A program made the translations under genes and the position numbers. A stretch of 39,118 nt of DNA from Acidobacteriota bacterium (lineage in GTDB: Bacteria > Acidobacteriota > Thermoanaerobaculia > Multivoradales > JAGPDF01), in the NCBI GenBank assembly GCA_017860005.1, contig JAFNAE010000007.1, positions 1 through 39,118 on the forward strand, read 5' to 3'. The first letter of the stretch is position 1, and the number at the start of each line of letters is the position of its first letter. The notes beneath the pieces are model-generated. The model searched no databases. It had not been told where the DNA came from and saw nothing but the letters and a program-made list of their open reading frames with translations. Below are positions 1-39,118 of this stretch, piece by piece.

Positions 1-416
1 TAGGCGCGCACGCCCAGCCCGGTGTCCATGAGCAGGTCCTTGATCTCCTTGAGACGGATCAGCTTGCCGTTGAGGCGGTACTGGCTCTCGCCGGTGCGGA
101 AGACCCGGCGGGAGACCACCATGTGGCCGTCGTCGCTGCCCGCGAAGCCGGGCTCGGTGCGGAAGCAGAGCGTGACCTCGCCCATGCCCAGCGGCTTGCG
201 CTTCTCCGAGCCGTTGAAGATCACGTCCTCCATGGTGTCCGCGCGCATGGACTTGGCGCTCTGCTCGCCCAGCACCCAGGTGATGGCGTCCGAGAGGTTG
301 GACTTGCCGCAGCCGTTCGGCCCCACGATGCCGGTGATGCCGCCCGCGAAGCGGACCTCCACCGGATCCACGAACGACTTGAAGCCGGACAGCTCGAGAC
401 GCTCCAGTTTGAGCAT
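1..416 (-). CDS. smc: Chromosome segregation protein SMC, N-terminal part (runs off the window start)
   Basis: Reverse-strand translation from the ATG at 416 reads MLKLERLELSGFKSFVDPVEVRFAGGITGIVGPNGCGKSNLSDAITWVLGEQSAKSMR..., with the SMC Walker A GPNGCGKSN. The frame is open to position 1; it is not in the supplied ORF track. Confidence 0.95.
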   Translation of the reverse strand, partial: MLKLERLELSGFKSFVDPVEVRFAGGITGIVGPNGCGKSNLSDAITWVLGEQSAKSMRADTMEDVIFNGSEKRKPLGMGEVTLCFRTEPGFAGSDDGHMVVSRRVFRTGESQYRLNGKLIRLKEIKDLLMDTGLGVRA

Positions 417-533
417 GAGACGCGATCCCCCCGGGAACGCCGGCAAGGTACCAGAAGGGAGCTCGCGGGCACAAGATCTGGGGTCCGGCGGGGCGGTAGC
501 CACAAGATGTTGGAAGGGCCGGCTCCTGGCGCA

Positions 534-563
534 TTGACCTCGGGGGGCCCGGGCCCATACGAT
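534..563 (+). promoter_or_regulatory. Candidate promoter for the pyrR-pyrB-pyrC operon
   Basis: TTGACC (534-539) - 18 nt - TACGAT (558-563), followed by GGAG (589-592) and TTG start (600). Confidence 0.55.
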
Positions 564-599
564 CCGATGCCGGTCTCGAGACCCGATCGGAGCCCAATC

Positions 600-1150
600 T
601 TGAATCTCGTCGCGAAGGCCACCATCCTCGATGCCGCCGAGACCGCGCGTGTCCTGCGCCGGATGGCGGGCGAGATCGTCGAAGCGCAGCGCGGCGTCGA
701 GGGCCTGATCATCGTCGGCATCCGCTCGCGCGGCGTGCCCATGGCGGAAGCGATCTGCACGGAGATCGAGCGGCTCGAGGGCAAGCGGCCGCCGATGGGA
801 ACCCTCGACATCACGCTCTATCGCGACGACCTCTCGCTGATCGCGCCCAAGCCGGTGGTCCGGGAGAGCCATCTCCCCGAGGACATCGAGGGCAAGGTGC
901 TGGTGCTGTGCGACGACGTCCTCTACACCGGGCGCACCGCGCGCGCGGCGCTCGACGCGCTGGTCGACTTCGGGCGGCCCCGGGCCATTCGCCTGGCGGT
1001 GCTCGTCGATCGCGGCTGGCGCGAGCTGCCGATCCACGCCGATTTCGTCGGTCGCAAGGTGCCGACGCGGGCCAACGAGGTGATCAAGGTCAGCTTCGAG
1101 GCCATCGACGGCGAGACCAGCGTCCAGATCCTCGAGCGGCAGGCCGAGGG

Positions 1151-1154
<4 letters not shown>
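600..1154 (+). CDS. pyrR: Bifunctional pyr operon regulator / uracil phosphoribosyltransferase PyrR
   Basis: Translation ...[22 protein letters not shown]...[12 protein letters not shown]...[22 protein letters not shown]...; PRPP-binding loop [12 protein letters not shown] at 600 is preferred (GGAG at 589-592, family-typical N-terminus); ATG 567 is an in-frame alternative. Confidence 0.9.
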
Positions 1155-2088
<934 letters not shown>

Positions 2089-2092
<4 letters not shown>

Positions 2093-3378
2093 GCCGTCTG
2101 CTGGTGCGCGGCGGCCGCGTGATCGACCCCTCGCAGGGGCTCGACGGCAGGCGCGACCTGCTGCTCGAGGACGGGCGCGTGGCCCGGCTGGAGGCCGCGA
2201 TCGATGCCCGCGACGGCGACCGCGTGATCGACGCCGCGGGGCGGGTGGTCACGCCCGGCCTGATCGACATCCACGTCCACCTGCGCGAGCCCGGCCAGGA
2301 GGCCAAGGAGACGGTCGCCTCCGGCGCGGCCGCGGCGGTGGCGGGCGGATTCACCGCGGTCGCGTGCATGGCCAACACCTCGCCGGTCAACGACTCCAGG
2401 CTGGTCACCGAGCTCGTGCTCGGCGCCGCGCGCGCCGCCGGGCTGGCCCGTGTCCATCCGGTGGGCGCCATCTCGATGGGGCTGGAGGGCGAGCAGCTCG
2501 CGCCCTTCGGCCAGCTGGTCGCCGCCGGCTGCGTGGCGGTCTCCGACGACGGCCGGCCGGTGATGAGCGCCGAGCTGATGCGGCGCGCGCTCGAGTTCGC
2601 CCGCCATTTCCGGATCCCGGTCGTCCAGCACGCCCAGGACCTCGACCTGTCGGGCGAAGGCGTGATGCACGAGGGAGTCGCCTCGGCGTGCTGCGGGCTG
2701 CCGGGAATCCCGGGCGCCGCCGAGGACGTGATGGTGGCGCGCGACCTGATCCTCACCGAGGACTCCGGCGGCCGCTACCACGTCGCCCACATCTCGACCG
2801 CGCGCGCCCTGGGCCTGGTGCGCGAGGCGAAGGCGCGCGGCCTGAACGTCACCTGCGAGGTGACGCCCCACCACCTGCTGCTCGACGATCGCGCGGTGAC
2901 CGCCTCCGGCTTCGACGCGAACTTCAAGATGCAGCCGCCGCTGCGCGGTGAATCGGACGTGGCGGCATTGGTCGCGGGCCTGGTCGACGGCACCGTGGAC
3001 GCCATCGCCTCGGACCACGCCCCCCACACCCGCGACGAAAAGGCGCTCGAGTTCCAGGCCGCGCCGTTCGGCATCGTCGGCCTCGAGACCGCGCTGCCGC
3101 TCTGCCTCGACCGGCTGGTGGCGGCCGGCATCCTCCCGCTCGCCCGCCTGGTCGAGCTCATGTCGACCGGCCCGGCTCGGGTCCTGGGCCTGCCGGGCGG
3201 CACCCTGGCCATCGGCGCGCCCGCCGACGTCACCGTCATCGACCTCGAGCGCGAGCTCGACGTGGTGGCCGCGCGCTTCCGCTCCAAGGCCCGGAACACG
3301 CCGTTCGAGGGCTGGAAGCTGCGCGGCTGCGCGGTGGCCACCATCGTCGGCGGCCGCCTCGTCTACGAGCGCGATTGA
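2089..3378 (+). CDS. pyrC: Dihydroorotase
   Basis: GTG start; [40 protein letters not shown] motifs; 4-nt overlap with pyrB. Confidence 0.96.
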
Positions 3379-4250
3379 GCCGGACCGTCGAGGGCCCGGG
3401 CCGGGGGGAGGGCGGCGGAGCCGTCGACCACGGCCGCCTGCTCGCCGCCGCGATCGCCGCCGCCGAGGCCGGCGCGGAGGTCCTGGGCAGGTACTTCCGC
3501 AGCGGCCGGCTGCGCGTCGACGTCAAGGGCCAGCACGACTTCGTGACCCAGGCCGACCGCGAGAGCGAGGCGGCGCTGGTGGCCGAGATCCTGGCGCGCT
3601 TTCCCGATCACCGCATCCTGGCCGAGGAGGGCTCGGCTCACGAGGGCGCCCGCTCCGACTACGAGTGGGTGATCGATCCGCTCGACGGCACCACGAACTT
3701 CCTGCAGGGACTGCCGGTCTGGGCGGTGTCGATCGCGTGCCGGCGCGGCGACGAGCTGCTGGCCGGGGTCGTGCTCGACCCCGAGGGGGGCAACCTCTTC
3801 ACCGCGACGCGCGGCGGCGGCGCGCACTGGAACGGACGCCCGATGCGGGTCGCGCCGCGCCCGTCGCTCGACGACGCCTTTCTCGCCACCGGGTATCCCT
3901 TCCGGGCGCGTGCCGCCCTCGATCTCTACCTCGCGCTGTTCCGCTCCGTCTTCTCCCGCGCGCGCGCCATCCGGAGATGCGGCGCCGCGGCGCTCGATCT
4001 CGCGTACACCGCAGCGGGGGTCTACGACGGCTTCTTCGAGCTCCGGCTCTCGCCCTGGGACGTGGCGGCCGGTGCGCTGCTGGTGCTCGAGGCGGGAGGC
4101 GAGCTGTCGGACTTCGACGGCGCGGCGCGCTACCTGGTCTCGGGCAACGTCCTCGCCGGACCCGCCGGCGTGCGCGCCGGGCTGGCCGAGGCGGCGCGCG
4201 CCTGCGGGGCGAGCGAAGCGGAGATCGACCGACTCGTGCCCCGCTCCTGA
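3375..4250 (+). CDS. Inositol monophosphatase family protein
   Basis: TTG start overlapping the pyrC stop; DFVTQADRESE, ILAEEG, WVIDPLDGTTNFLQGLP, and SPWDVAAGALLVLEAGG motifs. Confidence 0.93.
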   Translation: MSRTVEGPGRGEGGGAVDHGRLLAAAIAAAEAGAEVLGRYFRSGRLRVDVKGQHDFVTQADRESEAALVAEILARFPDHRILAEEGSAHEGARSDYEWVIDPLDGTTNFLQGLPVWAVSIACRRGDELLAGVVLDPEGGNLFTATRGGGAHWNGRPMRVAPRPSLDDAFLATGYPFRARAALDLYLALFRSVFSRARAIRRCGAAALDLAYTAAGVYDGFFELRLSPWDVAAGALLVLEAGGELSDFDGAARYLVSGNVLAGPAGVRAGLAEAARACGASEAEIDRLVPRS

Positions 4251-4277
4251 CCCGGGCGCTGGTAATCTCGCGGCGGC

Positions 4278-5306
4278 ATGCGCGAGCGGCCGCCCACCCT
4301 GGAGTTGCGCGTGGTCTCCGACTCGGGGCGCACCGAGCGCTCCGTGCGCCTGCCGCGCACGGCACGCGCCGCGCTGCTGGCGGGCGCGCTCGCGGTGCTC
4401 GGCGGCCTGGTCACGGTCGCGGCGGTGGCGCCGAGCGCGGTCCGGGCCTATCGAGCGCACCGCGAGTACGACCTGCAGCTCGCGCGGCGCCTGCAGCTCG
4501 GGACCCGCCTGCGCGCGCTGGTCGAGAGCCTCTCGAACCTCGACCGCCAGGCCGAGCGGCTCGACCAGCGGGTGCGCCGACTGCAGGAGATCTACGGGCT
4601 CGCCGGAGGGCCGGCGCGCTCGCCGGTGCTCGACCTGGTGGCGCGTGCGGACGGCGAGTCGATCTTCGCCGGCGCCATCGCGCGCGGGCTCCGGCTGGCC
4701 GAGTCGGCGGAGGCGCGCGTCGAGCGCGCCGATCGCGGCCTCGCCGCGCTGGCCGCCTGGGAGACGGCCCACCCCGGCGAGGTCGCGCAGCTGCCGGTGC
4801 GCTCGCCCCTGCCCGAGGGCGTGTCGGTACCGACCAGCGGCTTCGGACAGCGCCGCATGCCCGGCGCCGGCGAGCTCGAGTTCCACGCCGGACTCGATTT
4901 CGCGGCCGCCGCCGGAACCGAGGTGGTGGCGACCGGCGACGGCGTCGTGCTCTGGTCCGGAGAGGCGCCGAGCCAGTCGGGACCGGCGTGGTGGCGCCTG
5001 GGCAGGATCGTGGCGGTCCGTCACGGCGACCGTTTCCTCTCGATCTACGGGCACTGCGAGCGGGTGCTGGCGGCGCGCGGACGGCGGGTCGAGGCGGGCG
5101 AGACGATCGCACGGGTCGGCGCCACCGGCTGGACCGGATCGCCGCAGCTCCACTACGAGATCCGCCGCCGCGCCGTCGGCGGCGGCTGGACGGCGGTCGA
5201 TCCCGGCATCTTCCTGCTCGCCCTCGAGGCGCCGGCAGGGGAGACGGCCGAGCCGGCACCCGGTGGACCCGCGGCGCCCCCGCTGCCGCGCGCGTTCCAG
5301 CCCTGA
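4278..5306 (+). CDS. M23/LytM family metallopeptidase with N-terminal TM segment and coiled-coil
   Basis: N-terminal hydrophobic segment, heptad-like region, C-terminal FHAGLDFAAAAGTEVVATGDGVV...YGHCERVL...GWTGSPQLHYEIRR (HxxxD and HxH-type LytM signatures, diverged). Confidence 0.85.
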   Translation: MRERPPTLELRVVSDSGRTERSVRLPRTARAALLAGALAVLGGLVTVAAVAPSAVRAYRAHREYDLQLARRLQLGTRLRALVESLSNLDRQAERLDQRVRRLQEIYGLAGGPARSPVLDLVARADGESIFAGAIARGLRLAESAEARVERADRGLAALAAWETAHPGEVAQLPVRSPLPEGVSVPTSGFGQRRMPGAGELEFHAGLDFAAAAGTEVVATGDGVVLWSGEAPSQSGPAWWRLGRIVAVRHGDRFLSIYGHCERVLAARGRRVEAGETIARVGATGWTGSPQLHYEIRRRAVGGGWTAVDPGIFLLALEAPAGETAEPAPGGPAAPPLPRAFQP

Positions 5307-5334
5307 ACGGGCGCTCCTCTAGAATGGCGCGATC

Positions 5335-6156
5335 ATGGCCGAGGAACGCAGGGCCTGCGAGCGCTTCGCGCGTCGCGTCGAGGTCCGTTTCTGGCGCGCC
5401 GCCAGCACCCAGCCGCATACGGGCTTCACGACCAACGTCTCGACCAGCGGTCTGTTCCTCGGCACCACCCACAATCTCGAGCCGGGCGAGCGCGTCCGGC
5501 TCGAGCTGCCGGACCGCGACGGGAGCTTCATCATCGAGGCCCAGGTGGTGCGCGTGCATCGGGTGTCGGTCTCGCTGCGGCACATCGATCAGCCGGGCGC
5601 GGGGCTGCGGTTCCTCTCGCCGCCGGACCTGCTCGCATCGCTCATCCCGATCGCGCGCGCGGCCCCGGGCACGGGCGGTCGTGACCGGCTGCCCAGCCGC
5701 GCCGGCCTGGCGCAGCCCGGCCGGCGCGCGGTGGCTGCCGACGCCGTCGCTCCCGCCGCCACCGGGCCGGCGCCCGCGCGCGGACCGGACGCCGCTTCCG
5801 CGCCGACCCGCGCCCCGGAACCGGCGCGCACCGCCGGCGGTCTGCCCGTGGTGGTGATGGAGTTCAGCGACCGCACCGGCTTCCTCTCCACCTATCACCG
5901 CGACCTCGCGTCGGGTTCGCTCCATGTCTCGAGCGACGTCACGGCGGGTCTCCACGAGACGGTCCTGGTCGAGATCCGGCCGCCGCTGCCGAATCACCCG
6001 CCGCTGCGCTTCGAGGCCACCGTGGTCCACCGCTTCGAGCCGCGCGCGGCGGCGGGCCGGGGCAGTCCCGTGCTGGCCGGCATCGGAGTCCGCTTTCGCG
6101 ACCCGGAAGGCCTGCGCGCGGCGCTCGCCCCGATCCTGGCCGAGCTGCGTCGCTAG
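5335..6156 (+). CDS. PilZ domain protein with a second degenerate PilZ-like domain
   Basis: RRACERFARRVEVRFW...TTNVSTSGLFLG (RxxxR and NxSxxG) in the N-terminal half; P/A-rich linker; C-terminal half ...RDLASGSLHVSSDV...RFEATVVHRFEP. Confidence 0.8.
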   Translation: MAEERRACERFARRVEVRFWRAASTQPHTGFTTNVSTSGLFLGTTHNLEPGERVRLELPDRDGSFIIEAQVVRVHRVSVSLRHIDQPGAGLRFLSPPDLLASLIPIARAAPGTGGRDRLPSRAGLAQPGRRAVAADAVAPAATGPAPARGPDAASAPTRAPEPARTAGGLPVVVMEFSDRTGFLSTYHRDLASGSLHVSSDVTAGLHETVLVEIRPPLPNHPPLRFEATVVHRFEPRAAAGRGSPVLAGIGVRFRDPEGLRAALAPILAELRR

Positions 6157-6248
6157 CCGCGCCCATCCGGTAGAATTCCGCTGCTGCTGGCCCCGGCGCC
6201 CGGCCCACCCGGCGCGCCGTTCCCGAGCCGACCGAGGAGAGTGTGCGC

Positions 6249-6677
6249 ATGCCCTACAGTCCGCTGCTGATCCGTCCGATGCGAGAGGAGCTCCTGGCGG
6301 TCGGTTTCGAGGAGCTCTCGACCGCCGCCGACGTCGATCGGTTCCTGGCCGACACGAACGGCACCGCGCTGGTCGTGGTCAACTCCGTGTGCGGCTGCGC
6401 GGCCGGGATGGCGCGGCCGGGAGTCCGGCTCGCGCTGCGCGAGGGTCCGCGCCCCGACCGCCTCGGCACCGTGTTCGCGGGCCAGGACCTCGAGGCGACG
6501 GCGCGCGCGCGCGCCGCGTTCGGCGACATTCCGCCCTCCTCTCCCTCGATGGCGCTGTTCAAGGGCGGCGAGCTGGTCTGGTTCCTGCCGCGTCACCGCA
6601 TCGAGAGGCGCGACGCGCTCGACGTCGCCGCCGACCTCGGTGCCGCGTTCGCCGAGCACTGTGCGGTCCGGGCGTGA
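6249..6677 (+). CDS. BrxA/BrxB family bacilliredoxin
   Basis: MPYSPLLIRPMREELLAVGFEEL...VVVNSVCGCAAGMARPG; CGC redox motif, PPSSPSMALFKGGELVWFLPRHRIE. SD GAGGAG at 6234-6239. Confidence 0.9.
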   Translation: MPYSPLLIRPMREELLAVGFEELSTAADVDRFLADTNGTALVVVNSVCGCAAGMARPGVRLALREGPRPDRLGTVFAGQDLEATARARAAFGDIPPSSPSMALFKGGELVWFLPRHRIERRDALDVAADLGAAFAEHCAVRA

Positions 6678-6684
6678 GGCCGAG

Positions 6685-6963
6685 TTGAGGACCTTCCGCG
6701 AGCACGAGCACAAGCACGACCTCCACGGCATCACGGTGGTGGTGGAGACCGACGGCGCCGAGCTCTGGATCGGCCGCTGCGACGACGTGGTCGAAGCGGG
6801 GGTGGTCCTGCGCGACGCCGACGTGCATCGCGAGGGCGAGGCCGGGCCGCCGCGCGCCCAGTGGCTCGAGCGCGCGCGCAGCTTCGGCGTCTGGCCCCGG
6901 CACCGGCACGTGGTGGTGCCCGCGGCGCGCGTGACCGGCGTGCGGCGCCTGGCCGAGATCTGA
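6685..6963 (+). CDS. Small histidine-rich hypothetical protein
   Basis: Open frame between the bacilliredoxin and DUF423 genes: (M)RTFREHEHKHDLHGITVVVETDG...RLAEI. Start uncertain (TTG 6685 or GTG 6661). Confidence 0.6.
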   Translation: MRTFREHEHKHDLHGITVVVETDGAELWIGRCDDVVEAGVVLRDADVHREGEAGPPRAQWLERARSFGVWPRHRHVVVPAARVTGVRRLAEI

Positions 6964-6966
6964 ATC

Positions 6967-7347
6967 GTGGCCGCTCGCCTCGCCGCCGCCGCCGCGTTCG
7001 CCGCCGCGTTGGCGGTTGCGGCGGGCGCGTTCGGCGCCCACGCGCTCGCCGCCCGGCTCGGCGCGCGCGAACGGGAGCTGTGGGAGTCCGCCACGCGCTA
7101 CCTGGCCTGGTCCGCGCTCGGCAGCCTCGCCATGGCGCTCCACCTCGTCCGCTCCAGCGCGGGAGCGGCTGGGACCGGCGGCGCGCTCACGCTGCTCGCC
7201 GGCGGCGCCTGGTTCTCGCTCACCCTCTACGGGCTCGCGCTCGGCGCGCCGCGCTGGCTGGGCGCGCTCACCCCGATCGGCGGGCTCGCCATGATCCTGG
7301 GCTTCGTCGCCTTCGCGCTCGCGATCCTGCGCGCCGGCCCGGGCTGA
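6967..7347 (+). CDS. DUF423 family membrane protein
   Basis: GTG start; small hydrophobic protein with AGAFGAHAL and ATRYLAWSALGSLAMAL...FSLTLYGLAL...LTPIGGLAMILGF, typical of DUF423 proteins. Confidence 0.85.
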   Translation: MAARLAAAAAFAAALAVAAGAFGAHALAARLGARERELWESATRYLAWSALGSLAMALHLVRSSAGAAGTGGALTLLAGGAWFSLTLYGLALGAPRWLGALTPIGGLAMILGFVAFALAILRAGPG

Positions 7348-7366
7348 CTTCCGAAGGAGACACCGC

Positions 7367-8998
7367 ATGCTCAACGGCATCGTTCGCGTTCCCACCCCGG
7401 TCAACGAGCCGGTTCGCAACTACGCTCCGGGCTCGCCCGAGCGCGCCTCGCTCAAGCTGCGCCTGACCGAGATGCTGGCCGAGACGGTCGACATCCCGCT
7501 CCTGATCGGCGGTCGCGAGGTGCGCACCGGCAAGACCCTGAAGGCGATCTGTCCGCACGATCACCGGCACGTGCTCGCGCACTGCCACCAGGCCGGGCCC
7601 AAGGAGATCGAGCTGGCGATCGCCGCCGCCCGTTCCGCCTGGCGCGAGTGGTCCGAGATGCCCCGCGAGGCGCGCGCCGCGGTCTTCCTCAAGGCGGCGG
7701 ACCTGCTCGCCGGGCCCTGGCGCGACACGGTCAACGCCGCGACCATGCTCGGACAGTCCAAGAACGTCTACCAGGCCGAGATCGACGCCGCGGCCGAGCT
7801 GGCGGACTTCTGGCGCTTCAACCCGTTCTTCGCGGAGCAGCTCTACGCCGACCAGCCGCTCTCGACACGCGGCATCTGGGACTACGTGGAGTACCGCGCG
7901 CTGGAGGGCTTCGTGTTCGCGGTGACGCCCTTCAACTTCACCTCGATCGGCGGCAACCTGCCGGCCGCGCCCGCCCTGATGGGCAACACCGTCCTGTGGA
8001 AGCCGGCGTCCACCTCGATCCTCTCCAACTACTACGTGCTCAAGGTCCTCGAGGCGGCCGGCCTGCCGCCCGGAGTGATCAACTTCGTGCCCGGCCGCGG
8101 CGGGTCGGTGGGCGATCCGGTGTTCGCCAGCCCCGAGTTCATGGGGCTCCACTTCACCGGCTCGACCGAGACGTTCCAGCGCATGTGGGGCACGATCGCC
8201 GGCAACCTGGCCCGCTACAAGGGCTACCCGCGCATCGTGGGCGAGACCGGCGGCAAGGACTTCGTCTTCGCCCACCCTTCCGCCGACGCCCGCGCGCTGG
8301 TCGTGGCGCTGGTGCGCGGCTCCTTCGAGTACCAGGGCCAGAAGTGCTCCGCGGCCTCCCGCGCCTACGTGCCGGCCTCGCTCTGGAAGCAGGTCGAAGC
8401 CGGGCTGCGTGCGGAGATCGCCGCGCTCAGGATGGGCGCGCCGACCGACTTCCGCAACTTCATGTGCGCGGTCATCGACGAAGCGTCGTTCGACAAGACG
8501 ATGGAGTACGTCGAGCTCGCGCGCAGCTCGCCCGCGGCCGAGATCGTCGCGGGCGGCAAGGGCGACAAGTCGGAGGGCTACTTCGTGGAGCCGACCGTGG
8601 TGCGCACCGACGACCCGCGCTTCCGGCTCATGCAGGAGGAGATCTTCGCGCCGGTGCTCACGATCTTCGTCTACGACGACGCCCGGCTCGACGAGGCGCT
8701 CGAGCTGTGCGACACGACCAGCCCGTACTCGCTGACCGGCGCGGTGTTCGCCCGGGAGCGCGCCGCGATCGTCGCCATGACCCGGCGCCTGCGTCACGCG
8801 GCGGGCAACTTCTACGTCAACGACAAGCCGACCGGAGCGGTGGTCGGCCAGCAGCCGTTCGGCGGCGGGCGGGCCTCGGGCACCAACGACAAGGCCGGCT
8901 CGCTCTGGAACCTCGTGCGCTGGGTCAACGTGCGCGCCATCAAGGAGAACTTCGTGCCGCCCACCGAGGTGGCCTACCCGCACCAGACCGAGGCCTGA
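7367..8998 (+). CDS. pruA: L-glutamate gamma-semialdehyde (1-pyrroline-5-carboxylate) dehydrogenase
   Basis: Aldehyde dehydrogenase fold: VTPFNFTSIGGNLPAAPALMGNTVLWKPAS, GETGGKDFVFAHPSAD, EYQGQKCSAASRAYVP, EEIFAPVLTIFVYDD, QPFGGGRASGTNDKAG. Resembles the ALDH4A1-type P5CDH. SD GAAGGAGA upstream. Confidence 0.93.
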   Translation: MLNGIVRVPTPVNEPVRNYAPGSPERASLKLRLTEMLAETVDIPLLIGGREVRTGKTLKAICPHDHRHVLAHCHQAGPKEIELAIAAARSAWREWSEMPREARAAVFLKAADLLAGPWRDTVNAATMLGQSKNVYQAEIDAAAELADFWRFNPFFAEQLYADQPLSTRGIWDYVEYRALEGFVFAVTPFNFTSIGGNLPAAPALMGNTVLWKPASTSILSNYYVLKVLEAAGLPPGVINFVPGRGGSVGDPVFASPEFMGLHFTGSTETFQRMWGTIAGNLARYKGYPRIVGETGGKDFVFAHPSADARALVVALVRGSFEYQGQKCSAASRAYVPASLWKQVEAGLRAEIAALRMGAPTDFRNFMCAVIDEASFDKTMEYVELARSSPAAEIVAGGKGDKSEGYFVEPTVVRTDDPRFRLMQEEIFAPVLTIFVYDDARLDEALELCDTTSPYSLTGAVFARERAAIVAMTRRLRHAAGNFYVNDKPTGAVVGQQPFGGGRASGTNDKAGSLWNLVRWVNVRAIKENFVPPTEVAYPHQTEA

Positions 8999-9076
8999 GG
9001 CGAGGGCGCGCGCCGGCGCTGCGGCGGGCCGGCGGTCGCGGGCGGAGCGGAACGAATTGAGGCAGAATCGGGCCCG

Positions 9077-9826
9077 GTGACCTCCCGGGCCCTTCTCTTC
9101 TGCGCCACGGCGCTCGCCGCCGGCGCGGCGTCGGCGGCGACGCCGGCACCGCCGGAGTCGGTGCGCTGGCTGGCGCCCGCCGACGGCGCCGTGTGGGTGG
9201 CCGGCGAGCGCGCCGAGCTCGCCTGGGAGCCGGTGGGACCGGCCGCGGTCCTGTCCGGCGCCGACGAATGGGAGGTCTTCCTCTCGGCCGACGGCGGCCG
9301 CACCTGGAGCGTCCGTCTGACGCCCCACCTCGACCTCGAGCGCCGGCGGGTGCTGGTCGAGGTGCCCGACCTGCCGTCGCCCGACGTGCGGCTGTTGCTG
9401 CGCGTGGGCGACGAACGCGACGAGCGCGAGCTCGCCGTCCCGGTCCGCCTCCGCCTGGTGCGCGGCGCGCGAGCGCGCGCGGCCCGGCTCGACGCGCCCG
9501 CTCCGGCCTTCCGCCGCGGAGAGAGCGCGCGCGAGGGGGGCGGCGGCGTCGTGCTGTGGGCCGCGGGCGGGCGCGACGCGCGCGCGCCGCGTTGGTACGC
9601 CTTCGGCGGCGATGCGGCCGCGTTCGCGCGCGGCGGCTGGTCGCCGCCGTTCTCCCTGCTGTGCGGGGGGCCACCGGAGCCGGGCCCGAGCCTCGCCGCG
9701 GCGGTCGCCCGCCGCGCGCGGCCGCCCGCGGGTGGCTCCGCGGCGGGCGCGCTCCGCGCCGCCGCGCGCGCGCATGCCGGCCCGGCCATCGATCCGCTCC
9801 TCGCCGCCTGTCGCCGGAACACGTGA
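9077..9826 (+). CDS. Hypothetical secreted protein with one Asp-box-like motif
   Basis: GTG start; signal peptide TSRALLFCATALAAGAASAA; SADGGRTWS motif; -10-like CAGAAT 8 nt upstream. Confidence 0.65.
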   Translation: MTSRALLFCATALAAGAASAATPAPPESVRWLAPADGAVWVAGERAELAWEPVGPAAVLSGADEWEVFLSADGGRTWSVRLTPHLDLERRRVLVEVPDLPSPDVRLLLRVGDERDERELAVPVRLRLVRGARARAARLDAPAPAFRRGESAREGGGGVVLWAAGGRDARAPRWYAFGGDAAAFARGGWSPPFSLLCGGPPEPGPSLAAAVARRARPPAGGSAAGALRAAARAHAGPAIDPLLAACRRNT

Positions 9827-9827
9827 G

Positions 9828-9898
9828 GGCGGGCGCACGCGAGGTGCGCCGCCCGCCGAATCGAGGTCGCACGCGTGGTTGCGCGTGCGATCGAGGTC
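9828..9898 (+). other. Two consecutive hairpins upstream of the TonB-dependent receptor
   Basis: GGCGGGCGCAC/GTGCGCCGCCCGCC (9828-9857, 3-nt bulge) and TCGCACGCG-TGGTTG-CGCGTGCGA (9867-9890, perfect 9-bp stem), the second flanked by direct repeats ATCGAGGTC (9860-9868, 9890-9898). Confidence 0.6.
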
Positions 9899-9925
9899 CA
9901 ACTTCCGTGTTCAGGAGAGCTGTCG

Positions 9926-12115
9926 ATGCGAATCCGAATTCCCCCGGCCGCGCTCGCTGCGGCCGTGCTGGCGAGCGCGCCGTTGCTCGCCGCGACCTTC
10001 GAGGCCCGGATCCTCCTGCCCGACGGGCAGCCCGCGGCCGGCCACGTCGTCTCGGTGATCGGCCGGCCGCAGACGGCCACCTCCGACTCCGCCGGGCTGT
10101 TCCGCCTCGATCCCGCGCCCGCGCCGCCGTTCCGGCTCGTGGTGGCGGGTCCGGGCGGCACCTTCTCGGCCCCGATCGACGTCACGGAGCTGTCCACCGG
10201 CCGCGTCGACCTCACGCTGCGCGAGGTCCAGCGCGACACCGTGACGGTCGTCTCCGGCGTGGCGCCCGGGCTCGACCTGCTGCCGGCGAGCGCCGCGGCG
10301 GTGATCTCGAGCGAGGCGCTCGAGCAGGAGGTTCCGCAGCGCGTGGTGGACGCCCTGGAGACGGTGGCCGGCGCCTCCAAGCTGGGCGAGGGGGCGGACA
10401 GCGTGCCCGCGCTGCGCGGGCTGGCGCGCGGCCGGACCCTGATCCTGCTCGACGGCGCGCGCGTGTCCGCGGAGCGCCGGGCGGGCCCGTCCGCGACCTT
10501 CATCGACCCGGCCTCGCTCTCGTCGGTCGAGATCCTGCGTGGCCCGGGCTCGGTGGTCTACGGCTCGGACGCCTTCGGCGGCGTGATCCAGGCCGTGTCG
10601 CGCGAGCCGGAGCCCGAGACTTCGGCCCGCTTCGCGGCCGAGGGCTCGAGCGGCGGCCAGAACCAGCTCGGCGGCTCGGCGGCGGTCTCCCTGCCGGTGG
10701 GCGCCGGCGCCCTCCTGCTCGAGGCCCACGCCGTGGACGCGGACGACGCGGAGGCGGGCGGCGGCGAGGAGATCTTCAACTCGTCGTTCCGGTCGAGCGG
10801 CGGCGCGCTGCGCTACGCGGCGCCGGTCGGCTCCGGCCGGCTGCGCGCGAGCGTGCAGCTCGACCGCAACCGCGACCTGGGCAAGGCGGCGATCGACTCG
10901 CAGCAGATCCGCTCCGTCTATCCGCGCGAGGACTCCGACCGCTTCGTGATGTCGTGGATCGGCGCCGGCGGGCGCGGCTGGGACGCGATCGAGAGCTCGA
11001 TCTTCTACGGCGCCTACCGGATCGTGCTCGATCGCGATCGCGCGCCGACCGCGACCTCGAACCGGCGCGTCGACAGCTCCGACACCGACGCGCGCGACGG
11101 CTCGGCGCGCTTCGTGGCCGGCCGCGAGCTGGGCGGCGGCCGGTTCCAGGCCGGGCTCGATCTCTACTCGCGCTTCGACCTCTCGGCCCTGGTCGGGCGC
11201 ACCGACTACGACGCCGACGGCCAGACGGTGGTGCGCGAGACCAGCTCGGTGGCGATCGAGGACGCACAGCAGCTGACCGGCGGCGCATTCGCGACCTGGT
11301 CGCGCGCGCTCTCGAGCGAGTGGTCGCTCGGCGTGGGCCTGCGCGGCGACCGCGTCGAGACCGAGAACAGCGGCGGCTACTTCGGCGATCGCTCGGAGTC
11401 GGTCTCCGCGCCCTCGGGCAACCTGGCCCTGACCTGGTCGCCCGCCGCCGGCTGGTCGGCGACCGCGCAGGTGGCACGCGGCTTCCGCTCGCCGACGCTG
11501 TCGGACCGCTACTTCCGGGGGCCCTCCGGGCGCGGCTTCGTGACCGGCAACCCGGACCTCGAGCCCGAGACCAGCCTCCAGTACGACCTCGCGGTGCGGC
11601 GCAGCGCCGGCCGCACCGCGGTCGCGCTCTATGCCTATCGCTACGACATCGACGACCTGATCGAGCGCTACCAGGAGGGCGCCGACTTCCACTTCCGCAA
11701 CCGCGGCGAGGCGCGCCTCGAAGGGGTGGAGCTGGAGGCGCAGACCGGGCTGGGCGACGGCTGGTCGCTCGACCTGGGCGCCGCCTGGGCGCGGGGACGG
11801 GCCGACTCGGGCGATCCGATCGACGACTCGACGGCGCCGGGCGGCTGGATCGGCGCCAACTGGGCCTTCGCGCGCGGGTACCTGTTCGGCCGCTTCAGCG
11901 CGCGCCTCGAGAAGGACGATCCCGGACCCACCGAGGTCGAGCGCGCCGGCTTCACGCTGCTCGACCTCGGCGGCGGCTGGAACCTCACCGAGCAGCTCGA
12001 GCTGCGGGTCGCGGTGCGCAACGCGCTGGATCGCTCCTACTACGGCTCGCCGGACGAGAGCGCCGACCGCTCGCCGGGGCGCGCGGTCACCGTCGGTCTG
12101 ACCGGGCGCTTCTGA
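9926..12115 (+). CDS. TonB-dependent receptor (N-terminal carboxypeptidase-regulatory-like domain + plug + barrel)
   Basis: Signal peptide [23 protein letters not shown]; plug [14 protein letters not shown]...[19 protein letters not shown]...[23 protein letters not shown]-terminal barrel ending ...[12 protein letters not shown]. Confidence 0.93.
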
Positions 12116-12170
12116 GCCGGACGGGGGAGGGCACGGGGCGCGCGTCCCGGCTTTCGCGGGCGGGTGGCCT

Positions 12171-13955
12171 GTGGCAGGCTCCCCGCCCGTGAGCCCGCCG
12201 CCCCCCGGCCCCCGCGTCCACGGCGGCGACCTGGTCGCCGAGGTGCTCGCCGCGCGCGGCGTGACGACGCTGTTCACGCTCTGCGGCGGGCACATCTCGC
12301 CCCTGCTGACCGGCGCCCGCGCGCGCGGCATCCGGGTCGTGGACACCCGTCACGAGGCGGCCGCGGTGTTCGCGGCCGACGCCACCGCGCGCCTGACCGG
12401 CAGGCCCGGCGTCGCCGCGGTGACCGCCGGCCCGGGGCTCACCAACACGGTCACCGCGGTCGAGAACGCGCGGCTCGCGCAGTCGCCGGTGGTCGTCCTG
12501 GGCGGCGCCACGGCCACCGTCCTGCGCGGGCGCGGCTCGCTCCAGGACATCGACCAGCTGGCGCTCGCGGCGCCGTTGTTCAAGTGGAGCGCGCGCGCCG
12601 AGCGGGTCGCCGAGCTGGCCCCGCTGGTCGAGCGCGCGTTCCGCGAGGCCGCCGCGGGCGTGCCCGGGCCGGTGTTCGTCGAGTGCGCGGTCGACCTGCT
12701 CTATCCCGAGGCGGTGGTGCGCGAGTGGTACGGCGTCGCGCCCCGGCCGGGAGAACCGCCGGCCACGATCGTGCGGCGACTCGAGCGCGCCTGGCTCGGG
12801 CTCCACCTCCGGCGTGCGTTCGCGCCGGATCGCTCCCGCGCGCGCCCCGGCGCGGTCGTACCCGGCCCGCCGCCGCCCGCCGCCGGGGCGGTGCGCCGCG
12901 CCGCGCGCGCGCTGGCGCGCGCCGCACGACCGGTGCTGGTGGTGGGCAGCCAGGCGACGCTCGAGCCCGCGGCGATCCCCGCGCTGGTCGCCGCGCTCGA
13001 GTCGCTCGGAGCGCCGGTCTGGCTCTCGGGCATGGCGCGCGGCCTGCTCGGGGCCGAGCACCCCCTCCTGTTGCGGCACCGCCGGAAGGATGCGCTGAAG
13101 GAGGCGGACCTCGTCGTCCTGGCCGGCGTGCCGTGCGACTTCCGGCTCGACTACGGGCGCTCGATCGCGCGCGGGGCGACGCTGGTCGCCGCCAACCGGA
13201 GCGCGGAGGACCTGCGCCGCAATCGCCAGCCGTCGATCGCCGCGCACGGCGACCCCGCGCTCTTCCTGAGCGCGCTCGCCGGCCGCCTGCCCGGCGGCGC
13301 GCCGCGCCCCGAGTGGCTCGCCACCCTGCGCCGGCGCGAGGACGAGCGCGAGGCGGAGATCGCGGGGCAGGCGGCGGAGGTCCCGTCCGCCGGGCTCAAT
13401 CCGCTCTGGCTCCTGCGCGAGCTCGACGCCTTCCTGGACGGCCACGCGCTGCTGATCGCGGACGGCGGCGACTTCGTCGGCACCGCCGCCTACACGGTGC
13501 GCCCGCGCTCGCCGCTCGGCTGGCTCGATCCCGGGGCCTACGGCACCCTGGGGGTCGGCGGCGGATTCGCGCTCGGCGCCCGGCTCGCGCGCCCGGAGGC
13601 CGAGGTCTGGGTGCTCTACGGCGACGGCTCCTGCGCCTACAGCCTGGCCGAGTTCGACACCTACGCCCGCCACGGAGTGCCGGTCATCGCGGTGGTCGGC
13701 AACGACGCCTCGTGGGCGCAGATCGCGCGCGACCAGGTGGCGGTGCTGGGCGACGACGTCGGCACCCGGCTCGCGCCCGCCGACTACCACCGGGCGGCCG
13801 AGGCGCTGGGCGGACGGGGCCTGCGCGTGGAGCGTCCCGGCGAGCTCCGGCCCGCGCTCGAGCAGGCGCGGGCCTGGGCGCGGCAGGGCCATGCGGTGCT
13901 GCTCAACGCCCTGCTCGCGCCGTCGAGCTTCCGCAAGGGGTCGATCTCGCTCTAG
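12171..13955 (+). CDS. ThDP-dependent enzyme, acetolactate synthase-like (ILVBL/2-hydroxyacyl-CoA lyase-like)
   Basis: [29 protein letters not shown]...[33 protein letters not shown]...[33 protein letters not shown] (ThDP-binding GDGS...N). Start may instead be GTG 12189. Confidence 0.88.
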
Positions 13956-13962
13956 GGAGCCC

Positions 13963-14850
13963 TCAGTCCGGGGGCGGCGGCGCGGCGGGAGCTCCCGCGC
14001 GCGGCTCGAGCGCGGCGCGCGCGGCGAGCGCGACGAGCATCACGGCGCCGCCGAGCGAGGCGAGCGCGCTCGGGCGCTCGCCGTGCAGGAGCCAGGTCCA
14101 GAGCGGGTTGAGGACCGGCTCGAGCAGCACCAGCAGCGAGACCTCGAGCGCGGCCAGGGCGCCCAGCCCGCGCGCGAAGAACCAGTAGGCGAGGCCGATC
14201 TGGATGACGCCGAGGTAGACGACCGCGGCGACGTCGCGCGCGGCCGGGGTGGCGGCCGGCAGCGAGAAGGGGAGGCAGACGAGGAACGCGATCAGGTTGC
14301 CGGTGACCATCGCGGGCATCGTGCGCGTGGCGCCCCGGCCGCCGCGCGCGAGCCGACGCAGGGTGATCATGAGCAGCGCGTAGAACAGCCCGGAGGCGAG
14401 CGCGATCGCGTTGCCGAGCGCCGGGCGCGGCGCCGTCGAGACCGCTTCGCGAGAGCCCAGGAAGACGAGCGCCAGGCCGGCGGCCGCGAGCACGACGTAG
14501 GGCAGGTCGCGCGCGCGCATGCGCTCGCCGAGCAGCAGGGGCGCCAGCAGCAGGACCCAGATCGGGGCCGTGGACTGCAGGAAGATGGCGGCGGCCGCGG
14601 TGGTGAGCTTGGTCGCGGTGACGAAGCAGACCAGCGTCGCGGCATAGGAGAGCGCGGCGGGCAGCAGGTCGAGTCCGAAGCCGCGCCGCGCCTCGGGCAG
14701 CAGCAGGGCGAGCGCCAGGGCCGCCACGCCGGAGCGGAAGCCGGCGACCTGGAAGGCGGAGAGCGCCGTGCCCTTGATCGCCGCGCCGCCGGTCGAGAAG
14801 AGCAGCGCGGCGGCCAGGATCGAGAGGCGGGCGGCGGCGGGATTCGACAC
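13963..14850 (-). CDS. EamA/DMT-family transporter
   Basis: About 10 hydrophobic segments in two repeats; ALLFSTGGAAIKG...; GTG start; TAGGAT 9 nt upstream. Confidence 0.88.
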   Translation of the reverse strand: MSNPAAARLSILAAALLFSTGGAAIKGTALSAFQVAGFRSGVAALALALLLPEARRGFGLDLLPAALSYAATLVCFVTATKLTTAAAAIFLQSTAPIWVLLLAPLLLGERMRARDLPYVVLAAAGLALVFLGSREAVSTAPRPALGNAIALASGLFYALLMITLRRLARGGRGATRTMPAMVTGNLIAFLVCLPFSLPAATPAARDVAAVVYLGVIQIGLAYWFFARGLGALAALEVSLLVLLEPVLNPLWTWLLHGERPSALASLGGAVMLVALAARAALEPRAGAPAAPPPPD

Positions 14851-14901
14851 GGCCCCGGGATCCTAGCCCGCGTCGCCGGCGCGTAGAATCGGCGCCGGTC
14901 C
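14851..14901. promoter_or_regulatory. Divergent promoter region DMT transporter/rhomboid
   Basis: Minus TAGGAT 14865-14860 (9 nt before GTG 14850); plus TAGAAT 14884-14889 (12 nt before ATG 14902). Confidence 0.55.
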
Positions 14902-15666
14902 ATGTTCCCCCTGCGCGACGACGTCCCGAGCCGGCGCGCGCCGGTCGTCACCTGGGCGCTGATCGCGCTCAACGTCGGCGTCTTCGTCTGGCAGCTCACG
15001 CTGCCCGAGCCGGGCGTGCGGCGTCTCTTCTTCCTGTTCGGGATCGTGCCGGCGCGCCTGAGTGACCCGGCCTGGGCCGCCGCCTCGGGCCTGCCGCCCG
15101 GCGGGCTGCTGCCGCTCCTGACCAGCATGTTCCTCCACGCCGGCTTCCTGCATGCCGCGTTCAACCTGTGGACGCTCTGGATCTTCGGCGACAACGTCGA
15201 GGACCGCATGGGGCGCGCGCGCTTCGCCTGCTTCTACGTGGCGTGCGGGCTGGCCGCGGGCGTCGTCCACCTCGCCGTCCACCCGGCCTCGACCGTGCCC
15301 ACGGTGGGCGCCTCGGGGGCGATCGCCGGCGTGCTCGGCGCCTATCTGCGCTGGTTCCCGGGCGCGCGCGTGCTGACCCTGATCCCGATCGTCATCTACC
15401 CGCTCGTGATCGAGATCCCGGCCCTGGTCTACCTCGGCCTCTGGTTCCTGACCCAGCTGCTCTCGGGCGCGACTTCCCTCGGCCTGCCCGACGTGGGCGG
15501 CGGGGTCGCCTGGTGGGCGCACGTCGGCGGTTTCCTCGCCGGCCTAGCTCTCGCGGGTCTGTTCGCACGGCGCGGGCCGGCCCAGCTCCCGGGAGGGGAC
15601 GTGCGCCACCACGTGCTGCCGAACGTCTCGGTGCGCCGCGACCCGCGCTGGGGAGGTCCGGCGTGA
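14902..15666 (+). CDS. Rhomboid family intramembrane serine protease
   Basis: MFPLRDDVPSRRAPVVTWALIALNVGVFVWQ...SMFLHAGFLHAAFNLWTLWIFGDNVED...TVGASGAIAGVLGAYL (GASG catalytic Ser), AHVGGFLAG (catalytic His). Confidence 0.95.
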   Translation: MFPLRDDVPSRRAPVVTWALIALNVGVFVWQLTLPEPGVRRLFFLFGIVPARLSDPAWAAASGLPPGGLLPLLTSMFLHAGFLHAAFNLWTLWIFGDNVEDRMGRARFACFYVACGLAAGVVHLAVHPASTVPTVGASGAIAGVLGAYLRWFPGARVLTLIPIVIYPLVIEIPALVYLGLWFLTQLLSGATSLGLPDVGGGVAWWAHVGGFLAGLALAGLFARRGPAQLPGGDVRHHVLPNVSVRRDPRWGGPA

Positions 15667-17492
15667 CCCGGCCACCGACGCTCGGCGATCGCCTGGCGGC
15701 GCTCGCCGAGAGCCGCCCGCAGCTGCCCGCGTTCCACGATCGGGTCGCGCCGGGCCGCTGGCGCACGCGCACCTGGAGCGAAGTGCACGCCGCGGCGCGC
15801 GAGGTGGCGGGCGGCCTGCTCGCGCTCGGCCTCGAGCGCGGCGAGCCGGTGGCGCTGCTGGGCGACAACCGCTCCGACTGGGTCGTGCTCCAGCTCGGCA
15901 TCCAGCTCGCGGGCGGGCTGCCCACGCCGATCTACACCACGCTCACCGCCGAGCAGGCCGGTTTCGTCCTGGCCCACGCCGGCTGCCGATTCGCCGCCGC
16001 CGACACCCCGGAGCGGCTGGAGCGTCTCGACCGGGGCGCTGCCGCGGCGGGCGCGGAGCCGCCGCGCCGCATCGGCTTCCACGAGGCAGAGGCGGCCGTC
16101 GGCGCCGGCGACCTCGGCCTCGACGCCCTGCGCGAGCTGGGGCGATCGCACCTGGAGCGCGTCGAGCGACGGCGCGCCGAGCTCGACGCCGAGGATGCGG
16201 CGCTCCTGGTCTACACCTCGGGGACGACCGGACGTCCGAAGGGGGTCGAGCTCAGCCACCGCGCTCTCGCCGCGACGCTCGAGTGGACGGTCTCACTCGC
16301 CGCGCCGCTGCTCGGCGAGGAGCGCTACCGGGTGGTCAGCTACCTGCCGCTCTCCCACATCGCCGAGCAGATGATGTCCGGCCTGGCGCCGATCTTCCTC
16401 GCCGGAGAGGTGTTCTTCTGCCCGCGCGTGGAGGACCTGCGCGAGGTCCTCCCCGAGGTGCGTCCGACCGTCTTCCTCGCGGTTCCGCGCGTCTGGGAGA
16501 AGCTGGAGCTGGCGCTCGAGGCGCGCTTCGCGGCCGCGCCCGCGCTCCGCCGTGCACTCCTGGCGCGCGCCCGCGCCGTCGAATCGGCGGCGTTCGAGGC
16601 AGGCGTGGCGACCGGCCGCGAGCCGCGCTCCCTGGCGCGCGGCCTCGCGCGCCGCGTCGTGCTCGAGCGCATCCACCGCGCCCTCGGCCTCGACCGGGTC
16701 CGGCTCTCGCTCTCCGGGGCCGCGCCCCTGCCGGTCTCGACGCTGCGCTTCTTCGCCTCGCTGGCGCTGCCCATCGTCGAGGTCTACGGCATGACCGAGA
16801 CTGCCGCCCTGATCAGCGCCACGCGCCCGGGCCGCATCCGCCCGGGCGCGGTGGGGCCGGTGCTCGACATCGGTGAGCTCCGCCTCGGCGGGGGCGGCGA
16901 GATCCTCTACCGCGGCTCGAACCTGATGAGCGGCTATCGCGCAGACCCGGCCGCGACCGCGGAGCTGATCGACGCCGCGGGCTGGCTCCACACCGGCGAT
17001 CTCGGTGCCCTGGATCCCGACGGGTCGCTGCGCGTCACCGGCCGCCTCAAGGAGCTGCTGATCACGGCCGGCGGCAAGAACGTCGCCCCGGCCGAGGTCG
17101 AGCCGCTGCTGACGGAGATCCGCGGCGTCTCCCAGGCGGTGTTGGTCGGAGACCGCCGCCCCTACCTGTGCGCGCTGCTCACGCTCGATCCGCCGGCCGC
17201 CCAGGCCGTGGCGCGCGAGCTCGGCATCGAGGCGGGGAGCCCGGCGGCGCTCGCGCGCGACCGCCGCTTCCGGGCCTGGCTCGAGCGCGAGGTGGAGGAG
17301 CGGGTCAACGCCCGCCTCGCGCGCTACCAGACGGTCAAGCGCTTCGAGATCCTCGACGGCGAGCTCACCATCGCCGGCGGCGAGCTGACGCCGACGCTCA
17401 AACTGCGGCGCAGCGAGATCGCGGCCAGGTACGCCGACCGGATCGCGGCGCTCTACTCCGAGCCCGGCTCGCCCCCGAGCAGCTCGGCGTAG
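15663..17492 (+). CDS. AMP-dependent long-chain fatty acyl-CoA synthetase
   Basis: LVYTSGTTGRPKGVELSHRAL, VYGMTETAALIS, GWLHTGDLGALDPDGSLRVTGRLKELLITAGGKNVAP; GTG start overlapping the rhomboid stop. Confidence 0.95.
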   Translation: MTRPPTLGDRLAALAESRPQLPAFHDRVAPGRWRTRTWSEVHAAAREVAGGLLALGLERGEPVALLGDNRSDWVVLQLGIQLAGGLPTPIYTTLTAEQAGFVLAHAGCRFAAADTPERLERLDRGAAAAGAEPPRRIGFHEAEAAVGAGDLGLDALRELGRSHLERVERRRAELDAEDAALLVYTSGTTGRPKGVELSHRALAATLEWTVSLAAPLLGEERYRVVSYLPLSHIAEQMMSGLAPIFLAGEVFFCPRVEDLREVLPEVRPTVFLAVPRVWEKLELALEARFAAAPALRRALLARARAVESAAFEAGVATGREPRSLARGLARRVVLERIHRALGLDRVRLSLSGAAPLPVSTLRFFASLALPIVEVYGMTETAALISATRPGRIRPGAVGPVLDIGELRLGGGGEILYRGSNLMSGYRADPAATAELIDAAGWLHTGDLGALDPDGSLRVTGRLKELLITAGGKNVAPAEVEPLLTEIRGVSQAVLVGDRRPYLCALLTLDPPAAQAVARELGIEAGSPAALARDRRFRAWLEREVEERVNARLARYQTVKRFEILDGELTIAGGELTPTLKLRRSEIAARYADRIAALYSEPGSPPSSSA

Positions 17493-18379
17493 AGCGACGG
17501 ATCGACGTTCCCCCCCGACACGACCAGGGCGACGCGCCGGCCGCGGAAGTGCCCGGGCTCGGCGAGCAGGGCGCCGACCGGCAGCGCGCCGGTCGGCTCG
17601 CACTTGAGGTTGGCGAGCGCGAACAGACAACTCACCCCGGCGCGGATCTCGCGCTCGGGAACCTCGACGATGCCGGCGAGCGCGGTGCGCAGGATCTCCC
17701 AGTTGCGCGCACCGAGCGACGGCGTGCGCGCGCCGTCCGCCAGGGTGGCGGGCTCGCCCGCGTTGCGCTCGACGCGGCCCGAGCGGAGGCTGCGCGCGGC
17801 GTCGTTGGCGGCCAGCGGCTCGGCGCCCCACAGCGCCGGATGCGCTCCGGCATCGGCCAGCCCGGTCGCGATCCCCGACGCGAGGCCGCCGCCGCCGACC
17901 GGGACCACGACCGCCTCGAAGGGGATGCCGAGGGCGGCGATCTCGCGCCCGAGCGAGGCGTTGCCGGCGATCACCAGCGCGTCGTCGTAGGGACTGGCCA
18001 CGTAGCCCTCGGGGTGCTGGCGCGCCAGGCGGGCGAGCCCCTCGGAGCGGGACTCGCGCGCGGGGTCGAGCAGCTCGACCGTCGCGCCCCAGTGTCGGAC
18101 CGCGTCCACCTTGACCGCCGCCGAGCCGGCGGGCATGGCGACGATCGCGCGCTTGCCGGCGAGCGCTGCGGCGCGCGCCAGCGCCTGCCCGAAGTTGCCG
18201 GACGAGACGGTGAGGAACAGCTCGCTGGGCGCCGAGCGGACCAGGTTCCAGGCGGCCCGGAACTTGAAGCTGCCCGTCTCCTGGAAGGTCTCGGAGACCA
18301 GCGTCACTTCGGCGCCCAGCCGCTCGGAGAGACGGGGCGCGTGGACGACCGTGGTCGGCCGCGGCAGGGGAGCGTCCAT
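17453..18379 (-). CDS. PLP-dependent threonine/serine dehydratase-like enzyme
   Basis: FQETGSFKFRAAWNLV (PLP Lys), TVSSGNFGQALARAA, VVPVGGGGLASGIA, LVVSGGNVD. Confidence 0.9.
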   Translation of the reverse strand: MDAPLPRPTTVVHAPRLSERLGAEVTLVSETFQETGSFKFRAAWNLVRSAPSELFLTVSSGNFGQALARAAALAGKRAIVAMPAGSAAVKVDAVRHWGATVELLDPARESRSEGLARLARQHPEGYVASPYDDALVIAGNASLGREIAALGIPFEAVVVPVGGGGLASGIATGLADAGAHPALWGAEPLAANDAARSLRSGRVERNAGEPATLADGARTPSLGARNWEILRTALAGIVEVPEREIRAGVSCLFALANLKCEPTGALPVGALLAEPGHFRGRRVALVVSGGNVDPSLYAELLGGEPGSE

Positions 18380-18418
18380 CCGCGTCAGTCTAGCAACGGC
18401 CGCGCTAGGATCCCGGGC
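18380..18418. promoter_or_regulatory. Divergent promoter region dehydratase/S9 peptidase
   Basis: Minus TAGACT 18392-18387 (7 nt before ATG 18379); plus TAGGAT 18406-18411 (7 nt before ATG 18419). Confidence 0.55.
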
Positions 18419-20458
18419 ATGAGACAGTCTCCTCTCGCTCTCCTCTGCGCCATCGCGGCCGCCGCGCCGGCGATCGCGGCCGAACCTCCGCACCCGTTCT
18501 CCGTCCACGACATGGTGGCCTTCGAGCGCATCTCGGACCCCCAGCTCGACCCGGCCGGCGGTCAGATCCTCTTCACGCTGCGCACCACCGACCTCGAGGC
18601 CAACCGCGGCCGCTTCGATCTCTGGACGGTGGCGGTCGGCGGCGGCGAGCCACGCCGCCTGACCACCCACGAAGCCACCGACAACGGCGGCCGCTGGGCG
18701 CCGGACGGCAAGTCGATCTACTTCCTGTCCACCCGCTCGGGCTCCACCCAGGTCTGGCGGATCCCGCTCGCCGGCGGCGAGGCGGCGCAGGTCACCGACC
18801 TGCCGCTCGACGTCGCGAACCTCTCGATCTCGCCCGACGGCAAGCTGGCCGCGTTCAGCCTGGAGGTCTTCCCGGACTGCGCTGACGTCGCCTGCACGGT
18901 GGAGCGCCTGGAGGCGCGCGCGGCCGCGCAGGCCACCGGCCGCCTCTTCGAGGCCCTGCCGATCCGGCACTGGGACAGCTGGCGCGACGGACGGCGCAAT
19001 CACATCTTCGTGATGCCGCTGAGCGGCGGGGCACCGGTGGACCTCATGAAGGGGATGGACGCCGACTCTCCGACGCGCCCGTTCGGAGGCACCGAGGACT
19101 TCGCCTTCACGCCCGACTCGAAGGGCGTCGTGTTCTCGGCCAAGGACGTCGGGCGGGAGGAGGCCTGGTCGACCAACTACGACCTCTTCCTGGCGCCGGT
19201 GGACGGCTCGACGCCGCCCAAGAAGGTGGTCGCGCGTCCGGCCTGGGATGCGCGGCCGGTCTACTCGCCGGACGGCACCACGCTCGCCTACCTCTCGATG
19301 GAGCGGCCCGGCTACGAGGCGGATCGCTTCCGGATCGTGCTGCGCGACCGCGCCACGGGCAACGAGCGCGTGCTGACCGAGGGCTGGGACCGGTCGCCCG
19401 ACGAGCTCGCCTGGTCGCGGGACGGCCGGACCCTCTACGCCACCGCCCAGGATCTCGGCCAGGTCGCGTTGTTCGGCGTCGACGTCGCGACCGGCAAGGT
19501 CCGCCGCCTGGTGTCGAAGGGCTCCAATCACTCGCCGCTGGTCGCGCGCGGCGGCCGCATCGTCTACCTCAAGGACACCTTGAAGAGCCCGGCGGAGCTC
19601 TACTCGGTGCTGCCCGACGGCCAGGGCGAGGCGCGCGTGACGCGCGTCAGCGACGCGCGCCTCGCCGCCACGCGCATGGGCGAGGCCGAGCAGTTCAGCT
19701 TCCCGGGCGCGGGCGGCGACACCGTCTACGCCTATCTGGTCAAGCCGATCGACTTCGACGCCGGCAAGAAGTACCCGATCGCCTTCCTGGTCCACGGCGG
19801 ACCGCAGGGATCGATGGCGAACTCGTTCCACTACCGCTGGAACCCGCAGGCCTACGCCGGGCGCGGTTACGCGGCGCTGATGGTCGACTTCCACGGCTCC
19901 ACCGGCTACGGCCAGGCATTCACGGACGCGATCCGGGGCGACTGGGGCGGCAAGCCGCTCGAGGACCTCCAGAAGGGGCTCGAGGCGGCGCTCGCCAGGT
20001 ACCCGTGGCTCGACGGCGAGCGCGCCTGCGCGCTCGGCGCCTCCTACGGCGGCTACATGATCAACTGGATCGCCGGACAGTGGCCGGAGCGCTTCAAGTG
20101 CCTGGTCACCCACGACGGCAACGCCGACGAGCACTTCGCCTACTACCAGACCGAGGAGCTCTGGTTCCCCGAGTGGGAGCACGGCGGCACGCCCTGGGAG
20201 AGCCAGGCGGGCTACCAGGAGCAGAATCCGATCCGCTTCGTCGAGCGCTGGAAGACGCCCACCCTGGTGGTCCACGGCGCGCTCGACTTCCGCATTCCCG
20301 ACACCGCCGGATTCGCCACCTTCACGGCGCTGCAGCGGCGCGGGATCCCCTCCAAGCTGCTCTGGTTCCCGGACGAGAACCACTGGGTGCTGAAGCCCGC
20401 CAACTCGATCCTCTGGCACGACACGGTGCTGGACTGGCTCGACCGCTGGACGAAGTGA
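18419..20458 (+). CDS. S9 family peptidase (prolyl oligopeptidase-type, secreted)
   Basis: Signal peptide MRQSPLALLCAIAAAAPAIAA; WD40-like PD40 repeats (ISPDGKLAAFS, YSPDGTTLAYLS); catalytic GASYGGYM, HGALDFRIP, ENHWV. Confidence 0.94.
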   Translation: MRQSPLALLCAIAAAAPAIAAEPPHPFSVHDMVAFERISDPQLDPAGGQILFTLRTTDLEANRGRFDLWTVAVGGGEPRRLTTHEATDNGGRWAPDGKSIYFLSTRSGSTQVWRIPLAGGEAAQVTDLPLDVANLSISPDGKLAAFSLEVFPDCADVACTVERLEARAAAQATGRLFEALPIRHWDSWRDGRRNHIFVMPLSGGAPVDLMKGMDADSPTRPFGGTEDFAFTPDSKGVVFSAKDVGREEAWSTNYDLFLAPVDGSTPPKKVVARPAWDARPVYSPDGTTLAYLSMERPGYEADRFRIVLRDRATGNERVLTEGWDRSPDELAWSRDGRTLYATAQDLGQVALFGVDVATGKVRRLVSKGSNHSPLVARGGRIVYLKDTLKSPAELYSVLPDGQGEARVTRVSDARLAATRMGEAEQFSFPGAGGDTVYAYLVKPIDFDAGKKYPIAFLVHGGPQGSMANSFHYRWNPQAYAGRGYAALMVDFHGSTGYGQAFTDAIRGDWGGKPLEDLQKGLEAALARYPWLDGERACALGASYGGYMINWIAGQWPERFKCLVTHDGNADEHFAYYQTEELWFPEWEHGGTPWESQAGYQEQNPIRFVERWKTPTLVVHGALDFRIPDTAGFATFTALQRRGIPSKLLWFPDENHWVLKPANSILWHDTVLDWLDRWTK

Positions 20459-20462
20459 GGAC

Positions 20463-20489
20463 GGGCGCCGGCCCGACGGGCCGGCGCCC
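20463..20489. terminator. Perfect inverted repeat between convergent genes (candidate bidirectional terminator)
   Basis: GGGCGCCGGCCC-GAC-GGGCCGGCGCCC, 12-bp perfect stem, 3-nt loop, between the S9 peptidase and the BON gene; no T-tract. Confidence 0.6.
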
Positions 20490-20506
20490 GCGATGCGGCG
20501 ACCTGC

Positions 20507-20836
20507 TCAGCCGGTCTTGTCGCCGACGAGCAGGTTGTTGATCACGCTGCGCACGCCGTCCGTGGCGCGGGCCAGCTTCTCGGCCTCCCGCTTCTGACCG
20601 ACGTCGGAGACGCGCCCCGAGAGCGTGACGACGCCCTCGTTGGTGTCGACGTCGATGTTGTGCGCCGAGACCTCCGGGTCCGCCGTGAGCTTCGACTTCA
20701 CCCGCGCGGTGATCTCGGCGTCGCTGAGCTGTTCGCGGGCCGAGACCGTCGTGCTGCAGGCCGCCGTGCCGGCGGCGAGGCCCGTCGCGAGGAGCGCGGC
20801 GAGCGCCAGTGCCGACCATCTCTTGCTGGTCTTCAT
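20507..20836 (-). CDS. BON domain protein with N-terminal signal/possible lipoprotein peptide
   Basis: MKTSKRWSALALAALLATGLAAGTAACSTTVSAREQLSDAEITARVKSKLTADPEVSAHNIDVDTNEGVVTLSGRVSDVGQKREAEKLARATDGVRSVINNLLV; SD AAAGGAGG 6 nt upstream. Confidence 0.93.
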   Translation of the reverse strand: MKTSKRWSALALAALLATGLAAGTAACSTTVSAREQLSDAEITARVKSKLTADPEVSAHNIDVDTNEGVVTLSGRVSDVGQKREAEKLARATDGVRSVINNLLVGDKTG

Positions 20837-20970
20837 TCCGTGCCTCCTTTCGGCGCGCCCGGAGTCCGGCGCGGCGCGCAGGACCGGGTGCGTAGCAGAG
20901 CGCGTGCCAGATCGGGGCACGTCGATTGGAATGAACGGGATGGAGAGAGTTCGCCGCGCGCGAAACGCGC

Positions 20971-21870
20971 TCAGCGCAGGTAGATGCTCTCGAGCCGCTC
21001 GCGATGGCGCCGGAACAGCACACCGGCGAGGTGCGCGGCGGTGAACAACGCGTAGCCGGTGGCGGCGTGGAGCACCGCGACGCCCACGAGCGGGATCTCG
21101 CCCAGCACGCGCACCAGCAGGGCGGCGAATCCGAACAGGAGGGCGATCAGGCCGAGCACGACGGGACCGTCGGCGCGCGTCCCTCCGATCAGCGCCTCCA
21201 GGTGCAGGTCGAGGCGCGGCGCGAGCCAGCCGGAGCGGAAGGCGCCCACGGCGCCGAAGCCGAACATGGCGATGGCGTAACCGAGCGCCGCGCCCGCCGT
21301 CCACGCCAGGGTGCAGGTCGCGCGGTCGGCGACGAGGAAGTCCTCGACGTCGCAGGCCGCGAGGCGGCGGAAGAGGAGGGCCGGCAGCGCCGCGACGGCC
21401 ACCACCGCGAGCGCCTGGAGCCACTCGAGGGCGCGCGCCCCGACTTCGGAGAAGTCCGGCCAGTCCGGAAGCTCGTCGGCGCCCTCCGCGGTCGCGCGCA
21501 CGATCTCGAACAGGAAGCCGGGCAGGATCGCGGCCGCGAGCGCGACCGGCGCCAGCGCGAGCGGGAAGGGCAGCAACGCGCCCGCGGTGAGGAACAGGAC
21601 GTAGGCGGGGAGGGTGAGCGCGCCCCGCCCACGGAAGACGCAGCCGAGCGCCGCGGCGAGCGTGTACGGACGGTCGAGATGGCGCTCCCGCGCGCGGGCA
21701 CCGGGGGTGACCGTAGCGTCGGCGCCGATCGGCAGGGCGCGCTCCCGGCAGTGCCGGCAGAACCAGAGTCGATGCGACTCCTCGACGCAGTCCGCGCACA
21801 GCGCGCGCCGGCAGCTCTGACAGCGGAACTCGGCCGCGCGCTCGGGGTGCGCAGAACAGGGGCGGACCAC
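20971..21870 (-). CDS. B-box-like zinc-binding N-terminus fused to a multi-pass membrane domain
   Basis: GTG start at 21870: MVRPCSAHPERAAEFRCQSCRRALCADCVEESHRLWFCRHCRERALP followed by several hydrophobic segments. Confidence 0.75.
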   Translation of the reverse strand: MVRPCSAHPERAAEFRCQSCRRALCADCVEESHRLWFCRHCRERALPIGADATVTPGARARERHLDRPYTLAAALGCVFRGRGALTLPAYVLFLTAGALLPFPLALAPVALAAAILPGFLFEIVRATAEGADELPDWPDFSEVGARALEWLQALAVVAVAALPALLFRRLAACDVEDFLVADRATCTLAWTAGAALGYAIAMFGFGAVGAFRSGWLAPRLDLHLEALIGGTRADGPVVLGLIALLFGFAALLVRVLGEIPLVGVAVLHAATGYALFTAAHLAGVLFRRHRERLESIYLR

Positions 21871-21884
21871 CGCGCGCGCTCCGC

Positions 21885-24065
21885 TCAGTCGTTGCCGAGC
21901 AGGGGCAGGTAGGCCTTCTCGCAGTACTCGGCGACCATACGGTCGCTCGAGAAGCGCGGCGTGACCGTGGCGATGGCCTCCTTCATCATCGCGATCCAGC
22001 GCCGGGGCAGCCCCTTCTCGTCGCGCTCGTAGAAGGCCGGGACGATCTGCTCCTCGAGCAGATGGTAGAGAGCGAGGGCGTCCTCGCGGTCCTGCGCAGC
22101 CTCGTCGGAGCCGCCGTCGCGCCCCGCGATGACCCAGCCGTTGCTGCCGTCGAAACCCTCCGGCCACCAGCCGTCCGCGATCGAGCAGTTGAGGGCGCCG
22201 TTCATCGCCGCCTTCATGCCGGAGGTGCCGGAGGCCTCCATCGGCCGCCGCGGCGTGTTGAGCCAGACGTCCACGCCCTGGACCAGCATGCGCCCGACCC
22301 GGATGTCGTAGTCCTCGACGAAGAAGACGCGGCCCTTGAGGGTCTCGCTCTGGCTGAGCTGGAAGAGGTGCTGGATCAGCTCCTGGCCGGCCTTGTCGGC
22401 CGGGTGGGCCTTGCCGGCGAGCACGATCTGCACCGGGCGCTCGCGGTTGCCGACCAGGTGGCGCAGGCGCAGCAGGTCGGCGAAGAGCAGGCCGGCGCGC
22501 TTGTAGGTCGCGAACCGGCGCGCGAAGCCGATGGTCAGCACCTGCGGGTCGAACATCTTCTCGATGCCGCGCAGCTCGTCCGGGGAGAGCCCGTGACGCG
22601 CGAACTGGTCGCGCAGCCGCGCGCGCAGGAAGCGGGCGAGCCGGCGCTTCTGCTCGAGGTGCACCTCCCACAGGTCCTGGTCGGAGTTGTCGAGGATGGC
22701 GGCGCGCCCGATCTCGCTGGTGATCACCTGGGGCCAGCGCTCGCCGAACCAGCGCGCGAACAGCTCCTGCATCTCGACGCCGAGCCAGGTGGAGGGGTGC
22801 ACGCCGTTGGTGATCGCGTGCAGGCGCTCCTCCTCGGGGGCGTCGGACGGGATCAGGTGGTCCCACATCGGACGCGCGACTTCGGCGTTGAGCCGCGACA
22901 CGCCGTTGAGGCGCGCGCTGGTGCGTACCGCCAGCGCGGTCATGTTGAAGGGCTGGCCGGGCTCGCCGTGGTCGATCTGGCCGAGCCGCAGCCACTCCTC
23001 GAGGTCGACCGGCGTCGCCGCGCACCAGGGCGCGAAGTCGCGCCGCGCGAGCGCGGCGTCGAAGACCTCGTTGCCCGCGGGCACCGGAGTGTGGGTGGTG
23101 AACACCGAGCTGCGCCGGATCTCGGCGAGCGCGGCGGCGAAGCTCTCGCCGGCCGCGAGCCGGCGGCGGGCGCGCTCGAACTGGAGCAGTGCGGAGTGCC
23201 CCTCGTTCATGTGCCAGACCCGGGGCTCGATGCCGAGCGCGGCGAGCGCCCGTGCCCCCCCGATGCCGAGCACGAGCTCCTGCGCGATGCGCATCTCGCG
23301 ACCCGGCGTGTAGAGCGCCCAGGTGATCGGACGGTCGGCCGAGTCGTTCTGGGGGACGTCGGTGTCGAGCAGGACGAGCGGCACGCGCCCGATCTGCGCG
23401 ACCCAGACCTGGGCGTGGATCTCGCGGCCGGGCAGCGGCACGGCGACGAAGACCCCGCGGCCGGTCGGGCCCGCCGCCGGCCGGACCGGCAGGCGCGTGA
23501 AGTCGTAGTCGGGGTAGATGTGCTGCTGGCGGCCGTCGGCCGAGACGGTCTGGCGGAAGTAGCCGTGGCGGTAGAGCAGCCCGACCGCGACCAGCGGGAC
23601 GCCCAGGTCGCTCGCGCTCTTCAGGTGGTCGCCGGCCAGGACGCCCAGGCCGCCCGAGTAGATGGCGAGCGCCTGGTGGAGGCCGTACTCCATGCAGAAG
23701 TAGGCGATCGGACCCTGCACGCCCGGGTGCGTGCGCGCGAACCAGGCGTCGCCCGCCTCGGCGAGGTAGCGGTCGAGGGCCTGGATCACCCGGTGGTAGA
23801 GGGTGCGGAACGCATCGTCCTCGAGCTTCTCCTGCCAGTGTGGCCGGTCGACGTTGATGAGCAGCTGGACCGGGTTGCGGTAGAGCGACCAGCTGCGGCT
23901 GTCGACGGCCGAGAACAGCTCCCGCGCGCGCGGCGACCAGGTCCACCAGAGGTTGTAGGCGAGATCGTAGAGCCGCTCGACCTCGTCCGGGAGCTCGATG
24001 TCGGCGACGTGCAGGCGCGGCAGGTCGTTCCAGGGTCGTTCCGTCACGGCGGCGGAGTCTCTCAT
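21885..24065 (-). CDS. glgP: Alpha-glucan family phosphorylase (GT35) with N-terminal DUF3417
   Basis: DEVERLYDLAYNLWWTWSPRARELF, IAYFCMEYGLHQALAIYSGGLGVLAGDHLKSASDLGVPLVAVGLLYRHGYF, VWHMNEGHSALLQFE, TTHTPVPAGNE, NTPRRPMEASGTSGMKAAMNGALNCSIADGWWPEGF. Confidence 0.95.
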   Translation of the reverse strand: MRDSAAVTERPWNDLPRLHVADIELPDEVERLYDLAYNLWWTWSPRARELFSAVDSRSWSLYRNPVQLLINVDRPHWQEKLEDDAFRTLYHRVIQALDRYLAEAGDAWFARTHPGVQGPIAYFCMEYGLHQALAIYSGGLGVLAGDHLKSASDLGVPLVAVGLLYRHGYFRQTVSADGRQQHIYPDYDFTRLPVRPAAGPTGRGVFVAVPLPGREIHAQVWVAQIGRVPLVLLDTDVPQNDSADRPITWALYTPGREMRIAQELVLGIGGARALAALGIEPRVWHMNEGHSALLQFERARRRLAAGESFAAALAEIRRSSVFTTHTPVPAGNEVFDAALARRDFAPWCAATPVDLEEWLRLGQIDHGEPGQPFNMTALAVRTSARLNGVSRLNAEVARPMWDHLIPSDAPEEERLHAITNGVHPSTWLGVEMQELFARWFGERWPQVITSEIGRAAILDNSDQDLWEVHLEQKRRLARFLRARLRDQFARHGLSPDELRGIEKMFDPQVLTIGFARRFATYKRAGLLFADLLRLRHLVGNRERPVQIVLAGKAHPADKAGQELIQHLFQLSQSETLKGRVFFVEDYDIRVGRMLVQGVDVWLNTPRRPMEASGTSGMKAAMNGALNCSIADGWWPEGFDGSNGWVIAGRDGGSDEAAQDREDALALYHLLEEQIVPAFYERDEKGLPRRWIAMMKEAIATVTPRFSSDRMVAEYCEKAYLPLLGND

Positions 24066-26218
24066 TCCTCCGGAGGCAGCGACCACTCCGGCTCGAGGTC
24101 GGGGAAGGGCAGGTCGCCCTCGGTCCAGTCCGGCACCTGGCGCGTGCGCGGCCCGAGCGCGACCAGCTCGCGCAGACGCTCGACGTGCCCGCGGAAGCGC
24201 TTCTCGGCGTAGTCGCGCCCGGTGCCCATGGTGACCAGGAACGGCCAGTCCGAGGCGGCGGCGAGCAGCAGCTGGTTGAGGATCGCGCGCCGCCACTTGC
24301 GCGGCCCGCCGCGGCGCACCGCGGCGAAGGCCTCGCGCTCGCATTCCCGGAGCTCGCGCCAGAACCAATCGGTCTCGGGGTTGACCCAGACGCGGTGGTC
24401 GCCGCCCGCGCCCCACGACCCCTCGCCGAAGAAGGCGCGCCGCAGCGCCGGTCCGTGGTCGAGCTCGCGCGCGGGCGTGGTCGCCTCGACCGGCGTCGCC
24501 GGCGCGGCGAGCTCGAGCACGCGCTCGAGCCAGGCCGGGCCTTCGAACCACCAGTGGCCGAACAGCTCGGCATCGAACGGGGCGCAGACCAGGCCGCCGT
24601 CCATCCCGTCCAGGCTCGAGACGAGCGCGACGAAGTGCTCGGCCTGCTCGCGCGCCCGGCGCAGCGCGTCGTCGGGCCAGTAGACGAGCTTGTCGATCAG
24701 GTCGGCCTCGGGGCCGGTGACGCGCCAGAAGCGCAGGCCCGAGGGCCAGTGTCGCTTGTGGAAGTCGAGGAAGGCGCCGTCGCCCGGGTAGCCGCCCTGG
24801 CGCGACCAGACCTGCGCCGCGGTGCGCGCGTCGCGCAGGAAAGCGGCGACCCCGCTGCGCCGGATCAGGAACGGCCGCGGGTGCGGGCCCCCGGGCTCGA
24901 CCACCTCCTCGGGCGGCAGGTCCGAGAGGTAGGGGAAGGCCGGGTCGCCCGAGCGCAGGAGGTGGGCGTCGAGCACGGTCCAGTCCAGGCCCTGCTCGGC
25001 GAGCAGCTCCTCGTTGCCCGGGCGGTCCGGCTCGGAGGCCCCGGTCGCCGGGTGGCGCCATTCGCCGCCGGGGCGGTAGGCGCACTCCGGCAGCCAGCAG
25101 CCCCTGGGATCGACGCCGAAGCGCTCGCGGTGGCTCTCGCGGCCGACGCGCAGGGCGAGGCGCGCGAGCTTCGACGTGTGCGCCAGCGGCAGGTAGACGT
25201 GGGTGGCGGCCGAGGTCGAGAGCTCGATCGCGCCGCGCGCCGAGAGATCGTCGAGGGCGCGGATCAGGTCCTTGTCGAAGCCCTCCCAGAGCGCGCGCAG
25301 GCGCTCGAACTCGCCGTGCCACCAGAGCGCGAGCGGGTGGCGCCGGCGCGCCTCCCAGGCTGCGGCGGTGCGCTCGGCCAGGTAGCGGTCGACGATGCCC
25401 GGGGTGCGGGCATCGGCGAACATGGCGGCCAGGATGGGTGTCACCGAGAGCGTCACGAAGTCCCGCCGCCCGCGCTCGGCCAGGCGCCGGAAGGCGTCGA
25501 GCAGGGGCAGGTAGCAGTGGACCACCGCCTCCGCCAGCCAGTCCTCGCCGTGCGGCCAGGTGCCGTGGCCGATCACCCACGGCAGGTGGGCGTGGAGGAC
25601 GAAGGCGAGCCGGCGCGGCGCGCCCGGGCGGCCCGGCTCGCGCAGGGGCGCGGGGACGACCGGCGGCTCGAGCGGCGGCCGCTGCTCGAACTCGAGCACG
25701 ATCTCGTCGCGCGAGAAGCCCTGCCCGCCGCCCTCGCCCCCCGCCGCCGCCGCCGCCGGCGCCTCGCCGGCGGCGGCCTGCGCCGGCTCCGGCTCGTCCG
25801 GCGCGCGCGGGGCCTCGGTGGGGGGCGCGTCGTTGGAAAGGCGTTCTGTTCGAGGCAGGGGCTGGCGGGGCACCCGTAGGTCGGGCGGCGCGCCGGTGGC
25901 GGGCGAATCCTCGGAAAGACGTTCTGTTGAAGGAAGGGGAGCGCGGGGCGGTGCCGGCGAGGCCGCGGCGTCGGTGGCGGTGGCCGCGTCGGTGGGTGTC
26001 GCTCCCGCGCGGCGCACCTTTCTCGGCGCGCGTGGCTTCGCTTCGGCGCTTCCGGGGCGCTTCGCGCCTCGCTTCGCCGCGGGCGCTCCGGCCGCCGCCC
26101 CCTTCTCTGGAGCCTTTCTCGATCTCGCGGCCGATTTTTCGGCTGCCGGCACGGAGTCCTTGGCGGGTGTCGTCGCCTTGCGGCGGCGCGGGCGGGGCGG
26201 CTCCTTGGTGTCGGTCAC
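24062..26218 (-). CDS. GH57 family glycoside hydrolase (1,4-alpha-glucan branching enzyme-like) with long disordered N-terminal tail
   Basis: LAFVLHAHLPWVIGHGTWPHGEDWLAEA, GCWLPECAYRPG, FDAELFGHWWFEGPAWLE; GTG start; 4-nt overlap with glgP. Confidence 0.9.
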   Translation of the reverse strand: MTDTKEPPRPRRRKATTPAKDSVPAAEKSAARSRKAPEKGAAAGAPAAKRGAKRPGSAEAKPRAPRKVRRAGATPTDAATATDAAASPAPPRAPLPSTERLSEDSPATGAPPDLRVPRQPLPRTERLSNDAPPTEAPRAPDEPEPAQAAAGEAPAAAAAGGEGGGQGFSRDEIVLEFEQRPPLEPPVVPAPLREPGRPGAPRRLAFVLHAHLPWVIGHGTWPHGEDWLAEAVVHCYLPLLDAFRRLAERGRRDFVTLSVTPILAAMFADARTPGIVDRYLAERTAAAWEARRRHPLALWWHGEFERLRALWEGFDKDLIRALDDLSARGAIELSTSAATHVYLPLAHTSKLARLALRVGRESHRERFGVDPRGCWLPECAYRPGGEWRHPATGASEPDRPGNEELLAEQGLDWTVLDAHLLRSGDPAFPYLSDLPPEEVVEPGGPHPRPFLIRRSGVAAFLRDARTAAQVWSRQGGYPGDGAFLDFHKRHWPSGLRFWRVTGPEADLIDKLVYWPDDALRRAREQAEHFVALVSSLDGMDGGLVCAPFDAELFGHWWFEGPAWLERVLELAAPATPVEATTPARELDHGPALRRAFFGEGSWGAGGDHRVWVNPETDWFWRELRECEREAFAAVRRGGPRKWRRAILNQLLLAAASDWPFLVTMGTGRDYAEKRFRGHVERLRELVALGPRTRQVPDWTEGDLPFPDLEPEWSLPPEE

Positions 26219-26221
26219 GTC

Positions 26222-26253
26222 GTCAGGTCTTCAGGTCTTCGGGTCGTCAGGTC
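26222..26253. repeat. Four tandem degenerate octamers (GTCAGGTC TTCAGGTC TTCGGGTC GTCAGGTC)
   Basis: Read directly; spans the GH57 start/DHH stop boundary. Confidence 0.85.
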
Positions 26254-27341
26254 GATTCGGCGGCCGGCTCGACCGGCTCGGCGACGCCGCCGGCTCCGAC
26301 CGGCGCCAGGACGAGGGGTTGCAGCCGCTCGGGGTTCTTCTTGAGGGCCGCCGCGAAGCGCTGGGCGAGGAAGCGCTCCAGCGCGCGTCCGCCGTCGCTC
26401 GCGGTGCGCGGAATCTCGACGAATCCGCCCGCCATCGTGCCGTGGCCGCCGCCCTTGCCGCGCTGGCCGATCAGCCGGCGCATCAGGTTGCCGGCGTCGG
26501 CGCGCGGGTTCGAGGTGCGGATCGAGAGGTAGACGCGGTCGCCGTGCACGCCCGTGCACATCGACCAGGTGCGGCCCTCCATGCGCAGCAGCAGGTCGGC
26601 GATCTCGGGCACGATGTCGGGCTGGTCGACGCGGCCGAGGCTGGAGATCACCAGGTTGGAGACGCCGGCCAGACCCTCGAGGGCGCGGTGGAGGTTGTGG
26701 AAGTAGTTGAGGGGGAGTGGCGCGGTCTGGATGCGCGCCAGCGTGCGCCGGTCGACCCGCGGCAGCAGCCGGTCGTACGCGGCGTGATCCGGACCCGCCG
26801 CCTCGCGTCCGAAGTCCTGGGTCTCCGAACGGATGGCGTAGACCAGGCCGGTGGCGAGCGGGCGCGTGATGTGCAGCCCGGCTTCCTCCAGGTACTCGAA
26901 GAGGATCGTCGCGGTGGCGCCGTACTCCGGGCGCACGTCGAAGAAGCGGGAGCGCTGGGTCGCCTTGCGCATCGGATGGTGGTCGAAGACCAGGTCTGGC
27001 ACGACTTCGCTCGGCAGCTGCGAGTTGCCGGTCCAGGGCTGGCAGTCGACCAGCACGAAGCGCTGGTAGTCGCGTCGCTTGAGGTGCCGCAGGTGGGAGA
27101 GCTTGAGCTTGAGGGCGCGCACCATCTCGCGGTTCTCGGCGCGGCCGATCATGCCGCCGTAGGCGATCGTCACCCGGCGGTGGAACCTCCGGCGCAGGAT
27201 CAGCCCCAGGGCCGCGGTCGATGCGAGGGCGTCGGGATCCGGGTTGTCGTGGGTGAGCAGCAGCCACCTGTCCCGATGCGGCGTGCTCTCGACCTGGGCG
27301 GCGAGAGCGGCGAGTCGCGCCCTCGTCAGATCGCTCGGCAT
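26247..27341 (-). CDS. DHH family phosphoesterase (NrnA-like)
   Basis: LLTHDNPDPDALASTAALGLIL, FVLVDCQPW, LVFDHHPM, GKGGGHGTMAGGFVEI. Confidence 0.9.
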   Translation of the reverse strand: MPSDLTRARLAALAAQVESTPHRDRWLLLTHDNPDPDALASTAALGLILRRRFHRRVTIAYGGMIGRAENREMVRALKLKLSHLRHLKRRDYQRFVLVDCQPWTGNSQLPSEVVPDLVFDHHPMRKATQRSRFFDVRPEYGATATILFEYLEEAGLHITRPLATGLVYAIRSETQDFGREAAGPDHAAYDRLLPRVDRRTLARIQTAPLPLNYFHNLHRALEGLAGVSNLVISSLGRVDQPDIVPEIADLLLRMEGRTWSMCTGVHGDRVYLSIRTSNPRADAGNLMRRLIGQRGKGGGHGTMAGGFVEIPRTASDGGRALERFLAQRFAAALKKNPERLQPLVLAPVGAGGVAEPVEPAAEST

Positions 27342-27424
27342 GGCGCCGTGGATCCTAGCATCGCGGTTCCGCCGGAGACGCCGTCTGCTAGACTGACACC
27401 TCGCGGTCGCTAGGGAACTTCGTC

Positions 27425-28645
27425 GTGCAGCGCGTGCTCTTCGTATCTCCCGGCTATCCCAGCGAGATGCCCCGTTTCGTGCGCGGCCTCGCCGAGATCG
27501 GCGCCGAGGTGCTCGGCGTCGGGGATCAGCCTCCGGCCCTGCTCGCCGAGGACGTCAGGCGGTCGCTCTCCGGCTACCTGCGGGTGCGCTCGCTGTGGGA
27601 GGAGGAGGCCGTCGTGCGCGCGGTCGCCACCTGGCTGGGCGACCGGTCCGTCGACCGCGTCGAGTGCCTCTGGGAGCCGGCGATGATCCTCGCCGCGCAG
27701 ATCCGCGAGGCGGTGGGCGCCCCCGGGCTCTCGGTCGAGCGCACGATCCCGTTCCGCAACAAGGAGCGCATGAAGCAGGCGCTCGACGCCGCGGGCATCC
27801 GCACGCCGCGGCACGCCGCCGCGCGCGGCGCGGCCGAGGTGCGCGAGGCGGCGGAGCGCATCGGGTTCCCGATCATCGTCAAGCCGATCGCCGGCGCGGG
27901 CTCCGCCGACACCTACCGGGTCGAGTCGATGCGCGAGCTCGAGACCGTGGAGCCCCGGGTCGAGCACCTCGACGAGGTGTCGGTGGAGGAGTTCGTCGAC
28001 GGCGAGGAGTACACCTTCGACACCATCGCGGTGGCGGGCGTGCCGGTCTTCCACAACGTCGCCTGGTACCGCCCGCGTCCTCTGGTCGCGCGCTCCAACG
28101 AGTGGATCAGCCCGCAGGTGGTCGCGCTGCGCGACCCCGACCAGGCCTGCCTCGCGGGCGGCGTCGCGATGGGGCGCGCGGTGCTCGCCGCACTCGGGTT
28201 CGAGAGCGGCTTCACGCACATGGAGTGGTACCTGAAGGCCGACGGCGAGGTGGTGTTCGGCGAGATCGGCGGCCGCCCGCCGGGGGCGCACCAGGTCGAC
28301 CAGATGAACTTCTCGTGCGACATCGACGTGTTCCGCGGCTGGGCGGAGGCGGTCTGCTTCGGGCGCTTCACGCACGAGGTGCACCGGCTGTTCAACGTCG
28401 CCAACGTCTACAAGCGCGCGCAGGGCCAGGGCTCGATCGAGCGGGTCGAGGGCCTCGAGCGGTTCCGCCAGCGGCACCGCGACGCGCTGGTGTGGGAGAA
28501 CCTGCTGCCGGTCGGCGCGCGCCGGCGCAACTGGCGCCAGACCCTGGTCTCCGACGGGTTCGTGGTGGTCCGTCACCCGGACCTCGAGGCGACGCTCGCC
28601 ATCGCGGACGAGTTCGGCAGCGAGGTCCGGCTCTTCGCCAATTGA
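27425..28645 (+). CDS. ATP-grasp domain protein 1
   Basis: GTG start; PFRNKERMKQALDAAGIRTPRH, FPIIVKPIAGAGSADTYRV, EVSVEEFVDGEEYTFDTI, HMEWYLKADGEVVFGEIGGRPPGAHQ. Confidence 0.9.
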   Translation: MQRVLFVSPGYPSEMPRFVRGLAEIGAEVLGVGDQPPALLAEDVRRSLSGYLRVRSLWEEEAVVRAVATWLGDRSVDRVECLWEPAMILAAQIREAVGAPGLSVERTIPFRNKERMKQALDAAGIRTPRHAAARGAAEVREAAERIGFPIIVKPIAGAGSADTYRVESMRELETVEPRVEHLDEVSVEEFVDGEEYTFDTIAVAGVPVFHNVAWYRPRPLVARSNEWISPQVVALRDPDQACLAGGVAMGRAVLAALGFESGFTHMEWYLKADGEVVFGEIGGRPPGAHQVDQMNFSCDIDVFRGWAEAVCFGRFTHEVHRLFNVANVYKRAQGQGSIERVEGLERFRQRHRDALVWENLLPVGARRRNWRQTLVSDGFVVVRHPDLEATLAIADEFGSEVRLFAN

Positions 28646-28651
28646 ATCGAG

Positions 28652-29736
28652 ATGCCCGCGGTCGTCTTCGTCGCCCCGTTCTTCCTCGACACCACGCTGC
28701 GCTTCGTGGACGGAGTCGCCTCGCTGCCCGGGGTGCGCCTGGGCCTGATCAGCCAGGATCCCCTCGAGCGACTGCCGGCTCGCCTCCGGCAGCGCCTCGC
28801 GGCCCACCGCCGGGTCGCCGACGGGCTCGATCCGCAGCAGATCGCGGATGCGGTGCGCGCGCTCGCCGTCGAGATCGGCGCGCCCGAACGCCTGCTGGGC
28901 GCGCTCGAGCAGCTCCAGGTACCGGCGAAGCCGCGGCGCTCGACTTCGCTTCGAGCGTCGGCTTCCCGCTGGTGGTCAAGCCGGCGGCCGGCGCCGGCGC
29001 CAAGGGCACCTACCGGGTCACCGGCGGCACCGAGCTGCGCGAGGCGCTCGCCGCCAGCCGGCCCGCGCCCGAGCGGCCCGCCGTGGTCGAGGAGTTCGTC
29101 ACCGGCGAGGAGTTCTCCTTCGACGCGGTCTCGATCCGCGGTCGCCTGGTCTGGCACTCGCTCTCGCACTATCTCCCGGCGCCGCTCCACGTCGTGGATC
29201 ATCCCTGGATCCAGTGGTGCGTGCTGATTCCACGCGAGATCGACCATCCCCGCTACGACGACGTGCGCGCGATCGCGGCGCGCGCCCTGACCGCGCTCGG
29301 CATGGACACCGGCTTGTCGCACATGGAGTGGTTCCGCCGGCGGGACGGCGGCGTGCTCGTCTCGGAGGTCGGCGCGCGGCCGCCCGGCGCGCAGATCACC
29401 TCCCTCATCTCCTGGGCGCACGACGTGGATTTCTACCGGGCCTGGGCCCGGCTGGTGGTGCTCGACCAGTTCGAGCCGCCGCAACGCCGGTTCGCGGCCG
29501 GGTGCGCCTACCTGCGGGGCCAGGGCCGGGGCCGGGTGCGCGCGGTGGTCGGCCTCGACCGCGTGCTCGCGCGGCTCGGGCCGATCGTGGTCGAGAGCCG
29601 GTTGCCGGCGATCGGCGCCACGCCGTCCTCGAGCTACGAGGGGGACGGTTTCGTGATCGTCCGCCATCCCGAGACGGCGGTGGTGGAGCGTGCCCTGAGA
29701 TCGTTGATCAGCGAGGTCCGGGTGGAGCTGGGATGA
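28652..29736 (+). pseudogene. ATP-grasp domain protein 2, apparently interrupted (about 47-50 codons missing plus change of frame near 28915-28945)
   Basis: Frame 1 from the ATG at 28652: MPAVVFVAPFFLDTTLRFVDGVASLPGVRLGLISQDP...RLLGALEQLQVP; continues in another frame as ALDFASSVGFPLVVKPAAGAGAKGTYRVTGG...VVEEFVTGEEFSFDAV...HMEWFRRRDGGVLVSEVGARPPGAQ...ISEVRVELG*. May be an assembly error. Confidence 0.7.
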
Positions 29737-30956
29737 CGCTCAACGTGCTCATGCTGTCGCCGGGGTACCCCGCCGAGATGCCGTACTTCACGCGCGGACT
29801 CGCCCGGGTGGGCGCGCGCGTGATCGGCCTCGGCGACCAGGCGAAGGAGGCGCTGCCGGAGATCGCGCGCTCGCATCTCGCCCACCACGTCCACGTCCAC
29901 TCGCTGTGGGACGAAGGATCGGTCGTGCGCGAGGTGCAACGATTCTCGCGCCAGGTCCGCATCGACCGCGTCGAGTGCCTGTGGGAACCGGGCATGCTGC
30001 TCGCCGCGCGCATCCGCGAGGCGCTGGGCCTGCCCGGCATGACCGTCGAGCAGACGCTGCCGTTCCGGGACAAGGAGGTCATGAAGCGTCGCCTCGACGA
30101 CGCCGGCATCCGCACGCCCCGTCACTACCGGGCGGTGACCGAGGACCAGGTGCGCGAAGCCGCCGAGCGGCTCGGCTACCCCCTGATCGTCAAGCCGATC
30201 GCCGGCGCCGGCTCGGCCGACACCCATCGCTGCGACGCGCGCGCCGAGCTGGAGCAGGCGCTCCGGGCGGTCAAGCACGTCGCCGAGGTCTCGGTCGAGG
30301 AGTTCGTCGAGGGCGAAGAGTTCACCTTCGACACGATCTGCGCGGGCGGGCGGATGTACTTCGAGAACGTCTGCTGGTACAAGCCGCGGCCCCTCCTGCA
30401 GCGCCAGCTCGAGTGGGTGAGCCCGCAGTCGTTCGCCCTGCGCGACCTCGAGCTGCCCGAGATCCAGGGCGGCCGCCGGCTGGGCCGCCAGGTGCTCGAG
30501 GTGCTCGGCTTCCAGACCGGCTTCACCCACATGGAGTGGTACCGGAAGGCCGACGGCGAGGTCGTCTTCGGCGAGATCGGCGGGCGCCCGCCGGGAGCTC
30601 GGCTGGTGGACATCATGAATTACTGCACCGACAACGACACCTATGTCGGCTGGGCCGAGGCGGCGGTGCGCGGGCACGTGGACCGGATCTTCGAGCGCAA
30701 GTGGAACGTCGCGGTGACCTTCAAGCGCGCGCAGGGCGAGGGCCGGATCAAGCGGATCGCCGGCCTCGACCGCCTGCGCGCCGAGCTCGGGCCCCTGCTG
30801 GTCGAGGAGAGCCTGACCCCGGTCGGCCATCCGCGCCGCAACTGGAAGACGACCCTGGTCGGCGACGGCTACCTGATCGTCCGCCACCCCGAGCTCAAGC
30901 CCCTCCTCGACATCGCCGACCGCATCGCCCGCGAAGTGCAGCTCTTCGCCGGCTGA
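29733..30956 (+). CDS. ATP-grasp domain protein 3
   Basis: MTLNVLMLSPGYPAEMPYFTRGLARVGARVIGLGDQ...PFRDKEVMKRRLDDAGIRTPRH...YPLIVKPIAGAGSADTHR...HMEWYRKADGEVVFGEIGGRPPGA; 4-nt overlap with ATP-grasp 2. Confidence 0.92.
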   Translation: MTLNVLMLSPGYPAEMPYFTRGLARVGARVIGLGDQAKEALPEIARSHLAHHVHVHSLWDEGSVVREVQRFSRQVRIDRVECLWEPGMLLAARIREALGLPGMTVEQTLPFRDKEVMKRRLDDAGIRTPRHYRAVTEDQVREAAERLGYPLIVKPIAGAGSADTHRCDARAELEQALRAVKHVAEVSVEEFVEGEEFTFDTICAGGRMYFENVCWYKPRPLLQRQLEWVSPQSFALRDLELPEIQGGRRLGRQVLEVLGFQTGFTHMEWYRKADGEVVFGEIGGRPPGARLVDIMNYCTDNDTYVGWAEAAVRGHVDRIFERKWNVAVTFKRAQGEGRIKRIAGLDRLRAELGPLLVEESLTPVGHPRRNWKTTLVGDGYLIVRHPELKPLLDIADRIAREVQLFAG

Positions 30957-30975
30957 GCCCGCCGGCGCGGCGGGC
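30957..30975. terminator. Candidate hairpin between convergent ATP-grasp 3 and FAD oxidase genes
   Basis: GCCCGCC-GGCGC-GGCGGGC, 7-bp stem, 5-nt loop immediately after the ATP-grasp 3 stop. Confidence 0.4.
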
Positions 30976-30980
30976 CCGGC

Positions 30981-32265
<1,285 letters not shown>

Positions 32266-32269
<4 letters not shown>

Positions 32270-33651
32270 GGCTGGAGGATCGAGAGCAGGAGCGTGGCGG
32301 TGCCGAGGAAGGAGAGGAAGCCGCCCACGTCGGTGGCGGTGGTGACGAAGATCGAGCTGCCCAGGGCGGGATCGAGGCGCATCTGCTTGAGCGTCACCGG
32401 CACCAGGGCGCCGAAGAAGCCGGCCACGGTCAGGTTGAGCGTCTGGGCGAACATCAGGACGCCGGAGAGCACCGCGTTGCGCTCCCAGGCGAGCGCGGCG
32501 AGGCCGAGAGCGAGGCCGGTCAGGAGCCCGTTCATGAAGCCCACCAGCGTCTGCCGCGCGACCACGGCGCCGCTGCGGCGCAGGTCCATCTCGCCGAGCG
32601 CGATGCCGCGCACCATGAGCGTCAGGGTCTGGGTGCCGGCGTTGCCGCCCATGCCCGCCACGATGGGCATGAACACCGCCAGCACCACGTACTTGGCGAT
32701 CGTCTCCTGGAACAGGGAGACCACGAAGGCGGCGAGGGAGGCCGTGGCGAGGTTGATCAGCAGCCAGGGCAGGCGCAGGCGCACCGAGCGCGCCGGCCTG
32801 GTCGCGAGATCCTCGTGGACGTCGAGGTTGGCCAGGCGGTAGAGGTCCTCGGTGGCCTGCTCCTCGACCACGTCGAGGACGTCGTCGACGTGGATCGCGC
32901 CGGCCAGGCGTCCGTCGGCGTCGACCACCGGCATCATCAGGAGGTCGTAGCGCTTGAACTCCTGGGCGACCTCCTCCTCGGGGGTGTCGGCGCGCACGGT
33001 CACCACGTCGGCGGAGAGGATCTCGCGCAGCCGCCGCTCGGGCGCCGCGGAGACCAGCTGCCAGAGCGAGACGATGCCGAGCAGGTGCTCGCGGTCGTCG
33101 ACCACGTAGAGGTAGAACAGGCGGCGCTCCTCGGCGAGGGTGCGCACGCGCTCGAGCGTCGCCGCCACGGTCTCGTCGGCGAAGAAGCGCGGGACCTCCG
33201 GGTCCATCAGGCCGCCCGCCGTGGCGGGTCCGTAGCGCAGGAGGTTCGAGAGCTGGGCCGAGCGCGCCGGGTCGAGCGCCTCGAGCAGGCTGGCCCGGCG
33301 CGCGGGCTCGAGCGACTCGAGCAGGTCGACGGCGTCGTGCGCCGAGAGCCGGGCGATCACGGTCGAGACCTGCTCGTCGGCGAGCTGGGCGAGGACGCGC
33401 TCGCGCGCGTCGCCGTCGAGCTCGCGCAGCGTGCGCGTGGCCAGCCGGAGCTCGAGCAGGGTGCGCCAGAGCTCGGCGAGCTCGTCGGGGGTGAGCAACG
33501 GCACCAGCTCGGCGATGTCGGCCGGGTGCAGCCGGGCGAGCAGCCGGCGCGCCGGCCGCTCGCCGGGATGGCGCAGCAGGCGCAGGATCATGCGCTGGCG
33601 CTGGCCGCGTGCGAGCGCGTCGGGTCGGCGGGCTGAGGCCAGAGCGGGCAT
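32266..33651 (-). CDS. mgtE: Magnesium transporter MgtE
   Basis: MgtE N-domain (LHPADIAELVPLL...), CBS pair (FFADETVAATLERVRTL...), membrane part PIVAGMGGNAGTQTLTLMVRGIALGEM...ATDVGGFLSFLGTATLLL. Confidence 0.96.
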
Positions 33652-33676
33652 CTACCCGATGTTAGGATGAAACACG
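33652..33676. promoter_or_regulatory. Divergent promoter region mgtE/lgt with overlapping opposed -10-like hexamers
   Basis: Plus TAGGAT 33663-33668 (8 nt before lgt ATG); minus TAACAT 33664-33659 (7 nt before mgtE ATG); they share T33663-A33664. Confidence 0.6.
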
Positions 33677-34501
33677 ATGATCCAGGAGCTGTTTCGCATC
33701 GGTCCACTCGCGATCAGCCCCTTCGGCGTCCTGCTCGTGGCGGCCTTCCTGGCCGCCTACCTCCAGTTGCAGCGCGGGCTCACCCGGCTCGGGATCGGCG
33801 ATCCCGACACCGCGAGCGCGCTGCTGTTCGCGGGCGGCGTGGGCGGCGTGCTGGGGGCCAAGATCTACTACGCGATCCTGCACGGCGACTGGCGGCTCCT
33901 GCTCGAGCGCTCGGGGCTGGTCTGGTACGGCGGCTTCGTCCTCGGCACCGCGGCAGTGGCCTGGACGATGCATCGCCGCCGGCTGCCGCCCTGGCCGACG
34001 CTCGACGCCCTGGCGCCCGCCCTGGCGCTCGGCTACGGCGTCGGCCGCGTCGGCTGCTTCCTGGTCGGTGACGACTACGGGGTGCCGACGACGCTGCCGT
34101 GGGGAATCGCCTACGCCGACGGGCTGCCGCCGACCACGGCCTACTACCTCCGCCGCGAGTTCGGCCTCGAGCTGCCGGCGTCGATCTCCGACGACACGCT
34201 CCTCTCCGTCCACCCGACCCAGCTCTACGAGACCGCGATCGCGCTCGCCATCTGGTGGATCGGCGTGCGCCTGCTGCGGCGGCGCCCGGCGCCCGGGCGC
34301 ACCGCCCTGGTCGTGTTCGCACTGCTCGCCCTCGAGCGCTTCGGCGTCGAGTTCCTGCGCGTCAAGGACGACCGCCTGCTGGGCGGGCTGACGCTCGCGC
34401 AGGCCATCAGCCTCGCCATCCTGGTCGCGGTGGCGGCACTCTGGCGCAGGCCGGGCGCGGCGGCGCCGCCGCCGCCCAGGGCCGCCGAGGCCCGGCGGTG
34501 A
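33677..34501 (+). CDS. lgt: Prolipoprotein diacylglyceryl transferase
   Basis: [25 protein letters not shown]..., [36 protein letters not shown]-region equivalent ...[13 protein letters not shown]. Confidence 0.93.
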
Positions 34502-35313
34502 AGGCTCCGGGCCGGCCACGCCTGCTCTCGATCGCCGGCTCGGACTCGGGCGGCGGCGCGGGCATCCAGGCCGACCTCAAGACCTTCGCGGCCCACGGCG
34601 CCTACGGCATGACGGCGATCACCGCGCTCACCGCCCAGAACACGCTCGGCGTGCGCGCCGTGCACGCGGTGCCCGCGGCGTTCGTGGCGGCCCAGATCGA
34701 CGCGGTGTTCGAGGACCTGGGAGTGGACGCGGTGAAGATCGGCATGCTGGCGCGGCGCGAGATCGTGGAGGCGGTCGCCGACCGGCTCGAGGCCCACGCC
34801 GGGCCGCCGATCGTCCTCGATCCGGTGATGATCTCGGCGAGCGGCGACCCCCTGCTCGAGCCGGACGCGGTCGAGGCGATCCGCCTGCGTCTGATGCCCC
34901 TGGCCACGGTGACGACGCCCAACCTGCCCGAGGCGGCGCGCCTCGCGGGCCGGTCCGCGGCGAGCCTCGCCGAGCGCATCGAGCTGGCGCGCGAGCTCGG
35001 TCGCGCCACCCGCGCGGTGCTGCTCAAGGGCGCGCACGCCACCGGCGACGAGATCGTGGACCTGCTCTGGGACGGCCGCGAGCTCCACTGCTTCACCCAC
35101 GCGCGCGTCCCGACCCGCGCCGATCACGGCACCGGCTGCACGCTCTCCTCGGCGCTCGCGGCGAGACTGGCCGCGGGGGCCTCCCTGCCGGACGCCTGCC
35201 GGGGCGCCATCGACTGGCTGCAGGGCGCCCTGCTCCACGCCGAGCCGCTGGGGCACGGGCACGGGCCGGTCAACCACCTCTGGCAGCTCGCGGCGCGCGG
35301 GGGCTCGCCGTGA
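34498..35313 (+). CDS. thiD: Bifunctional hydroxymethylpyrimidine kinase/phosphomethylpyrimidine kinase
   Basis: GTG start; [69 protein letters not shown]. Confidence 0.96.
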
Positions 35314-36320
35314 GCGGCGACCCGCTCGACCTGCTCGTGGTGGGGGCCGGTCCGACCGGGATCGCCCTCGGCGCCGAAGCACGGCGCGCCGGGCTCGACT
35401 GCCTCCTGGTCGAGCGCGGGGCGCTGGTCGAGTCGCTGCTCGGCTATCCGGCCGAGATGGTGTTCTTCACCACTCGCGAGCGGCTCGAGATCGCCGGCGT
35501 GCCGTTCCCGCTCCCGGAGGAGAAGCCCAACCGGCGCCAGGCGATCGCCTACTACCAGGCGGTGGCGGCGGCCTTCCGGCTCGAGTGCGCGCTCCACGAG
35601 GAGGTGGAGTCGATCCGGCCCGGCGAGGACGGCTTCCGGGTGCGCTCCCGCGGTCGCGACGGCGAGGTGACCCGGCGCGCGCGTGCGGTGGCGGTGGCCA
35701 CCGGCTACTTCGCCAACCCGCTCCGGCTGGGGGTGCCGGGGGAGGACCGGCCCGAGGTGCGCCGGCGCTACCGCGAGCCCTGGGAGCACTTTGGCGAGGA
35801 CGTGGTCGTGGTCGGCGCCGGCAACTCCGGCGCGGAGGCGGCGCTGGAGCTGTTCCGGCACGGCGCCCGGGTCACCCTGGTCCACCGCGGCGCGGCGCTC
35901 AAGGAGACGGTCAAGTACTGGCTCAAGCCGGACCTCGAGAACCGCATCGCGGAGGGCTCGATCCAGGCCCTGTTCGAAGCCGAGGTGCTCGGCTTCGTGG
36001 ACGGGGCGGTGGTCGTCCGCCAGGGCGGCCGGGAGCGCCGCGTGCCGGCCCGGGCCGCCTACGTCCTGATCGGCTACGAGCCCGAGGTTCGCCTGCTCGA
36101 GGAGGCCGGGGTGACGGTCGATCCGGCGACCCGGATCCCGGCCTTCGACCCCGCCACCGGCGAAACCGACGTGCCCGGCCTCTACGTCGCCGGCACCGTC
36201 CAGGCCGGCCGCGAAACCCATCGCATCTTCATCGAGAACTCACGGGAGCACGGTCCAGCGATCGTGCGCCACCTGGCCGCCCGGCTCCGCCCCGGCGTCG
36301 GGGCGGTCGCGGCCGAGTGA
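35310..36320 (+). CDS. YpdA-like putative bacillithiol-disulfide reductase (FAD/NAD(P)-dependent)
   Basis: LLVVGAGPTGIALGAEARRAGLDCLLVERG, YPAEMVFFTTRERLEIAGVPFP, VVVVGAGNSGAEAALELFRHGARVTLVHRG, DVPGLYVAGTVQAGRETHRIFIENSREHG. Confidence 0.88.
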   Translation: MSGDPLDLLVVGAGPTGIALGAEARRAGLDCLLVERGALVESLLGYPAEMVFFTTRERLEIAGVPFPLPEEKPNRRQAIAYYQAVAAAFRLECALHEEVESIRPGEDGFRVRSRGRDGEVTRRARAVAVATGYFANPLRLGVPGEDRPEVRRRYREPWEHFGEDVVVVGAGNSGAEAALELFRHGARVTLVHRGAALKETVKYWLKPDLENRIAEGSIQALFEAEVLGFVDGAVVVRQGGRERRVPARAAYVLIGYEPEVRLLEEAGVTVDPATRIPAFDPATGETDVPGLYVAGTVQAGRETHRIFIENSREHGPAIVRHLAARLRPGVGAVAAE

Positions 36321-36405
36321 GTCAGAGCCCGGAACGGGGATTGCACTACCTACCCGGGATCCGCGGGCGCCCTCCCGGCGACGCGAGCGAAAGGAGCAGG
36401 AGACC

Positions 36406-38079
36406 ATGACCCCAGGCGCGACGATCCTCCTTCCCGCCCTCTTGATCGGAGCCGTCGCCACGGCCGCCGTGGCGCAGCCTCCGGCGCCTCCTCCGGAGCT
36501 TCCGACCCCGGTCTTCGGCGAGGTCGTCGAGGTGCGGGTCATCAACCTGGAGGTCGTCGTCACCGACCGCGACGGCCTGCCGGTGACCGGGCTCGCGGCC
36601 GGCGACTTCCGGCTCCTCGTCGATGGCGAGGAGGTCCCGGTCCGCTACTTCACGGAGGTGCGCGGCGGCCAGGCAATCGAGTCCCCGGCGGCCGAGCCGG
36701 GCGCCGATGTGGCGGCCGTCCCCGACATCGTCCCCGGCTCGCCCGTGGGGACCAGCTACCTCGTCTTCGTCGACGATTTCTTCTCGATCGCCCGTGACCG
36801 CGACCGGGTGCTGAGGTCGCTTTCCGCCGAGCTGTCTCGACTGGGGCCCGAGGACCGCATGGCGATCGTGGCCTTCGATGGCATCGAGCTCGAGATGATC
36901 TCGACCTGGTCGAGCTCTGTGTCCGAGCTCGAGCGCGCCTTCCAGAAGGCGGTCAAGAGGCCCGCGCACGGCTTGCGCAGGGAATCGGAGAGGAGGAGCT
37001 TCCTCTCCGGCTCCCGCCGTATGGGCCAGACCGGGATCGGTGGGATGCCGAATCTGCCGGGCAACCGGCTCGAGATGGACGAGCGGTTCTACGCCGAGCT
37101 GCTCGAAGACCAGGTGAAGAGCACAGTCTCAGCCGCCGCCGCCGCGCTGCGGGGTTTCGCGAATCCGCCCGGGCGCAAGGTCATGCTGATGCTTTCCGGT
37201 GGCTGGCCCTACGACATCCCGGAGTACGTCACCCGGCAGTTCGGCCGCGCGATCACCGAGCCCCAGATCGAGAGCGGCGACCGCCTCTTCGCGCCGGTGG
37301 TGGAGACCGCCAACCGGCTCGGCTACACGCTCTACGCGGTCGACGTGCCCGGCCTCGCCACTGACGACGTCATCGACGCCAGCGAATTCGGGCGCACGGT
37401 GGTGAACGAGCAGTTCGCGAACTTCATACGGGAGAACAATATCCAGTACGGGCTCGAGTTCGTCTCGCAACAGACCGGCGGACGTGCGTTCGTCAACGCC
37501 GGACGCACCGCGGTGCTGGAGAACGCGGAGGCCGACACGCGTTCTTACTACTGGCTGGGCTTCGTGCCCGCCTGGCAGGGCGACGACCGCTCGCATCGGG
37601 TCGAGGCAGAGGTCCGGCGCGAAGGGCTCCGCGTGCGCAACAGATCCGGGTACCTCGACTCTTCGCGCAGCCGCGAGGTCTCGATGGCGGTCGAGAGCGC
37701 CTTGATGTTCGGCGGCGGGCCCAATCTGCGGCCGCTCGCCGCGTTGAAGGTCTCCACGCCCACCAAGTCCTCGGTCGGCAACATGCGCGTCAATGTGGAG
37801 CTGGCGGTGCCGGTCGCCGAGCTCACGATGCTGCCGGTCGGACGCCAGAGAGTGGCCGACCTCGAGTTGCGGGTCGCGGCCATCGACGAGCGCGGCGGGC
37901 GCAACGAGATCCCGGTGCTGCCGGTGCGCCTCGCAGTCGAGTCCGACCCCGCCCCGGGCCAGCTCGCCTACTACCGGACGACGCTCGAGCTGCGCCGGAT
38001 TCGCAACCGCGTGGCCGTGGCGTTGTACGATCCGGCTGCGGGCACGATCTGGTCGACCACGGTCGAGGTCGAGCCCTGA
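36406..38079 (+). CDS. VWFA-related (acidobacterial-type) secreted protein 1
   Basis: Signal peptide; VVEVRVINLEVVVTDRDGLPVTGLAAGDFRLLVDGEEVPV; VWA-like region YLVFVDDFFSIARDRDRVLRSL; SD AAAGGAG upstream. Confidence 0.85.
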   Translation: MTPGATILLPALLIGAVATAAVAQPPAPPPELPTPVFGEVVEVRVINLEVVVTDRDGLPVTGLAAGDFRLLVDGEEVPVRYFTEVRGGQAIESPAAEPGADVAAVPDIVPGSPVGTSYLVFVDDFFSIARDRDRVLRSLSAELSRLGPEDRMAIVAFDGIELEMISTWSSSVSELERAFQKAVKRPAHGLRRESERRSFLSGSRRMGQTGIGGMPNLPGNRLEMDERFYAELLEDQVKSTVSAAAAALRGFANPPGRKVMLMLSGGWPYDIPEYVTRQFGRAITEPQIESGDRLFAPVVETANRLGYTLYAVDVPGLATDDVIDASEFGRTVVNEQFANFIRENNIQYGLEFVSQQTGGRAFVNAGRTAVLENAEADTRSYYWLGFVPAWQGDDRSHRVEAEVRREGLRVRNRSGYLDSSRSREVSMAVESALMFGGGPNLRPLAALKVSTPTKSSVGNMRVNVELAVPVAELTMLPVGRQRVADLELRVAAIDERGGRNEIPVLPVRLAVESDPAPGQLAYYRTTLELRRIRNRVAVALYDPAAGTIWSTTVEVEP

Positions 38080-38102
38080 GTCCCGAGGAGGACCCGATCC
38101 GG

Positions 38103-39118
38103 ATGAGCCGCCTGCCCCTTCACGCCCTGCTGGCGCTCGCGCTCGCCGCGAGCGCCGCCCCGGTCCGTTCGCAGGGCGCTGCCGAGCCCCCGCCCCCCGC
38201 GCCGCCTCCGGCGGCGGACTCCGCTCAGAAGCCTGCCTCCGAGGTGCCGGTCGAGCAGTTCTTCGAGAGCATCGACGTCAACGTGGTCAACGTGGACGTC
38301 TACGTCACGGACAGGAAGGGCAACCGGATACGCGGCCTGGGCAAGGACGACTTCGAGCTGCTCGAAGACGACAAGCCGATGACGATCACCAACTTCTACG
38401 CGGTGGAGGAGGGCGGGCCGGTGCGCAGCGAGCCCGCGCCCGCGGCGGCGCCCGCGCCGCCGCCCGCGGCGCCGCCGGCGGCCGCCGCTCCGGCTGCGGA
38501 GATCCCGGAGGACCAGCGGCTCCACCTGGTGGTCTACATCGACAACTGGAACATCAAGCCCTTCAACCGGAACCGCGTCTTCACCGGGATCCGCGAGATG
38601 CTGCGCTCGCGCCTGACGCGGGGCGACCGCGTCATGCTCATGACCTACGACCGGGAGCCCCACGTGCGGCGGCCCTTCACATCGGATCCGGTGACCATCG
38701 CCTCCGCGCTGTTCGAGATCGAGCGCCTCTCGGCGCAGGGTGTCCAGCAGGAGTCCGAGCGGCGGGAGGCACTGAGCGACATCGAAGCGGCCCGCGACGA
38801 GACCTCGGCGCTGATCCGCGCCCGCAGCTACGCCGACGCGGTCTACAACGACCTCTCGTTCGCGCTCGACTCGCTCAAGAACACGGTCTCCTCGCTGGCC
38901 GGGCTGCCCGGGCGCAAGGCGATCCTGTACGTCTCGGACGGCCTGCCCATGGTGGCCGGCGAGGACGCCTTCCATGCCGTGCAGGAGAAGTTCTCTTCGG
39001 CGACCGGCTCGGTGCTCGAGGCGCGCAACTACGACGCCTCGCGCCGCTACAAGGAGCTGGTCGCCTCGGCCAACGCCAACCGCATCACCTTCTACACCCT
39101 CGATGCGGCCGGGTTGCG
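38103..39118 (+). CDS. VWFA-related secreted protein 2 (truncated by the window end)
   Basis: Not in the ORF track because no stop is present. MSRLPLHALLALALAASAAPVRSQGAAEPPPPAPP...ESIDVNVVNVDVYVTDRKGNRIRGLGKDDFELLEDDKPMTITNFYAVE...LHLVVYIDNWNIKPFNRNRVFTGIREML...LPGRKAILYVSDGLPM; SD GAGGAGG upstream. Confidence 0.88.
   Translation, partial: MSRLPLHALLALALAASAAPVRSQGAAEPPPPAPPPAADSAQKPASEVPVEQFFESIDVNVVNVDVYVTDRKGNRIRGLGKDDFELLEDDKPMTITNFYAVEEGGPVRSEPAPAAAPAPPPAAPPAAAAPAAEIPEDQRLHLVVYIDNWNIKPFNRNRVFTGIREMLRSRLTRGDRVMLMTYDREPHVRRPFTSDPVTIASALFEIERLSAQGVQQESERREALSDIEAARDETSALIRARSYADAVYNDLSFALDSLKNTVSSLAGLPGRKAILYVSDGLPMVAGEDAFHAVQEKFSSATGSVLEARNYDASRRYKELVASANANRITFYTLDAAGL

Follow-up and report, generated by a model that had tools for sequence, protein, structure and literature searches.

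The closest described relatives of the proteins studied here are the L-amino-acid ligases RizA, BL00235 and BacD (YwfE), which share with them the whole-chain fold, the catalytic Lys/Glu/Arg set and a Gly or Ala in the metal motif, at just about 17–20% sequence identity. The cyanophycin system (CphA1 and CphB) has a logic in common with the present locus, in which an ATP-grasp ligase is combined with an S51 peptidase of the cyanophycinase fold. The amidoligase neighborhood survey of Iyer et al. in 2009 reportedly covered ATP-grasp and GCS2 peptide ligases that are linked to peptidases. Bacterial glycogen (glg) clusters consist of glgA, glgC, glgB, glgP and glgX, and ligase, peptidase and esterase genes were not among the members of described clusters in the literature that we searched. 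Unlike RizA, BL00235 and BacD/YwfE, the ligases characterized in this study occur as several paralogs per cassette, together with a peptidase and esterases, and lie near glycogen genes; the neighbors are the canonical glgA/glgC, phosphorylase and branching enzyme genes of glg clusters. We found no description of this cassette in a partial literature search, which did not cover the main amidoligase survey. The separate enzymes have known folds, and their combination and the link to glycogen appear to be new.

The window, i.e., the whole stretch of 39,118 nucleotides that was analyzed, was placed in the class Thermoanaerobaculia of the Acidobacteriota by named relatives. Its three tandem ATP-grasp genes, designated copies 1–3 (A, B and C), and their neighbors are as follows.

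21885–24065, minus strand: alpha-glucan (glycogen) phosphorylase with DUF3417
24062–25873, minus strand: GH57 alpha-1,4-glucan branching enzyme (glycogen)
26247–27341, minus strand: DHH/DHHA1 phosphoesterase, divergent neighbor of copy 1
27342–27424: 83-bp intergenic region that separates copy 1 from the divergent DHH gene, candidate for a shared promoter
27425–28645, plus strand: copy 1 (A), predicted L-amino-acid-ligase-type ATP-grasp enzyme, C-type, 406 aa, intact
28652–29736, plus strand: copy 2 (B), divergent gene predicted to be of the same L-amino-acid-ligase-type ATP-grasp class, broken in this assembly
29733–30956, plus strand: copy 3 (C), predicted L-amino-acid-ligase-type ATP-grasp enzyme, 407 aa, intact
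30981–32269, minus strand: FAD-binding oxidase, GlcD-like, broken in this assembly

The three ATP-grasp genes are co-directional, with a 6-bp gap between copies 1 and 2, and the start of copy 3 overlaps the stop of copy 2 (29736) by 4 nt (ATGA); this layout and the coordinates are just as given in an earlier note on this DNA. That note had also described copies 1 and 3 as close paralogs and copy 2 as divergent, which agrees with an identity of 58% between the former two and of 37% for copy 2 over its surviving part. The motifs that it had listed (GAGSADT, VEEFVxGEE, HMEW and EIGG/EVGA-RPPGA) were confirmed and are conserved among relatives. It had overlooked the minus-strand glycogen genes (21885–25873), which lie upstream of copy 1 with one DHH gene between.

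All three copies matched ATP-grasp families of Pfam above the curated cut-off, and the LAL_C2 C-terminal domain (PF18603) scored 12–17 bits against a cut-off of 29.4. The best matches among solved structures in a profile search were L-amino-acid ligases, namely RizA (4wd3, E = 1e-36), BL00235 (3vot) and BacD. An AlphaFold model of copy 3 (pLDDT 94) displayed the three-domain ATP-grasp fold of the RizA/BacD type, and its best matches were RizA, BL00235 and BacD over the full chain (E = 1.5e-29 and TM 0.79 against RizA 4wd3). In 37 aligned intact A, B, C and D sequences, where D is a paralog about 33% identical to C, Lys114, Lys154, Glu268, Glu281 and Arg285 are invariant; this active-site set corresponds to two ATP-binding Lys, two metal-binding Glu and the Arg that follows the metal motif. 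The Asn of the metal motif, whose replacement by Gly or Ala had been pointed out in the first reading of the sequence, is likewise missing from RizA (GEIAMRIGG) and BL00235 (EVGARIGG) in the alignment, and its replacement is therefore a trait of this branch. Taken together, structure prediction and the searches support the assignment of the copies as predicted L-amino-acid-ligase-type ATP-grasp enzymes, which bears out the ligase identity that had been suggested for them.

More specific assignments were rejected. None of the NCBIfam models shown reached its cut-off for the three copies: BacD (alanine-anticapsin ligase) and dapdiamide synthase DdaF gave 16–33 bits against cut-offs of 840–850, and D-Ala-D-Ala ligase, PurT and PurK gave at most 42 bits against cut-offs of at least 243. 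The intact copies scored 36–38 bits with cyanophycin synthetase (cut-off 850), and they are 407-aa proteins, not a full-length CphA with its Mur-ligase part. No close homologs of the three copies with a known pathway turned up. A further paralog group of the same ATP-grasp family, E, is represented elsewhere in the same genome (L046, 6864–8150; G000:C237), away from the cassette and beside a BlaR1-type M56 peptidase gene.

Copy 2 is frameshifted in this assembly, so that just two of the three ligase genes are intact here. Its residues 1–91 are encoded in one frame (28652–28924) and residues 130–406 in another (from 28903), with the frameshift near 28924, and a DNA alignment with four relatives showed the window gene to be 136 nt shorter. 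The missing 136 nt encode an invariant N-F-R-D-K-x-R-M-K motif in the relatives, and an ATP-binding motif with one Lys is consequently gone from the window copy. Given this out-of-frame loss of an ATP-binding motif, copy 2 might be a genuine pseudogene in the window strain, with the pathway decaying there. We regard this as possible but doubtful, because copy 2 is intact in all five related genomes examined from the window's genus and its sister genus (g1 and g2), and because the unrelated FAD-oxidase gene, 2.1 kb from the copy 2 gap, has an out-of-frame gap of ~140 nt near 31075 when compared with same-genus relatives. Two gaps of similar size, close together and in genes that are intact in relatives, argue that the break in copy 2 is probably an assembly error or collapse rather than gene decay, and the gap in the FAD-oxidase gene likely stems from the same assembly problem.

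In the 84,980 genomes that we scanned, C had at least 543 relatives, and the 80 best of these were examined as named loci. These 80 are distributed over Acidobacteriota, Planctomycetota, Actinomycetota, Dormibacterota, Gemmatimonadota, Eisenbacteria, Myxococcota and Pseudomonadota. The A-B-C triplet was found in each of the other three congeneric genomes and in both genomes of the sister genus, and it was absent from a third genus of the same family. Elsewhere in the order and in other phyla, the unit is a B-C doublet, composed of a copy 2-like and a copy 3-like gene. Copy 3 is the most widely conserved member, and copy 1 is restricted to one family. Hence, these genes are conserved past this genome, as a triplet in the genus and sister genus and as a group across many phyla, but the idea that the tandem triplet itself forms the functional cassette is not supported: the conserved unit is B-C with D, a fourth ATP-grasp gene (c4), an S51 peptidase gene and the genes for two hydrolases. 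In a few genomes (L035, 12697–13914; L103), C is convergent with B instead of lying 3' of it, and the glgA-glgC pair still adjoins B.

A tree of C-type proteins separated copy 1 from copy 3 and joined the former (SH-aLRT 98) to sequences from Nannocystis, other Myxococcota and Steroidobacteraceae. This topology does not favor copy 1 as a simple tandem duplicate of copy 3. Because the tree sets the two apart, copy 1 is probably a second C-type gene that was laterally acquired or anciently split.

The recurring neighbors of C are B, D, c4, the S51 peptidase, an enterochelin-esterase-like hydrolase (hereafter, esterase) and a second esterase-type hydrolase (hereafter, hydrolase). Genes were called with a simple coding-potential script of our own and then clustered, a procedure by which small genes may be missed. 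Near C in the 80 loci (the best of at least 543, from eight phyla), we counted at least 61 B-type, at least 38 D, at least 36 c4, at least 36 S51, at least 37 esterase and at least 34 hydrolase genes, all of which are lower bounds because many loci are on short metagenome contigs. All cassette genes, along with glgA and glgC, fall within about 11 kb in one genome (G017; L035, 2915–13914). The genome from which the window comes has D, S51, esterase and c4 grouped on another contig (L045), with a glucokinase gene and a GlgX-like gene. In a set of 149 genomes from the class, 37 carry C together with S51, 109 carry neither and 3 carry one of the two (Fisher 2e-31, a value that ignores shared ancestry and is thus indicative only), and the esterase and c4 exhibited almost the same co-occurrence with C. 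Two genomes (G051 and G056) have B-C without the S51 module. Conversely, G007 has S51, esterase and c4 without B, C and D, and the cassette therefore consists of two separable modules. In this last genome, which belongs to the same family, the GlgX-like, S51, esterase and c4 genes stand in a row (L145, G007:C234).

The S51 protein matched PF03575 above the cut-off, and its fold is that of cyanophycinase and dipeptidase E, as judged by matches to 3en0 and dipeptidase E. Its W-S-x-G motif, the Ser nucleophile elbow, is invariant, and the conserved His is missing from some Dormibacterota sequences. The resemblance to the cyanophycin system has limits: the cassette has no Mur-ligase-type fusion and no protein of CphA length, and its S51 protein is just about 11–13% identical to cyanophycinase. 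Unlike cyanophycinase, the S51 protein also has a long helical insertion, at about residues 71–168 of the protein encoded in the window's genome (L045, 4002–4928, minus strand). A GCS2-CBS protein was considered as a core member and rejected for Thermoanaerobaculia, where it is present in many cassette-less genomes and is not adjacent to the cassette. It lies inside the cassette region in Planctomycetota, Eisenbacteria and Actinomycetota, and GCS2-type ligases are recurring cassette neighbors in Actinomycetota and Dormibacterota.

Of the five related genomes of g1 and g2, four have the phosphorylase and GH57 branching enzyme genes upstream, and the contig of the fifth (G001) is too short to show them. 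The DHH gene is also the divergent neighbor in four of the five examined, with no call in G002. For much of the remainder of the order, glgC and glgA take the divergent position. Of 36 genomes of the order, 29 have glgA no more than 10 kb away from a cassette gene, where random placement would give about 0.5. The glgA gene is present in every C-bearing genome of the class (39/39), and many GlgA-positive genomes are without the cassette. Family f4 has no glgA match among the genomes listed, and no C match is listed there either. As for other phyla, glgA/glgC in Planctomycetota, glgB and glgP in Gemmatimonadota and glgB in Eisenbacteria are near the cassette. No glycogen gene was recognized within about 10 kb of the cassette in Actinomycetota, Dormibacterota and Nannocystis, and the tie to glycogen is therefore not universal. 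Among the genomes listed for family f10, G051 and G056 (L148 and L149) are the sole ones with B-C and also the sole ones to carry an additional, divergent glgA (about 40% identical). In neither genome does this additional glgA adjoin B-C, and no further cassette gene was recognized next to it or next to B-C. Thermoanaerobaculaceae cells in activated sludge store glycogen, as observed by FISH-Raman (PMC8100337); this finding concerns glycogen storage in members of the class and does not show that the cassette matters for storage.

That BacD and dipeptide ligases are among the closest solved relatives would suit a natural-product pathway, for example one leading to a bacilysin-like dipeptide, to which the glycogen neighbors would be incidental. 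We consider such a pathway improbable, given that the glycogen linkage is far above chance and that the genes conserved alongside the cassette do not include a transporter, a resistance gene or a tailoring enzyme. Moreover, the cassette is retained vertically and almost universally in several families, including in a 2.0-Mb genome (G059), unlike a sporadic cluster.

The presence of several ligases together with a cyanophycinase-fold peptidase and esterases suggests that a peptide or amide is built and recycled, and the linkage of the cassette to glycogen genes suggests that this process is managed jointly with carbon storage. Our preferred interpretation, in which we place moderate confidence, is that the cassette encodes a conserved pathway of the cytosol in which small carboxylates are ligated to amines (amino acids being the likeliest substrates) and which is run together with glycogen metabolism. 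It builds on the observed fold, catalytic residues, gene linkage and co-occurrence; the type of reaction would follow from the enzyme family and the tie to carbon storage from gene order, and the product would be a peptide. Each intact ligase would use ATP to convert a carboxylate to an acyl phosphate, which a second substrate would attack to form an amide or possibly an ester. B, C, D and c4, acting in sequence or on different partners, would thereby produce a short peptide or amide, whose trimming or recycling would fall to the S51 peptidase and the pair of esterase-type hydrolases. Cells may make or use this compound while they are storing or mobilizing carbon. Copy 1 would be an extra C-type ligase, peculiar to this family and inserted before B-C.

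A specific version of this explanation assumes that the product is an osmolyte or desiccation-protectant peptide, co-regulated with glycogen as the carbon reserve. Many hosts belong to soil or dryland lineages (Geodermatophilus, Dormibacterota and Gemmatimonadota), and the logic of a ligase with a peptidase resembles that of known peptide osmolytes. However, marine and wastewater lineages carry the cassette too and an osmotic regulator was not identified, and we judge this version to be unlikely.

The esterase bears on a different reading, in which glycogen itself is the target that the cassette modifies. The catalytic domain of this enzyme is similar to carbohydrate esterases, and its N-terminal domain is of the enterochelin-esterase type, with weak matches to CBM20 in 4 and to CBM48 in 2 of 15 members. 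These features, along with the direct linkage to glgA, glgC, glgP, glgB and the GH57 branching enzyme gene, would be consistent with ligases that make an aminoacyl or peptidyl group for an alpha-glucan (or its primer or anchor) and with esterases and S51 that remove it. However, the CBM matches are far below the cut-offs and the N-terminal domain alone had no match in the PDB, and a starch-binding domain is accordingly not established. Actinomycetota, furthermore, have the cassette without glycogen genes nearby. Overall, glycogen modification seems rather improbable as the role of the cassette, and we know of no amino-acid or peptide modification of glycogen of this sort. A very doubtful extension is that amino acids or a short peptide form a widespread covalent tag on glycogen or its primer that controls storage or mobilization; the ATP-grasp ligases would add this tag, and the S51 peptidase with the esterases would take it off. 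Gene order and the weak carbohydrate-binding-domain matches in the esterase are what hint at it.

Returning to the amino-acid-ligation pathway, four ATP-grasp ligases, a cyanophycinase-fold peptidase and two hydrolases are inherited en bloc across many phyla and are linked to glycogen genes in several of them. If confirmed, the pathway would tie non-ribosomal amino-acid ligation to carbon storage and would add an uncharacterized metabolite or polymer modification to glycogen biology. It would also be open to genetic tests in Geodermatophilus or Pseudonocardia, which are culturable.

The window additionally contains a pair of adjacent paralogous genes on the plus strand (36406–38079 and 38103–39116). 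The former encodes a protein of 557 aa with no match in Pfam. The latter, which runs off the window end, is about 27–30% alike to it.
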